Of a stretch of DNA of 64,000 nt, positions 1-64,000 are shown one piece after another (positions within the stretch are counted from its first letter, which is position 1; each line of letters starts with the position of its first letter). Source of the stretch: Pelagomonas calceolata (Eukaryota; Sar; Pelagophyceae; Pelagomonadales; Pelagomonadaceae); assembly GCA_918797485.1 (NCBI GenBank), contig CAKKNE010000005.1, forward strand, positions 1,922,001-1,986,000. Direction: 5' to 3'. Position numbers and translations under genes: made by a program. The notes beneath the pieces were generated by a model. It was given only the letters and a program-made list of their open reading frames with translations, had not been told where the DNA came from and did no database searches.

Positions 1-789
1 GACCAACCTATTGACAGGACCCTTGTCGTAGACATTCACGTCGACGTAGCCGCCGCCGCAGTCCTCCGCGATCACGTCGAGGGGCTCCATCCACCGCGGA
101 CGTCTACTAGCTACACTTTGAGTCTGCGCCTTGTCGCCTTTGATGTCCAACTCTAAAAATGGATCGCCTCCCGTACTATGCTTCGTGAGGTTGATGGCTC
201 GTAACGCGACGCATTTCAGGCAGTTCGCGGGTCGTTTTTTATCTTTTTCCGGTAGAGAAAACAGGGGATCCAAGTCCACCACATAGGTCGGCTCGTGGCG
301 CCAGATCATGGCGATCTCGACATCCCCTCGAGGTAGTTTATGTGGTCTTTCATAATCCCGATCGAGCAGTTCGAACCAGCCCCGCCTCTCGACGCGGCCC
401 GTGAGTTGCACTAAGGGTACCGCCACACAGCCGAGAAAGTCGTCCCCGGAAATCATGTCGTAGTCCCAGACCTCCACAATCGCATAATTGTTGTCCGGGT
501 GCTCGCACTCGTAGTCGAACCGTTCGCCGTAGACCGGGTTCAGCGTCCTGTTTTTGTGAGTGGTCTGTTGGGCGACGCTCTCGACAATAACCTTGACGTA
601 GGGGTCACTACTCCCGCGCGTGAGCCAGCCGCCGTCCGCGGCCCGTAGATCTCGTGCGGCGATGACGACGCAAGTCACGCAATTCGCCGGCTTCCGCGGG
701 TGCGCGTCCCGGAGTTGCGTGGGCGGCGGCGGCGTCGGGTCCGAGATGGGCGGTAACAACGTCTCTTGTTTCCGCTTCATGATGCCCAT
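1..789 (-). CDS. Tandem C2-domain protein (3' end outside window)
   Basis: The frame stays open from the ATG at 789 to the window edge (263 codons, no stop), so the C-terminus is missing. An in-frame TAG lies about 20 bp upstream of the ATG, which fixes the start. Residues 36-145 read as a C2 domain: a hydrophobic strand leads into RDLRAADGG, then SSDPYVKV (61-68) and VWDYDMISGDDFLG (107-120), whose acidic residues match the C2 calcium-binding loops. A second, more divergent C2 begins near residue 188 (CLKCVALRAINL, GGDPFLELDI) and runs off the edge. C2 domains bind membrane phospholipid, usually with Ca2+, so a role in membrane trafficking or signalling is likely, but the partner is unknown. 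No signal peptide is seen. It is divergent to enolase, with about 480 bp between the two starts. Confidence 0.85.
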   Translation of the reverse strand, partial: MGIMKRKQETLLPPISDPTPPPPTQLRDAHPRKPANCVTCVVIAARDLRAADGGWLTRGSSDPYVKVIVESVAQQTTHKNRTLNPVYGERFDYECEHPDNNYAIVEVWDYDMISGDDFLGCVAVPLVQLTGRVERRGWFELLDRDYERPHKLPRGDVEIAMIWRHEPTYVVDLDPLFSLPEKDKKRPANCLKCVALRAINLTKHSTGGDPFLELDIKGDKAQTQSVASRRPRWMEPLDVIAEDCGGGYVDVNVYDKGPVNRLV

Positions 790-1272
790 GGTTCCGCGAG
801 GGCTCGCACGGCTACCTCACGTCGGGTGGGCAGCTGTGGGCTCAGCAGGTGAGAGGCAGCTAGGTAGGGCAGCCCCACGCCTCGGCCGCACGCGTCGGCG
901 CAGAGCTCGATCCCTGCGCCCGCGACGGAGGCCCGAAGGCGTCGCGCTCGCGCCGAGCCGGGCCAATAGCGCCCTGGCAGCGCTCCCACCGAGCTTGGGC
1001 GGGCCGCCGCAGCGTCTGTCCTTGTACCGCTCCGCGGGCGGAGGACTCGTCCCTGGTCTTAACCCTGTCCGACGGCTAGCGGCCGGTAAGGCACTAGGTT
1101 GCCTTGCAGGCCCGAGCTTCGCCATTGATTTGCAGCGCGAAGAAATCAGTGCACGGCGCAGCTAGAGCGTTAAGGTTTCGTGTCGCACAACCTCGCAGCG
1201 CTCACCCCCAGTTGCAAGCAAGCACACGCAGTCTCGCTACACTCGAGCATCACGTTACAGGCCAGCAACACC
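790..1272. promoter_or_regulatory. Intergenic region between divergent C2 gene and enolase
   Basis: About 480 bp separate two divergent start codons and should hold both promoters and 5' UTRs. Open frames here are unlikely to be genes: they are Arg-rich and mirrored on the other strand. The enolase frame continues upstream to a GTG at 1180 but has no ATG before 1273. I see no TATA box or repeat. Confidence 0.5.
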
Positions 1273-2646
1273 ATGCTGCAGCACTCGACGAAGACGCTAT
1301 TGCGGCGCACGGCCTCGCGCCACGCGTCGTCGATCACGGCCGTCCACGGCCGCCAGATCATTGATTCCAGAGGTAATCCTACTGTGGAGGTCGACATCAC
1401 GACCACGGACGGTCTGTTCCGCGCGTCGTGCCCTTCCGGGGCGTCGACCGGCGCGTATGAAGCTGTGGAACTCAGAGACGGCGGCTCGACCTACATGGGC
1501 AAGGGCGTGCTGGGGGCCGTGAAGAACGTCAACGAAGTCTTGGGACCCGCGATGATCGGCATGGACCCCACGCAGCAGGAGGCCATCGACGAGAAGATGT
1601 TCGCATTAGATGGCACGCCCAACAAAGGTAAGATGGGCGCCAACGCCATTCTTGGGATTAGTCTAGCTGCCTCCAAAGCGGGCGCGGGGGCCAAAAAAGT
1701 ACCTCTGTACCAGCACTACGCTGACTTAGCTGGGAATTCCGTCACGCCCATGACGTTGCCCGTGCCCTGCTTCAACGTCATCAACGGCGGCGAGCACGCG
1801 GGCAACAAATTAGCCTTCCAGGAATTCTTCGTGATTCCGACTGGTGCTCAAAGCTTCTCCCACGCCATGGCCATCGGCTGCGAGGTCTTCCACAACTTGA
1901 AGGCCGTCATCAAGGCCAAATTTGGCGGCGATGCGACGCTGATTGGTGATGAGGGTGGGTTTGCCCCGCCCTGTTCCGTGGACTCTGGATTAGAAATGCT
2001 CATGGAGGCCATCGACAAGGCGGGCCACTCGGGCGTGTGCACCGTCGGGTTGGACGTGGCGTCGTCGGAGTTCAAGGTCGAGGGCGAGAACGCCTACGAC
2101 CTCGACTTCAAGACCTCTGGCGCGGACAAGGACACTTCATTAAAGCTATCCGGAGACGACATGCTCGCCTTCTACCAGAAGATCAGCAACGACTACCCCA
2201 TCGTGACCATCGAGGACCCCTTCGATCAAGATGATTGGGATAACTGGACGAAGATCACCGCGGCGCTCGGCGACAAGGTCCAGATCGTCGGCGACGACCT
2301 GACCGTGACGAACCCGTCGATCATCGCCAAGGCCATCGACCAGAAGGCCTGCAACTGTTTGTTGCTCAAGGTGAACCAGATCGGCTCGATCACGGAGTCG
2401 ATCCGCGCCGTCCAGGACGCGAAGCGCGCGGGCTGGGGCGTCATGACCTCCCATAGGTCGGGAGAGACGGAAGACGACTACATTGCTGATTTAGCGGTCG
2501 GTTTATGTACCGGCGAGATCAAGACGGGCGCGCCGTGCCGCGGCGAGCGCACGGCCAAGTACAACCAGCTCCTCCGCATCGACGAGTCGCTGTCCAACCC
2601 CGTCTACGCGGGCGCCGGCTTCCGCACGCCGAACTGGATGGCCTGA
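1273..2646 (+). CDS. ENO: Enolase, probably mitochondrial isoform
   Basis: Phosphopyruvate hydratase converts 2-phosphoglycerate to phosphoenolpyruvate in glycolysis. The ATG at 1273 gives 457 aa. Family residues are in place: [16 protein letters not shown] near the start, the metal ligands in EDPF (E314) and GDD (D341), the catalytic Lys in [10 protein letters not shown] (K366), [10 protein letters not shown] (H394) and IKTGAP (K417). The first ~24 residues form a Ser/Arg/Thr-rich amphipathic leader ([12 protein letters not shown]) before the enolase fold, which looks like a mitochondrial presequence. Stramenopiles are known to place the lower half of glycolysis in mitochondria, so this is likely that isoform; the targeting is inferred. 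The gene converges on the GHKL ATPase gene, with about 100 bp between the stops. Confidence 0.96.
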
Positions 2647-2743
2647 GCGCTGAACGAAGATTAGCCCCCCTTCCCCCCGTCGCCCCCCATCGTGTAGAAA
2701 CTTACTAACAATTCAACTCGAAAAAGTAACTCGGCGGGGTCGT

Positions 2744-4561
2744 TCAATCTTGGGTGGCGTCGTCGTCGTCGCCCCGCTTGATCTCGACCTCAAACGTGCC
2801 GTCGCGCTCGGTGAAGATGATGGATGCACCGGTCCCGTGCACGTCGGCAAATTGCATCGCGCCAGTCTGCAGTAAATCCATCGCTTGCTGGACGCGCTTC
2901 GCGACGCTCTTCTCGGCGGGCGTCTGGCGCGTGCGCTTGCTCGTGAGGGGCGGCGGCGGTGGCGCCGCGGGCTTGCGCTTGCGGCGCTTCTTCGGCGGCC
3001 GAGGCGGCGGCGCCGGCATCTCTTCGTCCGACCCTTCCGGGGGCAGAGGCGCGCCTAGAAGCGTCGCTAAGCGCGGCGGCGGCGCGCGCGGCGGCGCGGC
3101 GGCGGCGGCGGCGCGCGCCTCGGCCTTCTTCTTCTCGCGCTCGTACCTCGTCACGATGGCCTTGCTCTGCGCGGCGTGCGTGCCAAAGAAGATGTGAGCC
3201 TTCGCCTCGGAGTCGGTAGGGAGCCTGAGGTCCATCTTGTCCTTGGACACGAGAATTTGTTCCTCGTTCGCCGAGTGATGCTCCTCGTCCTGGAAGAAGA
3301 AGAGCGTCAGAGCGCCCCGCCCCGCCATGAGGTCGTCGACCACGCGGGGGTTGCCGCCCACCTTCTCGACCGGGAGGGGGTACGTCGCGCGCGCCGTCTT
3401 GCCGACGCGCAGGCCGATGAGCCCGTGCGGCCAGTGCGTCGAACGCTCCTCGTGGCTCCGGCGAGGCGCCTCGACGTCGAGCGAATGCGTGAAGATGGTC
3501 ACGGCGGCGGCCTTGCGGCGGTCGAAGCGAATCTCCTTCACCTCCATGCCGTTGGACACCACCGGCCCGCTGCTCCGCCGTTCCGGCGCGATGTCGACCG
3601 CCTCGAGCTCCTGCCCACACATCACTATTTTCGGCCGCAGCGGCGCCACCGCGAGCTCTTTATACTCCTCGGGCAATTGATCCGCGGCGCCCGAGCAGAC
3701 CACGTACTGCCAACCCAGCGCGTGGCGCGCGTCCTGCCGGTAGGGATACACGTCGTCCCTCGTCTTGCTTCGCTGGCCCTCGCTCTGCTTGAAGTAGATC
3801 GTTTTGTCCGCCTGGCAAGGCACGACCCGCTTGTCGAGGTCGGACACGATGATGATGAGGCCGTTCGCGCGCCGGTATTTGTTCGCGAGGGCCACGAGCG
3901 CGTCCTTGGTGTCCGCGCAGCCGTAGGCGAGGATGTTCTCCAAATTGGCCTTGATGAGGCGCTCGAAGATCAAGCTCCCTTTGTTCCAGAGCTGGCCGTC
4001 TTCGTCCTCGACCACCTCCACGACCTTCTCCTCGTACCCCGACGGGTAGCGAAAGCTCGCGACGGGCAACAGGCACTCGCGCGTGTTCGACTCTATCTGG
4101 AGTCTTTTCGAGAGCAGGCCGACGTGGAAGACCAGGCCCTGGTACGAGATGACCGTGCACGTGTCGCCCAATGATAACACGGCGCGCGTGAAGGCCTGGC
4201 CGAACTTGCCCGTGAAGCGCTCGGACGCGTCGGTCCGCGTCGACGTGCGGTGGCCGCCCAGGGCGCCGATGCCCGCCGCGTCGCAGCCGCAGCCGTCGTC
4301 GGCGATGGTAATTGTCGCGTCGTCACAGTCGATGTCCACGCGCGTCGCGCCGGCGTCGCCCGCGTTGTCCACGAGTTCGGCCAGCGTCCCGTCGAGGCGC
4401 ATCTTGTCAACCGCCGCATAGTGGGCGGAACCCAACCACGCGCGGCGGCAGTCCCCCGACGCCTTCGCGTCGCTCACCGCGGAGACGTCGTCGGCGTTTT
4501 CGGCATGATGTGAACCCAGGAGTTGGCGTGCGGCTTGGTCTACCGAGGAGGTCGCGCTCAT
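2744..4561 (-). CDS. GHKL-type ATPase, MORC-like
   Basis: 605 aa starting at an ATG. Residues 45-240 form a Bergerat-fold (GHKL) ATPase: catalytic Glu and Mg-binding Asn in ELVDNAGDAGA (E62, N66), ATP-lid Asp/Gly in IADDGCG (86-92), and the G2 box GKFGQAFTRA (118-127). The spacing and the S5-like region that follows resemble MORC chromatin ATPases more than Hsp90, MutL or histidine kinases. The C-terminal third is low complexity: an Ala-rich tract, Pro stretches and a strong nuclear-localisation cluster (PPKKRRKRK), then a short acidic tail (DDDDATQD). I infer a nuclear protein acting on chromatin or DNA topology. No CW zinc finger is visible. Calling it a true MORC orthologue is uncertain. 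Confidence 0.82.
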   Translation of the reverse strand: MSATSSVDQAARQLLGSHHAENADDVSAVSDAKASGDCRRAWLGSAHYAAVDKMRLDGTLAELVDNAGDAGATRVDIDCDDATITIADDGCGCDAAGIGALGGHRTSTRTDASERFTGKFGQAFTRAVLSLGDTCTVISYQGLVFHVGLLSKRLQIESNTRECLLPVASFRYPSGYEEKVVEVVEDEDGQLWNKGSLIFERLIKANLENILAYGCADTKDALVALANKYRRANGLIIIVSDLDKRVVPCQADKTIYFKQSEGQRSKTRDDVYPYRQDARHALGWQYVVCSGAADQLPEEYKELAVAPLRPKIVMCGQELEAVDIAPERRSSGPVVSNGMEVKEIRFDRRKAAAVTIFTHSLDVEAPRRSHEERSTHWPHGLIGLRVGKTARATYPLPVEKVGGNPRVVDDLMAGRGALTLFFFQDEEHHSANEEQILVSKDKMDLRLPTDSEAKAHIFFGTHAAQSKAIVTRYEREKKKAEARAAAAAAPPRAPPPRLATLLGAPLPPEGSDEEMPAPPPRPPKKRRKRKPAAPPPPPLTSKRTRQTPAEKSVAKRVQQAMDLLQTGAMQFADVHGTGASIIFTERDGTFEVEIKRGDDDDATQD

Positions 4562-4902
4562 CTTGCCTTAGGTCCGTGGAGAGCGGGGCTGTGCTTCGTG
4601 CGCGGTGCGATAGCCGACTCCAGGAGGCTGCCCGACGCATCGAGCTCGGTGCGGAGAGCGCAGATCACAGAGGGCCAACCCGAAACATCTCCCGAAAAAA
4701 TGCCCCACGCCGTGAGCAACCGGACCGATTATATGAGGGGAGTATAGCCTTAGACTATGTATAGAGAAATATCCAGAGTTTGCGGACTTACGGGGACCCG
4801 CACCACAGGTACCATACCTATGGATAGGTATACAGTACAAGACCTACCAAGCAAAAACGCCAGGGATCATATATATGCTGTAGTAGTGCAAGCATCCGTG
4901 AC
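4562..4902. promoter_or_regulatory. Intergenic region between divergent GHKL and exostosin genes
   Basis: 340 bp between divergent starts, less GC-rich than its surroundings towards the right, with short TA runs around 4740-4885. It probably contains both promoters. No clear motif or RNA gene was found. Confidence 0.45.
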
Positions 4903-6273
4903 ATGCCTCGCTTCGTCCAGCTCCGCACCAACGAAGCACTCAGCAACAGGCGGCACAAATCAGTCCTACTAAAGGCCGCGGAGCAGCGCCTCCGCCCGCG
5001 CCTGATCGTTGCCGCACTCGCGGTGCTCGCGTGCGCGTCGCTCGCCTGGTGGCACGCGCAAGCCGCGCCGAGGCCCGCGCCCTTCGCGCGCGACGCGGAA
5101 CGCATCGTGGCGGACGTCGACTGGTCCAAGGACGCGTGCCCGCGGACGTACGTCTACGCGCTGCCGCGGACGCTGTCGGACTGGGCCCCCGGCGACGCGG
5201 CGCCCGACGACGGCGTCGACGCGAACGCGAACCTCCTCGAGGTCTTGGTGGAGGCGCTCCAGAAACGCTGCTCCACCGAATCCCCGGCGGACGCGGAGCT
5301 CTTCCTGATACCGGTCCTGCCGCGGGCGAAGCACTGGAGCGACTGGATGCGCCGCTGCGACAAGCTAGCGAAGCTCGGCGCGCGCGACTGGCGCCGCGCG
5401 CTGCCCCACCTTAACATGGAGACGGTGCGGCGCCACGTTTTTGTTTTTCCTCGCGTGGCCTACGCGCCGCGCTGCGCGGGCTGGTGGGCCGCGCCGCTGG
5501 TCGTGCCCGAGTTCGCCGAGGTCGCGCGCGTGAGCGTCGGCGGTGTGCACGCGGCGTCCACACGTCGCCTCGATGGCGTCACCGGCACGCCATCGCCGCG
5601 GCCCGCGCATCGAGGAACGCGCGTCGCCCGCGCAGGCTACGAGGAGTTCGCCGGCGCCTTCCAGCGCGCCAAGACGAAGCGCCTCTCGGCGCGCCAGCGC
5701 GCCCACCCCGAGGCGCTCGTCCCGCGCCTCGTGTCGGCGCCCTACGCGGCACGACATTATGGTGGAACGCCCGGCGCCGCGGCCCGGCGCTACCTCTGGG
5801 CCTACGCGGCGATGCCGCACGGCTCGGAGAACGCCAAGAACCTGCGCCTGGCGCTGCAGCGGGCCTGCGCCGCTTCAAATGATTGCGCCGACGGCCGCCG
5901 CGGCGACGCCGCGCGCCACCAGCGCAACGCGACCTTCTGCGTCGAGCCGCCCGGCCTGACGCCGGGCCGCGCGTCGATCGTGACCGCGTTGCTCGCGGGC
6001 TGCATCCCCGTGCTCTTCGCGCCGGAGCAGGACCGGCTCTGGCCCCTCCACTGGGGCGGCTGGCGGGACGCGTCGCGCGTCATGCTCGACATGCGTCGCG
6101 CGACGGCGGAGCCCTCCTACGTCGGGGACGCGCTGCGGGCGATTCCCGCGAGCGCCGTCGACGCCATGCGCGCGACGATTCATAAACGGGCGGGCGCGTT
6201 CCGCTACAGCGCCGAAGATGTCCGCGGCGACGCGGTCCACGTGTTGCTGCGCGGCGTCGCGGCCGCCGCCTAG
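4903..6273 (+). CDS. Exostosin-like (GT47) glycosyltransferase, type II membrane protein
   Basis: 456 aa starting at an ATG. A basic cytoplasmic tail is followed by one signal-anchor helix (about residues 34-50, LIVAALAVLACASLAWW), the topology of Golgi glycosyltransferases. The luminal part carries the exostosin pattern: CPRTYVYALPRTL near the start, PADAELFLIPVL in the middle and, near residues 345-390, the hallmark TFCVEPPGLTPGRASI followed by LLAGCIPVLF. That late block corresponds to the nucleotide-sugar-binding half of GT47 enzymes. It probably builds cell-surface or secreted polysaccharide; the donor sugar cannot be told from sequence. The centre (residues ~215-250) is less family-like and may be a lineage insertion. 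Confidence 0.85.
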   Translation: MPRFVQLRTNEALSNRRHKSVLLKAAEQRLRPRLIVAALAVLACASLAWWHAQAAPRPAPFARDAERIVADVDWSKDACPRTYVYALPRTLSDWAPGDAAPDDGVDANANLLEVLVEALQKRCSTESPADAELFLIPVLPRAKHWSDWMRRCDKLAKLGARDWRRALPHLNMETVRRHVFVFPRVAYAPRCAGWWAAPLVVPEFAEVARVSVGGVHAASTRRLDGVTGTPSPRPAHRGTRVARAGYEEFAGAFQRAKTKRLSARQRAHPEALVPRLVSAPYAARHYGGTPGAAARRYLWAYAAMPHGSENAKNLRLALQRACAASNDCADGRRGDAARHQRNATFCVEPPGLTPGRASIVTALLAGCIPVLFAPEQDRLWPLHWGGWRDASRVMLDMRRATAEPSYVGDALRAIPASAVDAMRATIHKRAGAFRYSAEDVRGDAVHVLLRGVAAAA

Positions 6274-6392
6274 ATTAATTTTTGTCTTGTGTGTACTACT
6301 TCTAAGATAAGAATCACTACTATGTATCTTACTTCTTATTCTAACTTCTTATGCGGACCAAAAACAAACGAGCGAACACGCGAACGACGAGG

Positions 6393-6728
6393 CTAGACGT
6401 ACCAGCAAATCCGTCTAACTACCTCACGCGGCAGCGGCCTGGCAGCCGTTTTAAGCGCCTCGGCGCCATACACGAGCAATTTTAATGAAGACGCCAGCGG
6501 GCTGCCGCCGTCGAACGGCCGCCGCGGGTGCGCCGGGACGTACGCGCGCTTCCGCTGGCAGAGCGCCACGCTCACCATGATCTGGGATTGTGCCCGCTGC
6601 CGCGTATTTTCGGTGATGACCCGCGGCAGCTCCACCAATTCACTCACGTCGCGCAGGAAGTCTATTGGTTGTCCTAATGCTGTATTACAGCTCATTTGGA
6701 AGAAGCTGGCCGTTGAAAACGACGCCAT
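6393..6728 (-). CDS. Small hypothetical protein, possibly the last exon of a longer gene
   Basis: The frame is open from 6983, but that start is GTG and the first ATG is at 6728, giving 111 aa. The downstream part has local GC and codon use like its neighbours and ends LPREVVRRICWYV, a helix of the kind found at the end of F-box or ankyrin-associated proteins in these algae. The part upstream of about 6680 is lower in GC and does not read like coding sequence. A plausible splice acceptor (minus-strand ...AATAG) sits just before DFLRDVSELVELP, so this may be a terminal exon whose 5' exons are not recognisable. Function unknown. Confidence 0.4.
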   Translation of the reverse strand: MASFSTASFFQMSCNTALGQPIDFLRDVSELVELPRVITENTRQRAQSQIMVSVALCQRKRAYVPAHPRRPFDGGSPLASSLKLLVYGAEALKTAARPLPREVVRRICWYV

Positions 6729-7239
6729 TGTGGTCAGTACGGCACCGTAGTATAACTCAGTACTTTCCGCAGCTGTTGACCGCCCTGGGATGTCTAGCAA
6801 ATTTGTTCGAGTCCGAGCAAACGTGGTGTAAAATGTGGTCGTTCCGACGGTCCACACTTCATTGGCAGTCGTCCACGCTGGACGGTAAGGCCTTTCTCGA
6901 TTGTTAATTCGCCCGCTACGCGTCGCGATGCTGAGGCCCAATTTGCGCGGGTTTTGCACGCTGCCAAACAGGTTTTTGAGCACGCTGCGCCTTGTTGGGT
7001 GACGGCAGGAAGCGTTGTGTGTTTAAGAGTGTCGCTGAGTGCCCACCTAGGCACTGCCACACGGACAGCGTAAGACACGCGGCCAGTTTCGAGAAATCAC
7101 AGCAAACGGCAGTAACGTCAAGTCAAACAGCGCGCGCGACGGCCTAGATAACGCCGCAGCGTCGTCATTAAACGCAGCAACTGGCACCGCACGGTTTATA
7201 AAAAACGCGTAGACAACACCGCAGCTCAATCATAAAACA
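6729..7239. promoter_or_regulatory. Intergenic region with TATA-like box upstream of the 7240 gene
   Basis: 510 bp, the left half relatively AT-rich. GTTTATAAAAAACGCG at 7194-7209 is a TATA-like element about 45 bp upstream of the ATG at 7240, so the 5' UTR would be very short. No coding sequence can be supported apart from the doubtful upstream extension of the minus-strand hypothetical. Confidence 0.4.
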
Positions 7240-7884
7240 ATGGTCCTCACGCGCCGCCGCCTGACGACCGCGACGGCGACGACGCCCTACAAGCCGCTCG
7301 ACGGGGCGACGCCGGCCAAGGCGCTCCTCGACGCGACGAACCTCAGGAAGAACGCGCCGGCGACGGCGCCCGTCCAGCGGAAGAACGTTGGTGCACCTGT
7401 TATAGTGCCGGCGCAAGTCGACGGCCCGGCGCGGCGCACGCGGTCGACGCGCAAGATGGCCCCCACGCGCAAGGAGTCGCCCGTCTGCCTCACGAAGCAG
7501 GGCATGCCCACATCCGTGCGGCGGCCGCGCAAGAACGAGGTGGAGGTCGTCGCACCGGCCGCGGAGGAGCCGGTCGCCGCGCCGGCCCGGCCGCCGGCCA
7601 AGGCTGAAGTGAGACCCAAGAAGAACGTCACCTTCGCCGCGCCGCCGCCGCCGGCGCAGATCTACGTGCGCAAGCGCGACGCCTTCGCCGTCTTTTGTGT
7701 CGCTGTGATTGCCGCGGTCGCGGGCCACTACTTCGGCACGCTGGCCAACGCGCCGCCGGACGTCGCCGCGATCGCCGAGTACGTCCAGGAGGCGCCGCTC
7801 TTCGGGACGACGGCCGACTTGTTGGGAGACGCGCTCGCGAAAGCGCGGCTCGCGACGAGCGTGCTCCGCGAGTGCCTGGAGTAG
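7240..7884 (+). CDS. Hypothetical basic single-pass membrane protein
   Basis: 214 aa. The first ~140 residues are basic, Ala/Pro/Thr/Arg-rich and probably disordered, with repeated RKN and KKN patches and a TRRRLTTATAT start that could be a mitochondrial-type leader. One clear membrane helix lies at about residues 147-166 (AFAVFCVAVIAAVAGHYFG), followed by a ~50-residue helical tail ending RLATSVLRECLE. No family recognised. A TATA-like sequence just upstream supports transcription. Confidence 0.6.
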   Translation: MVLTRRRLTTATATTPYKPLDGATPAKALLDATNLRKNAPATAPVQRKNVGAPVIVPAQVDGPARRTRSTRKMAPTRKESPVCLTKQGMPTSVRRPRKNEVEVVAPAAEEPVAAPARPPAKAEVRPKKNVTFAAPPPPAQIYVRKRDAFAVFCVAVIAAVAGHYFGTLANAPPDVAAIAEYVQEAPLFGTTADLLGDALAKARLATSVLRECLE

Positions 7885-8335
7885 AGTCCTCGCGCGGAGG
7901 GCGATTTCGACGATCTCGACCCCGCGCGCAAAAAACGTAAGCAATTGCTGCGCTCTCAACGGCGCGTCGTCGATGGCGCCGCGTCGACTCCGTTGCCCCG
8001 ACGGCGTCGCTGGAAGTAAGCTCCCAAAGAACCACTAGTCGCGCGGGCCGACGACGCGGCGAGAGCCAACCGAAAAGAAAACGCGCCGGCATTCGCCCTA
8101 TCCGTCTCGAGGCGACACGAGCCCTCTGTGCGGCTCTTAAAGAGCTGCGTTGGCGGGCGGCTCAACGCGCACGGGTTGCACTAGCCCTGCAAAATAAGCC
8201 AAGAGCATCCCGAGATCTCACGGCCCGCATCGCCTCCAACGCTCACCCCGGCACCTTGCTTGCTGCACCCAGCGCCGTCCGTTGACAACCCGTCAACGAC
8301 ACGCGAAAACCACAGCGTCAGCACTGCCAAGCAAC
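7885..8335. other. Intergenic region, no gene seen
   Basis: 450 bp between two plus-strand genes. It should contain the 3' UTR of the upstream gene and the promoter and 5' UTR of the Mpv17 gene. I see no motif, repeat or coding signal. Confidence 0.4.
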
Positions 8336-9184
8336 ATGCGCTGCCTCGCCGTCGCCCTAGCGCTCACGGGCACCCATGGCTTCATGTCGCACAAGCTCCC
8401 CGCCACGCCCATGCGCGGCGCGGCGACGCAGCTGACGATGCGCCTCGGCAACGGCGGCGGCGGAACGAGAAGAGGCGGCTTCACGGGCCGCCTCGGCGCG
8501 GGCTGGAAAAAGGGCATCGTCCCCAGAAACCCGGGCGGCGGCGGCGGCATGATGGGCGGCGGCCCGCCGCGCGACGTCTCCCGGAGAGCGGCCGACGACG
8601 AAGGCGAAGAGCCGCCCGCGCCCAAGGCCGCCGAGGCCGCGGGTTTGTGGGCCGCCTACGAGAAGGCCCTCGAGAAGGACCCCCTATTGATCAAGGGCCT
8701 GACGTCCATGACGGGGTTTGCGATTGGCGACATATTAGCGCAGCAGTTCATCGAGAAGAAGGGCAAGTACAACCTGAACAGGACGATCAAGATGGCGTCC
8801 TTCGGCTTGCTGGTGCACGGCACGACGTCGCACTGGTTCTACGGCAAGCTGGACGGCAAGATCCCGGGCACGGACGCCGGCGCCGTCGCGTCGAAGGTGT
8901 TTATTGATCAGGTCTTGTGGAACCCGATCTTCGGCGTCATGTTCTTCGGCTACATGGGTCTCTGGGAGCGCCAGGGCGTCGACGGCACGATCAAGCGCAT
9001 CAAGGGCGACCTCATGACCCAGGTCACGGGCTCGTGGACGGTCTGGCCGGTGGCGCACGCGATCAACTTCAAGTTCATCCCGACGGAGCAGCGCGTGCTG
9101 TACATCAACACGATCCAGATCTTCTACAACTGCTTCCTCTCGATCATCGGCAACCGCGACGGCAAGAAGAAGGGCCGCAAGTAG
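8336..9184 (+). CDS. Mpv17/PMP22 family membrane protein, plastid-targeted
   Basis: 282 aa from the ATG at 8336 (the longer frame starts at TTG). It opens with a signal peptide, MRCLAVALALTGTHG, followed by F and a transit-like stretch: the bipartite presequence of secondary plastids. A Gly/Arg-rich linker precedes the Mpv17 domain (about 105-275), which has the family features PLLIKGLTSMTGFAIGDILAQQ, GTTSHWFYGKLD, DQVLWNPIFG and, near the C-terminus, VWPVAHAINFKFIPTEQRV. Mpv17 proteins have four membrane helices and form channels or affect metabolite balance in organelles. A paralogue without the presequence lies at 37294-37851. The gene converges on the next gene, with only ~40 bp between. 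Confidence 0.9.
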   Translation: MRCLAVALALTGTHGFMSHKLPATPMRGAATQLTMRLGNGGGGTRRGGFTGRLGAGWKKGIVPRNPGGGGGMMGGGPPRDVSRRAADDEGEEPPAPKAAEAAGLWAAYEKALEKDPLLIKGLTSMTGFAIGDILAQQFIEKKGKYNLNRTIKMASFGLLVHGTTSHWFYGKLDGKIPGTDAGAVASKVFIDQVLWNPIFGVMFFGYMGLWERQGVDGTIKRIKGDLMTQVTGSWTVWPVAHAINFKFIPTEQRVLYINTIQIFYNCFLSIIGNRDGKKKGRK

Positions 9185-9225
9185 ACTTCCCGGGGTACAA
9201 GCACTATCCCCTCCTAATCCACATA

Positions 9226-9726
9226 CTACTTATCCTTGTCGAAGGTCCGCGCGTCGAGGACCGTTCGCCGTTTTTCTTTGGCGGGCGCGTGCCACGTCTG
9301 CGCGTTCGTGGGCGGAACGTCGCCCATGGACGCCATCAGCCGCCGCCGCGTCGACGGCGGCGGCCGCGCGGGCGGCGCCACGAGCGCCGCCCCGCGCGCC
9401 CCAAACAGCCGCCACGCGATGACGATGCAGATTGCGAGTGCGAGCGACGCGTAGGCCATGCACGTCACCACGTAGTTGTAGACGCGCGTCGCCTCGTCGA
9501 TTACGTCGGGTTCGACCGCGGCGGCCGCGGCGACGGTCTCCTTGATGACCTCGGGGACCGTCTCCCTGATCACCTCGGGCGCGGCGGCGGTCGCCTCTTT
9601 GATGACTTCAGGCGCCGCCGCGGCCGCCTCCTTGACGGCCTCGGGCGCTGCCTCCACGACACTGATGACGGCGTCGGCGAGGACCTCGGCCGTTTCTTTG
9701 ATCACGTTGACGACCTCGTCGGACAT
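9226..9726 (-). CDS. Hypothetical membrane protein with amphipathic PEVIKE repeats
   Basis: 166 aa starting at an ATG. The N-terminal ~75 residues are a run of degenerate ~11-residue repeats (PEAVKEAAAAA, PEVIKEATAAA, PEVIRET, PEVIKETVAAA) that would form a long amphipathic helix. One membrane helix follows (about 84-107, YVVTCMAYASLALAICIVIAW), then a basic Pro/Arg-rich tail. The repeat style recalls perilipin- or LEA-like lipid-surface helices, but no family can be assigned. Confidence 0.55.
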   Translation of the reverse strand: MSDEVVNVIKETAEVLADAVISVVEAAPEAVKEAAAAAPEVIKEATAAAPEVIRETVPEVIKETVAAAAAVEPDVIDEATRVYNYVVTCMAYASLALAICIVIAWRLFGARGAALVAPPARPPPSTRRRLMASMGDVPPTNAQTWHAPAKEKRRTVLDARTFDKDK

Positions 9727-10058
9727 CGCGGCGTTGGCGTCGCTGCGGCCGCGGGCGTGACAGGAGCAGTGTATGGGCTGTAGAGTGTGGCGAGGGGCTC
9801 CTCCGATGCTACCGTTCTAACCGTGAATGTCGCGCACACTTGTGGGCCGATCAATGAGGGCTGCGTCGTCCCTTGACGAGCGCTGCAGCCTCTGGCCGCT
9901 GGCTTAAGCGCTGCTTGCTTGGCTTGCTAGTGTCTTACTGCCGCTGGCTCTCTTTTGCTCCGCTTGGCTCGTGAAGCCCTAATTAGCGCCTACCGGGCTG
10001 TGATAGTGTTCAGTGCTGTGCACACGCACCCACGAAGCAGATAATCAGCAACCTCACG
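9727..10058. promoter_or_regulatory. Divergent promoter region with palindromic motif
   Basis: 330 bp between divergent starts. It carries one copy of the GCTAGTGTCTTAC palindromic motif at 9926, and the rest is simple pyrimidine-rich sequence. Confidence 0.45.
9926..9947 (+). promoter_or_regulatory. Palindromic upstream motif, copy 1
   Basis: GCTAGTGTCTTAC followed by TGCCGCTGG. It lies 133 bp upstream of the cysteine synthase ATG and about 200 bp upstream of the divergent hypothetical. Confidence 0.6.
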
Positions 10059-11144
10059 ATGCGTCGCTTCTCGTCACTAGGGCACAGGCTGCGCGGCGCC
10101 GCTTTGTTAAGAAGAGAGACGTTCGACGAAGCTGTCGGCAATACCCCACTCATAAAGCTGCAGGGCCCGTCCGCGGCGACGGGCTGCGACATCTATGGGA
10201 AATGCGAGTTCATGAACCCCGCCGGCAGCGTCAAAGATCGAGCGGCATTGAACATCTTCCGCGAGGCCGAGGCGGCGGGCAAACTCCAGAGGGGCGGCGT
10301 CATCGTCGAAGGCACGGCGGGCAACACGGGAATTGGTCTCGCGGCCGTCGCGGCGACGCGGGGCGTAAGGTGCGTGGTCGTCATCCCGGAGACGCAGACG
10401 GAGGAGAAGAAGGACTGTTTGAGACAGCTGGGGGCGAGGGTCGTCGAGGTGCCGGCGGCGCCCTACAAATCGGAGAACAACTACCAAAAAGTAAGCAAAC
10501 GTCTGGCGGAGGCGCTCGGAGGCGTCTGGGCGAACCAGTTCGACAACGTCGCGAACCGCGACGCGCACGTCCGGACGACGGGGCCGGAAATCTGGCGCCA
10601 GACGGAGGGCCGCGTCGACGCGTTCTCCTGCGCCGTGGGCACGGGCGGGACCCTCGCGGGCACGGCCCAGTTCCTGCGGGAGGCGTCGGGCGGGCGCGTG
10701 CGCATCGGGCTGACGGACCCGCCGGGCGCGGCTTTGTTTCGATATTACCGCGACGGCGAGCTCGCCAGCGAGGGCGACTCGATCACGGAGGGCGTGGGCC
10801 AGGGGCGCATCACCGCCAACTTGGAAGGGTTCACGCCGGACGTGCAGTACGAGATTGAAGATAGGTTCTCGCTCGAGGTCGCCTTCGCGTTGCTGCGGGA
10901 GGAGGGCCTCGCGCTCGGGCTGTCGAGCGGGTTAAATGTCGCGGGCGCGATGCGCGTGGCGAAGGACCTGGGCCCGGGCCACACCGTCGTGACGATCCTC
11001 TGCGACGGCGCGGCGCGCTACGCGTCGAAGATGTTCAACGTCGAGTTTCTCAAGGAGCGGGGCCTGCCGCACCCGCCGTGGCTCGTGGACGGGGAGGACG
11101 ACGTCGACGCGGCGGCGCGGAGCGTGATGGTGGAGGAGGAATAA
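10059..11144 (+). CDS. Cysteine synthase (O-acetylserine thiol-lyase)
   Basis: 361 aa PLP enzyme of fold type II that makes cysteine from O-acetylserine and sulfide. The PLP Lys is in AGSVKDRAA (K59), the substrate loop is EGTAGNTGIG (about 84-93), and the phosphate-binding loop is GTGGTLAGT. The first ~20 residues (MRRFSSLGHRLRGAALLRRE) are Arg/Ser-rich and look like a mitochondrial presequence. The sequence EGVGQGRITANLEG is typical of CysK-like enzymes; there is no heme or CBS regulatory domain, so cystathionine beta-synthase is unlikely. Confidence 0.92.
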   Translation: MRRFSSLGHRLRGAALLRRETFDEAVGNTPLIKLQGPSAATGCDIYGKCEFMNPAGSVKDRAALNIFREAEAAGKLQRGGVIVEGTAGNTGIGLAAVAATRGVRCVVVIPETQTEEKKDCLRQLGARVVEVPAAPYKSENNYQKVSKRLAEALGGVWANQFDNVANRDAHVRTTGPEIWRQTEGRVDAFSCAVGTGGTLAGTAQFLREASGGRVRIGLTDPPGAALFRYYRDGELASEGDSITEGVGQGRITANLEGFTPDVQYEIEDRFSLEVAFALLREEGLALGLSSGLNVAGAMRVAKDLGPGHTVVTILCDGAARYASKMFNVEFLKERGLPHPPWLVDGEDDVDAAARSVMVEEE

Positions 11145-12040
11145 GTTTGTGTTGTACGACTCGGCTGGACCAGGGAGGCGTACCGGCCACTCGAGCCCGC
11201 ACGTTTTCTGGATTACGGGGCCGACGTCTCGACGGCAGGGCGCCGGATGCCGAGAAGCTCTTCTGGGCACGAAACCCGTCGGTTAAACCAGCACGGCGTT
11301 GCACGGCGCGTTGTGCCGCGGCGCCGGCGCGTCCTGGGCGTGCTGGCTTCCGGGACCAATTACTTACTCAAGACTTACGCCTATAATGAACAAGGGACTG
11401 CCAAGGAGCCGGCGTTCGACGCCACGTCACTGATTTCAATATCGAGGCGGTGCCTGGTGTTCCTCGGCCGTAGTACACTATGGTTCGACGTTCACGGCCG
11501 TGTGGCGTGGTTGATATAGAGTCGTCGCTCTTCCTCGGCGCGACCACTCGGGCTCAAGCCCCCGTCAGCCGACGTCTAGAGATTCCGTTACATCGTGGGC
11601 TTGCCCTCGGGTCGTGGTGGACAGGCGCCTCCGTGACCGCGGATGATCCGAATCGTCGGTTGGCGGGGAATCGGCGCAATGAAGGGCAACGAAGCCGCAG
11701 GTGCACTCGCCTCCTGTAGGCACACTCTACGAAGCGCTGGAGTGGCGAGGGGCTCCCTGCATACGGCGCGTTAAGCCTCCGCCGACGCTTCCCTGGGGGC
11801 GGACAAGGCCGCCATACTCTTCGCCGCGCGCGCGCGTTTCGTGCGGGGTGGGGGGCTAAAAACCCGTCGTCGTCGTGGACCAAGACTCCAGATTTGTCAC
11901 GGTGACGGCGCTCTGCGCGATTGCCGGATCGCAGCGCTCGAAACGGTAAACGCGTTTGGTCCTGCATCGTTGCGGTGGACGGCTGTAACGCGCGCATACT
12001 TGTGGGCTGCCCGGTAATCTCGACCAGAAGTGTGGGCAGC
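11145..12040. other. Long intergenic region before the RelA/LRR pair
   Basis: About 900 bp with no supportable gene. The frame of the next gene is open back to 11921 but without an ATG conserved in its tandem copy. Part of the sequence just upstream (around 11960-11990) resembles the region upstream of the second copy (around 14970-15000), so the duplication included some 5' flank. Confidence 0.4.
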
Positions 12041-14668
12041 ATGGCTTCTGTAGCGCCAGAAGCAGGCGAGCTGGCGCCGGAAGGCAAGCTGGCGCCGGAG
12101 ACGAAACGACCGTGGAAGCTCTGCAGCGAGACCATGCATGTCAAGGTCATCGTGGTCGTTATGACGGTCGTCATGGCGGCGTTCGAGGTCGGCGACCGCA
12201 TGCTTGTGGTCGACTTCGTCGTCTCCTTCTTCACGGTCGTGTCGCTGGATCTCTTCGAGCGGGTCGGGGAAGGGGGCGCGATCCTGGGCGTGCTCCTGGC
12301 GGTGTCTTGTGTGGCCGCGGTAGTCTGGGGGTCGCGGAAGATCGAAGCCATGGAGGCCCACGCCGTCCTGTTCGACGACGCGTCCAAGAAAATCTTAGGC
12401 GAGGCAACGATCGGGCCGCCAAGTCTCAAGGCGCCCGACTTGCGGCAGGCATCCGATGATATCGACGAGCTCATGGGCGCCGCCGCCGCGGTCTTTCCAG
12501 CGTTCAAGACGGAGGTACTGCAGCGTCTCGTGGCGGACGGCTCGCGCTACGAATGCAACCTGAAGACGCGGGAGCGCGTGCGCGAGAAGGTCAAGATTGA
12601 GTACAACGGCGATGCGGCAAAGATCAAGGATTTATGCCGCGGTTTAGTCGTCGCGGAGACGCTGCCGGCGCTGGAAGCCTCGTGTGCCGCGCTCCAAAAG
12701 CTGGACAACGTCGAGATCCTGCAGGTCAAGAACCGGCTCCGCGATCCGCCGGAGGGCGACGGGCCCACCGCGAGCGGCTATCGCGACCTGAACGTCAACA
12801 TTCGCTTCCAAGGGCATATATGCGAGGTCCAGATCATCCACAGCGAGTTACTGAAGCTTAAAACGAACCAGGCTCCTGTCTACAACTTGGTACGGTCCCT
12901 GGGCCTCGTCGGACCGCTCCCCGCCACGACGGCGCCAGAGACGCGCCGCCGGCCTCCAAAGCGCACGAGGGCGGCGCTGGCAGTGCTCCGAATCTTCATG
13001 GCGCGGTTCGCCGCGGCGCAAGGCATGAACTACGTGACGAATGGCTATGGGACAGACGTGGGACTTGCCAACGCGGGCCAGGTGCTGCTGCGGACGATGA
13101 CGGCGCCGGGGTTGGTTTATGCCGCAGTGATGGCGCCGCCGTATTTTTTCTGCGCGTTCCTACTTCTCCGTGATCTCCTCGCGCAGTTCGATTCGACGCG
13201 CTGGCGCGTCGCCGCCGTCGCGGCGGTCTGGGTCCTGCAATTTGCCAGTGAGTCCGGCTTGGCGCTTTACACAGCCATGCAAAACCTCGCGGACGGCTCG
13301 CCCCTTGCGCTTATCTTCGCGGCGCTATATATCTTCGGGTGTGTTTTCGTCGTCCCGTGCCTAGCGGCAGCAGCGGCCGTCTCGCTGCGCCGCAGGGGCC
13401 GGAAAATGCACGTGTCCCGGGTGGCACTCCTGTACCAAAAATATCTTGGATTGCGAGGCTTATATTATCGCTGGAAGATCTTGGGGCTCCAATATGCGAC
13501 GGTCATACTGCAGGCGTTTGCAAAGCTCCCCGAAATGGGCGCGCTCGTGTCGACCCAATCGCATTTCGGGGACAACGCTGTCGTCGACCTTAAAGGCGCG
13601 CCATCGCCGCCAGCCTACTGGTTCTTCTTCATCATGCTCGCCATCAACAGCCTTTATCCGGGTGCCCTGTACTACTATGCGGCGCGCTCCTCGTCCCGCG
13701 ACGCGGACACCGTGGCGGCCCTCTGCGACGTGACGCTCGACCTCTCATATTCCATGGGCTGGGTATTCGTGACCAAGCAGTTCTTTCGTCTCTGCCGCTG
13801 GACGCCCGTCGAGGTCTTCCAAACCCTTGGGCTCTTCACGCCGTGCGTACACCTCCTCTTCACGTGTAGGGCGGTCGAGGCGGCGGCGGCGGACCAGAAG
13901 ACTCCAACGACGGCGAAGCAACCGTCGAAAAAGGCGTGCGCCAGCCACGCACTGCTCTCTGTCGCCACGCTGGCGGTGATTATGGTCGCGTCCTGCCGGG
14001 ACAGGTATCCTTTCAAGGCGGAGAGCCGCTGCAACCCATGCGAGTGCGAAGGATCGGTCCTCACGTCGTGCAAATTAGCGGGCGTGGCGCGGGTCTGGAG
14101 CCTGGACCTGAGCGACAAGGACATCACGGAGGTGCGGTCCGACGCGTTCAAAGACATAAAGTACACGCTCCTCAACGTGTGGCTGGACGACAATAAAGGA
14201 TTGATGTCACTCCCACCCGACGTCTTCGACGAGCTGGACGTCCTGATGAACCTCTCGCTCATGCGCACGGGCGTCACGGAATTACCGAGCCTCGCGGGGA
14301 AAAAGTACTTTGAGAACCTTTTCCTCGACGGCATGAACATCTCGTCCATACCGGGCGACACACTCGCTGGTTCGCGGCTGCGTTTCGTCCATGCCACGAA
14401 TATGCCGAATTTCCAGCTCGACGCCGCCACGTTCGCCAGGACGAGGCAACTCGAGGCCGTCTGGATCGGCGGCTCAAATACGAACTGCGTCGAGCTCCCG
14501 CACGAGGCTGCATGCGTCGACCACCGGTGCCGCTTCATCGAGGAGCTCGACGCCGAATACTTCATCTACCGCGAATTCCAAAAGGACACCTGCGAGGCGT
14601 CCTACGATGGCGCGCCGGGCTGCGGCGAAATACCGTGCCTGCCGCGCTCGTGCTTCGTTCCGTCGTAG
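12041..14668 (+). CDS. RelA/SpoT-like domain / multi-pass membrane / leucine-rich-repeat fusion protein, copy 1
   Basis: 875 aa from the ATG shared with the tandem copy (MASVAPEAGE). Two membrane helices lie near 33-65 and 78-97. Residues ~140-285 resemble a RelA/SpoT nucleotidyltransferase domain: DLCRG (198-201), QVKNRLRDPP, SGYRDLNVNI (245-254) and HICEVQIIHSEL (259-270), where canonical enzymes have GYQSLH and EVQIRT. A basic linker (RRRPPKRTR) leads to about six to eight membrane helices (310-620). After a last helix (~638-652) comes a Cys-rich cap (RCNPCECEGS), about five leucine-rich repeats (680-820) and a Cys-rich C-terminal cap. I infer a surface receptor with an intracellular RelA-like domain; catalysis is unproven because the canonical synthetase signature is degenerate. 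Confidence 0.78.
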   Translation: MASVAPEAGELAPEGKLAPETKRPWKLCSETMHVKVIVVVMTVVMAAFEVGDRMLVVDFVVSFFTVVSLDLFERVGEGGAILGVLLAVSCVAAVVWGSRKIEAMEAHAVLFDDASKKILGEATIGPPSLKAPDLRQASDDIDELMGAAAAVFPAFKTEVLQRLVADGSRYECNLKTRERVREKVKIEYNGDAAKIKDLCRGLVVAETLPALEASCAALQKLDNVEILQVKNRLRDPPEGDGPTASGYRDLNVNIRFQGHICEVQIIHSELLKLKTNQAPVYNLVRSLGLVGPLPATTAPETRRRPPKRTRAALAVLRIFMARFAAAQGMNYVTNGYGTDVGLANAGQVLLRTMTAPGLVYAAVMAPPYFFCAFLLLRDLLAQFDSTRWRVAAVAAVWVLQFASESGLALYTAMQNLADGSPLALIFAALYIFGCVFVVPCLAAAAAVSLRRRGRKMHVSRVALLYQKYLGLRGLYYRWKILGLQYATVILQAFAKLPEMGALVSTQSHFGDNAVVDLKGAPSPPAYWFFFIMLAINSLYPGALYYYAARSSSRDADTVAALCDVTLDLSYSMGWVFVTKQFFRLCRWTPVEVFQTLGLFTPCVHLLFTCRAVEAAAADQKTPTTAKQPSKKACASHALLSVATLAVIMVASCRDRYPFKAESRCNPCECEGSVLTSCKLAGVARVWSLDLSDKDITEVRSDAFKDIKYTLLNVWLDDNKGLMSLPPDVFDELDVLMNLSLMRTGVTELPSLAGKKYFENLFLDGMNISSIPGDTLAGSRLRFVHATNMPNFQLDAATFARTRQLEAVWIGGSNTNCVELPHEAACVDHRCRFIEELDAEYFIYREFQKDTCEASYDGAPGCGEIPCLPRSCFVPS
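12059..12358. repeat. 300-bp tract identical to 15134-15433
   Basis: The two tandem genes are base-for-base identical over this stretch by eye, while sequence on both sides differs, also at silent sites. This is best explained by recent gene conversion or purging by unequal exchange. Confidence 0.85.
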
Positions 14669-15115
14669 GCCCTTTCCCAACCGCTCTTTATTTTTTTTTT
14701 TTCGCGCATATACAGTGACCATATAGGTGTACTGTAGGGTATATATGGCGGTATACGGATGATAATATACGTATATATATATATGGCCGTATGGCGAAAA
14801 TAGGCGATGAAATAAATAAATATATGCGCGATGATGCGTCGCTGGCTTGTTAGGCATACTGGACTGACCCCCCCTCCAACCCGCACGAGCCCAGACCGCT
14901 ACGCGGTCATTTGACGGCGTTGCGGCGTCGAGGGGCCGCGACGCGTGCCAGTGAACGAAAGCTGCACTCGTCCTGCATCGCTGCGGCGGGCTGCGCAACT
15001 GGTGCGCCACCTACGAGCAGTCTGGCCTCGCCTCAGGTTTGACTGGGCAGCCCAAAAAGCTGCCCAAAAGCCACAAAACAGGCGGAAGGGACCGAAGCGG
15101 ACGCTGCCCAACACC
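14669..15115. other. AT-rich spacer between the tandem RelA/LRR genes
   Basis: 446 bp. Positions 14690-14830 are strongly AT-rich, with a poly-T run and repeated TATA/ATATAC steps. This is very unlike the ~65% GC around it and probably holds the 3' UTR/poly(A) region of copy 1 and the promoter of copy 2. No gene was found. Confidence 0.5.
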
Positions 15116-17755
15116 ATGGCTTCTGTCGCACCGGAAGCAGGCGAGCTGGCGCCGGAAGGCAAGCTGGCGCCGGAGACGAAACGACCGTGGAAGCTCTGCA
15201 GCGAGACCATGCATGTCAAGGTCATCGTGGTCGTTATGACGGTCGTCATGGCGGCGTTCGAGGTCGGCGACCGCATGCTTGTGGTCGACTTCGTCGTCTC
15301 CTTCTTCACGGTCGTGTCGCTGGATCTCTTCGAGCGGGTCGGGGAAGGGGGCGCGATCCTGGGCGTGCTCCTGGCGGTGTCTTGTGTGGCCGCGGTAGTC
15401 TGGGGGTCGCGGAAGATCGAAGCCATGGAGGCCTATGCTGTAAAATTTGACGACGCCTCCGCAAAAATCCTTAAAGACACAGTGAATATCGGGCCGCCAA
15501 GTCTCAAGGCTCCTGACTTGCGGCAGGCGTCCGATGACATCGACGAGCTCATGGGCGCCGCCGCCGTGGTTTTCCCAGCGTTCAAGACGGAGGTACTGCA
15601 GCGCCTCGTGGCGGACGGCTCGCGCTACGAATGCAACCTGAAGACGCGGGAGCGCGTGCGCGAGAAGGTCAAGCTCGAGTACAACGGCGACGCGGCGAAG
15701 ATCAAGGATTTATGCCGCGGCCTCGTCGTCGCGGAGACGCTGCCGGCGCTGGAAGCCTCGTGTGCCGCGCTCCAGAAGCTCGCCGACGCGGGCGTCGTCG
15801 AAATCCTCCAGGTCAAGAACCGGCTACGGGATCCGCCGGAGGGCGATGGGCCCACCGCGAGCGGCTACCGGGATCTCAACGTCAACATTCGCTTCCAGAA
15901 GCATATATGCGAGGTCCAGATCATCCACAGCGAGTTACTGAAGCTTAAAACGAACCAGGCTCCTGTCTACAACTTGGTACGGTCCCTGGGCCTCGTCGGA
16001 CCGCTCCCCGCCACGACGGCGCCAGAGACGCGCCGCCGGCCGCCAAAGCGCACGAGGGCGGCGCTGATAGTGCTCCGAATATTCATGGCGCGGCACGCCG
16101 CGTACGTGGGATGGAACTACGTGGTGCAGGGCTATGGGGCGGACATGGGGCTCGTCGCACCGGGCCAGGTGAAGATCAGGCTGATGACAGCGCCAGCCCT
16201 CGTCTACGCGGCCGCCATGGCGCCGCCGTATTTATTCTGCGCGTTCCTACTAATCCGGGATCTTCTTGCGCAATTCGACTCGACGTGCGCGCGCTTCGGA
16301 GCCGTCGCAGCGATTTGGTTCCTCCAAGTCATATTAGGGGCGGGAGAAACACTGTACATGGGTGGAGCGAATCTCCAGCACGGCACGCTCGGTGCGCTCG
16401 GCTACGCGGCGCTATATTTCTTCAATTGGCTATTTGTCGTGCCGTGCCTGGCGGCGGCGGCGGCCGTCTCGCTGCGCCGCGGACGCCGCAAAACGCACGT
16501 GTCCCGGGTGGCGCTCCTGTACGAAAAGTATCTCGGTCTTCGTGGGTTGTATTACAGATGGAAGATCCTCGGGCTCCAGTACCTCACGATTCTCCTGCAA
16601 GCGGTGACGAAGCTCCCCGATGTGGGCGCGCTCGTGTGGACCCAATCGCACTTCCAGTACAGCCCACTCGTCGACCTGGGAGGCGCGCCGTCGGCGCCGG
16701 CCTACTGGTTTTTCTTCATCATGCTTGCCATCAACAGCCTTTATCCGGGCGCCCTCTACTACTACGCGGCGCGCTCCTCGTCTCGCAGCACAGACACCGT
16801 GGCAGCCCTCTGCGACGTCACGCTCGACCTCTCATATTCCTTCGGTTGGATATTCGTGACCAAGCAGTTCGTTCGTTTCTGCCGCTGGACCCCAACCTCG
16901 TTCTTAGATTCGCTCGGTCTCTTCACGCCAGTCGTGCACTTGTTGTTCACGTGTAGGGCAGTCGAGGCGGCGGCAGCTGACGAACGACGCCCCGCAACGG
17001 CGAGACATCCGTCGAAAAAGGCGTGTGCAACCCACTCGTTGCTCTCTGTCGCCACGCTAGCTGTCATTATGGTCGTGTCCTGCCGGGACCGGTACCCGTT
17101 CAAGGCGCAGAACCGCTGCAGCCCGTGCGAATGCGAGGGATCGGTCCTCACGTCGTGCAAGCTCGCCAACGTGGCGCGCACATGGACCCTGGACCTGAGC
17201 GACAAGGGTATAACGGAAGTACGACCCGAAGCGATGCGGGACGTGAGGTCCACGCTCTACAACCTGTGGCTGAGTGATAATGAGGGATTGATGGCGCTCC
17301 CGCCCTACCTCTGCGAGGACCTGGAAGTATTGATGACGCTCTCGCTCATGCGCACGGGCATCACGGAGTTACCGAACCTCGCGAACTTGAAATACTTCGA
17401 GAATCTCTTCCTCGACGGCATGAACATCTCGTCCATACCGGGCGACACATTCGCGGGCTCGCGGCTGCGCTTCGTCCACGCCACGAATATGCCGAATTTC
17501 CAGCTCGACGCCGCCACGTTTGCCAGGACAAGGCAGCTCACGGCCGTCTGGATCGGTGGCTCAAATACGGACTGCGTCGCGCTCCCGCACGAGGCGGCCT
17601 GCATCGACCAACGCTGTCGCTTCGTCTCGGAGCTCAATGCCGAATCATTTCTCAACCGCATCTTCAAGAAAGGTCCCTGCTTGTCGGAATACGACGGCGC
17701 GCCGGGCTGCGGCGCAATGCCGTGCTTCCCGCAGTCCTGCTTGACTCCATCGTGA
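15116..17755 (+). CDS. RelA/SpoT-like domain / multi-pass membrane / leucine-rich-repeat fusion protein, copy 2
   Basis: 879 aa, the tandem paralogue of the gene at 12041 with the same architecture: two N-terminal helices, RelA/SpoT-like domain (QVKNRLRDPP, SGYRDLNVNI, HICEVQIIHSEL), a multi-helix core, a Cys-rich cap (RCSPCECEGS), LRRs and a Cys-rich C-terminus. It differs by a 3-residue insertion (LADAGVVE) before the QVKN motif and by many substitutions in the membrane core and the exposed faces of the LRRs. The RelA-like and N-terminal parts are nearly unchanged, which suggests a conserved intracellular role with diversifying ectodomains. The ATG at 15116 was chosen by homology to copy 1; the frame is open further upstream. 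Confidence 0.78.
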   Translation: MASVAPEAGELAPEGKLAPETKRPWKLCSETMHVKVIVVVMTVVMAAFEVGDRMLVVDFVVSFFTVVSLDLFERVGEGGAILGVLLAVSCVAAVVWGSRKIEAMEAYAVKFDDASAKILKDTVNIGPPSLKAPDLRQASDDIDELMGAAAVVFPAFKTEVLQRLVADGSRYECNLKTRERVREKVKLEYNGDAAKIKDLCRGLVVAETLPALEASCAALQKLADAGVVEILQVKNRLRDPPEGDGPTASGYRDLNVNIRFQKHICEVQIIHSELLKLKTNQAPVYNLVRSLGLVGPLPATTAPETRRRPPKRTRAALIVLRIFMARHAAYVGWNYVVQGYGADMGLVAPGQVKIRLMTAPALVYAAAMAPPYLFCAFLLIRDLLAQFDSTCARFGAVAAIWFLQVILGAGETLYMGGANLQHGTLGALGYAALYFFNWLFVVPCLAAAAAVSLRRGRRKTHVSRVALLYEKYLGLRGLYYRWKILGLQYLTILLQAVTKLPDVGALVWTQSHFQYSPLVDLGGAPSAPAYWFFFIMLAINSLYPGALYYYAARSSSRSTDTVAALCDVTLDLSYSFGWIFVTKQFVRFCRWTPTSFLDSLGLFTPVVHLLFTCRAVEAAAADERRPATARHPSKKACATHSLLSVATLAVIMVVSCRDRYPFKAQNRCSPCECEGSVLTSCKLANVARTWTLDLSDKGITEVRPEAMRDVRSTLYNLWLSDNEGLMALPPYLCEDLEVLMTLSLMRTGITELPNLANLKYFENLFLDGMNISSIPGDTFAGSRLRFVHATNMPNFQLDAATFARTRQLTAVWIGGSNTDCVALPHEAACIDQRCRFVSELNAESFLNRIFKKGPCLSEYDGAPGCGAMPCFPQSCLTPS
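15134..15433. repeat. 300-bp tract identical to 12059-12358
   Basis: Partner of the conversion tract in copy 1. A second nearly identical block of about 160 bp (12828-12990 against 15906-16068) covers the end of the RelA-like domain. Confidence 0.85.
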
Positions 17756-17920
17756 GGTGTCTCGGAGCGTCGTGGCGCACGACACTTCCTCTGCCCATAC
17801 TCCCCCTTCTAGAAACGACCCCGCCGAGGGGTCTCCTGGCGTACTTCCTGCGTGCCGTCGCGCACGGCGACGCAGTTCCCCCGAGTCTTCCCCCTGTCCA
17901 TACTTCCCCGTCGTTAACTA

Positions 17921-17953
17921 GATCGGGGGGCAGCACGCCTCACGCGGCATGCT
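17921..17953 (+). repeat. Left terminal inverted repeat
   Basis: 22 bp are identical to the reverse complement of the right end, then a 3-4 base mismatch and a shared GCATGCT. Confidence 0.8.
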
Positions 17954-18438
17954 GGAATGGCCCTAGGCCGTCCCTAGGCGCTTGGTAGGGTGCGATGCGG
18001 CCTCGTAATGCGTCCCCGGGGGCGGCCAGGACCCCCACGCGACGGGTAGACAAGGGTAGGGAGCTATAGGGCTGAGTTATCCCAGCGCGATGCGGGACGA
18101 GGGGACGGCCCCCAGTGGCTACGTACAACTGCTGGAGGCAAGACTCGGAGCCTATGGGAGTCTACCCCAGCGGTTCTAGGCTGGGTCCCAGCTCCCGAAA
18201 GCTCCCCTGCCGGGGTAGGCAGGCCTGTACGACCGTAACTAGGATTTCATTTACTATGATTTCAAAACGGGTATTTCGGGCGGGCGCGGCCTTCAGCGGT
18301 CATTTAAACAGCCCCAACAGCCTAACCGCGGCTGCGGGCGCGTGTTTCGACAACTGCCAGCACCACTGCGACTCGCGCGCAGCACAGCAAGGCTGCCCCG
18401 CCGCGTGCACAACTCTGCCACCTAGCTCTCCCAGAGTG

Positions 18439-19986
18439 ATGTCGTCGGCGAAGAGCAAATCTCGCCACGGCACCCTCACAGGCGTGTTCAATGGCGCCTT
18501 CGGCGGCGTTACTACTGGCGACGTTCTTCTAACACCTTCTGGCAAGGTCAACATAACCATCAACGGCATCAAGCTGCAGGCCTGGAAACGAGCGAAGGAG
18601 ACTATCGAAGCAGCAGTAAGGCGTGAGATCGCGGAGTATCTGGACACGAAGTTCGAGCGGCTGGTGATGGAGAGCGAGAGCGACGAGAGCGAATCTGAGG
18701 ATGAGGTCGCGCCCTTACCCGCGGCACAGCCTGTCCTTACAACTCCACGATTGCGCAACACAGACAAGAAGTACTCGCCCACAAAGACCTTGAGACCTGG
18801 AGAGCTGAAGCGCCTGCAGGGAGGGCAGGCAACTGGTCGTCGTCGCACTGGAAGCCCAAAAGCTGTGTCGATGACGCCGGACACGCTGACAGACCTCTGC
18901 CACGCCATCCTGCCGCCCGACCAGTTCGAGGTGCTCGAGCCGACGCTCAAGAAGTCCATCGATATGTTAGGCGCCACCGTGGAGACGGTCGACGAGATGG
19001 GCTACGACAGGTGCAGCTCCGCGTCGAATCTCGACGCGCCTTCTAACCGAGCGCTTCATCGAAGAGGCAGCACGCCATCAACGCGACGCGGCCATCGACG
19101 CGATCCCGCGCTGTCGAGACGACTTCGCCCGCGCAGGCGGCGTACCCTTGCGCGCGTCGTCGTGCCGCTCATCCTACGTGTTCTAGAGATCGCCAAGGCT
19201 GGAACGTCGGACCGAGGCGGCGTTTATCGTCTAATTGCCGCTGACCGCGCGATCCAGTCCTTCGTGCTCGAGGAGGACGCGCCGCGCAACGAGGCCCCTC
19301 CTGTACTCATCGCGATCGCGGACGCGTACCGCATCGCGATGAAGACCAAGGACAACAAGTCGGCACTCCAGCTGCTGTCGCTGCTCGCGCCCTACATGCT
19401 CGACAACGACATCATCGATCTGTGCAGCGACAACGTCGACATCAGGCCTGGTGTGCACGTCCGCGTGCTTAAGCCAGGCGGCCGGGGCCACCAGTACCGA
19501 CGCGCAGTGATCCTGTCGGGCAACGCCGAGGACGGCTTCAAGATCCAGTACTACGAGTCGAGCGAAGCGGTCCAGAAGGCTCGTTTTGCGACGAAGGCCC
19601 AGGGCGCCGCTGCCGTCGCCGCCGACGGCGACGCGACGCAACTCGAAACGGAGGACAACGTCCCTCGTGACCGCATCAAGGTCAGCGACGCCGTCTACTG
19701 CACGAGACGCCAGTGCTGGCTCGCTCGAATCCATGCTGCACGGCATTACCCTGGTGCTTTACCTGTCAACGAGACGTGGACGCGAACGCGTCTCTATGGG
19801 AAGCGTGCGGAAATGCTCGCACGTGCTCTTCGACCAGGTGGTGGGGAGATAGTCCTCGCCGACGCCTCGAACAGGAACGCCGCGAGGGGCGTCAAATACC
19901 TCCGTACCGACACACGAAAAGCGCTGTGGCGTCGTCTCGTACCAGCACCGCCACGCGTCCGCGCGGGTCGACCGAAGGCGGCGTAA
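18439..19986 (+). CDS. Transposon ORF1, function unknown
   Basis: The frame opens at a GTG (18115), with in-frame ATGs at 18154 and 18439; 18439 (MSSAKSKSRHGTLTGVF) looks the most protein-like start and gives 515 aa. An N-terminal helical segment with an acidic Ser/Glu patch (ESESDESESEDE) is followed by a basic region, a helical middle (LALLQ-type repeats around LLSLLAPYMLDNDIIDL) and a possible SH3/Tudor-like strand set (GVHVRVLKPGGRG to FKIQYYESSE). Between about 19025 and 19150 this frame turns into Arg-rich sequence while another frame reads better, suggesting two compensating indels or an unrecognised intron. No nuclease motif is visible. Confidence 0.5.
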   Translation: MSSAKSKSRHGTLTGVFNGAFGGVTTGDVLLTPSGKVNITINGIKLQAWKRAKETIEAAVRREIAEYLDTKFERLVMESESDESESEDEVAPLPAAQPVLTTPRLRNTDKKYSPTKTLRPGELKRLQGGQATGRRRTGSPKAVSMTPDTLTDLCHAILPPDQFEVLEPTLKKSIDMLGATVETVDEMGYDRCSSASNLDAPSNRALHRRGSTPSTRRGHRRDPALSRRLRPRRRRTLARVVVPLILRVLEIAKAGTSDRGGVYRLIAADRAIQSFVLEEDAPRNEAPPVLIAIADAYRIAMKTKDNKSALQLLSLLAPYMLDNDIIDLCSDNVDIRPGVHVRVLKPGGRGHQYRRAVILSGNAEDGFKIQYYESSEAVQKARFATKAQGAAAVAADGDATQLETEDNVPRDRIKVSDAVYCTRRQCWLARIHAARHYPGALPVNETWTRTRLYGKRAEMLARALRPGGGEIVLADASNRNAARGVKYLRTDTRKALWRRLVPAPPRVRAGRPKAA

Positions 19987-22028
19987 AAATTGACACGCAG
20001 GCGGAGAACTGTTGCTGTACGTACTGCCGAGACCTGGGCTTCCAAGCCTTCGACGAGCTGAGGGAAATCGTCCAAGATCTGGACGACGCGCACACGCGCG
20101 CACACGTCAGCGACACGAGCGTTCCTCGCCTGCCTCACGGCCTTCTCGACGTGCTTACAGAGCGTTCGAAAGCGCTGGAACGATTCATGAAGTACGACTT
20201 CGCCCGGAAGCTGAAAACGGCTTCCCCCAATCCACGGCTTTGTATTACCTTTGCCCTCACTACAGCTAATGATAAAAGCTTCTCCAAGGAGTGTACACAC
20301 GGCCGGAGTGACGATACCGTCGGCGAGATGCCGGCGGACTTCTCTGCCGTTTGCGGCGGGCCGCCGAAAATGTCCAACTGGAACGACGACTGCTGCCTGG
20401 GCGTTCACTCAAATTGCAGGAGGGAGGCAGGGCAAGTCATGCTCTGCAACGACTGTAATCTTGTGGCGTGCAAGCAGTGCATAGGGTGTACTACAAATGA
20501 TTGGTCGAAAGACGACGAGGCAGTGATTGCCTTCTCCCAGATCCGTGCCACCATGGGCGACGCGGACGAGCTCCGGATCTTAGAGCACGGCCACACGGAG
20601 GCCGGCGAAGGAAAGTGCGTCGTGGATATGAATTGTGGCCAGTCGAAGCAGGACTTGAGTCGAGATCGCGACCAGGGACATGACCATGAGTGTGCCGACG
20701 AGATCTTTTCTGGGCTCGAGCGCCGCTCGAACCTGTGTGGAAATCAACTAGTGAGTCGCATCGACGGATCTCCGACGGATTTCCTCGCAGGCCCGCGCGC
20801 TGGCGATGTCAACGTCGTGATGGCCATCGACCGGACGAAGGAGCAAGAGAAGAAAGCTCCACCTCTTCCACGCGTCCATAACTACGCGCACTGCACCTTC
20901 AACGTCGATGGGAGCATCACCTGTCGTGAATGCTTCGGTTTGGGCCGAGGCCTCACGTACACCGAGGCGCAGCTCGCGATACACGACCAGCACAAGGTCG
21001 AAGATGCAATCGCCACTGCAACGATGGAGTCCGACGCGGTCGTCCCGAAGACCCAGCTGTCACATGCGCAAAAAAGCGAGGAACGTGCGGCGAAGAGGCG
21101 GAAGAAGTCGGCGCGACTCGACCACGCGGACGCGCGGCGTGCCGCTGACGCGGCGGCTGTAGCTCTGGAGCAAGGCGAGGACGTAACGCACGAGTGTGGC
21201 GCGTGCAAGCGGCGGTTCATGACGTCGGGTGGTCTTCTGAAGCACGCGGCGACATGTGCTGGAAAGAGGCGCTCGAGTCGTCGCGGAGTGCACGAGCTCA
21301 TGTCAGACCTAGCTGTCGAGCAGGACGCGGACCTGGAGCGCGAGCGGCGCGAGCTGGCGCGTGTCGAGGTCGACCTGCCCGTTGAGACAAGCGGCCTTTC
21401 GTTTACGGAAGATGTGGTGTCCGAGGTGAGCGGCGCGGCCGCCGCGTCGCTGAAGGTGGGCAAGGGCTACGTCCTCCGGAGGGTCGGCTCGACGGACGTG
21501 GGCAACGACGCCGGGCAGGCCGTCGCCACCGCGTGCGCAGCTGCCCGAGGAGACACGATCACATACGTACTGGAACGGCCGGCGCCACCGCTACCGCCTC
21601 ACGGCTGGGCGCGGAAGGCGCTCCGAACAACGAGTAGACCACGGTACACGGTCGAGCAGAAGGCCTTCCTGGACAAGCACTTCGAATCTGGATTGAAGGG
21701 CGGCGAGCGCATGCGGGACAAGAAGGTGTGGAAGCTCATGAAAGCTGAGTTCGGGCGGCGCGTTGGCGAAAACGATAAGTCCCTCGTCCTCAAGCAGTCC
21801 CAGATCCGAGGCTACTTCTCGCGTCGGGCGGCGGCGCTCAAGGGCAGCGCCGTGGCCAAATTTTTAGAGGATGGAGATGCTGCTGGAGACGGCGGCGACG
21901 GTGGTGATGACTATTCCAAGTACAAGGTTAGCGAGCTGCGGGAGTTCCTGGTCCGTCGAGGGCTCGATTCGGACGGCTTGAAGCAGGCATTGGTCGATCG
22001 ACTGCGCGAGCACGACGGCACGGCCTGA
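19980..22028 (+). CDS. Transposon ORF2: zinc-finger / PDZ-like / homeobox-like / SAP protein
   Basis: The frame is open from 19713, but its first ATG is at 20187. It has no start of its own and probably continues ORF1 by frameshift or splicing near 19700-19980. In order it shows: a Cys-rich region (CCCTYCRDLGF; CNDCNLVACKQCIGC) probably binding zinc; a C2H2 finger, CGACKRRFMTSGGLLKHAATC-like, near 21196-21255; a PDZ-like segment (KGYVLRRVGST to GDTITYVLERP); a homeodomain-like helix set (TVEQKAFLDKHFESG to QIRGYFSRRAAAL); and a C-terminal SAP motif (YKVSELREFLVRRGL). These are DNA-binding and chromatin-associated modules, consistent with a mobile-element protein. No DDE, tyrosine-recombinase or polymerase signature is apparent. 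Confidence 0.55.
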   Translation, partial: GVKIDTQAENCCCTYCRDLGFQAFDELREIVQDLDDAHTRAHVSDTSVPRLPHGLLDVLTERSKALERFMKYDFARKLKTASPNPRLCITFALTTANDKSFSKECTHGRSDDTVGEMPADFSAVCGGPPKMSNWNDDCCLGVHSNCRREAGQVMLCNDCNLVACKQCIGCTTNDWSKDDEAVIAFSQIRATMGDADELRILEHGHTEAGEGKCVVDMNCGQSKQDLSRDRDQGHDHECADEIFSGLERRSNLCGNQLVSRIDGSPTDFLAGPRAGDVNVVMAIDRTKEQEKKAPPLPRVHNYAHCTFNVDGSITCRECFGLGRGLTYTEAQLAIHDQHKVEDAIATATMESDAVVPKTQLSHAQKSEERAAKRRKKSARLDHADARRAADAAAVALEQGEDVTHECGACKRRFMTSGGLLKHAATCAGKRRSSRRGVHELMSDLAVEQDADLERERRELARVEVDLPVETSGLSFTEDVVSEVSGAAAASLKVGKGYVLRRVGSTDVGNDAGQAVATACAAARGDTITYVLERPAPPLPPHGWARKALRTTSRPRYTVEQKAFLDKHFESGLKGGERMRDKKVWKLMKAEFGRRVGENDKSLVLKQSQIRGYFSRRAAALKGSAVAKFLEDGDAAGDGGDGGDDYSKYKVSELREFLVRRGLDSDGLKQALVDRLREHDGTA

Positions 22029-22213
22029 ATTTTGATGTCGCGGCGGGACGGGACGGCGCGGCGGCTCGTCACGGGTAGTCTGTGACTAACCACACTACTC
22101 CATTATGTACCGGGAAGCCCCGGGAGGCCGAACTAGGGTACTTACGGCGTCCAGCCGGCTCGGGGAGCCTCCCTGAGGCATCGGGGCTCCGTTCCTACAA
22201 ATCGAGCATGCTG

Positions 22214-22261
22214 TTTGAGGCGTGCTGCCCCCCGATCTTTGAGGCGTGCTGCCCCCCGATC
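22214..22261 (-). repeat. Right terminal inverted repeat, tandemly duplicated (2 x 24 bp)
   Basis: TTTGAGGCGTGCTGCCCCCC plus GATC occurs twice head to tail (22214-22237 and 22238-22261). The left end has one copy. Confidence 0.85.
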
Positions 22262-22279
22262 ACTACCCATCAAGTCTAC

Positions 22280-25200
22280 TTACTTGGCCCACTCCTTCAG
22301 GAACGCGTCGACCTCCTCCGGCGCCATCAGTGTTAATTCGGACGCCATCACGGGCTTGCCGCAGACGGGATCGAGCACCTCGAGCTGGCCCTTGACGGGC
22401 TCGCCGCCCTTGGCCTCGTTGGCGATCGCTCTTGTGCGAGCCGCGGCGCCTTCGGTCTTGATATATTGTAGATAGTGCGACCGTAGAGCCGGCATCCTCG
22501 AATTGGGGCAGACGCAGAAGTCCTCCTTCTCGACGTGCCGCCCCGTCACGACGCACATGGGCAGCTCCTCCTGCGTCGTCGGGCATTCTAACGAGGTGAT
22601 CGGGATCTGCTGCGACGAGACGGGGCACTTCGACGTGGGTTCCGCGATTTCATCCAAATCTTGGGCCTTTCGGATGATGGCTTCGATCTTGCGCTTGAAC
22701 TTCGCGTCTATTTTCGACCGGTACTCGGGCTTCATCAACTGCAAAGCGTACTCGTGGGCCGACTGTTTCAGGCCGGCCTTCGTGCAGGCTACTACAACAG
22801 AAGTGAGGATGGGCACGACGTGCGCCGGGAATTTGGAAATGGACTTGGCTACTCGTAGCAACATCCTTGCTGCTAAATCCTGCTCGCCTCGTCTAGCTAA
22901 CTTACCCGCAAGGACATAAGAGTGCAGCAACACGAAGGGGTGCCTCAAGGCCTGCGGCACGTGCACTTTTTGTTCCCGTAACTTAACGATGGTCTCATGC
23001 AGAATAGCGTGGGCCTGCGCATAGTTCCCCAACTCCTGTTCCTGCTTGGCGATGATGACCGCCGTCTTCGCGGCTTGCGGATAGTTACCAAGGGCAATGT
23101 ACAACCGATAAATATAATTCGGGTCCTTCGGGACGCCGTCCGGTTCGCCCATGAGGAAGTCTATTAAAGTGTGCGTCAGGGCGTCGTTCCTCGCTTTGCC
23201 CACAATATCGATGGCCGCGTGCACCTCCTTCTCGCCGCACTTGATGAAGAGTTTCAACGCTCTTCCATAGTCGTTGCACAACGCATAGTACTTGCCGGCC
23301 AGACCGGGCTCGTTGATCTTCTCGTAGTGCTGGGCGACATTCAGAGCGTCGTCCGCTCTGATCGAATCACCGAGGACCTCCGTGTACTTCTCGACCTGGT
23401 TGTGCAGCTTCGCGAGCTCGAAGGCCTCCTCCGTGCCCTTAGCCATGAGCAAAAACTCGATGGCGCCCTTGAAATCCCCATGGTCCTGGCAGAACTTGGC
23501 GACGAGTCGCGCGCCGTCCGAGGATTGCGTTCGTCGCACAATATCGAAGCCTCGCTCCGGCGTGTTCAGCTGGTTCAAATGCAACCTCACAACAGAATCC
23601 AGGTCGTGCGCGTTCTCGTAGGCTTGTACCGCTTCCTGGAACCTCTCGGAAGCTTCGCAGGCCTTGGCGTACTGGGCGTGCAGCTTCGGTAGGGTCACTT
23701 TCGGCATAACCGAAGCACACCGCGAAAAGTCGAGCTTCTTAATATAGATGGCCGCGGCCTTCTCCCAGTGCTCCGCATCTTCATAGAGACCCGCGGCTTC
23801 GGAATGTTGGTTCATATCCTCCAATATCTTCGCACAATCCCGATACAGTATCTTGTCGTCGGCTTCTCGGAGGTAAGTCATACCCTTCCGTAGATCACCG
23901 AGATGCAGCGTACACCGCGCCACGCCACATAAACATTTCTTCCTCATCATATCGCCCTCCAGATCCTCCTCCTTCTCCTCGACCCGCCGTTGATACGCCC
24001 TATCAATAGCCTTTTTCGCGGACTCAAATGCCCTTAGAGCGGGGTCGTACTCGCCCTTGAACTCTAACTGTTGGGCGTAGGAACAGGAAATGGCCGGGAC
24101 CTGGGCCGGGTCTAACGAATGAGCTAGTTTCAGGGCCTGCTCCCAATGTAAGAGGTCTCTTCTCATATCCAACGCGTGGAGAGGTTGCGTACTCGCTAAA
24201 AATAAATCCTGCGCCGCGTCGTAGTCCTGGAATAATAACAAGATGTGTCCTGCTAGTAGGTTGGTATCCTCAAAAGGTTTAATTCTTTCCAACCCGAGGA
24301 CCATGCCCGCGTCGCCGAGCTGCCGGTAGACTCGTATCGCCATGTTGACGTCCAGCACATCCATGGCCTTGCCCGACAGGGCCAGCCAGTAGGGCCGCTT
24401 GTTGATGTCGATGGCCGCGTTCCAGGCGTCCTTCAACCGCAACAGAGCTAGGTTCTGGCAAAAATGTAATTCTGGAGTGGCATCGTCGTCATCCCTATGT
24501 TCGTAGAGAGGGCACTGGATCTTCGTGAGCGTACCTCCGGACGTCTGGCACGTGATCGTGCCGTCGTGGGAACACACGGGCACCAAGCCTTGCGGGTGGA
24601 GCGGCGAAGCTTTCGGTCGCATCGTCACGCCGCCCGTTTCAGAGACATCAACGGCTCCCAACTTAGCGACGACGGCGCCTCTTACTGTCTGTGGTGCATA
24701 GGCATACGTATGCAACTCCGACGGGCTTGATACAATAAACACGTGCCGATCAATCACCTCCCAGATCACGGACGTAAAGTCCCTTGGAAAAGAAGGTATG
24801 GGTGTCAAGTCTGAAGTCGTCGGCGCATAGACATAGGCATTCTTGGACGTGTCCACTACTATAAATCGTGTACCTTTGACATTGGGGACGATCTTCAGGA
24901 TGGCCCTCTCGTGTCGGAGCTCGACGCCGGGTAAGGGTCCCTCGGGGTTGATCGCGAAGAAGTGCACCATTCCCGACTTCGTGCCGTAGACCAACACGTC
25001 CTTCGTCAACGCTAATGCCGTCACTTTATCCCCCATGTCGTCGCCCGAATCCCTATCTGGGAACGTTCGACGCCGAGACCCATCAATGGCGTGCAGCGTG
25101 ACCCGGCCTCCACTCAATACTGCGCAATGAGACTCCGAGATCGACATCTGCGAGACGCGTCCGTTGTATTCCTCCTTGTGCACCTCTTCCTTCGTGGAAA

Positions 25201-26443
25201 TGTCGTAGAACAAAGCGGCATTGTTCATCCCGACTCCGACGTGCTTCGGCCCCACGGCGAGGTAGGACGGCTCCAGCCCCACGGGTATGATGACATTCTG
25301 GTCGTCTTCTGGTGTTCCAGACTTCACCAGCGTGATCTCCCTCAAAGAAGACAAGTAAGCGACCGTATCGCCGCAAGCGCCATGAACCAAAGGCATCCTT
25401 GCGAGATACGTAGCCACTTGTCCACGCTTCGTCGAGGCACATAAGACATGACCATCAGGCGACCACTCGACCTTCGCAATCGAACCGTCTAAATCGGAAA
25501 CAGTTTCCTTTTTCAAATCCTTGAACGTCGACAGGTCCACGAGCTTGATGCCGCCGTCACCAGCGACAGCAGCGTAATTGAGTGCCGGCGAATAGGCGAT
25601 GGAATCCAACCGCTTCTTGTGGAACTGTCCGCTGTATTGTTCTTGGCCGATTTCCCGCATCGACGTCGAGATGACCACGACATACCCGTCCGAAAAACCG
25701 AGCAACATCAAGCCGTCGCCGAACCACGTGTGCGCGATGATCGAGCCATATTTTGAGGAAAAAGCTAGTTCCAACGGGTTGTCGGGCTCCTTGAGGTCGT
25801 ATAACAGTAAACTTTTGCCGCCCATGTTGATGGACAGATGCGTCTCCGAGTCATCGGAAGCCGCGTCGCGTTTTTGGGTTGCGAACTGCATGTCGATGGG
25901 GGCGTGTTTGAGTTCCGTCTGTTCTAGGGTATCGCCCGACTCGTTGGACAGCGTCAAAGTGCGATCGTCGGACCCAAGCGCCAATTTATTTGTTTGAGCT
26001 GACCAGCAGCCGCACGTGATTTTTTTCGGATGCTTGCCTAGCACGGAGACCTTCTTCCTCGTTCTTCGATCATACACTAATATGTTCCCGTTCTTATTAC
26101 CAACAACGAGTTGGGAAGACGTCTTCGACCAACAGAAGAACGAGGGATCTTTGAGAGCCGTGTCCAGCTTCGTCACGGTCTTCATTTGTGAATCCCACAG
26201 ACTGATGGTGGGTTCTCGATCCTGCATGATCGCCAAGCAGTCGCCGTCCCGGTCCCACGCCAAAGCTTTCACAGGAGCCGTCGTCTCGCCCGTGATCTCC
26301 GCCACATGGTCGCCGTGGCGGTCATAAATGTGCACCAGGCCCGGCTCGCCGCCCGCCGCTAAGTAATTGCCCCGCGGCTCCCAAGCAAAAGCCGCCGCGT
26401 CCCGAGACCCGCGGCCGGCGTCGAGGCGGAAGAGCTGCCTCAT
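22280..26443 (-). CDS. IFT144: Intraflagellar transport protein IFT144 (WDR19)
   Basis: 1387 aa from the ATG at 26443 (MRQLFRLDAGRG); the frame is open further upstream, but that part is not family-like. It is a component of the IFT-A complex, which carries retrograde traffic and membrane cargo in cilia. Two WD40 propellers span about residues 1-620, with the family segment LGKHPKKITCGCWSA and NKLALGSDDRTLTLSN. TPR-like helical repeats follow (about 640-1250, for example ALRAFESAKKAIDRAYQRR and HSEAAGLYEDAEHWEKAAAIY). A Cys-rich zinc-binding end has CPVSSQQIP, CPTTQEELPMCVVTGRH and VCPNSRMPAL. Its length matches WDR19 (about 1340). The gene shares a ~430-bp divergent promoter region with the proline-rich gene. 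Its presence implies a flagellate organism. Confidence 0.94.
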   Translation of the reverse strand: MRQLFRLDAGRGSRDAAAFAWEPRGNYLAAGGEPGLVHIYDRHGDHVAEITGETTAPVKALAWDRDGDCLAIMQDREPTISLWDSQMKTVTKLDTALKDPSFFCWSKTSSQLVVGNKNGNILVYDRRTRKKVSVLGKHPKKITCGCWSAQTNKLALGSDDRTLTLSNESGDTLEQTELKHAPIDMQFATQKRDAASDDSETHLSINMGGKSLLLYDLKEPDNPLELAFSSKYGSIIAHTWFGDGLMLLGFSDGYVVVISTSMREIGQEQYSGQFHKKRLDSIAYSPALNYAAVAGDGGIKLVDLSTFKDLKKETVSDLDGSIAKVEWSPDGHVLCASTKRGQVATYLARMPLVHGACGDTVAYLSSLREITLVKSGTPEDDQNVIIPVGLEPSYLAVGPKHVGVGMNNAALFYDISTKEEVHKEEYNGRVSQMSISESHCAVLSGGRVTLHAIDGSRRRTFPDRDSGDDMGDKVTALALTKDVLVYGTKSGMVHFFAINPEGPLPGVELRHERAILKIVPNVKGTRFIVVDTSKNAYVYAPTTSDLTPIPSFPRDFTSVIWEVIDRHVFIVSSPSELHTYAYAPQTVRGAVVAKLGAVDVSETGGVTMRPKASPLHPQGLVPVCSHDGTITCQTSGGTLTKIQCPLYEHRDDDDATPELHFCQNLALLRLKDAWNAAIDINKRPYWLALSGKAMDVLDVNMAIRVYRQLGDAGMVLGLERIKPFEDTNLLAGHILLLFQDYDAAQDLFLASTQPLHALDMRRDLLHWEQALKLAHSLDPAQVPAISCSYAQQLEFKGEYDPALRAFESAKKAIDRAYQRRVEEKEEDLEGDMMRKKCLCGVARCTLHLGDLRKGMTYLREADDKILYRDCAKILEDMNQHSEAAGLYEDAEHWEKAAAIYIKKLDFSRCASVMPKVTLPKLHAQYAKACEASERFQEAVQAYENAHDLDSVVRLHLNQLNTPERGFDIVRRTQSSDGARLVAKFCQDHGDFKGAIEFLLMAKGTEEAFELAKLHNQVEKYTEVLGDSIRADDALNVAQHYEKINEPGLAGKYYALCNDYGRALKLFIKCGEKEVHAAIDIVGKARNDALTHTLIDFLMGEPDGVPKDPNYIYRLYIALGNYPQAAKTAVIIAKQEQELGNYAQAHAILHETIVKLREQKVHVPQALRHPFVLLHSYVLAGKLARRGEQDLAARMLLRVAKSISKFPAHVVPILTSVVVACTKAGLKQSAHEYALQLMKPEYRSKIDAKFKRKIEAIIRKAQDLDEIAEPTSKCPVSSQQIPITSLECPTTQEELPMCVVTGRHVEKEDFCVCPNSRMPALRSHYLQYIKTEGAAARTRAIANEAKGGEPVKGQLEVLDPVCGKPVMASELTLMAPEEVDAFLKEWAK

Positions 26444-26876
26444 CCTCTTTGTGTAAGGCTGCCTCCCGCTCTTCCCTTCTATGCGTGTGGGGGGCAGCGC
26501 CGACGGCCGGCAGCCCGCTGTTCGAAATGGGACGGGGCGCCTCGCGTAGCGTGGGTGGGTGTCGGGTGGCGATGGCTGGCGGCACGCGTCGGCGGGGAGC
26601 GCTCGGAGGAAGAAAAAAAAATCGAACAAAACGGGTTCCTGGCGGCTCATCACGATTGAGCTTGCCAAACGTGTGCCACATGGCTCCCCAGAGACGGCCA
26701 GTCGGGGTCCGCGCGTGAGGAACGCGCCCCCTGCTCTAGCGTCGGCAGTCCTGCGCCGGCGTCGGCGCCCCTTCATATTCGGGTGCGGTGACAAGGCCCC
26801 CTGGCGCCAGGTCGCCCGGCGCTTGCCCCGCCCCTTAGCCGCGGCGAGCGCCTGCAAAAGCGCCCCGCGCGCACGC
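26444..26876. promoter_or_regulatory. Divergent promoter region of IFT144 and the proline-rich gene
   Basis: 433 bp between divergent ATGs. Both reading frames stay open through parts of it by chance of high GC. It contains a poly-A run near 26610. No TATA box or palindromic motif was seen. Confidence 0.4.
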
Positions 26877-28112
26877 ATGGCGCAGGCCCAGGCCCAGCCC
26901 GGCGCCGTGCCCGTGCCCGCGGCCCCGACGCTCGTCGCCGCGGCCGCGGCCCCAGCGCTCGCCGCCGCGGCCGCGCCCCCGACGCTCGTCGCCGTGCCCG
27001 CGCCGCCGACGCTCGTCGCGCGGCCGCTGCAGCCGGGCCCCTACGCCGTCGCGCTCGGCGGCGCGGGGCCCGGCGCGAGCTTGGGGCCGCCCGTGCTGCG
27101 GCCCGTGCCCGCCGCGGCGCCGCCGCCGCGGCCCATCGTGCTCCAGCCCGCGCCACCGCCGCCCGCCGGGCTCCCGCCGCCCGTCTTACGGCCGCTCGCG
27201 CCGGGGTCGCCGCCGCCGCCCAAGACGCTGCGCATCCCCGTGCTCACGCCGAGAGTGTTGGCGCCGCCGGTCCTCGCGCCGCTGCCGCCGGACGCGAGCG
27301 GCGCGCTGCCGCCGCGGCCGCCCCTCCTGTCGCCCGTCCTGCAGCCGCTGCCGCCGAACGCGCCCGTGCCGCGCGGCGTCGTGCTCGGGCCCCTGCCGCC
27401 GAACTCGCCGCCGCCGCCGGCGCTGGCCAAGAAGCTCGCCGGCGCCGCCGAGGCGCCGCCGCCGCCGCCGCCGGACGACGGCGGCATCCCCGACGCGCCG
27501 CCGGACCACGGGTTGCGCAAGACGCACGTCCGGCGGTCGTCGTCCTACGGCTCGGCCTTCGGGGACCTGCTGGCGGGCCAGTGCGGCCTCGACCCCGACG
27601 CGGCGTCGTTCGCGCCGCCGCCGGGCGCGCCGCCACCGCCCCCCTTAACGCCGCCGCGGCCGTCCCCCAAGATCTCGCGCAAGTCCGTCGAGGACGAGTC
27701 CGCGACGGCGGCGGCCATCGACGCCGCGCTGCGCGGTCTGAGCCCGCCGGCGCCGCGGGGCAAGCACCGCGGCTCCGTCGACGACGAGGCCGCGGCCATC
27801 GACGCGGCCCTGCGCGGCCTGACGCCGCCGGCGACGCCGCTGAGCTCGCGGTCGCCGCTGCGCAAGCGCGTCGAGCCGCGCGCGCCGTCTCTGTCCGTCG
27901 ACTCGGCGCGCTCGGCGCTGTCCGCGGCGTCGAGCAGCGGCTCGAGCCGGCGGTCGGCCGCTCTGTCGCCGCTGAGCGACGAGGCGCTCGAGGCGCTGTC
28001 GCCCCCGAAAACCGCTGAAGAGCCCGACACGGCGCGCACCGACGAGTCCGGGTCCAAGGTGGACTGGGAGGAGTCGGAGCACGTCGTCGACTGGGTCCTC
28101 GGCGCGGCCTGA
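26877..28112 (+). CDS. Proline-rich disordered protein with repeated IDAALRGL motif
   Basis: 411 aa. The first ~240 residues are Pro/Ala/Val low complexity built from degenerate PVLRPL/PPPPP units, of the kind that bind profilin, SH3 or WW partners. Around residues 285-325 the same short helix occurs twice: AAAIDAALRGLSPPAPRGKH and AAIDAALRGLTPPATP. The C-terminus is Ser-rich and then acidic, ending DWEESEHVVDWVLGAA. No catalytic domain. A cytoskeletal or adaptor role is possible but is only inference from composition. Confidence 0.55.
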   Translation: MAQAQAQPGAVPVPAAPTLVAAAAAPALAAAAAPPTLVAVPAPPTLVARPLQPGPYAVALGGAGPGASLGPPVLRPVPAAAPPPRPIVLQPAPPPPAGLPPPVLRPLAPGSPPPPKTLRIPVLTPRVLAPPVLAPLPPDASGALPPRPPLLSPVLQPLPPNAPVPRGVVLGPLPPNSPPPPALAKKLAGAAEAPPPPPPDDGGIPDAPPDHGLRKTHVRRSSSYGSAFGDLLAGQCGLDPDAASFAPPPGAPPPPPLTPPRPSPKISRKSVEDESATAAAIDAALRGLSPPAPRGKHRGSVDDEAAAIDAALRGLTPPATPLSSRSPLRKRVEPRAPSLSVDSARSALSAASSSGSSRRSAALSPLSDEALEALSPPKTAEEPDTARTDESGSKVDWEESEHVVDWVLGAA

Positions 28113-28192
28113 TGAGCCCACCAATCCCCCGCCCACCCCTCTGTCCCCAAGAACCCTCTTCCATTAGCCTGTAAGATTATTCGCGAAAGCGC

Positions 28193-28675
28193 CTACTTCA
28201 CGGCCATGAGGTTCATCTCGAAGTACAACGTCGCGCCGCCGGGGATGGGCCCGATGCCCTTGGAGCCGTAGCCGAGCTCGGGCGGGATGATCACGCGGCG
28301 CTTGCCGCCGACCTTCATCGTCAGGAGCGCCTCGTCCCAGCCCTTGATCACCCGCCCCGTGCCCACCGCAAAACTCAGGGGCCGCCCGCGGTCGAGCGAC
28401 GAGTCGAACTTGCGGCCCGCGTCGCCGAAGTCGTCGAGCCATCCATTATAATGGACCTGCACGGTCTGGCCGGGCTCCGGCGTCGCGCCCGTGCCCTCCT
28501 TGAGGTCGAGGTACTGCAGGCCGCTGCCGGTCTTCTGGAAATCGGCCGCGACCGCGTGCTGGCGGTAGGCGAGGCCCGTCGCGAGGCCGAGGCCCGCCGG
28601 GCCCAAGTTTCTGCGGGTTACCGGGCGCAGCGCCGCGGCGGTCGTCGCGAGGGCGAGGTGGGCGAGGCGAGGCAT
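28193..28675 (-). CDS. FKBP-type peptidyl-prolyl isomerase, plastid (probably lumenal)
   Basis: 160 aa from the ATG at 28675. An N-terminal hydrophobic signal (MPRLAHLALATTAAAL) and a basic stretch with a second hydrophobic segment (GPAGLGLATGLAY) suggest import into the plastid and possibly the thylakoid lumen. The FKBP domain (about 52-160) has VQVHYNGWL, KFDSSLDRGRPLSFAVGTGRVIKGWDE-type core elements, and PPELGYGSKGIGPIPGGATLYFE near the end, so the active-site aromatic residues are present. It catalyses cis-trans isomerisation of prolyl bonds during protein folding. A degenerate copy of the palindromic motif lies ~170 bp upstream. Confidence 0.92.
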   Translation of the reverse strand: MPRLAHLALATTAAALRPVTRRNLGPAGLGLATGLAYRQHAVAADFQKTGSGLQYLDLKEGTGATPEPGQTVQVHYNGWLDDFGDAGRKFDSSLDRGRPLSFAVGTGRVIKGWDEALLTMKVGGKRRVIIPPELGYGSKGIGPIPGGATLYFEMNLMAVK

Positions 28676-29214
28676 CTCTGAGAGGCTGCTCTGAGGTTGC
28701 AGTGAGTGCAAGGCTTACTGATGCAACGCAGACAAATTGCGGAAGCACGGCGATGGGTGCTGGCGTGTACGTCTCCGAGCGATGCTTAACTGCCCTCTGT
28801 TGGCTGCAGAGCTGCAGCTTTGTTTGGGTTTGAGAGCAAGCCTAGCTAGCGCAACAAGAGCACTAGCTGGAACCTGATGGGGGGCGTCCCAAAAAAAAGG
28901 GGGGGGCGTGCGAGTCCATGCGACTCAGCCCTTGCGTCCTAGTCCAGCCGGACGGGTGGGCCCGGGGGGAGCGGGAGGGGTACGGGGAACCCTGCGACGT
29001 AACTAGCCTCAGCCTCAGCCGAACCTGGCCCAGCACCGTAACAATCATCCTGGCAAGCAAGGCTGCAAGCCCGCACGATTATACTCTACGTAGGAGGACG
29101 TATGCTGTTCCCAAAGCCGCGGCCCGCGCCCACTGTAACAGATAGCAATAATCCCGGAACGTGTATCTTAGGTCTTGGGCCCCGGGGGGTTGGGTCTTCG
29201 GTCTTGGTCAAGAG
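28676..29214. promoter_or_regulatory. Intergenic region upstream of FKBP
   Basis: 540 bp between the FKBP start and the 3' end of the EF-hand gene (both minus strand). It contains a G-run/A-run stretch at 28878-28907 and a degenerate palindromic motif at 28845. No gene was found. Confidence 0.4.
28845..28867 (-). promoter_or_regulatory. Palindromic upstream motif, degenerate copy
   Basis: GCTAGC, then a 10-base spacer, then CACTAGC, matching the ends but not the centre of the consensus. It lies 170 bp upstream of FKBP. Confidence 0.4.
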
Positions 29215-30306
29215 TCACGCGCGCGGGCCGAGCGGCCGCCGCTTCCGCGTCCGCTCGACGGCGGACGTGCGCGGCCCGAACTGGTCGCCGTGGCCGCGGC
29301 GCGCCTCGAACTGCGACGCCTTCGGCCGGTAGAAGTTCTCCTTGTCGCCGCCGAAGTCGGGCCGCGGCGGCCGCGGCCGCACGACCTCGACCTTCTGCTT
29401 GATGAGCTGCGAGTTCCGCGCGAGGTCGAGGTGGGGCGCGCCGTCGCGCCAGTTGCGGATGTCCGCCTCGTCTAAGACTCGTTTCGCCTTCTCCCGCTGG
29501 AGTGGCGGCCGCGGCGTCTCCGCCCGTCGCAGCTCGTCGAGCCGCAGGCGCGACGCGGACGGCGCCATCTGCCGCGAGAAGCGGCGCGGCGCGGCGTCCG
29601 GCGGATCGACGGAGACGACGTCGGCCGTCGCCTGCTGCGCCATGCGCCTACCTCTACCGGTCGCCGTCAGGGGCGGCGGCGGCGGCGGCGGCACGTCCGC
29701 GGCGCGCGCGCGCGTCTCGGCGATGGACGCCCACATGCGCGCCCCGCCTAACGCCGTCCTTAACGACCCCTGGAGCTGGAAGGCCGGGAATAGCAAAGCG
29801 GGGTGCGTCCGCGCGAAGTCGACGAATTCAGCACGGGACAGCTGTTTGCGCGCGGCCAGTTCTTTTAGGGTTTGGCGGGCCAGACGCGACCGGCGCCACT
29901 GGCTTCCGTAGAGCTCGTGGACCATGGCCTCCACTTCAAACCGATCTATGGACCCCGAATCGTCCAGGTCATAGATCGAAAACGCAAAATTCCTCAACCC
30001 TTCCTTCGACAGACTTACGAAGGCCCAGGCCGCCTTCACAAATTCCGGAAAGTCGATCTCGCCGCTCTTGTCGTCGTCCATGTGCGTAAACGCTTTGACC
30101 GCGAAGACCGTCCGGTCGATATCGAAGAACATGAGGAATTCCAGGACCGAGATCTCGCCCGACTGGTCCTTGTCCGCCTTGCGAAACAACTTATACAACG
30201 TCTTGACGTGCTTCGGCTTGAGGCCGGGGCAGCTCTTCGCGCAGGCGTTGCCTTCCCTCAGGGCGTCGCGCCGTTTTCTAGTTTGTTTCCCGTTCACGGC
30301 GCCCAT
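29215..30306 (-). CDS. N-myristoylated EF-hand calcium sensor with C-terminal extension
   Basis: 363 aa from the ATG at 30306. It begins MGAVNGKQ, a good N-myristoylation signal (Gly2, Lys7). Three canonical EF-hand loops follow: DKDQSGEISVLE (about 42-53), DDDKSGEIDFPE (about 78-89) and DLDDSGSIDRFE (about 117-128), in an arrangement like calcineurin B, CBL and recoverin proteins. The C-terminal ~200 residues are unlike those families: an Arg/Pro-rich region, then KVEVVRPRPPRPDFGGDKEN and a basic tail. I infer a membrane-anchored Ca2+ sensor, with the extension as a partner-binding region. The frame is open upstream to a non-ATG codon, and that portion is discarded. Confidence 0.87.
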   Translation of the reverse strand: MGAVNGKQTRKRRDALREGNACAKSCPGLKPKHVKTLYKLFRKADKDQSGEISVLEFLMFFDIDRTVFAVKAFTHMDDDKSGEIDFPEFVKAAWAFVSLSKEGLRNFAFSIYDLDDSGSIDRFEVEAMVHELYGSQWRRSRLARQTLKELAARKQLSRAEFVDFARTHPALLFPAFQLQGSLRTALGGARMWASIAETRARAADVPPPPPPPLTATGRGRRMAQQATADVVSVDPPDAAPRRFSRQMAPSASRLRLDELRRAETPRPPLQREKAKRVLDEADIRNWRDGAPHLDLARNSQLIKQKVEVVRPRPPRPDFGGDKENFYRPKASQFEARRGHGDQFGPRTSAVERTRKRRPLGPRA

Positions 30307-30859
30307 CTTTGCTGCTCGCCGCGGGGTTAGCCTGCCTCGGGGCAGTCCCGCGGCGCCGGCGTCGCGAGGGAGCCCTCCGCTCTCTATGGGCAGCCTCTGG
30401 CGCGAGCTGCGGCGCGAGCTGCGGCGTCGGCGCACCCGCGCGGGTCGCGGCGGCGCAGCGGCGCGGGTTGGGCAGCGGAACGGCGGCGACCGGCCGGCGC
30501 AATGGCCCGAGCGCCTTGCCCTTGCAGAACGAAACGGCGCCGGACCGCCTGGTGCGCAGCCCTCGACTCGTCCAGGGCCGGTCGATGGAGCCCTCCCGAG
30601 AGGTGGAGGCCTGGGTGGAGTCGTACTGCTTCCTAGTGTCTTACTGGCGCTAGCCCCTTCCTGGGCCAACGAGCAGCAAGGGTGCGCGCGCGCGCTTAGG
30701 ACCTACACGTACTCGACTGGACGTCTTAAGGTAGTCATTGATCGGCAGCGGCCCTTGCGCTGACGAGAAACCGCGACGCTAGAGCGCTCAGCACTCGCCT
30801 GCTGCCCTGCACTGCCCTGCAATTGCATCAGTTTAAGCGCGACAGACGACTCGAAAACC
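30307..30859. promoter_or_regulatory. Divergent promoter region with palindromic motif
   Basis: 553 bp between divergent starts, with one motif copy at 30632. Several overlapping frames in this region are compositional artefacts. Confidence 0.45.
30632..30654 (+). promoter_or_regulatory. Palindromic upstream motif, copy 2
   Basis: CCTAGTGTCTTAC, then TGGC, then GCTAGC. It lies about 206-228 bp upstream of the gene at 30860. Confidence 0.6.
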
Positions 30860-31519
30860 ATGCGCGTGTCCCTCGCGGCGCTCACGGTGGTCGCCTCGCA
30901 CTCCGCCACGGCGCGCGGCTTCGTGCCGCGCCGCGGCCTCGCGCCGGCCGCGCCGCGCGCGGACTGCCAAAGGCGCGCGGCGGCGCCGGTGCTGAGCGTC
31001 GCGCGCGGCGGCGGCGGCTTGGGTATAGCGCCGGCGTGGGGCGCCCTCGGCATGACCGCGATCCTTGGGAACGCGATCCGCCGCGTGCTGCCCGTGGCCC
31101 TGGAGCCCTTTTCCAGTGGGGCGGCGGCCCTCGCTCCACCAACGTGGGCCGCCTACGCGGCGTTCGTGGTGTTCATGACCTACGTCGAGGGCTACAAGGC
31201 GTTCCACCGCAAGTTCTCGCCGATGGTCGTGGCCCGCGCCTTGACGTTGCGGGACGCGCCGTTGCATCACGTCGCCTTGGCCCCGCTCTACGCGATGGGC
31301 CTCTTCCACGCGTCGAAAAAGCGGCTGGCGACGTCGTGGGGCTTCGTCGTCGGCATTGCGGCTCTGGTAAAGCTGGTCAAGACGCTCGACTACCCCTGGC
31401 GGGCCGTCGTCGACGGCGGCGTCGTGGCCGGCCTATCGGTGGGCGCGGCGTCGATCCTCTACCACTACGGCCGGAGCCTCGGCGGCGTCGACCCGCCGGC
31501 CGACGCCGCGCTGCCCTGA
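30860..31519 (+). CDS. Plastid-targeted multi-pass membrane protein, unknown function
   Basis: 219 aa. The signal peptide MRVSLAALTVVASHSATARG is followed by FVPRR, the Phe-containing cleavage motif of heterokont plastid preproteins, and a Ser/Arg transit stretch. The mature part has three to four membrane helices (about 95-120, 137-150, 162-180, 190-210). The loop YVEGYKAFHRKFSPMVVARAL between the first two helices has the look of a conserved algal membrane protein seen alongside plastid genes. No catalytic motif is visible; the function is unknown. Confidence 0.7.
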   Translation: MRVSLAALTVVASHSATARGFVPRRGLAPAAPRADCQRRAAAPVLSVARGGGGLGIAPAWGALGMTAILGNAIRRVLPVALEPFSSGAAALAPPTWAAYAAFVVFMTYVEGYKAFHRKFSPMVVARALTLRDAPLHHVALAPLYAMGLFHASKKRLATSWGFVVGIAALVKLVKTLDYPWRAVVDGGVVAGLSVGAASILYHYGRSLGGVDPPADAALP

Positions 31520-31913
31520 CGGTGTCACGGTAGTGGTGCTCCTTAACGCTTACTCTAGTTATCTGTCGTCATGCGCGTGCGTCGCCACCGGTCACTTCCC
31601 GGCCGCTAGTGTCTAACGCCGCTAGCCCGAGCTCGTCTCCGAGCACGGGCTTGCTGGGAGTGAGCCGAGTGGCATCCGATCGACGCTTCGGAGCAGCTTT
31701 TAACTATCTCATAGTCGCGCCTGAGCACGCGAAACGGCTAACGTAGCAAGAGCCGCAAGGTGCAAGCCCTTGAACCTCGAACCTCATTGCAGCTCTCGAG
31801 ACAGTGGCGACAAGAACCGTCGACGGGCTGCAAACTCGTAGCTCCAGGAGTACAACACTGCAACTAGACTGCGCAAACTCGCAGTTCCACGAGGACACTG
31901 CAACCAGCCTGCG
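31520..31913. promoter_or_regulatory. Intergenic region with palindromic motif upstream of aldolase
   Basis: 394 bp. The motif copy is at 31605, the rest is unremarkable, and it holds the 3' UTR of the preceding gene. Confidence 0.45.
31605..31625 (+). promoter_or_regulatory. Palindromic upstream motif, copy 3
   Basis: GCTAGTGTCTAAC, then GCC, then GCTAG/C, with one base changed in the core. It lies about 290-310 bp upstream of the aldolase ATG. Confidence 0.55.
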
Positions 31914-33107
31914 ATGGCCCCGCCGCGGCGACCCACGGTGTTCGTCCTCATAGCAGCCATCGCACATGCGCTGCAGCCGCCGCGACCGAAGCACTACGCC
32001 CGGACTACATTAAGACGGCACGTGACCGTGCCCGTGCCGCTGGAATACGCGGCCGAGCTCGCCGCCACCGCATTGGCCCTCGTCGCGCCGGGCAAGGGCG
32101 TTTTATCCATCGACGAGTCGCCGCCGACGCTCAAGGAGCGGTTCGAACGCGCGGGCATCGAGCTGGCGGACGACGGCGACGCGACGCAATATAGAGAACT
32201 CGTCGTGACCGCGCCGGATTTGGGGACCTACGCGTCGGGCTGCGTGCTCACGGCGGACGCGCTCTTCGAGGAGACCGAAGGGGGCACGCCGTTCGTCGAC
32301 CTGCTGGCGGCGCAGAACATCGTCCCGGGCGTGCGCGTCGACTGCGGCGACGTGCCGCTGCCCGGCGCTGTGGAAGGAGAGACCTGCTCGCGCGGGTTGG
32401 ACGGGCTCGAGGAGCGCGCGGCATTGTATAGGGAGCAGGGCGCGCGGTTCGCCAAGTGGCGCGGCAGAATCAGAATAGACGACAGTCGGGGGGCGCCGTC
32501 CTTTCTAGCATTAAAGGAGACGTGCTGGACCATGGCGCGCACGGCGCGCACGCTCCAGGAGAAGGGACTCGTGCCTTTATTGGAGCCGGCCGTCCTCGCG
32601 GACGGCGACCACACCATCGAGCGGGCGGCCGAGGTGCAGGAGCGCGTCTACGTCGACGTCTTCCGGGCCCTGGCGGAGAACGGCGTCTTCCTCGAGGGGT
32701 GTCTCCTGAAGCCGATGATGTCGACGCCCGGGACGTCGTGCCCCGAGGCCGCGACGCCCGAGCTCGTCGCCGCGTACTCCGTGCGGACGCTGGAACGGAC
32801 CGTGCCGTCGGCCGTGCCGGGCGTCTGCTTCAACTCCGGCACGCTCGGCGAGGAGGAGGCGTCGCTGTGTCTGGACGCGATGAATCGCATCGAGCGGAAG
32901 GGGCCCTGGAGCGTGACCTTCGGGTTCTCGTCGTCGCTGCAGACGTCGGCCGTGCGGACGTGGGCCGGCTCGAGCGACAACCTCGGCGCGGCCCAAGCGG
33001 CGCTCGTCGCGCGGTGCCGCGCGAACGGCGAGGCAAATCTCGGCAAATACGCGCCCGGGTCGCAGCCGTCGCTGGACACGTCGCGGAGTTTGGCGGGGGA
33101 CGTTTAA
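31914..33107 (+). CDS. Class I fructose-bisphosphate aldolase homologue with altered active site
   Basis: 397 aa. The overall fold is clear: APGKGVLSIDES, VPGVRVDCGDVPL, GLDGLEER, ARFAKWR, LEPAVLADGDH, FLEGCLLKPMMSTPG, FNSGTLGEEEAS and WAGSSDNLGAAQ. The Schiff-base Lys is K266 in CLLKP (rabbit K229), and D33, R42, K146, E187 and S271 equivalents are present. By hand alignment, K41 is Glu, K107 is Arg, E189 is Ala, and R303, which holds the C1 phosphate, is Ser (GFSSSLQ for SYGRALQ); the SGGQS loop reads SGTLG. A signal-like N-terminus (FVLIAAIAHALQ) suggests plastid or secretory targeting. It may be an aldolase with a different substrate or a non-catalytic paralogue. Confidence 0.88.
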   Translation: MAPPRRPTVFVLIAAIAHALQPPRPKHYARTTLRRHVTVPVPLEYAAELAATALALVAPGKGVLSIDESPPTLKERFERAGIELADDGDATQYRELVVTAPDLGTYASGCVLTADALFEETEGGTPFVDLLAAQNIVPGVRVDCGDVPLPGAVEGETCSRGLDGLEERAALYREQGARFAKWRGRIRIDDSRGAPSFLALKETCWTMARTARTLQEKGLVPLLEPAVLADGDHTIERAAEVQERVYVDVFRALAENGVFLEGCLLKPMMSTPGTSCPEAATPELVAAYSVRTLERTVPSAVPGVCFNSGTLGEEEASLCLDAMNRIERKGPWSVTFGFSSSLQTSAVRTWAGSSDNLGAAQAALVARCRANGEANLGKYAPGSQPSLDTSRSLAGDV

Positions 33108-33196
33108 TTGGGAATTATTTAGTTCTTCCGTGACGCCACTCGCTGCGATGTGACGCCGATGTCGGAGGTCGACTTTTACTTAGTACTACACAAGCC

Positions 33197-34261
33197 TCAG
33201 GCTGAGGCTGAGGCTGAGGGATGCCGGAGGAGGCGCAGCTCGTCCTCGGCCGCGGCCCGTTCCACGTCGGACGCGTCATCATCTAAACCGCCGACGGGCT
33301 CCGGCAGCGTCGCGACGGGCGCCGCGGCCGCCGCGTCGCGCGTCGAACTCCGCCGCCGGCGCGACGTGCGGCGGCCGCGGTGCGCGTCGAACTGCAGGAG
33401 CGACTCGGGCGCCTCGAGCGCGCCGACGCGGCCGCCGCTCGCGAGCGACTTGGGCGGGCTCGGCGCGCGCGGGTCGGGCGGCGCGGGCGGCGGCGCCGCC
33501 GCGTCGAAGCCGCTCCAGAGCGCCCCCAGCAGCGACGGCGAGGCGGGCTTCGCCGCCTCCAGGTGCGAGAGCGCGTCGAGCAGCGGCCGGGCGATGGCCG
33601 TCGGGTCCCGCGCGGGCGCGGGTGCGGGCGCGGGCGGCGCCGCGGGCGGCGGCGGCCGCGGGGGCGACGGCGGCGGCGCGTCGAGGCTCCGCCGGCGGCG
33701 CGGCGGCGACGCCGCGGCCGCCGCGGCCGCGCGCGCCCGCGTGGCGCGCTCGATGCGCGCGACGAGGTCCTTCGCCGTTGGCGACGGCGGCGCCGCCGGC
33801 CGCCTTTTGTGCTGCGGTGATGTCGACGGTGACCGCGCCGCGGCGAGCTCGCCCAGGCGCCGGGTGATGCGCGCGTCGAGGTCCGCCGGCGCGCCGCCGA
33901 CGGCCCGGTCCGCGGGCGGCGGCGGCGACGGCGCGGCGTCGACGCTCGGCCGCCGTGGCGGCGATATTGGCGCGGCGCCGACGCTCGGTCGCCGTGGCGG
34001 CGACGGCGGCGCGCGCCCAGGGCTGCCTATGCTCGGCGGCGGCGAGGCTGCCGCTGGCCGGGGGCTGCCGAGGCGCCGTCGAGGCGGCGACACGGGTGCC
34101 GTCGGCGACCGAGGGGCTGCCGCGGCGAGGACCTCCGCCGGCGTCCTGGGGCTGCCGAGGCTCCGTCGGCGTCGCGGCGGCGACAGAGAGGCTGCTGCCG
34201 CCGCCTCGCGCTGCTGGCTGCTGCGCTCGATCCGTGCGGCCAGCTCCTTGACGGACGGCAT
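33197..34261 (-). CDS. Disordered SPPRR-repeat protein
   Basis: 354 aa from the ATG at 34261 (MPSVKELAARIERSS); the open frame upstream of it overlaps XPF on the other strand and is discarded. It is built of repeats: SPPRRRRSLGSP, SPPRRRLGSP, SPPRRPSVGAAP, SPPRRPSVDAAP and again SPPRRRRSLDAP, with two copies of a helix like ELAARIER/DLVARIERATRAR. The many Ser-Pro sites would suit proline-directed kinases (CDK/MAPK). It ends in a short (Ser-Ala)n tail encoded by a CAGCCT repeat. The other strand also has a long frame, so coding strand choice rests on the ordered repeats. Function unknown. Confidence 0.5.
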   Translation of the reverse strand: MPSVKELAARIERSSQQREAAAAASLSPPRRRRSLGSPRTPAEVLAAAAPRSPTAPVSPPRRRLGSPRPAAASPPPSIGSPGRAPPSPPRRPSVGAAPISPPRRPSVDAAPSPPPPADRAVGGAPADLDARITRRLGELAAARSPSTSPQHKRRPAAPPSPTAKDLVARIERATRARAAAAAAASPPRRRRSLDAPPPSPPRPPPPAAPPAPAPAPARDPTAIARPLLDALSHLEAAKPASPSLLGALWSGFDAAAPPPAPPDPRAPSPPKSLASGGRVGALEAPESLLQFDAHRGRRTSRRRRSSTRDAAAAAPVATLPEPVGGLDDDASDVERAAAEDELRLLRHPSASASA

Positions 34262-34559
34262 CTCTCGTGCAGGCGCTCGCGTGTCGAAGTGAGCCGCTCT
34301 CACGCCGGGCCTGGAGAATTGCGTTTTTGAAGGCCAACCGGAAGCCGACGCGTCCCGACGCCTGGTCACGCGAGGCCTCGCGGCGAGAGAGCTTGCGCGC
34401 GACGATGCGTCCCACTTTTTGGGCAAGTATTCGGGTTTTTTTTTTTGGTGCCACTTTTTGGAGAGCACACGCAGCCTTACACGTGCGGAGCGCATCGAAA
34501 AGCCAGCGCATGCCTCCCAGCGACTCCAAAAATCCACCGCTAAGCCTGAAAATGCAGCC

Positions 34560-36974
34560 ATGACGAGCGCCCTGCCACCGTACCTCGCCCCGGCCGCCGA
34601 CGCGCTAAACAAGGGAGACGCCCTGGCCGTCGTCGCGCGGGGGCTGGGCGGGACGGTCCACCTCGCGGCCGACGTAATCAGAAGGGCGCTCGAAACGAGG
34701 GAGGACGCGCAGCCTATAATAGTGCTCAACGCGCAGCAAAGGGAAGGGGCGCTGCGCGAGGAATTATGGAGATGTGGCGTCGACGTGGATAAAGTGATGG
34801 CGCGGCACCGCGCGGCGGAGACGAGCCGGACGGAACGGCGGGCCTTGTACGCGACGGGCGGCGTCGTACTGTGCGGCGCGCGCGCGGCGTGCGTCGATTT
34901 GCTCGACGGGACGCTCGACGCTTCTAACATAAAAGGCATTCTCGTCCTGGACGCGGAGCGCTGCGCGGAGAGCTCGCCGGAGGCCTTCGTCGTGAGGCTG
35001 TTCCGGGACCGCAGTACCCAGGGGTGGGTGCGAGCCATCTCCGAGGCGCCAGAGCGGTTAGGCGGCGGCTTCGCGCGCCTGGCCAAGGTCGTCAAGACGC
35101 TGTCCGTGTCAAGTGTCGCGCTCTGGCCGCGCTTCGAGAACGGTATCGCCGACTGCCTGGAAAAGAGCCCTCCATCGATAACCGAGGTCTCGACCAACCT
35201 CGACGAAGGCGCTTCCCTACTCCAACGGCGCGTCGTGGCTGCGATAGCTGCCTGCGCCCGCGAACTGAAAGGAAGGTGCGCCGGATTGCGGGGCGCCGAC
35301 GTTTCAATGTTAGACGAGGCCCTGACGAAGGGCGCTCAAAAGGCCGACGCGTTTTTTGGGGAGCTCGACCAGGCGCTGAACCGCGTCAAGCGCGGCGCGG
35401 CCTGGCGCGCCTTCCCGCAGGCGGGGAGGCAGCTCTGCGCCGAGTTGAGGGCGCTCGGCGATTTGCTGGACGCCGTCGCGTCCGACGACGGCGTCGCGTG
35501 TTTAGAAAGGACGCGGGCGTGCGTCCGAGCCGCGCGCGACCGGCCGAAGCCGTCGACGTGGTCGCAGTCGACGAGCGCCGACGCGTTGTTGGATGCTGCC
35601 AAACGGCGCGTCGTCGTGAAGGAGAAGCCCCTCGCCCTGAAGGCGTCGGCGGCGCCGAAGCTTGGTCTGCTGGCCGAGGCGTTGAAAGGAGGCGGGTCGT
35701 CCTGTGTTATGGTGGTGACCGACGCGGCGCGGGCCGCGCACGTCGCGCAACATTTGGGTGACGGGGACGAGGCCTTCTCCAACAGACGCCTGCTGGACTT
35801 TTTAAGAAGGGACAACGCGCCGTGGCGGCGCGACGCGCAGAAGCGGCGGACTGTTTTGAGGAAAGCGCTGCTGGACGAGGAGGACCGCCGGAGGAAACGG
35901 AAGAAGCGCGGGGCGCCCTCCCCACAAAATTGGGCCTGCATCAGAATAGTGACGCACGCGCAGCTCCTCGAGGCGAGGGACGTGCTGGGCGACGCGAGGC
36001 CGGACCGGATCGTGCTCGTGGACGTGTGCTTCGAGGCCGTGCGGCGCATCGAGGCCCACGCCACTTTATATAAGGTAGACGTCTACGCGCTCAAATTGGA
36101 AGGCGCCGCGGACGAAGCTAGATTATCTTCTCTGATCGCGAAGGAGCGCGACGCGTTCGTGCGGCTCATCGATGAGCGGCGGCTCCTCGCGGCGACGTCG
36201 GACATGGAGCGGCGCCAGTCGACGCGCCCGAAGAAGGCTCGAGCGATCATCTGCGACGCGCGCGAGTTCCGGTCCTCGCTGCCCTTGGCGTTGTACGGCC
36301 GCGGCCTGACGGTCGTGCCCTCGACTTTAGTCGTGGGCGACTACGTCCTGGCGCCGGACGTCGTCGTAGAAAGGAAGAGCGTGAGTGATCTGCACGGGTC
36401 GCTGCAGGGCGGTAGATTAGCTGGCCAGGCCGACGCGATGGCGCGCTTCTACCGGACGCCTTTATTATTGATCGAGACGACGTCGTCCCTCAAAGGTACC
36501 GCGAGTTACGTGGCAGACACCCAGGAGCAGCCTGATAAAAAGTGGGCGCCGAAGGACGACCTCCCGTCGACGCGCGCCGTCGAAGCTCGACTAGCGATGC
36601 TCGCCATGGCCCAGCCGCGCCTCCGCTTCTGCTGGGCTGCTGATGATGCCTCCTCTGCAAATTTATTCGCCGCCATCGGCCGGAACAAGCCCGAGCCGTC
36701 GCTCGACAAGGCGCGGGCCGCCGGCGCCGCGCCGGACGACGGCGTCGACCGCAACGAGGCCGCCGTGGCGCTCGTCCGCCGCCTGCCGGGCGTCGGCGAC
36801 CACAACCTGCGCGCTTTGTTGAACGGGGTCGCCTCGCTGGCCGCGCTCGCGGACGCGTCCCTCGAGGACCTCGCGCCGCTGCTCGGGCGGCGCGACGCGG
36901 GGCGGCTCTTTTCGTTCCTGCGGCGGCCGCTCGCGGCGGCCGAGCCGTCGCCGGCGGCGCGGCGGCGCGGCTGA
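34560..36974 (+). CDS. XPF: XPF/ERCC4/Rad1-type structure-specific endonuclease
   Basis: 804 aa from the ATG at 34560. The N-terminal half is a decayed superfamily 2 helicase-like region, as in eukaryotic XPF (LLDGTLDASNIKGILVLDAERCAES; then LFRDRSTQGWVRAISEAPE). The ERCC4 nuclease domain (about 560-700) has the catalytic VVVERKSVSDL (E604-R605-K606) and TPLLLIE. The C-terminus has a tandem helix-hairpin-helix (LVRRLPGVGDHNLRALL). With an ERCC1 partner, XPF cuts the 5' side of bubbles in nucleotide excision repair and crosslink repair. The protein is somewhat shorter than human XPF (916), mostly in the linker. It is nuclear. Confidence 0.93.
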   Translation: MTSALPPYLAPAADALNKGDALAVVARGLGGTVHLAADVIRRALETREDAQPIIVLNAQQREGALREELWRCGVDVDKVMARHRAAETSRTERRALYATGGVVLCGARAACVDLLDGTLDASNIKGILVLDAERCAESSPEAFVVRLFRDRSTQGWVRAISEAPERLGGGFARLAKVVKTLSVSSVALWPRFENGIADCLEKSPPSITEVSTNLDEGASLLQRRVVAAIAACARELKGRCAGLRGADVSMLDEALTKGAQKADAFFGELDQALNRVKRGAAWRAFPQAGRQLCAELRALGDLLDAVASDDGVACLERTRACVRAARDRPKPSTWSQSTSADALLDAAKRRVVVKEKPLALKASAAPKLGLLAEALKGGGSSCVMVVTDAARAAHVAQHLGDGDEAFSNRRLLDFLRRDNAPWRRDAQKRRTVLRKALLDEEDRRRKRKKRGAPSPQNWACIRIVTHAQLLEARDVLGDARPDRIVLVDVCFEAVRRIEAHATLYKVDVYALKLEGAADEARLSSLIAKERDAFVRLIDERRLLAATSDMERRQSTRPKKARAIICDAREFRSSLPLALYGRGLTVVPSTLVVGDYVLAPDVVVERKSVSDLHGSLQGGRLAGQADAMARFYRTPLLLIETTSSLKGTASYVADTQEQPDKKWAPKDDLPSTRAVEARLAMLAMAQPRLRFCWAADDASSANLFAAIGRNKPEPSLDKARAAGAAPDDGVDRNEAAVALVRRLPGVGDHNLRALLNGVASLAALADASLEDLAPLLGRRDAGRLFSFLRRPLAAAEPSPAARRRG

Positions 36975-37293
36975 CCTCCTAATGTTGTTGGTATGTTGTA
37001 TCATCTAGGCGGCCCGGCGGGCGGGCCCGCGGCCACGTTGTTTGCTGATCTCAGAGGAAGCGTCAACTGATTTCTGCTATACGTGTGCGACTCCTGTGAT
37101 GGACGTCTGTGAGTTCGCACGCATCCGGGCCCAAAATCGTCCTTGTGACATTGACCTCTGCCTCTCCCAACTTTGGCGGATATCTCCGAGCCGCAACGCA
37201 GCATAACCACTGCGCGTTTAGGCACTGCAAGACGACACAATTATACGCGCCGGCCCAGCTTTTCTTGCAGCAATACAGCAAGGAGCGAGCACC
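36975..37293. other. Intergenic region upstream of the second Mpv17 gene
   Basis: 319 bp, less GC-rich than the genes. Frames here that overlap the Mpv17 start are artefacts. No motif copy was seen. Confidence 0.35.
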
Positions 37294-37851
37294 ATGTCGA
37301 TGCTCTGGGCCAAATACAACCAGGCGCTGGCCGCGCAGCCGCTCGTCGTCAAGGCGATGACGTCGCTCATCGGCTTCACGGCCGGCGACGTGCTCGCGCA
37401 GAAGGCCGTCGAGGGCAAGGAGGAGTGGGACGTCGCGCGCACGGCGCGCATGGCGACCTTCGGCGCGCTCTGGCACGGCCCGAGCGGTCACTACTTCTAC
37501 GGCTTCCTGGATCGGATGATGCCGGGCACGGCGATGAAGACGGTCTTCAGCAAGGTCGGCATCGACCAGATCGCCTGGAACCCCATCTTCGGCATCGTCT
37601 TCTTCACGTCGCTGGGCCTGATGGAGGGCAAGTCGACGGACGAGATCCAGACCAAGATCAAGAACGACCTGCCCACGGCGGTCACGGGCTCGTGGGCCTA
37701 CTGGGTACCGGCGCACTTCGTGAACTTCCGTTTCATTCCCGGCGAGCAGCGGCTCCTCTACATCAACTGCATGCAGATCATGTACAACATCTTCCTCTCG
37801 TTCCTGGGGAACCGCGACGCGCCCGAGACTGTCGCGGAGAAGAAGGAGTGA
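37294..37851 (+). CDS. Mpv17/PMP22 family membrane protein (no plastid presequence)
   Basis: 185 aa consisting of the Mpv17 domain alone: MLWAKYNQALAAQPLVVKAMTS, IGFTAGDVLAQKAV, LWHGPSGHYFYGFLDRMMPG, DQIAWNPIFGIVFF and YWVPAHFVNFRFIPGEQRLL. Four membrane helices are expected. It is clearly paralogous to the gene at 8336 but lacks its signal/transit extension, so it probably serves the peroxisome or mitochondrial inner membrane, where Mpv17 relatives act as channels. Confidence 0.92.
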   Translation: MSMLWAKYNQALAAQPLVVKAMTSLIGFTAGDVLAQKAVEGKEEWDVARTARMATFGALWHGPSGHYFYGFLDRMMPGTAMKTVFSKVGIDQIAWNPIFGIVFFTSLGLMEGKSTDEIQTKIKNDLPTAVTGSWAYWVPAHFVNFRFIPGEQRLLYINCMQIMYNIFLSFLGNRDAPETVAEKKE

Positions 37852-37922
37852 GCGCTGCCGCCGCGCGCGCCTTGTGTAAATATCAAGACGTCATCAACGA
37901 GTCACGGCGATGTCGTCTGCTT

Positions 37923-37946
37923 GCTAGTGTCTTACTGGACGCTAGC
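37923..37946 (+). promoter_or_regulatory. Palindromic upstream motif, copy 4
   Basis: GCTAGTGTCTTAC, then TGGAC, then GCTAGC. It lies about 170-195 bp upstream of the acyltransferase ATG. Confidence 0.6.
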
Positions 37947-38116
37947 TAGGTGCACTCTCGGGACGTCCAGGGACGAGCCCCAAAGCGGGCCAAACGGGCT
38001 GCTCAGCCTCGGCAAGCGTGCGGGACACCTACGCGACTGCCAGAAGAGAGGCATAAAGCGTCACTTGCCTCGCGCCTCGCGCCCTGCCCCCTGTCAAGGC
38101 AGTGCTCTGAGGCGCC

Positions 38117-39022
38117 ATGCGGTGCGCATTCCTAGCGTTATTGGCGTGCGTGGAGGGCTTCCAGCTGCCGCGGCGCAGCCATGCGCTGCACACGCGCACC
38201 CTGAAAATAGCCGCCGCCGCCGTCGCCGTGCCGGACCCCCCGAAACCGGGCCCGCTCGCGCTGAAACTCGGCGGCAAATCCATCAACTTGACGGGCCTCT
38301 GGTTCGGCGCGAGCATGACGATCTGGGTCATCGCCCTGTACCCGCTCGTCCTGACCTGCGCGATCACCTCGAGATTATTCGATCCGAAAAAGCGCCGGCC
38401 GATGGACTTCATGGTCTGGCTCTGGGCGCGCTGTAGCATGCTCACTTGCTTGTATAGACCGAAGGTGACGGGCAAGGAGAACCTGCCGGAGAAGGGCGTG
38501 CCGGTGCTCATCGTGCCGAACCACTGTTCTTATCTAGATATCTTGACGCTGTCGGCGTTCATGCCGCGGCCCTTCAAGTACATCTCGAAGATCGAGATCC
38601 TGCGCATTCCCTTCATCGGATGGGCCATGGGCTTCGCCGGCCACATCGCCCTGCGGCGGGCGGACCGCCGGTCGCAGCTCGAGACGTTCAAGGACACGGT
38701 CGAATCCTTAAAGAACGGCAACTCGGTCGTGGCCTTTGCTGAAGGCACTAGGTCCGCGGACGGCACTTTACAAAAGTTCAAGCGGGGCCCCTTCAAGATG
38801 GCGACGACCGCGGAGGTGGACGTCGTCCCGGTCGCGCTCTGCGACCTGCACAAGTGGCACCCGCCGTCGGCGCTCATGCCCCTGGCCGTGCCCCGCGGCG
38901 TCGAGCTCAAGGTCCTGCCCACGATCCCCACGGCCGGGAAGGCGCCCGACGACGTCATGGCCGAGTGCCAGGCGGCCGTGAACGCCGCGCTGCCGGCGCA
39001 CCAGCAGTCGCGCGCGAAGTGA
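38117..39022 (+). CDS. 1-acyl-sn-glycerol-3-phosphate acyltransferase (PlsC family), plastid
   Basis: 301 aa. The signal peptide MRCAFLALLACVEG is followed by F, the heterokont plastid cleavage signature, so the enzyme probably acts in the plastid envelope. One or two membrane helices lie near 60-90. The acyltransferase motifs are clear: NHCSYLD (N135-H136...D141, the NHx4D box) and FAEGTRS (E209-G-T-R, motif III). PlsC enzymes transfer an acyl chain to lysophosphatidic acid to give phosphatidic acid, the branch point of membrane and storage lipid. ER-type LPAT is the alternative if the presequence is only a signal peptide. Confidence 0.92.
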   Translation: MRCAFLALLACVEGFQLPRRSHALHTRTLKIAAAAVAVPDPPKPGPLALKLGGKSINLTGLWFGASMTIWVIALYPLVLTCAITSRLFDPKKRRPMDFMVWLWARCSMLTCLYRPKVTGKENLPEKGVPVLIVPNHCSYLDILTLSAFMPRPFKYISKIEILRIPFIGWAMGFAGHIALRRADRRSQLETFKDTVESLKNGNSVVAFAEGTRSADGTLQKFKRGPFKMATTAEVDVVPVALCDLHKWHPPSALMPLAVPRGVELKVLPTIPTAGKAPDDVMAECQAAVNAALPAHQQSRAK

Positions 39023-39288
39023 GTTCATGTTGGGGCGCGCGCCGACAATTTAAACTACATCTATGAGTCGAACCCGGATGGGTTCGGCGCCGCGCGCCAG
39101 TTCTCTCCTGGATAGCCGGGTTTTTCAGGCCTTTTTTTTAATTGCCGATATAGCCGTCCGATCGGCGTTCGTGAGCAGCTCGCAGTATATTTTTTGAAGT
39201 CGGTCTAGGCTACTGCGAAAGCTGACTGCATCGATCTGGGCCAAACCGAGCGGTACTTCACGCCTAGCAACCAACTGGCAGCCGTAGG

Positions 39289-41802
39289 ATGGCGCAAACA
39301 CCACCAAACGTCGCGCCGCTTCCTCAAGAACACGCGGAGCCGCTGCGCGCCGCGTCGTTGAAGACGACCAACGTCGTCGCGCGCCTTCGCGGCGAGGCGA
39401 CGCACGCGCGCGTCAGCGCCGCGCCGGGCGCCCCGAGTCCAGCCATCGCACGGCTTCGAGCGCGGCCGGAGAGCGCCGCGGAGGTCATCGAGGCGTCGGC
39501 CGACCCGGACGCGGCCGCGCGCGCCGTCGCGTACGTGGCGTTCGCGCCGTGGTCGTGCGACGGCCGGCTCGTGCTGCGCGCGCTCGCGGGCGCCCGGGGC
39601 CGGCCGGCGCACGGCCCCCTGCTCGCCGCGCTCGGCGCGCGGAGCGACGCCGCGGCCTGGGCCCGGACGCTCGGCGCGCCGCGGGGGCCGGCGGCGTTCC
39701 TGCGGGCGGCCGTCGCCGAGGCATCCTTATTGGCGTGCCCGGAGTGGCTCGTGGCCGAGGCCGCGGTGGCCCGCGACCGGCGTTTCTTCGGGGAGCGCGC
39801 GCTCGCGCCGGCCTTCGCCGCGGCGGCGCGGCCGGCCGCGGTCGGCGCCGACCTCGGCGCGGCCGCGCCGCCGCGGGCGGCGCCGCTGGCGCTCGCGTGG
39901 GCGTCGGCGGACGCCGCCGACCGCTTCGCGCGGAGCCGGCCCGACCGGCGCGCGGCGGCGCGGCGCGTCGCGGCCCTCCAGGGCGACCTGGCCCGGTTCC
40001 TCGACGCCTGCCGCGCGTGGCGGGCCCTGGACGCGGGGCGCTTCACGGGCGAGGCGCTCGACGCGCGGCGGCGGGCGCTGGCGGCGCCGCCGGCGCCGCC
40101 GGCGCTCGAGGGGCACTGGTGCGCCACGCGCGCGGAGCTGCGGGCCCTGGGCGACGCGGCCGACGACGGGCCGGCCGGCGACCTCGTCGTCGGCGCCGCG
40201 GGCGACGAGGGCGCCGCCGATGCCGCGGACACCGCGGACGCCGAGGCCCAGGCGCGGCGCGTCGCGCACGCCTGGGCCGAGGCGCGGCGGCGCCGCGCGG
40301 CGGTGCGCGCCGCGGCCGCGGCCCTCGCGGCGGCGACCACGGCGTCTCGCGGCGGCGCGCCCGCGGCGGCGCTCGCGACCGCGCGGTCTCAAGGCGCGCC
40401 CGCGGCGGCGCGGGCCGCGCCGCGCTACGCGCGGCCGACCGAGGCCTGGGCCGCGGCGCCGCGGCGCCGGTCGCTCGGCGACCTGCGGCCCGACGAGCAG
40501 CGGCGCTACTTCGAGGACATGCTGCGGCGGCCGTGGCGCGACGTCGACGCCGGCGCAGCCGCGCCCGCGCCCGCCGCGGCGGCGCCCGCGGCGACGCCGC
40601 CGCGGCCGCCCGCGGCCGCCTACGCGACCTTCACGGAGCGCGGCGACGCGACGCCGGCAGACGACGACGACACCGCGGACGAGGAGGACGACGACGCCGG
40701 CTTCGACCCGCTCGCCCTCACGCGGAGCTACTCCGAGCGCGCGGGCGGCTACGGCGACGAGAGCGACGGCGAGGCGGACGACGCCGCCCTCGCGTACGTC
40801 GAGTTCAGCGGCGGCGAGGACTCCGGCGACAGCGTCGACGCCGCCGCGCCGGCCGCGGCCTTTGACTCCGGGGACGACGCGGACGGCTCCGAGGACGACG
40901 CGGGCGCCGCCGGCGACTCGGACGACGGCACCGCGTCGACGGCGAGCGAGGCGGCCCCCCCGCCGGACGAGACGAGCGAAGCCGCGCCGCCGGCCGCCCC
41001 GACGCCGGACGGGCCGGCGACGGCCTACGCGGGCGAGCTCTTCACGAAGCACGCCGGCCACTGGTGCCGCGTCGCCGCGCGCCTCGTCGCCGACGTCGAC
41101 GGAGCGGGCCCGGGCCTCTTGGACGGGGACCGGCCGCTCGTTTTGTTGGACGGGTGCGCCGTTGCCGCGTCGCAGCGCACGGACCTGGGGGCGACGCCGG
41201 GCCGCTTCTTCCTGGCGGTCACGGACGCCGGCGGCGCGAGGCGCGAGCTCGCGTGCGCCTCGGTCGTCGAGCGTGACGTCTGGGTGAACGCCATGCAAAG
41301 CGCCCTGGACGCCTGGGCCGTCGCGGCGGCGGCCCGGGCGCCGGCCACGGCCGCGCCCGCCGCGCCGAAGCCCGCCGCGCCGAAGCCCGCCGCGCCGAAG
41401 CCCGCCGCGCCGAAGCCCGCCGCGCCGCCCCCGAACCGGCGCCAGTCGAGCCGCGAGGTGCGGGGCCTGGCCCTGCTCGCGCCGCCGGGCGTGCGCGTCC
41501 TGAAGCACTGCCGCCACGCGAAGCCCCACGCCTGCTTCGTCATGGTCGACGTGCACGGCGCGCACCTCGCCTGGACGAAGAAGCGCGCGCAGTCGCAGCA
41601 GGGCAGCGTGCCCATCGCGGAGATCTCCGACGTGACCGTGGGCCTCGCGACGGCGGTGCTGGCGCGCCACGGCGTGCCCGAGCGCGCGGACCGCTACCTG
41701 TCGATCGTGACGCGATTCCGCACGCTCGACGTGGAGTGCGAGTCGGTCGCCGTGCGGGACGACCTCGCGGCGGCGGTGGACTTCCTGCGGGACGTGGAGT
41801 AG
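39289..41802 (+). CDS. PH-domain protein with acidic linker
   Basis: 837 aa. The first ~440 residues are Ala/Arg-rich helices of no recognised family. A central acidic, Ser-rich linker (about 445-580; PADDDDTADEEDDDAGF, GGEDSGDS) is followed by a PH domain (about 584-690: YAGELFTKHAGHWCRVAARL, ending ERDVWVNAMQSALDAW). Then come four tandem PKPAA units (15-bp repeat at about 41355-41430) and a second PH-like domain (about 725-835, LKHCRHAKPHACFVMVDVHG to AAVDFLRDVE). PH domains bind phosphoinositides, so membrane-associated scaffolding is likely. Coding bias is extreme (codon third position almost all G/C). Confidence 0.7.
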   Translation: MAQTPPNVAPLPQEHAEPLRAASLKTTNVVARLRGEATHARVSAAPGAPSPAIARLRARPESAAEVIEASADPDAAARAVAYVAFAPWSCDGRLVLRALAGARGRPAHGPLLAALGARSDAAAWARTLGAPRGPAAFLRAAVAEASLLACPEWLVAEAAVARDRRFFGERALAPAFAAAARPAAVGADLGAAAPPRAAPLALAWASADAADRFARSRPDRRAAARRVAALQGDLARFLDACRAWRALDAGRFTGEALDARRRALAAPPAPPALEGHWCATRAELRALGDAADDGPAGDLVVGAAGDEGAADAADTADAEAQARRVAHAWAEARRRRAAVRAAAAALAAATTASRGGAPAAALATARSQGAPAAARAAPRYARPTEAWAAAPRRRSLGDLRPDEQRRYFEDMLRRPWRDVDAGAAAPAPAAAAPAATPPRPPAAAYATFTERGDATPADDDDTADEEDDDAGFDPLALTRSYSERAGGYGDESDGEADDAALAYVEFSGGEDSGDSVDAAAPAAAFDSGDDADGSEDDAGAAGDSDDGTASTASEAAPPPDETSEAAPPAAPTPDGPATAYAGELFTKHAGHWCRVAARLVADVDGAGPGLLDGDRPLVLLDGCAVAASQRTDLGATPGRFFLAVTDAGGARRELACASVVERDVWVNAMQSALDAWAVAAAARAPATAAPAAPKPAAPKPAAPKPAAPKPAAPPPNRRQSSREVRGLALLAPPGVRVLKHCRHAKPHACFVMVDVHGAHLAWTKKRAQSQQGSVPIAEISDVTVGLATAVLARHGVPERADRYLSIVTRFRTLDVECESVAVRDDLAAAVDFLRDVE
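41355..41430. repeat. 15-bp tandem repeat encoding PKPAA units
   Basis: GCCGCGCCGAAGCCC repeats about four to five times with hardly any change, in frame in the PH-domain gene. Confidence 0.85.
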
Positions 41803-41841
41803 GTTTTAATTTGGTGTTTTCTTCAAGTTTATACACATCTA

Positions 41842-42549
41842 CTAACTCACGGCGCACGCGCACCCCCTCCGGTGCTTCGCGGCCTCGAGCGCGAGGTCCT
41901 CGGCCTCGATGCGGTCCGCGTCCGCCGTCCGGCCCGGGCCCTCGTCGTCGTCGACGACGACGCCGCCGAGGACCTTGTCGTGGAACGCGAGCTCGTGCGC
42001 CGTGAGGTCGACGCCCATCGCGTGGGCGCAGGCCTGGAAGACGGCGCGGGCCACGTTCTCGCCGGACCGCGCCGACGTCAGGTAGCCGCCGCTCAGCCCG
42101 CGGCCCCGCCAGAATTCGGTATGGCGCTCGTCCGTCACCTGGCGCAGACTCAACAAGTCGCACTTGTTGCCCACGAGGTACGTGTCCGGCAGCTTCCCGA
42201 CTTGCGCCGTGTGCCGGTCCGTGAACGCGCGCTTGACGGCGGCGAGCCAGTCGTCGCAGTTCTCGAGGCTGGTGTACGACGTGAGGTCGTAGACGACGAG
42301 CACGACCTGGCTCCTATATAAATACTTGGGCAGCATGAGCGAGCTGATGGACTGGCCGCCGATGTCCCAGATCTGCAGCCGCACGCCCTGGGCGCCGCGC
42401 AGCCGCAGCCGCTTCTCGAAGAAGTCGACGCCGACGGTCTGGTGGTAGCGCGGCGCGAAGCCCTCGGTGCGGAAGCGGGCGATCAGCGAGCTCTTGCCCA
42501 CGCTGCCGTCGCCGATCAAGACGATCTTGCACTGGCGGTCGAGGGCCAT
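41842..42549 (-). CDS. RAB28: Rab28-type small GTPase
   Basis: 235 aa starting at an ATG. The G-motifs are complete: P-loop GDGSVGKSS (13-21), WDIGGQ (61-66), NKCDL (128-132) and TSARSG. VGVDFFEKRLRL and IWDIGGQ, with Gly in place of the usual Ala before GQ, are diagnostic of Rab28 rather than other Rabs. It ends CAVS, a CaaX box for farnesylation, again as in Rab28. Rab28 is associated with the BBSome and intraflagellar transport and with ciliary membrane shedding, which fits the IFT144 gene in the same window. Acidic residues before the tail (VVVDDDEGPG) are a lineage extension. A palindromic motif lies 180 bp upstream. Confidence 0.9.
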   Translation of the reverse strand: MALDRQCKIVLIGDGSVGKSSLIARFRTEGFAPRYHQTVGVDFFEKRLRLRGAQGVRLQIWDIGGQSISSLMLPKYLYRSQVVLVVYDLTSYTSLENCDDWLAAVKRAFTDRHTAQVGKLPDTYLVGNKCDLLSLRQVTDERHTEFWRGRGLSGGYLTSARSGENVARAVFQACAHAMGVDLTAHELAFHDKVLGGVVVDDDEGPGRTADADRIEAEDLALEAAKHRRGCACAVS

Positions 42550-43015
42550 CTATATATTATGGTGTGCTGCCCCTGGTTGTGGCGCGATGCACCAGGGGTG
42601 GAGATGGGCTGCCCGGTGCGTGGCTGCCTCCTGTTGTGGTGCGATGCACCAGGCGCAGGGGTGGATTCCGAATTGCCTTTTTGCAAACCAGCGCGAACTG
42701 GGCTGCGGGCTCTCGAGCTCAAAATGTCTTGCTAGTGTCTTACGGCCGCTAGCGATGCGCCCTCCGGGACGCCATAGATAACGACAGTTTAGTTTATGGC
42801 GACCGGCCAAATAGGCTCCGGGCGTCCGGCCCGGGCGGGGGGGTGTACTTTCCGCGCTTTGTGCAGGCGCGGGCGGTATGGTCGTGGTGACTGGTGAGCT
42901 TCGACGTCAGCGTAGGGGGAGGGACGATGGGGACGATAATGATTTCCTCCGAATGCGAGGGCCCGGCGCGGATGGCGCGCGCCGAGAGCCCGCGCGGATG
43001 GGGCGACGGCGCGCT
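42550..43015. promoter_or_regulatory. Rab28 upstream region with imperfect tandem repeat and palindromic motif
   Basis: 466 bp. Positions 42557-42666 hold two imperfect ~55-bp units sharing TTGTGG-GCGATGCACCAGG and GGGGTGGA. The palindromic motif is at 42731. The right part is Arg-rich in every frame and not coding. Confidence 0.5.
42731..42753 (+). promoter_or_regulatory. Palindromic upstream motif, copy 5
   Basis: GCTAGTGTCTTAC, then GGCC, then GCTAGC. It lies about 182 bp upstream of the Rab28 ATG, which is on the minus strand. Confidence 0.6.
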
Positions 43016-44111
43016 TCACGCCGCCGCGTAGACGTCGGCCGTGACGTCCGTCGGCGAGACCGTGCGGTGCGGGTCGTCCTCGACGCCATGCTTGCCGCGC
43101 AGGAGCGCGCGCGCGACCTCGCTATCATGATCGTCGAGGCCGCGCTTCGGCGCCGGCGGCGTCGCCGCGGACCGGTCGCCGCGCGGCACGTGCGGCGCGA
43201 CCTTCTCCAACAGACGCAGGCAGCAGTCCGCGAGCGCGTCGAGGGGCCGGGGCCCGAAGAGCCCCGCCGCCTGCAATTTTTCCGACCATTGGATAGCGGC
43301 GGCGCGCGGCGCGTCGTGCTCGCGCAGCGCCGCGAGGACGGCGGCGCCGGCGACGGCCGCGCGCGCGCCCACGAAGCCCAAATCGCGGCGCGCCGCGCGC
43401 GCGTACGCGAGCGCGCTCGCCTCCACTTTACTTTTGGCCGCGCCCTCGTACAACTCGACGAAGAGCCCCACGAACGTTTCAATGGCGGGCGGGTGGAGGC
43501 GCCACCGCAGGACGCAGAGCAGCTCGAGCTCGACGAGTCTTATGTCCTCGCGCGTGAAGACGCCTTCTGTTAATTGGCACAGGTCCGACGTCGTGAGCGG
43601 CCGCTGCTCCTCGACCTTCGTCGCGAGGAAGAGGCAGCCCACGCTCACGAGCTGGAAATTGAGGGGCGTGCAGGATTTTTGCGAGAGGTAGCGGTCGAGG
43701 TAGTCCGTCGCGGCGGCGACGGTGCAGCGCTCCAACTTAAAAGCCTGCTGGAGGCCCTCGAACCAGCCGACCATCTTCTCGCGCCAGGCCGGCGTGAAGC
43801 CGTGGCGCTGGACCGTGAGGGCGTAGTCGGGCGCGACCTGCGTCGGAGGCCGGGCGTGGGAAAATGCCTTTTAAAAACTCGCGCGGCGGCGGCGCGGGCC
43901 GGCGCGGGCCTCTTTCGTTGTGTGGTCGCGCCCGCGCGGCGGAGGCGTGACGCGGCCACGGTGAAAGGTGATTCCTGGCGCCGGCGCGGACGTCGCGGCC
44001 GTAGGCTTCGTCTATCTCGCCTAGCACGGCCAGGCGGCGCTCGGGCGTGTCTTGGATGATTGTCACGGTCGTCTCGTCGAGGTCTCGCGGTACCGTCTCG
44101 GGGCTCGCCAT
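43016..44111 (-). CDS. Cyclin, two exons
   Basis: Inferred exons are 43992-44111 and 43016-43837, giving 313 aa. The intron (43838-43991, 154 nt) has a GT donor after ...AYGRD and ends CGCAG; splicing joins phase 0 to phase 0 and restores YALTVQRHGFTPAWREKMVGW ahead of the frame that starts at 43774. Exon 1 encodes MASPETVPRDLDET. The cyclin N-box has WREKMVGWF, YLDRYLS, LATKVEEQRPL and LVELELLCVLRW; a C-terminal cyclin fold follows (HPPAIETFVGLF). It resembles the D-like and diatom-specific cyclins, which activate CDKs at G1/S in response to nutrients or light. A destruction box is not obvious. Confidence 0.8.
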
Positions 44112-44443
44112 CAATTTCCTTAGGCTGCACTTTGAAATGGATATGGCTTTTGCCGCGCGGGGGCGCTAGCTCGCGGCGCCGTTGTCAGGGCGAGGACGGC
44201 TCTAAAGGGGTTCTTCTCGCGCCGTCTGTCTATACCTCTGTCGGCGGCCGCGCGCGCGTGCTCCGTCGCGCCTCAAAATCCAATCTCTCCAGAGCGAGCT
44301 GGCCCCAGGTATAGAAAATGTGAACCTGCAGGACTCCGTGGGGCTATGGCTACCAAAGACGCGCCGGACGGCTCCGCCGCGATTCCCCCGGGATTCCGGA
44401 CGGCCGCGCCGGCCCGCCGCGAAGAAGCACATTACACACAACA
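44112..44443. promoter_or_regulatory. Intergenic region upstream of the cyclin
   Basis: 332 bp between the cyclin start and the stop of the phosphoesterase gene (both minus). No motif or gene was seen. Confidence 0.35.
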
Positions 44444-45511
44444 TTAGGCGAGCCGCCGCGCGAGCGACGGCGGCGGCGCGAGCACGCGCGACGGCACGGA
44501 CCCCTCCCCCGCGATGGTGATGGACCCGTCACCGAGGCACTCGCAGATCCCAAACGCCGTCTCGTGCGTCAGCGTCGCCTCCACCACCACATGGTGGATC
44601 CCATGATCATCGAGGGCATAGCCCCCCGAATGCGAATGCCCGGCAACAACGGCGACGACGTTGCCCGCCTCCCGCAGCACCTCGAGCACCTCGGGGCTGT
44701 CCCAGGCCACGTTCCGCCACGAGCAGCTCTCGTGGAAGAGCGGCAGGTGCGAGAAGACGACGCAGGGGCCCGGTGCCTTCGACAGCACCTCCGCCAGCCA
44801 CTTCCTCTGCGTTTCACCGACGGCGCCGTTGAACGGCACGAACCGCATCCCCTCGCCCGCCAACCCTTCAAAAAAGTTGCAGGGTTCATCTGATAACACG
44901 GGGTTCGGGTTCTTCTCTGTTAGTACTTTCGCCGCCGCTTTATAGCCGTGCGTGTGCTTCGGCAATGACGACGACGCCTCGTACGGATTTAGCACGATAA
45001 AAGTCCAGCCATCATGCACGAAGGCGTGGTACAGCTTACCCGAAGCGATGACATGGTTGTTGGCGTTGAGAGGACCCTCCACAAGCTGATCGGGCTCGAA
45101 GTTGTAGAGTTCGTGATTGCCGACGCAGTGGTAGTGCGTCACGGGACACGCGCCGAGCGCCTCCAGGACTTCATCGAGTGCTTTTTTAGAACGTGGTTTT
45201 TTACCTTTGAGGGCGCCGTAGCCGCCCGCGTTCTGGCCGTCAATGAGGTCCCCGAGCTGCGCGACGAAGTCGAGGCCGCGCCCCAAGCGCGCCTCTTCAA
45301 AACCTCGGGCTGCTCTACGTGCGCCGTCGAGCGAGCCTCGATAGAACCTCACCTCCGTGCCCGCGAAGTTCCGCGCGTCGTCGATGTCGCAATACTGCAC
45401 GTCGGCGACGACGCCGAACCGCACGCCGCGGTCGCAGCGCGTGTGTAAAGCTTGCGCGACGGCCAACGAAACGCAGGCGGCGGACCGGCGCACGAGCGTC
45501 GTGAGGACCAT
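44444..45511 (-). CDS. ADPRM-like metallophosphoesterase (ADP-ribose/CDP-alcohol diphosphatase)
   Basis: 355 aa from the ATG at 45511. The calcineurin-like metal ligands are present: FGVVADVQYCD (D-x-Q), QLGDLIDGQN (GD), GNHELYNF (GNHE), FSHLPLFHE and GHSHSGG (GHxH). ADVQYCD in place of DxH, YRGSLDGARRA, and EPCNFFEGLAGEGM to PFNGAVGETQRKWL match ADPRM, the Mn2+-dependent ADP-ribose/CDP-choline diphosphatase, better than generic purple phosphatases. It would clear ADP-ribose or CDP-alcohols. The N-terminus (MVLTTLVRRSAACVSLAVAQAL) could be a signal or mitochondrial leader. Confidence 0.88.
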   Translation of the reverse strand: MVLTTLVRRSAACVSLAVAQALHTRCDRGVRFGVVADVQYCDIDDARNFAGTEVRFYRGSLDGARRAARGFEEARLGRGLDFVAQLGDLIDGQNAGGYGALKGKKPRSKKALDEVLEALGACPVTHYHCVGNHELYNFEPDQLVEGPLNANNHVIASGKLYHAFVHDGWTFIVLNPYEASSSLPKHTHGYKAAAKVLTEKNPNPVLSDEPCNFFEGLAGEGMRFVPFNGAVGETQRKWLAEVLSKAPGPCVVFSHLPLFHESCSWRNVAWDSPEVLEVLREAGNVVAVVAGHSHSGGYALDDHGIHHVVVEATLTHETAFGICECLGDGSITIAGEGSVPSRVLAPPPSLARRLA

Positions 45512-45839
45512 CGTGTTGCGGCGACGGCGTCTTGTGCTTCGGCTGGCGTGACGCTTGCTGGTTGCTCCTTGTGCTGCTTGCAGGTTGCCGCGAAGCCGAG
45601 TTATGCCTGCGCCCTGTGTTGCTGCTTGCTTTAAGCGCTCAAAGCTTGCAGGCGAGGGCCGGCTGTGCCTATATAGCCCCGCTTGCAAGAGCAATCGAGG
45701 CTGAAAACCCGTCAAGCTGCCGCGCGCGCTGCTCGTATTAGCCGCATTCGTGGTGCACCGCGCCCTGGGCTCGGGTCGGAGTCAGTACTATACACCCAAC
45801 ACCGCTGGCGTTGGCTGGGCGCCCGCCGCGCGTTCATCC
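45512..45839. promoter_or_regulatory. Divergent promoter region
   Basis: 328 bp between divergent ATGs (45511 minus, 45840 plus). The plus frame stays open upstream of 45840 to a non-ATG codon. TATATAGCCCC around 45670 is a possible TATA-like element. Confidence 0.35.
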
Positions 45840-46412
45840 ATGCACCTGCCAGTGCTCTTGCTTGCAGCCTGCGCGACGGCGCTGCAGATCCCGAGGCGGC
45901 CATTCCAGAGACGCTGCGCGCAGTGTACACCGGCGCGACCACTGCACCTCGGTCAGCGCGCCGGCGTATCGCGAGACGTCGCGCGGCACGCGTGGGGCGG
46001 CGGCGGCCGTGGCGGCTTCCCGCCGCCGCGGCCGCCGGGCGGCGGGTTTAACCTCGGCGCGCTCCTGCCGATCGCGCTGATCATCGCGTTCCCGGGCTTC
46101 TTCTTCGGACTGTTCAACACGTTCTTTCTAGCGGCCCTTATTCTGCCGCCCTTGCTCTCGTTCGGCTTCAACTTCTGGAAGGAACGAAATGTGATCGAAG
46201 CGCCGTGTCCGCAGTGCGGCCAGCTCGCCGCCGGCCTCAAGGGCCAGGGCTTCACGCAGTGCTTCGTCTGCGGCTCGCAGCTGAGCCTGCGCGGCGACGA
46301 GTGGCGCCTCCGGTCCAAGTACGAGGACGGCCCGCAGGCCGGCGGGTCGAAGTACGGCAAGGTCGACAACGGCGTCATCGACGTCGAGTCCGACGAGGTC
46401 ATCGACGTCTAG
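45840..46412 (+). CDS. Zinc-ribbon membrane protein with signal peptide, plastid or secretory
   Basis: 190 aa from the ATG at 45840. The signal peptide MHLPVLLLAACATALQ is followed by a basic transit-like stretch and a Gly/Pro-rich segment. One or two membrane helices lie at about 78-115 (LLPIALIIAFPGFFFGLF, then FFLAALILPPLLSFGF). The soluble part has a four-Cys zinc ribbon (CPQCGQLAAG...CFVCGSQL, about 127-150) and an acidic tail ending DVESDEVIDV. Zinc-ribbon membrane proteins of this shape occur in plastids, but I recognise no family. Confidence 0.65.
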   Translation: MHLPVLLLAACATALQIPRRPFQRRCAQCTPARPLHLGQRAGVSRDVARHAWGGGGRGGFPPPRPPGGGFNLGALLPIALIIAFPGFFFGLFNTFFLAALILPPLLSFGFNFWKERNVIEAPCPQCGQLAAGLKGQGFTQCFVCGSQLSLRGDEWRLRSKYEDGPQAGGSKYGKVDNGVIDVESDEVIDV

Positions 46413-46781
46413 CGTAAAGTCGGCTTGCATGTAGTCTTGAGCGCGCGACCCCCGGGCGTGGGCCCGCGACACGGGGCCTCGGCGGACGGCCAGCGTTTCG
46501 GTCTATTGTGATAACGGTGCTAAGACCCTTGGGGCGAGACCCCGCGCTTGATCAGTATTGTTACGGTGCTAGGACTAGTGAGCGCTGCAGATCCCTAGTG
46601 TCTTACCGGCCGCTGCTAACTCGAGCTGCCCAAACCAGGCGTTGTCGGTGCGAGCCGTCCCGGGCGCGGCAGGGCAGCCACGGACAGCCGTACGCTACCG
46701 CACCTGGGGCCCAGCTTGGATCAAACCGCTTGGGGCAGCCCCAGCCCTGCCGACTCGTCGAGCTATAGCGCAGCGTAGGGG
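46413..46781. promoter_or_regulatory. Intergenic region with palindromic motif and short repeats
   Basis: 369 bp. ACGGTGCTA occurs twice (near 46513 and 46563) ahead of the motif copy at 46594. Confidence 0.45.
46594..46617 (+). promoter_or_regulatory. Palindromic upstream motif, copy 6
   Basis: CCTAGTGTCTTAC, then CGGCC, then GCTGCTA; the right arm is imperfect. It lies about 165-190 bp upstream of the WD40 gene. Confidence 0.55.
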
Positions 46782-49565
46782 ATGGCGCCCGTCCGCTACC
46801 GCGCGCTGCCCGAGCCCGTCACGCTCCTGCCGCCCCAGACGAGTTCGCGACTCGCGCCGCCGCCGACCTGCGTCGCGCTGAGTGGAGACGGCACGCGCGC
46901 CGCGGTCGGCGTCGGGAGTTCACTATATGTGCTCGACCTCACGAAGGAAGACAAAAGCGCGTCGCAAGCGAAAGAGTTATTCCGAAAAGACCTCCCCGAC
47001 AAGCTCCACTGCGTGGCCTTCAGCGCCGACGATTCGATAATTGCGGCGGGCGACGCCTTCGGGCGGTGCCACGTCTTCCACGGGCACCACGGCAATTCAG
47101 TAAATGTCTTTCCCCACGTGCGGCCGGAGCGGCTCCTGAACAAGAGCGACGACGATTTGGCGCTGATGGAGCTCGCCGTGAATGGATTGGCCTTTTCGAG
47201 CGATACGCTCGCGACGTGCGGCGCCGACGGCGGCGTGTCGCTCTGGAGATTAGCATGCGGGACGCGGCAGCGGGAGCTGTACGCCGAGCTTCTAGACGAC
47301 CCGGACGACGACGAGAGGAGCGAGGCGGACAAGGCGAGAGATCGAAGGGTGCTCGGCTGGCTCTCGCCCGAGATGCGGACGATGCTGAAACCGGCCCCCG
47401 CGCCGGCCGGGTACATCTGCGCCTGCTTCTGCGGCGATAATTCTTTAGTGGTAGGAGGCGAGCGCGACGAGTTGCATGTGTGGGTGAGCACGGGCGAGTG
47501 GGCCGCGACACCACCAGAACCCTCCAAACAGTTAAAGGGCCACGACCAGTGGGTCGTGTCCATATCTTACAATAATGAAACGCTGGCCTCGCTCGACGTC
47601 GCCGGGTTGCTCATCCTGTGGAAGGATTTTGTACAGACGAAGCAGTTATGTGTCGGCGCGACGGGCGCGTCCGTACACTTGAGCGAGAAATGGCTGATCA
47701 CGGGCGGCGATTCTATGGTAAAGGTCTGGGACCTTCTGTCATTCACGTGCCGCCAGTCGTTCAAGGCGCACGAGCTGCAGATTATCAAAACGGCCGTGGC
47801 CTTCGATAAGGAGGGCGAAGGGTTTCAAGTAGCGACGCTCGGCGGCGACCGGCGGACGCTGCTCTGGCGCATGGACCAAGAAGCCTTGTGCGGCGAATGC
47901 GTCTTGATGGGGTTGAGTGGTCACGCGTGGAGGGACGACCCCGAGGCCGAGGTCGACGACGTGTGTGTCGTCGGTAGCAAGCTCGTGACGACGGACCGCG
48001 CGAAATTAAGGCTGCGTGTGTTCGATGGGGACGGCCGTTCTGGCAAAACATGTACGAACGAGAAGACGGGTTCAACGAGACCGCCATCAAGATTTGAAGT
48101 GATAGCGTCGAATAACGAGACGCTCGTCACGATCTGCGAAGAGGGGCGGTGCAGCACGTGGACGGTCGAGGACGACTTCACGCTGACAAGGTCCTGGGCC
48201 TACCACGGCGACCTGAGGCCGCGGAGTGTGTGCGCGACGTGGACCAACGGTCCGGTCTGCTCGTGCGACGTCGCCGGCAAATTGATAGTTGTCGATCCAT
48301 CGACGGGAGGCTTGCTGAACGACTTTGATGGGTTTGAGAGTAATGACGGCGGCTGGGCCTACGCTGATTTAGGGGGTATTGACGATGAACGGAGCTGGTG
48401 CCTCTGCTCTCATAGAGGGACGCGACTCGTGGCCTTCGACCCGGAGGAGAACGAGGCTTATGATCTCGTGGAGCTGCCGGGCCACTGCGGGACCATACAA
48501 AAGGTGGACTGCTGCGGCGTGCCCTCGGTGTCCTTTTTCGAAGAGAAGCAGTTGAGGGTAGTGGCCTTGGGGAGCGGCGGCGTGGCCTTCGCCTGGGCGC
48601 CCACGGCCGAGGTCGATGGCCTGAAGACGCGGGGCGGCCTCGTCGAGCTCGCGCTGCCGCCCGGGGTGCACGATGGTTCAGGAATCTCGGACCACTCGGG
48701 CCACGCCGCGGACCGCGCCGTGCAGCGAGTGATAGATGCCGTGAAGGATCGGCGGCAGGGCGTGCACCGCGCGCACGTGCAGCGCATGGAGCGGGCGGCC
48801 GAGAAGCGGAAGCCCCGGCGGCGCGTGGATTTGATCGGTGTTTCCAGTTTTGTGCACCACGCGAGGCACTGCGTGCTGGGCTGGTCGCAGCGGCGCGTCG
48901 GCGTGTGGTTTGATGATGATAGAAAAGATAAGGACCGGGCGACGACGCAGCGAATTAAATATAGACTGCGCCTCGTCGCGGACTTTGATGCAAGGACGCG
49001 GATCCAGCACGCCTACGTGCTTCAGTCGAAATTGTACGTCGTGACGCGACGGGGCTGGCTGCACCGCATCGACGTCGGCGAGGTGTTAGATGACGGTTTA
49101 CCGGTGGACGAGGCGGTGCTCCAGAGGCGCCGGTCGTCGATGATGGTGCGCGGGCGCCTGTCCGGCCGCCAGGTCGCGTGGGAGGAGCTCGAGGAGCCGA
49201 GCTCGCACGACGACGTGAACGAAGGCGACGCGTCGCCGCCGAAAGTCAACAGCAACCTCAGCTCGCTCATGCGCTTCTCGGAGAAGCGGCGCGAGACGCG
49301 CCAGGCGGACTTCGCGTCCATCGCGCGGGCCCGCGCGACGCGGCGGTCGATCAAGCCCGGCCGGCCCTCGGTGCTGCGAAGAGGCGTCCAGCAGGGGCGC
49401 CTCGCCGTGGCGAATGCGCCCGTGGCGCGCACGGGTGCTCAGGTCGCGCCGCGCGCGCGGCGCGAGTCCGCCGTCATCCGGGCGGGGCGCCTCGCGGACG
49501 AGGCGCTCGGGCGCGGGCCGGCGCTCGAGGAGATCGGCGAGGGGAGCGAGTCAGAGGAGGACTAA
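46782..49565 (+). CDS. WD40-repeat protein, unknown function
   Basis: 927 aa. At least eight WD-type blades can be seen, for example LHCVAFSADDSIIAAGDAFGRC, LATCGADGGVSLWRL, KGHDQWVVSISYNNETLASLD, LITGGDSMVKVWDL and QVATLGGDRRTLLWRM, so two propellers over residues 1-600 are likely. A basic helical segment (KDRRQGVHRAHVQRMERAAEKRK, ~665-685) and a final blade group precede a basic, Arg/Ser-rich tail (800-927) ending EEIGEGSESEED. No enzymatic domain. A scaffold role, possibly flagellar or nucleolar, is speculation. The family is not identified. Confidence 0.75.
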   Translation: MAPVRYRALPEPVTLLPPQTSSRLAPPPTCVALSGDGTRAAVGVGSSLYVLDLTKEDKSASQAKELFRKDLPDKLHCVAFSADDSIIAAGDAFGRCHVFHGHHGNSVNVFPHVRPERLLNKSDDDLALMELAVNGLAFSSDTLATCGADGGVSLWRLACGTRQRELYAELLDDPDDDERSEADKARDRRVLGWLSPEMRTMLKPAPAPAGYICACFCGDNSLVVGGERDELHVWVSTGEWAATPPEPSKQLKGHDQWVVSISYNNETLASLDVAGLLILWKDFVQTKQLCVGATGASVHLSEKWLITGGDSMVKVWDLLSFTCRQSFKAHELQIIKTAVAFDKEGEGFQVATLGGDRRTLLWRMDQEALCGECVLMGLSGHAWRDDPEAEVDDVCVVGSKLVTTDRAKLRLRVFDGDGRSGKTCTNEKTGSTRPPSRFEVIASNNETLVTICEEGRCSTWTVEDDFTLTRSWAYHGDLRPRSVCATWTNGPVCSCDVAGKLIVVDPSTGGLLNDFDGFESNDGGWAYADLGGIDDERSWCLCSHRGTRLVAFDPEENEAYDLVELPGHCGTIQKVDCCGVPSVSFFEEKQLRVVALGSGGVAFAWAPTAEVDGLKTRGGLVELALPPGVHDGSGISDHSGHAADRAVQRVIDAVKDRRQGVHRAHVQRMERAAEKRKPRRRVDLIGVSSFVHHARHCVLGWSQRRVGVWFDDDRKDKDRATTQRIKYRLRLVADFDARTRIQHAYVLQSKLYVVTRRGWLHRIDVGEVLDDGLPVDEAVLQRRRSSMMVRGRLSGRQVAWEELEEPSSHDDVNEGDASPPKVNSNLSSLMRFSEKRRETRQADFASIARARATRRSIKPGRPSVLRRGVQQGRLAVANAPVARTGAQVAPRARRESAVIRAGRLADEALGRGPALEEIGEGSESEED

Positions 49566-49620
49566 CTTTGTTTTTGTTTCGTATACGCCATCGACGCGAC
49601 CCAGTAGCGAACGATTAAAT

Positions 49621-50529
49621 TTAGAGGCCCCCGGGTACGAGCGACAGCTCGCCGACCCACGACGCGCCGCCCTCCAGCGTCTGCGCGTCGAACGCGGCGC
49701 TCTCGACGCAGAGGAACGAGTCGAAGCCCATGCCCTCGTCGCCGTAGGGGCTCCACACGACCGTGTCCTTCCAGCCCGCGTTGTTGTTGATCGCGAGGGC
49801 CTTGCCCTTGCCCGAGTCCTTCAAGGTGCAGTCGTTGACGCCCTTGTAGACGCGGTCGTACTCCTCGGAGATGGTCAGCGCCTTGCGCGCCTCCGTCTGG
49901 TCCGACGGCGGGTCCAGCAATTTGTCGAGGTACGTGGCGCCCGCGAAGGAGCCGGCCACTTCGATGTTTTCTAGTGAGGACACGTCGAAGTACGAGTGCA
50001 AGGCGGCCTGGAAGTCCCACGAGCTAGTGCCGGTGTTTCTCACCTCCATCTTCGTGTCGAGCGACGCCGCCGTCAGGGACACGGTAAAGTCGACGCAAAA
50101 ATCATTATCCCACATGTCCTTCGTGTAATCGGAGGGAGTGAGCCGGAACGTCGCGCTCGACCCGGACGTGGCCACGACGTCCCAGTCGACGTTGCGCGCG
50201 AAGCCGTGCTGCTGGATGGCGCCGGGGCCGAACTGCGGGAAGCAGTGGCTCAGGCCGCCCGAGATCGGCTTGCTCCCGTCCATCTTGGCGTCGGGGCGCA
50301 CGGCGATGAACTCCGTGCCGCCGGCGTCCTTGTAGGACGTCACGTCGGCGCCGAAGACGAAGACTTTCGCGGACGCGCCGGACTCGTGCTGCAGGTCCAC
50401 ATAATACAAGCCGCCGGCGTCCTTCTCGAGGTAGGCGCCAGCCCTCGCTTGCAGGGCCGGGGCCCTAGTCCTCAGCTGCGGGCGCTGGAAGGCCGTGGCC
50501 CCTGCGACGAGGGCAAGGGTGGTGCGCAT
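49621..50529 (-). CDS. Glucose-6-phosphate 1-epimerase-like (hexose-6-phosphate mutarotase), plastid
   Basis: 302 aa from the ATG at 50529. The signal peptide MRTTLALVAGATA is followed by FQRP, the classic AF cleavage motif, and an Arg-rich transit peptide. The mature part is an aldose-1-epimerase/YeaD fold: ISGGLSHCFPQFGPG, QQHGFARNVDWDV (catalytic His in HGFAR), AALHSYFDVSS, YDRVYKG and WSPYGDEGMGFDSFLCVESAAF (catalytic Glu in CVE). It interconverts the alpha and beta anomers of glucose-6-phosphate. It converges on the WD40 gene with ~55 bp between. A palindromic motif lies 88 bp upstream. Confidence 0.9.
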   Translation of the reverse strand: MRTTLALVAGATAFQRPQLRTRAPALQARAGAYLEKDAGGLYYVDLQHESGASAKVFVFGADVTSYKDAGGTEFIAVRPDAKMDGSKPISGGLSHCFPQFGPGAIQQHGFARNVDWDVVATSGSSATFRLTPSDYTKDMWDNDFCVDFTVSLTAASLDTKMEVRNTGTSSWDFQAALHSYFDVSSLENIEVAGSFAGATYLDKLLDPPSDQTEARKALTISEEYDRVYKGVNDCTLKDSGKGKALAINNNAGWKDTVVWSPYGDEGMGFDSFLCVESAAFDAQTLEGGASWVGELSLVPGGL

Positions 50530-50869
50530 TGTTCTGGTGGCTACTTGCAGCCGCACAAATGCAGCAATCTCAGCTGCAACCGCCGTGGATCGCGGAGATG
50601 CGCATGCGGAGAGCTTGCTAGTGTCTTACATCGCTAGCTCATTAACCCTGCAGACGCCGTGGCGAAGCGTCCGGGGTCCACACTAGTGATCCCAGACACA
50701 ATAAGCGTATCTCTCTCTCGTGAAGAAGCTTATGGCGGTCGCGCGGATGACGCGAGAGCACCAAAGGAGCTCATGAGACTCGGACGCCGACGCGCACGAC
50801 GTCGACGCGAGACGTCGACGCGACAAATTGAGACGTTCTACGAGGCATTATACAACTTTTGGGGGGGGT
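50530..50869. promoter_or_regulatory. Intergenic region upstream of the mutarotase
   Basis: 340 bp. The motif copy is at 50617, and the remainder is 3' UTR of the next minus-strand gene with a G8 run at 50861. Confidence 0.45.
50617..50638 (+). promoter_or_regulatory. Palindromic upstream motif, copy 7
   Basis: GCTAGTGTCTTAC, then ATC, then GCTAGC. It lies 88 bp upstream of the mutarotase ATG (minus strand). Confidence 0.6.
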
Positions 50870-52054
50870 CTACTTCTTCGGCGCGCCGACGCCGTACGTC
50901 GACGGCTGCGCGATGCCCTTGATGTTGCCGTAGTAGACCGGCTTCGCCGGCGTCGCGGACTTGGCCGCCGCCGCCGCCTTCTCGCCCTCGGCCGCCTTCG
51001 CGGCCTTGGCCGCTTCCTTCGCCGCTTTCGCCGCAGCCTTCTCGGCGAGGATTTTCTCCTTCTCGGCGATGCCGCGGGCCTGCGTATGATGGGGGTGACG
51101 CCGGCGATGCCTCGTAAAAGGAAAGACGCCGGCCGCGGGCCTCGGCCGACTTGAAGCCCTGCTGCTGGGCCTCCACATCAAATTTCTTGCGCTCGGCGTC
51201 GAAGGCCGCGCGGAGGGCCTTTTGCGCCTCGGGAGTTTGATCCTTGGGCACGGGCTTGACCTGCTTCTCCCAGTTCCACATGCCGAGGTAGCCGTTCTCG
51301 GGCTGGAACGGCGCGCCGGGGACCAAGACCTCGCCGCCTGTGCGCAAATCAATCAGTGTGTCGGGTGGGGCGCGGTCAGAGAACCGCACCGCCACGCCGT
51401 CGAGCAGGCGTCGCGTCGATGGCGTGCAGGTCGTGATTGAGAAGCGCCGCGAAATTTGATTTGTGCACTGCTCGCCGCCCGCGGGGAAGCCGACCCTGAC
51501 GATGCCGTCCTGGCCGATGCCCAGGCCCCTGTACTCGCCGCCCTCGGGGACGACGGTCGGGGACAGCGACGACGCCGCGGCGAAGAGCGCGAGGCCCGCG
51601 ACGCCGGCGGCGCCGGCGGCCGGGAGCGCCGAGAGCGGGTTCTGTCGCGCCTCCGCCACAAAGTCGATGGCCGCGACCTTCAGGTCCTTGGTCGACGGCA
51701 GCGCGGGCGCGGACCTGCGCGTAGTAAGTTAGTGCGAGCCGCGGCGACCGCGCGCGCGCGGGCGTGTGTCCCTTTGTGCTGCTGGGATTTTTGTTCGCGC
51801 GAGCGCCCGCCGCGGCCGCGCGCGTCCCTCTTGGATCTCCCTTTTTCTTACATCTGAGATGCTGTGCGTTGCCGCGCGCGGCGGCGGCGGTCGAAACACT
51901 GCTTCGAGTGCGCTTGCGCTGCAGCAAATTGCGAAATCGCGTCTCGCAGGACGCTGGATCTATGCGGCAGCTTGAGTGCCACCTCGCCCACGCCCGGGAG
52001 CTGCAGAGCCGCAGCCGGGCTCAGCGCTAGGGCAATCACGAGTTTAGACGGCAT
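50870..52054 (-). CDS. Four-exon plastid-type protein, unknown function
   Basis: Inferred exons are 51852-52054, 51479-51714, 51141-51337 and 50870-51079 (846 nt, 281 aa). Intron 1 has donor GTAAG, branch-like CTAAC and acceptor CGCAG; its splicing creates an in-frame ATG codon at the junction. Introns 2 and 3 are GC-AG and flanked by direct repeats. The N-terminus is a signal peptide (MPSKLVIALALSPAAALQ). A hydrophobic segment (about 95-115, GVAGLALFAAASSLS) is followed by a compact region (YRGLGIGQDGIVRVGF, ENGYLGMWNWEKQVKPVP) and a Lys/Ala-rich coiled-coil (EKEKILAEKAAAKAAKEA), ending YYGNIKGIAQPSTYGVG. Probably a plastid thylakoid or envelope protein; the family is not recognised. Confidence 0.72.
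51080..51140 (-). other. 61-nt intron with 9-bp direct repeat at its ends
   Basis: GCCCGCGGC occurs at the intron start and again as the first bases of exon 4. The acceptor is ACGCAG and the donor is GC. The intron length (61) explains the frame change between exon 3 and exon 4. Confidence 0.65.
51338..51478 (-). mobile_element. Introner: transposon-like intron with target-site duplication and inverted termini
   Basis: 141 nt. The 8-bp sequence GCGGCGAG occurs at the intron start and again immediately after the acceptor CACAG. Inside it, the minus-strand left end CAGTGCACAAATCAA matches the reverse complement of the right end, CTGTGCGCAAATCAA, at 13 of 15 positions. Removing it joins PAGGE to VLVPG. 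The length is a multiple of three without a stop, so it is easily missed as an intron. Confidence 0.7.
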
Positions 52055-52307
52055 GATGTTGTGCTATCACTCAGGGTGATGTACGTATGACGAGTCTATT
52101 TCCACTGCCGTGGCAGGGCCTCTTTAATTGGAGCGTGCCTAAATCAAATAGGCCCCCACGCGAAAAATCCGAACGCGCGAACGAAGCCTAAACGCCCGTC
52201 GAGACCCGTCCGACAAACCCACGAGAGCTATACTTTTACGTAAGCCCAGGCCGCCACCAACATAACAATATCTCCCATACAAAGCTATAAACACCGCGAC
52301 GCATTAC
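52055..52307. other. Intergenic region, no gene seen
   Basis: About 250 bp, relatively AT-rich around 52120-52300. It holds the promoter of the four-exon gene and the 3' UTR of the next minus-strand gene. Confidence 0.3.
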
Positions 52308-53060
52308 TCACCACCCGCGCCGCTCGCGCGCCCGCCGCGCGCGCGCCGTCCGCTCCTCCTTCAGCGCGGCGATCTCCGCGTAGACGCGCTCCTTCGTCCG
52401 CGTCTGGTACGACTCGCCGCCGACGCCGTCGTGGCGCGCGAGGAACTTCTCCGACCGCTCGGCCTCTGTCTTGGCGTCGTCGTATTTCCCGAACCAGCCC
52501 AGGTCGTACTGCGACTTCTCCTTGTAGTACGCGCTCGGTCCCTTCGTGTTGTAGCCCGCCTCGGGCGCGTTGGCCCAGGCGTAGTAGGGATGCTTCTCCT
52601 CCTTTTTGGGGGGCGGCGCCTTTTTCGGTATCGCCTTCTTCGCCGGCGCGTCGCCGGCGGCCGCGGGCGGCTTCATGGCCGCCGGGGCGTCCCCTCCTTC
52701 CTTGGCCTTGAGGGGCGCCTTCTTGGGCACTGGCTTCTTCGCCGGCGCGTCGCCGGCCTCGGCCTTCGCCGCGGGAGGCGCCTTCTTGGGCACCGGCTTG
52801 GGCTTGTCGGCGGCGGCGGCGGCGGGCGCCGCCTTCGCCTCGGCTTTCGGCTGATCAAACGGATCTTCCGCCGGGCTCGGCGCCACCTTTGGTGCCTCGG
52901 CCTCGACAGCTTTCGCTTGCGGCGCCTCCACCGCGGGCGCATCTCCGCCGTCCGCAGCAAGCAGCCTGATTTTTGAGGCTGCTAGCTTCAAGTGTGGCAC
53001 AAACCCAAAGGTGGCAGTCGTGCACGCAATGAAAAATAGCGTACCTCGCCGCATCATCAT
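52308..53060 (-). CDS. Plastid-targeted Lys/Pro/Ala-rich repeat protein
   Basis: 250 aa from the first of three consecutive ATGs (53060, 53057, 53054). The signal peptide MMMRRGTLFFIACTTATFG is followed by FVPHLK, the GF-type plastid motif. Residues ~55-170 are degenerate repeats: KPVPKKAPPAAKAEAGDAPA, KPVPKKAPLKAKEGGDAPA and KAIPKKAPPPKKE. The C-terminal ~75 residues look folded and aromatic (HPYYAWANAPEAGYNTKGPSA, YDLGWFGKYDDAKTEAERSEKF) and end in a basic helix. Function unknown; the basic repeats could bind nucleic acid or acidic membrane surfaces in the plastid. Confidence 0.68.
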   Translation of the reverse strand: MMMRRGTLFFIACTTATFGFVPHLKLAASKIRLLAADGGDAPAVEAPQAKAVEAEAPKVAPSPAEDPFDQPKAEAKAAPAAAAADKPKPVPKKAPPAAKAEAGDAPAKKPVPKKAPLKAKEGGDAPAAMKPPAAAGDAPAKKAIPKKAPPPKKEEKHPYYAWANAPEAGYNTKGPSAYYKEKSQYDLGWFGKYDDAKTEAERSEKFLARHDGVGGESYQTRTKERVYAEIAALKEERTARARRARERRGW

Positions 53061-53455
53061 CTTGTATGCGGCCTCGCGCGCCAACGTTGTCAGTATGGCA
53101 CGCGCCAAGGCTCGATGGCTGGCGGACTTGGCTTTTCAAAATAGAGCCGTCGTGTGAGCGTATAGGAAAGGAACAAGAGAAGCCCTCCTACTGTATTAAA
53201 CGTGTATTGAGAATGCGTGCTAGCGGCCTGTAAGACACTAGCAAGCCAGCCAGCCATGAGCGCGTGCTCGCGTTGATATCGGGCTGAAATTTGCAGATCA
53301 CACCGCAAACAGCATCGCAACCTTGACTTATACATCGCCTCGCCACGTTGCCAACGTATCCGCGAACAACGAGTCAAAATAGCTGCAAACACAAGTGTAG
53401 TAGGGCAAGCATCATCGACTGTGGCGGCGCATTACTGCCTTAGGGACTCGTAACT
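53061..53455. promoter_or_regulatory. Divergent promoter region with palindromic motif
   Basis: 395 bp between divergent ATGs, relatively AT-rich, with a motif copy at 53219 in reverse orientation. Confidence 0.45.
53219..53242 (-). promoter_or_regulatory. Palindromic upstream motif, copy 8
   Basis: The reverse complement of the consensus: GCTAGC, GGCCT, GTAAGACACTAGC. It lies 160 bp upstream of the minus-strand gene and ~215 bp upstream of the plus-strand gene. Confidence 0.6.
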
Positions 53456-54637
53456 ATGCTGAGAGGACTCCAGCTCGCCGCATGCTGCACGGCACTACTG
53501 CAACAACCATCGATACGACAACCTACAGCGCAAAAGGTAGCGACGGTGGACCTCACGGACCTCCTCAGCACCTGCGTCGACGCCTGCGAGCGCGGCTGCG
53601 CCGAGATCCGAAGGGTCGCGGCCCAGCTCGACCGTAATAATGAAGGCGGCGTCCGACAAGTCGACTACAAGATCGCGGGCGACCCGCGGTCCGCGCTGAC
53701 GGCGGCGGACCTCGCGGCGCAGCTTGCGGTGGTGGAGCCCCTCGCGACGGCGTGGCCCGGGCTGCGGATTGTGGGAGAGGAGGACCTCGCCTGCGACGTG
53801 GGTGCGGCCGCCGACGGCGCGGTCTGCGCCTCGCCCCTCATCGAGGTCCAGCCAGTACCAGTCCTGCGGCGCGATCGCTGCGACGGTTTGAGGAAATACG
53901 CCTCGATAGCGCAGGAGGAACGGCGCGACATCGTCGAGGCGTCTCTGGAGAGAGTGACGGTTTTTGTGGATCCACTCGACGGGACGCGCGAGTTCGTCGA
54001 GGGGCGCCTGGAGAACGTCCAGTGTTTAGTGGGGGTGGCCGTCGACGGGCGCGCCGTCGCCGGTGCGGTGGGTCTGCCGTTCGGCGGCGAGGCCGGGGCT
54101 AGTGTGGTGGTCTACGGCCTCGTAGGCGCCGGCGTCGCGACGACCGGTCCGCGATCCGTGGCCACGCGAACGAGTGCCATGCGGCCGCTTGTCGCGGCCG
54201 GCGACACGGACGACGCGACGCTGCGTTCGGCGTACGCCGCGGCCCGCGGTACAACTGGAGAGAACGTGTTGGTGGGCGGCACGGGCACCAAAATCCTCGC
54301 GGTCGTCGACGGCTTTGCCGACGTGGCCGTCATGAACTTCAAGAGTTCGTCCTGGGACACGTGCGCGCCCGAGGCGGTCCTGCGCGCGGCCGGCGGGCGC
54401 CTGACGGACATCTTCGGTGAAAACATAGCGCACGTGCCGGAGCCGGCGGACCCGGCGGGCGTGGGCTACCTGAACGCGCTCGGCGCCGTCGCGACGGGGC
54501 CCGGCTTCGCGTCCGCCCACGACGCCGTCCGCGCGGCCATGGTCCGGGACGCGGGCGCTACGAAAAAACTCGAGCCCTGGGGCGCGGACGTCGAGGCGGC
54601 GCTCGCGGCGCGGCGGGCGGCCCTCTTTCCTAGATGA
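53456..54637 (+). CDS. BPNT1-like 3'(2'),5'-bisphosphate nucleotidase (inositol monophosphatase superfamily)
   Basis: 393 aa. The Li+-sensitive phosphatase motifs are present: TAADLAAQ, GEED (metal), VFVDPLDGTREFVEG (metal-binding DPLDGT) and SSWDTCAPEAVLRAAGGRLTDIFGE. The TREFVEG following DPLDGT and the WDTCAPEA box fit the 3'-phosphoadenosine-5'-phosphate phosphatases (BPNT1/SAL1/CysQ) better than inositol monophosphatase proper. The enzyme would remove PAP left by sulfotransferases, in line with the sulfotransferase gene at 60757. A short signal-like N-terminus (MLRGLQLAACCTALLQQ) suggests secretory or plastid targeting. Confidence 0.87.
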   Translation: MLRGLQLAACCTALLQQPSIRQPTAQKVATVDLTDLLSTCVDACERGCAEIRRVAAQLDRNNEGGVRQVDYKIAGDPRSALTAADLAAQLAVVEPLATAWPGLRIVGEEDLACDVGAAADGAVCASPLIEVQPVPVLRRDRCDGLRKYASIAQEERRDIVEASLERVTVFVDPLDGTREFVEGRLENVQCLVGVAVDGRAVAGAVGLPFGGEAGASVVVYGLVGAGVATTGPRSVATRTSAMRPLVAAGDTDDATLRSAYAAARGTTGENVLVGGTGTKILAVVDGFADVAVMNFKSSSWDTCAPEAVLRAAGGRLTDIFGENIAHVPEPADPAGVGYLNALGAVATGPGFASAHDAVRAAMVRDAGATKKLEPWGADVEAALAARRAALFPR

Positions 54638-54741
54638 TAACAACTTACGCGTAGTACTATGTAAGTGCGCTACTGCTCGCGCTTCCGCTTGGACGTGGCG
54701 TAGTACGCCTTGACCGAGGCTATGTTCTAGATGATAACAAA
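54638..54741 (-). pseudogene. Duplicated fragment of the GST 3' end
   Basis: Read on the minus strand, positions ~54690-54720 repeat the last codons of the GST gene (SVKAYY) but continue ATSKRKREQ-stop instead. The sequence GATGATAACAA-TTACGCGTAGTA also occurs twice, at ~54634 and ~54729. This is a partial tandem duplication of the gene's 3' end. Confidence 0.6.
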
Positions 54742-55434
54742 TTACGCGTAGTAGTACGCCTTGACCGAGGGGATCTCCCTGAACCGCGCGTGAAACGTCC
54801 GCAAGGAAGGAAAGGCCGTCAACGCGTTGGCATCGCCCGTCCACCCGTTGTTGATGGAATCCAGCACCGGGCCCCAGACGAAGTCGGCGATGGACGGCTC
54901 CGGCGTCCCCGCCAGCCAGCCCGTTTTGCCGGCCTCGAGCACCTTCGCCAGGTTCGTCAGATGCCGCGGCACGACGTCCTTGTTCAACGCCTCGGCGACG
55001 CCCGCCAGCTCGCCCGCGTACTTGTCCTCGTTGAGGAAGCCGAAGCCGAAGCGCTCCTTGTACTTCGACACGCGCACGCCGACGAACGCGTCCGCCTCCA
55101 GGTCGCAGACCGCGTCGACGCGCGCCGCGAGCAGCGGGTCGGCCGGGTAGAGGTTTGCGCTGTCGTTGAGCTTCGCGACGTAGCGCAGGATCGCCGCCGA
55201 CTGCGTCAGGACCACCGTCTTGCCATTGCTCTCGACCTCCAGCGCTGGCACCTGGCCGAACTGCAGCCGGCCCGACGCCTTCAATGCTTGGAACTCCGCG
55301 CGGTCCGCGAAGCGGTGGTCCTCGAAGGCGACGTCGGCGTGCGTCAGCGCCAGGCGGATGGCTTCCGCCTTGCCCGGGAAGTCGAAGTAGAGGAGCTTGT
55401 GTGTGGGGGTGTCTTCTCTTTCTCTCTTCGTCAT
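54742..55434 (-). CDS. Glutathione S-transferase (sigma/mu-like)
   Basis: 230 aa from the ATG at 55434 (MTKREREDTPTHK); the longer frame starts at TTG. The thioredoxin-like N-domain has LLYFDFPGKAEAIRLALTHA (the catalytic Tyr equivalent is Y16 in LLYFDFPGK), GQVPALEVES (cis-Pro) and LTQSAAILRYVA (SNAIL-like glutathione site). The helical C-domain ends SIADFVWGPVLDSIN and HARFREIPSVKAYYYA. It conjugates glutathione to electrophiles in the cytosol. A (GTGCT)n microsatellite lies in its 5' UTR region and a palindromic motif ~200 bp upstream. Confidence 0.92.
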   Translation of the reverse strand: MTKREREDTPTHKLLYFDFPGKAEAIRLALTHADVAFEDHRFADRAEFQALKASGRLQFGQVPALEVESNGKTVVLTQSAAILRYVAKLNDSANLYPADPLLAARVDAVCDLEADAFVGVRVSKYKERFGFGFLNEDKYAGELAGVAEALNKDVVPRHLTNLAKVLEAGKTGWLAGTPEPSIADFVWGPVLDSINNGWTGDANALTAFPSLRTFHARFREIPSVKAYYYA

Positions 55435-55632
55435 CCTTGTCGTGTTTTGTGCGCCGCTTTGCACGGCGGCGTTTATGCTGTGCAGCCTCTGTGCTTGTGC
55501 TGTGCTGTGCTGTGCTGTACGTGCTGTGCTCTCCGGCCGCGAGTGCTCCAACCGTTACTCCCACTGGACTGCAAGGAAACGCGGCGTCGAGCGGATGCCT
55601 CGCGAAGTCGAGCGAAGTAGTCGAGCCAGCCA

Positions 55633-55657
55633 GCTAGCGGCCTGTAAAGACACTAGC
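55633..55657 (-). promoter_or_regulatory. Palindromic upstream motif, copy 9
   Basis: GCTAGC, GGCCT, GTAAAGACACTAGC: the reverse complement of the consensus with one extra A. It lies ~200 bp upstream of the GST ATG. Confidence 0.6.
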
Positions 55658-56999
55658 AAGCAACTCGGAACGCATGCAGCCGTTTGAGTACCGTCCGGTT
55701 CGCTACTGGTCCAAAGGGACCAATGGGACACGTACCGGGGGCCGAAAAACTAAATTTTTTAATTCGCGCCCGCGGACGACGCAATGGGCCATGGGGGCCG
55801 CGCCAGTTTAATCCTGTCAATCCCTGCCCAAAAGGTCTCCCTGGGGTCGCCTAGGGTCGCTACTATACACGTGCAAGCGCCTACGTCGCATGCGCCGCCG
55901 CTTCAATCATTTTTGGTCGAGTTCTCTCAACAAGTCGGCCCACTGGACCGTGAATAACCTGGCAATGGCTTCCAGGGCTCTCCGAGAGCACTAGGCCGCC
56001 GCATCGACGGCGTACGCGGTACGGGCGCTTACCCACTATCAGACCTACCCCGAGAGGCCTCCAGGAGCCGATCTGCATCCAAAAAAAGTGTGCAAGATGG
56101 GCCCGATGGCGCCCGGTTCCCGGTAAAAACGTTAATTATCTTAGGCCCCCCAGTAGTCGCCGTAGCGGTATCGTTGGACCCTATACTACCCCAACGATAG
56201 TCAATTACGAGTATATGACATCTACACCACGAGAAAGGTACTTTTGGCTGCCCACACTCGGGACGTGAACATCTTTATCTGGACCTCGCGTAAGTCCGTC
56301 CGTCATGAAACAAATGATCGCATTATGGTCCATGGTGATGTTACACGGGCTGATGGTCGCAGGTCCGGGTCTGGTGCCCTGTATTCGAGCGATCCTGGGC
56401 TCGCAAGGTGGCAGAGCCGCCCGGTGATTCTTGGACAAGTGATTAAATGTAGTAGACGTTCACCCCGGTTGGATGGCTCATCTGGTACCCGAAGCGCCTG
56501 AAACGCAAATTTATTTTATAAACCACCGGTCTGGGGCCTTTCCGGTGCTCCGTCAACGTAGCGTCGTCCGCGGAGAACGGGCAAGTCGGTCGATCGTGAA
56601 TAGAACAACGGCGTTATGGTCCATCTGGGTAGTGGCGTCGCTGATACTCGCGGGTCTAGGTATTGCGCCTTTTTAAAAGTAAACGTGGGGTCGCGAAGAT
56701 GACGAATCGCGAGGCTCTAACGGAATATCTAAAATAGCTCAGTGGGCGCTGATGCGGATTAGATGGCCTCTACCACTAACAAACGGATAAAAACGAACAT
56801 AAACTCGGGAGTTGTCTAGTAGAATTCTTCTCCCGCCCTCCGAGCGCGGGCCGTCGGCTCCGGTTCCGTCGAGTGTGGATGAAAACTGGGCTGGAGTTGA
56901 TATGATGTACCATTTGGACGGTAGAAGGCACCGTCAATCGCTGGTGTATTTTGGCGAGCCGCAAGACCTGGTGATCTAGCGTATCGACACACTAGGAAT

Positions 57000-57055
57000 C
57001 CATATATATGTGTGTGTGTGTGTATGTATGTATAGACATACATGAGTACATGTAT
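57000..57055. repeat. TG/TATG microsatellite
   Basis: A simple run of TG and TATG units with TATATA at its start, in the gene-free region. Confidence 0.8.
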
Positions 57056-57179
57056 ACAGGCCTAGGCGGATGGCTTTTGAAAACAGACCTGTCCGACTGA
57101 CCCCTGAATAGTGAAGTTCAACCGGTAATCTCCGCTCTGCTAGCCTGGGCGACTCGGACGACATATACAACACTCCACC

Positions 57180-58151
57180 TTAGTTCCACGCGAGCGCCGC
57201 GCGCTCCGCCCAGTACGCCTCGGAGTCCTGCCGCGTCTCGCCCATGATGCGCCCCAGGAGCTCCGGGTCCCCGCGTAAGCGCTCGGCGACGGGCAGCGCT
57301 CCCAGGTTTGACGCGATCTGGTCGGTCGTCACCGCACCACTCAATACGTGCGGCTCGAAGGGCTGCGCCAACACACACGCCAACGCCAGCGCGTCCGGCG
57401 AGCAATCGAGTTCCGCCGCGTGCTTCAGAAGTGCAGCGTTGGATAGCACTCGGCCGTTCGCCATCGCCTCCTTGACGATGATAGTGCAGCCTTGCGCATG
57501 CGCGGCCGTCAACGACGGTCCGGGCGCCTGCTCGAAGATGTTGTACGTCGCCTGGACGGCGTCGAAGAGGCGCTCGCCGTCGACCTCGATTTTGAGGGCC
57601 GCGTCGACGACGTCTCCCTGGGCCGGCGACGACACCGACAGCCCGAGCGCCCAGCCCCTGTCGCGCTTGAGCGCCGCGAGCGCTTCATGCGTTTCAACGT
57701 TGTCGAGGATGCCACTGTCAAAGGTCGCTGAATGAACCTGATACAGGCGCAGGTGGGACCCAACAAGATCGTCGCTCTCGGGCCACTGCTGCCGCAGGTG
57801 CGCCGCGGAGTGGTCCTTGACCTCGTGGGGCTCCCCAGCTGTGTCGACGCGCCAGCCGGCGGTATAGCGGTAGCCCCATTTGGATGAGACGGCTACGGCG
57901 TCGCAGGTGTGCCCGCGTTTCTCGAGCCACTTCCCGACGAAGTCCTCGGAGAGGCCATACGAGCGCGCACAATCGAACCATCGGACGCCGCCCGCGTACG
58001 CGGCGTCAAGCACCTCCTCCGCGCGCGCCCGCATCGCCTCGACGCTGCGGTCGGCGAGATCCGCGCCTCTGTTGAGCGTGATGTAGCCAGGCCTCCCAAG
58101 TGCTGCCAGGCCCAGGCCGAGCCGCGGCGCGCCGGCTGGGAGGAGACGCAT
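57180..58151 (-). CDS. Aldo/keto reductase (sugar dehydrogenase-like)
   Basis: 323 aa from the ATG at 58151; an in-frame ATG at 58319 would add a hydrophobic leader (LLGLIFRLAGVLVLL). The catalytic tetrad is visible: Asp and Tyr in WFDCARSYG (about D65, Y70), Lys in VSSKWGYRY and His in YQVHSATFDSG. LGLGLAALGRPGYITLN at the start and SGAVTTDQIASNL near the end (NADP-binding loop) fit the L-galactose/D-arabinose dehydrogenase-like AKR group. The substrate is not determined. Confidence 0.88.
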   Translation of the reverse strand: MRLLPAGAPRLGLGLAALGRPGYITLNRGADLADRSVEAMRARAEEVLDAAYAGGVRWFDCARSYGLSEDFVGKWLEKRGHTCDAVAVSSKWGYRYTAGWRVDTAGEPHEVKDHSAAHLRQQWPESDDLVGSHLRLYQVHSATFDSGILDNVETHEALAALKRDRGWALGLSVSSPAQGDVVDAALKIEVDGERLFDAVQATYNIFEQAPGPSLTAAHAQGCTIIVKEAMANGRVLSNAALLKHAAELDCSPDALALACVLAQPFEPHVLSGAVTTDQIASNLGALPVAERLRGDPELLGRIMGETRQDSEAYWAERAALAWN

Positions 58152-58604
58152 TTCGATCGTCTGTGGCGTCTTGCAGCGTGCTGCCTGGCTGTGGGTGCTT
58201 AGTCCGGCAGTACGTGCACAAATTCGAGACGTGATGTCGCCTAAATACTGGAGCAGTACCAGAACGCCGGCTAACCGAAAAATAAGCCCCAGCAACCCAC
58301 AATACAGCTCGCGGAGCATACCAGCGGCATACACACACTAGCGTGCTAAGCAAGCCGCGGCTCCGCTACGCTCGCCAGTGCTTGCCAGGAGCACCGCTGG
58401 ACGCAGCTGGGCACGCGACCAACGCGTCGGGCCGGCCTCGCTGAGGCTAGTCGCCGCCGCGGCAGAAAGAGGCTAACAGAGGCCCATCGTCGCCGAGAGC
58501 CCGGGAGGCCGCCGCGCGCGCTCCCCGCCGGCCGCGCTGCTGTAAGAGGACGCCGGCGAGCATTCGAGTAGTGTCCTAAGTGTATTTGTCACAAAAAACA
58601 CACC
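58152..58604. promoter_or_regulatory. Divergent promoter region
   Basis: 453 bp between divergent starts. It has a degenerate motif copy at 58321 and a weak TAGTGTCCTAAG at 58569 near the RBBP6 start. Confidence 0.4.
58321..58342 (-). promoter_or_regulatory. Palindromic upstream motif, degenerate copy
   Basis: CCAGCGGC, then a short spacer, then CACACTAGC. It keeps the right arm of the reverse consensus and lies 170 bp upstream of the aldo/keto reductase ATG. Confidence 0.35.
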
Positions 58605-60488
58605 ATGTCCTCGTCGATCCAGTTCCGCTTCAGTTCGTCGAAGACGTACGAAGCGGTCACCTTTTCGGGCTTGATGATCAAGCTGCTGGAGCTGAAACGA
58701 GCCATCGTCGAGAAGCGCAACTTGGACAAGGGCACTAGTGATTTTGACCTGAGAATAAGCAACGCCCAAACCGACGAAGTGTATGAGTCCGATGATGTGA
58801 TGGTCCCAAAAAATACGTCTGTCGTGGTACGGCGCGTCCCGTGCACGGCCGAGACCGGTTTATTAGCGAAGCTCGAGGGCGGCGCTCGTATTAGTACAAG
58901 AGCGGCGCGGGCCATTGAAGTGCAAGCGCGCCCGCAAAAGGTCGAGACGGCAGCTGTCTTGAATTCTGTGGGCGACACGCTGAAGGAGTTCACGCCGGCC
59001 GTGCCGCAGGGGCGAGGAAGGGGTCGAGGCGGTCCCGGCGGGCCCGGCGGCTTCCTCGCGACGCATCCGCCCGGTTCGTATGTGTGTCATCGGTGTGGAA
59101 AACCGGGCCACTTCATCAGAGAATGCCCCGAGAACGGCAACGCGGCCTTCGACAACGCGCCGCGCGTGAGACATGGGGTCCCGGGCATGCCCCGCACGTT
59201 CTGGAAAGCTGTTGCGGAAGATGCGATTGATGATGGCGGGTCGACATTAGCTCGCACACCGGAAGGGACAGTCGTCGCTATCGTTCCTCAGGAGGAGCAG
59301 TTTAGACGACTGCAGGGCCGGATGGGCGGCAACACGGCGGCACAGCTGTCGGAGGACGATAAAAGGCGCATGGTCTCCGAGGCGCCGAGTCATTACGTCT
59401 GTCGGTGCTGTAGAGGATTGTTGCGAGATGCCGTACTGTTACCGTGCTGTGGAGAATCCGCGTGCGACGGGTGCGCGCGGCGGCACATCGCCGAGAGCGG
59501 CGGGCGGTGCCCGCTCTGTCGGGCGGCGTCGCCCGCCGATAGGTTGGTGGCGAACCGATCTCTGAGAGCGGCCGTCGCGACGTATCAGGCGGAATGGGGC
59601 AAACGAGAGCGGGACAACCTCGCGCAGCAGCGCGACCTGGCCCTCATCCAGCAGCAGACGCAGAGCGACGCGCTGGCGCCGCGCCAGGTCTCGGGCGTCG
59701 ACGCCGAGTTGGATTTAGGTGGTGCGGCGGCGGCGCCGCCGGCGGCGGCCCCGGCGGCCGACGACGACGACGACTTCGGCGGCGACGTCTTCAACCCGGC
59801 GGCGCCGACGCCGGCGCCCGAGGCGCCCGTGCAAGCGCCGGCCGCGGCGCCGGCGGCCGCGGCGCCGGCCGCGGCCGCGGCCGCGCCGCCGCCGGCCGCG
59901 GCGCCGGCGCCGGCGCCGGCGCGCGCGTCGCCGCCCGCGGTGCCGCAGTACGGCGGCGCGCCCTACGGCTACCCGCCCAACGGCTGGCCGCCGCGCGGCG
60001 CGCCGCCGCCCCAGGCCTGGGGCCCGCCGCGGGGCCCGCCCATGGGCTACGGCCAGGCGCCCTGGGGCCCGCCGGGGGGCATGCCCTACGGCCAGCCGCC
60101 CATGGGCTACGGCCAGTACGGCGCGCCGCGCCCGATGTACGGCCAGCCCTGGGGCGCGCCGCCGCCCGGCGCGTTCCCTCCGCGGGGCTTCCCCGGGGCC
60201 GCGGTACCCGCCGCGGCGCCGGCGCCGGCTCCTTCGAAGGGCCGGTCGCGGTCGCGCGACCGCCAGCGGCGCCGCCGCCGGCGCGACTCGTCGTCGTCGT
60301 CCGACGGCTCGCGCTCGCGCTCGCGCGACCGCAAGCCCGGCGGCGGCCTCGCGGCCCAGGCGGCCGCGGCCGCCAAGTCGGCCGGCGGCGGCACCGTCGA
60401 GGTCGACGTCACGCAAGGCCGGGAGAAAAAGCGCCGCAAGAGAGGTGGCCGCAAGAACCGCGGGAGAAGACGGAAGGGTTCGGGCTGA
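58605..60488 (+). CDS. MPE1/RBBP6-type pre-mRNA 3'-end processing factor
   Basis: 627 aa. The order is an N-terminal DWNN ubiquitin-like domain (residues 3-80, IQFRFSSSKTYEAVTFSG), a CCHC zinc knuckle (CHRCGKPGHFIREC, 161-174) and a RING/U-box-like finger (YVCRCCRGLLRDAVLLPCC to RCPLCRAA, 264-308). This is the exact architecture of yeast Mpe1 and human RBBP6, subunits of the cleavage and polyadenylation machinery with ubiquitin-ligase features. A long Pro/Gly/Tyr-rich region (PPNGW, PMGYGQ repeats, 430-550) and an SR-like tail (SRSRDRQRRRRRRDSSSSSDGSRSRSRDRK-type, ~555-600) follow, then a Lys/Arg-rich end. It is nuclear. Confidence 0.93.
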   Translation: MSSSIQFRFSSSKTYEAVTFSGLMIKLLELKRAIVEKRNLDKGTSDFDLRISNAQTDEVYESDDVMVPKNTSVVVRRVPCTAETGLLAKLEGGARISTRAARAIEVQARPQKVETAAVLNSVGDTLKEFTPAVPQGRGRGRGGPGGPGGFLATHPPGSYVCHRCGKPGHFIRECPENGNAAFDNAPRVRHGVPGMPRTFWKAVAEDAIDDGGSTLARTPEGTVVAIVPQEEQFRRLQGRMGGNTAAQLSEDDKRRMVSEAPSHYVCRCCRGLLRDAVLLPCCGESACDGCARRHIAESGGRCPLCRAASPADRLVANRSLRAAVATYQAEWGKRERDNLAQQRDLALIQQQTQSDALAPRQVSGVDAELDLGGAAAAPPAAAPAADDDDDFGGDVFNPAAPTPAPEAPVQAPAAAPAAAAPAAAAAAPPPAAAPAPAPARASPPAVPQYGGAPYGYPPNGWPPRGAPPPQAWGPPRGPPMGYGQAPWGPPGGMPYGQPPMGYGQYGAPRPMYGQPWGAPPPGAFPPRGFPGAAVPAAAPAPAPSKGRSRSRDRQRRRRRRDSSSSSDGSRSRSRDRKPGGGLAAQAAAAAKSAGGGTVEVDVTQGREKKRRKRGGRKNRGRRRKGSG

Positions 60489-60756
60489 GGGTCCGGGGGG
60501 CACCACCACATATGTCTGTGATTTTGCTGTTGTGATTGCATTTCTTTTTGCGACGCAACGCCATTCCAGAGAAGCAGGGTCCACGCAGCGAGTACGCAGC
60601 GCTCGACCGTCCACGTGCGGTGCCAGTGAGGGCCGAAGGCTATTGTTTCTCTTTGTCACGACGATGTAGGTGCCCACACCAGGAACCCATAACCAAAAAC
60701 TATCGACGACGCCCCTCCGCTCCCCCTCCTCGCGTAAAGTTACAAAGATTACTGAA

Positions 60757-62238
60757 CTACGACGCCGACCGCCGGAACTTGTCGAGCAGGCTCTGCTGGA
60801 CGCTCCCGGCGCCCGCCGCCGGCGCCGCCGGGGCGGCAACAGGCCGGGATGCCTCCACGCGAGGGGAGGCGGACTCGCTCGTGGCAACAGGCGAGGCCGC
60901 GGTTGCGCCGCCGCGGCGGAAGCGCTCGAGGAGCGATGTGACGACGGTGCCGACGCGTTTCTCGCCGCGCGCCATCTCGCGCGCCCGGTCGATGAACGGG
61001 CTGTCCGGCGCCGGCGCGGCCGCCTCTCGCGCCATTTCCCGCGCGCGGTCGACGAAGGGGCTGTCCGGCGCCGGCGCGGCCGCCTCCCGCGCCATTTCCC
61101 GCGCGCGGTCGACGAAGGGGCTGTTCCCGCGGTCCCGCCGCTCCGCGAGGCGCTTGGCTCGTTCGGCGGCCCACTCGTCGATGCACCGGTAGCCGCAGCC
61201 CTGGTCGCCGTACAAGCAGGCGCCCGCGTCGCGGCCGAGCCGCGCCCGCCGCGCCCCGCCGCGCGCGCAGGCCTCGACCAAGCGACCCTGCATCTTCCGG
61301 AAGCGCCGCAAATGGACCTCGAAGGTCGGTAACGAGGCGATGGTCGCGTCGAGGCGCGCGACGGCGTCGTGGTAGAGCGCCGCGTCGGGGCTAAAGTCCG
61401 CGGGCCGCTTCGAGCGCGGCAGCGGCAGCGGCGGTTCCGAATTCGTGTATTGATCGCCGTAGAACGCGCGCCGGAGGCCCTGCTTAAAATCCCGATCAAG
61501 AGCCTCCGTCTTCGGCCGGCGCTGCGTGTGCGACGTCTTCGCGGAGACGTAGAGCACGTCCTCGAGGTCCAGTTTCAATGAAAGCGCCAGAGCCACGAGC
61601 GACTCGTCCAGGCGGTCCGTGACGAAGATGGCATGGTAGAAGTCCGCCGGCGATTGTGAAGAATCGGGCTCGTGCGCCACGAAGCGGCTCATCTGGCCCG
61701 TGCCCATATCATTTGAAACCCAACTGAGCCGAGCTTCGGACGTCGCGTTGTAGGCGGACCCACCGCTACTCCGCTTGCCGCAGGGCCCGAAGTGCGTGCA
61801 GGCCGAGATGGCGTGCTTGACGGGGTCGCGCACGGCCGTCAGCCGTAATGCCTTTGCTGCCAATGCTTGCAGGGGCCCTGACGACTCCGCCAGCCCCTTT
61901 TTGCGGGGCGACAGCGTCTGCTCCTGGCCCCACCCGACCAGACCCTTGGAGCGCGTCAAGAACCTCCCGAATTCCTCGAGGACCCATCTTTCCCTACCGC
62001 CACTCCGCCAGTCGCGCGGCACTTGCGACGGCATCGTCGGCGCGAAGAAGTCGACGCCGTGTCTTTTGCCGATCCTCCGCACGACGCCGCCCAGCGTCGT
62101 GCCCGCGACCTTCTTGCCCTTGACGAACAGCACGTCGCAGGGGAAGGTCCGCCCGAAGCCGGCGAGCCAGGGCCTGGCTTCCTTTTCTTGGGCCGCAGCG
62201 ATGGCGCCGACCGCCGCGAGGATGATGCATGGCCGCAT
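60757..62238 (-). CDS. Galactose-3-O-sulfotransferase-like sulfotransferase with C-terminal 20-residue repeats
   Basis: 493 aa from the ATG at 62238. The signal peptide MRPCIILAAVGAIAAA directs it to the secretory pathway. PCDVLFVKGKKVAGTTLGG (about 34-52) is the 5'-phosphosulfate-binding loop of PAPS sulfotransferases, AVRDPVKHAISAC (about 142-154) is the 3'-phosphate site, and FVTDRLDESLVALAL matches the Gal3ST family. After the catalytic domain and a Cys pair region come three 20-residue repeats of SPFVDRAREMAREAAAPAPD (DNA at about 60970-61130). It probably sulfates cell-surface glycans or lipids. It yields PAP, the substrate of the phosphatase at 53456. Confidence 0.8.
   Translation of the reverse strand: MRPCIILAAVGAIAAAQEKEARPWLAGFGRTFPCDVLFVKGKKVAGTTLGGVVRRIGKRHGVDFFAPTMPSQVPRDWRSGGRERWVLEEFGRFLTRSKGLVGWGQEQTLSPRKKGLAESSGPLQALAAKALRLTAVRDPVKHAISACTHFGPCGKRSSGGSAYNATSEARLSWVSNDMGTGQMSRFVAHEPDSSQSPADFYHAIFVTDRLDESLVALALSLKLDLEDVLYVSAKTSHTQRRPKTEALDRDFKQGLRRAFYGDQYTNSEPPLPLPRSKRPADFSPDAALYHDAVARLDATIASLPTFEVHLRRFRKMQGRLVEACARGGARRARLGRDAGACLYGDQGCGYRCIDEWAAERAKRLAERRDRGNSPFVDRAREMAREAAAPAPDSPFVDRAREMAREAAAPAPDSPFIDRAREMARGEKRVGTVVTSLLERFRRGGATAASPVATSESASPRVEASRPVAAPAAPAAGAGSVQQSLLDKFRRSAS
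60970..61130. repeat. 60-bp tandem repeat, about 2.7 copies, inside the sulfotransferase gene
   Basis: Adjacent copies differ by only a few bases and encode SPFVDRAREMAREAAAPAPD-like units (one copy has I for V). Confidence 0.85.
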
Positions 62239-62522
62239 CGATGCGATGGCGGGTCGCTGCCGCGATGGGCAGCCACCGCGTCCAGGCTCGGTGATGCTCA
62301 CCCAAAAAATTGGCTCTGCTGGTGTCTTACATCGCTAGCTCGCAACTTGCCAATTTGGGCCGCGTGCGTTGCGCACCAGTGACTAGCTGTAAAAGGGACG
62401 CAGCATTCGGCACACGATCGTGCGAAGCTCCTCTGGTGCGCGCAATTCTTACACCAGCTCCGTGCGCCAAGCCAGAGGTCAGCTTTTGAGCTGCGCCGCT
62501 GCCAGCGCGAATCGGCCCAGTA
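62239..62522. promoter_or_regulatory. Divergent promoter region with palindromic motif
   Basis: 284 bp between divergent starts. The motif copy is at 62318. Confidence 0.4.
62318..62340 (+). promoter_or_regulatory. Palindromic upstream motif, copy 10
   Basis: GCTGGTGTCTTAC, then ATC, then GCTAGC, with one base changed in the left arm. It lies 80 bp upstream of the sulfotransferase ATG (minus strand). Confidence 0.6.
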
Positions 62523-63251
62523 ATGACCGAAACCCGTGGCGCTGCTATGCGACAGGCAATGCCATCCCGCCTGCCGCCGCAGCTCATAATTGCTTGGCTA
62601 CCGACCCGCGATGTTGCCTCCGCGCTGCGCGTGTCGAAGGATTGGCGCGGTTCCCCAGAACCGATCTTCAAAGCGATCGCGGGCCGCCATGGGCTCCGGC
62701 TCGTGGACGCTTCGTGGAGAGAGACGGTGCGGCAGTATAGGTCCTCTTTGGGGGACTTTTCATTTGTACTTACCGGTCATCCCACCCCTCTGCGTTTACA
62801 CACGGCGGCAAGGCGCGACGACGTCCCGGCCATCCAAAGACTTATTTCCGAAGGTGTAAATGTAAACCATGCGACTCCTGCCGGCCTGACGGCTCTCCAC
62901 TACGCGGCATTGCGGGAAAATTTGAGTGCTCTAAACGCATTAATTGCCGCCGGCGCCGATCTGAACGCACACAACCGGATACTGCGAACGGCTGCTGGCG
63001 GGGGCACGCCGCTCCACGTCGCCGCGAATTCGACGAGGGCACGTCTATCCGCGCGATACTATTGTGCCGCGCGGCTGATCGAAGCCGGTGCCAACGCACG
63101 GCTTTTGAACGGAGACGAACAGGCGCCTTACCAGAGCCAGTTTCCAGCACACGTGCCCGGACCTCAGGAGCCCAGTTTCTTCGATTTTTCTGACGTGGGC
63201 CCCCATAGATTCCGCAAGCTCCTGGAAGACGCCTTCCATGCCCAGCGCTAA
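62523..63251 (+). CDS. F-box-like / ankyrin-repeat protein
   Basis: 242 aa starting at an ATG. Residues 15-45 (LPPQLIIAWLPTRDVASALRVSKDWRG) look like an F-box-type motif. Ankyrin repeats follow at about 92-190: TPLRLHTAARRDDVPAIQRLI, TALHYAALRENLSALNALIAAGAD and TPLHVAANST...AARLIEAGAN. The last ~40 residues end GPHRFRKLLEDAFHAQR. It may be a substrate receptor of an SCF ubiquitin ligase or a plain scaffold. Algal genomes hold large families of such proteins. Confidence 0.78.
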   Translation: MTETRGAAMRQAMPSRLPPQLIIAWLPTRDVASALRVSKDWRGSPEPIFKAIAGRHGLRLVDASWRETVRQYRSSLGDFSFVLTGHPTPLRLHTAARRDDVPAIQRLISEGVNVNHATPAGLTALHYAALRENLSALNALIAAGADLNAHNRILRTAAGGGTPLHVAANSTRARLSARYYCAARLIEAGANARLLNGDEQAPYQSQFPAHVPGPQEPSFFDFSDVGPHRFRKLLEDAFHAQR

Positions 63252-63376
63252 TGCCAGTGATGTAATTATGATGTCAAGTTCACTAATGATTTCTATAATG
63301 ATTTACTAGCACAGGGCCGCGGTTTTTTTCTGGATTTACTAGCGCAAGAGACAGTAAGTCACAACAAGTCTCCTTA

Positions 63377-64000
63377 TCACAGCACGAGCTCCATGGGCGC
63401 CCGCGCGTTGACCCCCGGGAACTCGGCGGCCGTGTCGCTCGGCCGCCGCGCGCAATCGACGAAGCCGAAGCGCGCGTACCAGTCCCGCTTGACCGGCGGG
63501 CACTCTAGATACAATCGCTCCAGGCTCGACGAGCGCGCCTCAGCTAAAATCTCCCGCAGGATCGCCGAGCCGACGCCTCTCCCCTGAAACGCGGGCGAGA
63601 CGGTCATCTGGCGGACCTCGCCCGTGGCGCGCGTCAGCATGCCGCAGCCCGCGACTTCATCGTCGATCGACGCGATATAGATAAGGCGCGTCGCGAGGTG
63701 CTTCTCCAAATCGCAGAAGCGCCCCAAAATAATCTCTAGCTCCTCCGCTGCATAATGCCGCGACAGCTCGTTCTTCTCGTTAGATTCGCGTACCGTTGTC
63801 GTGATCACCTCCTTGATCGATGCGACCAGTGCAGTATCATCTAAACTCTCCAGGACGCGCACCTCTATCTGATGTGGCTCCCGCTTGATGGGCTCCTCGT
63901 CAATGTTATACACGTTGATCTTCACGGTGCCGCTCAGGTAAAAAATTAGAGCCGCGACGCCGACGGACCAGACGACGTACTCCGTCCAGTCGCTCGCGCT
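63377..64000 (-). CDS. GNAT-family N-acetyltransferase with N-terminal membrane segment (5' end outside window)
   Basis: The frame is open to the window edge; the apparent start at 63925 is GTG, so the true N-terminus lies beyond 64000. The visible 207 residues begin with a hydrophobic stretch, YVVWSVGVAALIFYLSG, that could be a membrane anchor. The GNAT fold follows: AGCGMLTRATGEVRQMTV, then the acetyl-CoA P-loop QGRGVGSAIL and LYLECPPVKRDWYARFGF. It transfers acetyl from acetyl-CoA to an amine; the substrate is unknown. A beginning like IEVRVLESLDD is typical of stand-alone GNATs. Confidence 0.85.
   Translation of the reverse strand, partial: SASDWTEYVVWSVGVAALIFYLSGTVKINVYNIDEEPIKREPHQIEVRVLESLDDTALVASIKEVITTTVRESNEKNELSRHYAAEELEIILGRFCDLEKHLATRLIYIASIDDEVAGCGMLTRATGEVRQMTVSPAFQGRGVGSAILREILAEARSSSLERLYLECPPVKRDWYARFGFVDCARRPSDTAAEFPGVNARAPMELVL

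Follow-up and report, generated by a model that had tools for sequence, protein, structure and literature searches.

An inserted element between two genes

The window analysed here is a 64,000-nt stretch of the Pelagomonas calceolata genome (C5:1922001–1986000), and unprefixed coordinates are window positions. An element with inverted termini lies between two genes: its 5′ terminal inverted repeat, GATCGGGGGGCAGCACGCCTCA, occupies 17921–17942 on the plus strand and its 3′ counterpart 22240–22261 on the minus strand, the two being identical at 22 of 22 positions. ACTA flanks both sides as a target-site duplication (17917–17920 and 22262–22265, without strand). Both features agree with a preliminary description of the locus, which also reported imperfect similarity continuing inward. 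Such similarity exists, in arms of 37 nt with 89% identity that fade out at about 17956 on the left, but their partner on the right is an inner copy of a duplicated 3′ terminus that had gone unreported. The last 24 bp of the element, TTTGAGGCGTGCTGCCCCCCGATC, is present twice head to tail at 22214–22261 (minus strand); the first unit (22214–22237) is the inner copy, the second (22238–22261) contains the terminal repeat, and ACTA abuts the outer unit.

No perfect inverted repeats at spacings of 0.5–10 kb in the 64-kb window are longer than the element's own two (23 and 22 bp), and the next longest are 19-bp GCC repeats. Inverted 16-mer pairs number 45 in this GC-rich window, 15 of them in the element and 30 elsewhere, the latter mostly in GC-rich or simple sequence; each of 20 first-order Markov sequences has between 0 and 4. 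Outside simple sequence, a separate perfect 18-bp inverted repeat, GCTTGCTAGTGTCTTACA, is found at 50613–50630 and 53229–53246, 2.6 kb apart.

The element begins 161 bp past the stop codon of a 946-aa plus-strand frame, and a convergent WDR19-like gene has its stop 14 bp from the element; neither the frames nor the Pfam matches show a single host gene running across the termini. To the left lie the ends of tandem paralogous genes (14213–14666 and 17300–17753, 83% identity over 454 bp). When we searched the left-flank paralogue (C5:1936213–1936666) for an empty site none was found, as the paralogue stops short of the insertion point.

Related termini and shortened copies in the genome

The genome searched comprises 32,445,274 bases in 8 contigs; the P. 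calceolata RCC100 assembly is given, in the available part of its report, as 32.4 Mb in six nuclear and two organelle contigs, with duplicated ends on contigs 1 and 5 (PMC9481584). Searching with the element returned the element itself, an 856-bp relative on both C1 and C5, a short relative on C2, and a 33-bp match on C1 that is part of the CCTGTGTGGAAATC repeat discussed below and not of the transposon family. Identity of the 856-bp copy to the element is 81% across element positions 10–301 and 73% across 122 bp at the 3′ end. With up to three mismatches allowed, a terminal pattern gave 12 matches in the whole genome (three in the window, four in the two 856-bp copies, two in a 93-bp C2 element, one single end, and two on C3 and C6), and its reversed control gave none. 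A lone terminus of the family is located at C5:1539233 with no partner seen close by; matches on C3 and C6 were set aside, having three mismatches and no partner within about 100 bp.

The 856-bp copies sit in a region duplicated between C5 and C1 near 295 kb (99.7% over 9,972 aligned bases). Counting this pair once, there are three two-ended insertions, and all three have exact 4-bp target duplications (ACTA, ACGC and ACGT). Terminal inverted repeats, duplications of constant length, and more than one copy or derivative are thus all present, as in cut-and-paste (TIR) transposons, and the further copies expected of a mobile element do occur at other loci. It is extremely improbable that a host gene simply happens to lie between inverted repeats. 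Only one coding copy is found in the genome, which such a gene would explain, but related termini with 4-bp duplications are present at two other independent loci, the 856-bp copy shows similarity internal to its termini, and the control matches are zero; together with the Markov and window repeat counts, these lead us to reject both a chance repeat and a host gene.

Coding content of the element

Two overlapping plus-strand frames fill the element (18076–19986 and 19671–22028), as first described. ORF1 runs from an ATG at 18439 to 19986 and has coding-like composition starting at that ATG. It has no family match in Pfam or NCBIfam, and a search of its own genome found no other coding copy, two further matches being ends of the 856-bp copies that fall upstream of the ATG; among viral contigs it gave five pattern stretches and no relative by tblastn. 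ORF1 and ORF2 are in different frames, and ORF1, connected via an intron or frameshift, may form the N-terminal half of the ORF2 gene.

ORF2 can be aligned to a transposase relative, the metagenome protein P0004, over 19989–22028 (plus strand, as are all features of the frame). A Cys-rich region (20007–20480) falls inside the stretch aligned with P0004 residues 24 to about 193, and the corresponding region of P0004 matches PHD/C1 very weakly (E 9.2 and 4.6). Farther along is a C2HC/C2H2-like zinc finger (CX2CX12HX4C; 21192–21257) with Pfam matches below cut-off, and near the end is a SAP DNA-binding domain (21912–22019; PF02037, E 2.8e-12), beside which Pfam contains nothing for ORF2 at E ≤ 1. 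Between these we place a PDZ-fold domain (21354–21581), located by alignment with residues 714–806 of the modelled P0004, and a putative homeodomain-like helix-turn-helix (21645–21842), its helices predicted in P0004. Neither Pfam nor PDB gives a meaningful sequence match to the window protein's PDZ and helix-turn-helix pieces, and the PDZ assignment is consequently one of fold, supported by models.

A deleted core that relatives retain

Metagenome protein searches from ORF2 and its relatives yielded P0001–P0003, then P0004 and P0005, then P0006; each scored the roughly 8,000 candidates with the most words in common, and further relatives may exist. Apart from one 22-residue gap, P0001 and the window protein agree at every aligned position (678 of 678), and P0002, with 97% identity over 503 residues, extends upstream into a core that the window copy is missing. 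The window protein aligns with P0004 (966 aa) from P0004 residue 24 to about 193 at 41% identity, over a stretch that is in fact slightly longer, and beyond a gap over residues 455–951 at 48% identity. Since P0004 aligns on both sides of the gap, some 260 residues are missing from the window copy, lost in frame at 20516/20517 and corresponding to P0004 residues ~194–454. This segment holds the first two candidate catalytic aspartates, D334 and D446. In P0006 the candidate triad is D47 and D154, with the third possibly E186, E189 or D195. The window protein keeps the third acidic block of the core, GHTEAGEGKCVVDMNC (20589–20636); most positions of the retained block HTEAGEGKCVVDMNC are conserved among relatives.

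Models support an RNase H-like fold, probably of DDE/D type, for the core of the relatives, and we infer that the two aspartates and the third acidic residue are catalytic. The likeness to Mos1 mariner transposase and retroviral integrases is at the level of fold, with 4–13% identity among the matches listed and no sequence match, and mariner elements duplicate TA, in the partial accounts available, as against 4 bp here. The AlphaFold model of P0004, built from five sequences, is poor overall (pLDDT 45.8, pTM 0.27), and from it we used the PDZ stretch and the predicted helices alone. When the whole genome was searched with P0004 and P0006, no core-bearing copy was found in the assembly; matches were confined to the window locus, plus one weak P0004 match on C4, to its SAP end. 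We also considered and rejected viral origin or carriers: scans of viral contigs with the A4 and P0006 patterns gave 23 and 27 stretches, none of them a tblastn relative, and Foldseek found nothing at E ≤ 0.001 among viral structures.

The preliminary description saw no recognisable transposase, which is true of Pfam and NCBIfam, neither of which provides a transposase match even for P0004-type relatives, but no longer applies after comparison with the metagenome relatives and predicted folds. The transposase is not absent by nature; rather, the frame, open elsewhere, has lost a probable DDE/D-type core that relatives keep. In algal genome annotation, transposase lineages that lack a Pfam model are readily overlooked.

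Relationship to described superfamilies

Helitrons and Cryptons are without terminal inverted repeats and without target duplication, and the element has both. KDZ/Zisupton elements have an 8-bp target duplication, where 4 bp is found here, and are separated by description and not by protein comparison. Kolobok and piggyBac target duplications are defined as TTAA and Ginger termini as 5′-TG...CA-3′ in the portions of the descriptions available, as against ACTA, ACGC and ACGT duplications and GATC...GATC termini in this family; the KolobokP lineage of Kolobok, according to similarly partial sources, has 3–5-bp duplications, a length compatible with the element. We leave the superfamily unassigned, with Kolobok, piggyBac and Ginger set apart by duplications or termini.

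Sola elements are described, in the sections available, as having a DDD transposase, 4-bp duplications, sizes of mostly 2–9 kb and variable termini (PMC10741241, PMC3627910). By these descriptions Sola1–3 resemble the present family in duplication length (three of three insertions here), size range and variable termini, and may do so in transposase type if the candidate D-D-D core is one. A pelagophyte member of Sola, in place of a new lineage, is nonetheless doubtful, because the kinship is judged by description and not by sequence, 4-base duplications occur in other groups too, Sola2 duplications are reported in those sections as AT-rich (AWWT; ATAT, AAAT, ATTT) and those here are not all AT-rich, and the PDZ/SAP architecture is unmentioned in the same sections.

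Interpretation and fate of the window copy

We interpret the element, with a probability of roughly 0.88, as a cut-and-paste DNA transposon, present here as an internally deleted and non-autonomous copy, whose relatives encode a multidomain RNase H-fold transposase. Both halves of the original suggestion, a new DNA-transposon family or a derelict carrier of DNA-binding genes, thus retain something: it is a DNA transposon, and a derelict carrier of such genes. A full-length transposase would bind the GATCGGGGGGC... termini through the finger, helix-turn-helix and SAP domains, its RNase H core would cut them, and joining to the target with a 4-base stagger would yield the 4-bp duplications. In the window copy the in-frame loss, by removing the first two catalytic aspartates, should leave a product unable to cut DNA while the frame stays open, and with its termini kept the copy would be mobile only if a full-length copy supplied the enzyme. 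What remains of the protein (Cys-rich region, third acidic block, C2HC finger, PDZ, helix-turn-helix and SAP) is probably catalytically dead, although it may still bind termini or chromatin, compete for termini and act as a repressor.

KP-type P elements likewise lost catalysis through an internal deletion and kept their termini, as the window copy has; their transposase is presumably unrelated, and repression by the window copy would be an extrapolation. A gutted gene retained as a functional regulator, whether a transposon repressor or a host-domesticated DNA-binding protein, and not decaying, seems unlikely to us. Consistent with retention, about 3.6 kb of open frames have coding-like GC by codon position, the core deletion is in frame, the metagenome protein P0001 matches the window protein throughout outside its gap, and internally deleted Drosophila P elements are thought, in the part of the account available, to stop invasions (PMC12393704). 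Open frames are, however, cheap in GC-rich DNA, the identity to P0001 may reflect merely the same recent locus, relatives were compared as protein only, the ORF1 and ORF2 frames differ, and the gene bears a repeat insertion.

Returning to the deleted transposon copy, we tentatively suggest that the family could be a lineage of eukaryotic DDE/D transposons not described before, perhaps even a superfamily, in ocean algae of pelagophyte-like kind, making 4-bp duplications and having an RNase H core joined to PDZ, helix-turn-helix and SAP domains. The PDZ domain would dock the transposase to a host or self C-terminal peptide, and the window copy, naturally free of catalysis but with its docking and DNA-binding parts kept, would act as a trans-dominant repressor. 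Among the papers retrieved for a transposase paired with a PDZ domain, none seems, from the portions available, to describe such a pairing. Were PDZ docking to govern assembly or the choice of target, transposition would be steered by a new route. The near-identical, core-bearing P0002 from metagenomes, the gutted copy and the tiny derivatives together offer a natural system for transposon-family death in a small, gene-dense genome.

An introner-like repeat within ORF2

ORF2 contains a 60-bp copy (20732–20791, plus strand) of the high-copy, introner-like CCTGTGTGGAAATC repeat, within the 66 nt (22 residues, 20727–20792) absent from the otherwise identical P0001. Because the more distant P0002 (3% diverged) carries this insert and the closer P0001 does not, P0001 has probably either had it spliced out or lost it precisely; the insert boundaries inferred from the P0001 protein allow GC...AG and not GT...AG. 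At up to three mismatches, a 27-base pattern of the repeat has at least 1000 genome matches (485 + 515), with none for the reversed control. We took the 30 best-matching loci (the window and 29 others), which are not a random sample; 25 of the 29 have a matching 3′ terminus, 18 of these 25 with an exact 6-bp duplication. The flanks of the window's 60-bp copy show no clean 6-bp duplication. As its termini differ from those of the element and its duplications are 6 bp and not 4 bp, the repeat is not evidently mobilised by the element. Its own termini are CCTGTGTGGAAATCAA and TTGATTTCCACACAGG, and the longest copies among these best-matching loci are 203–208 bp. P. calceolata has an intron-length peak near 210 bp, likened to introner elements in the available part of its report (PMC9481584). 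The small TIR element in this gene, with a full length of about 205 bp, compares in this respect with the introners of Aureococcus and Pelagomonas, and is probably the introner family of Pelagomonas.
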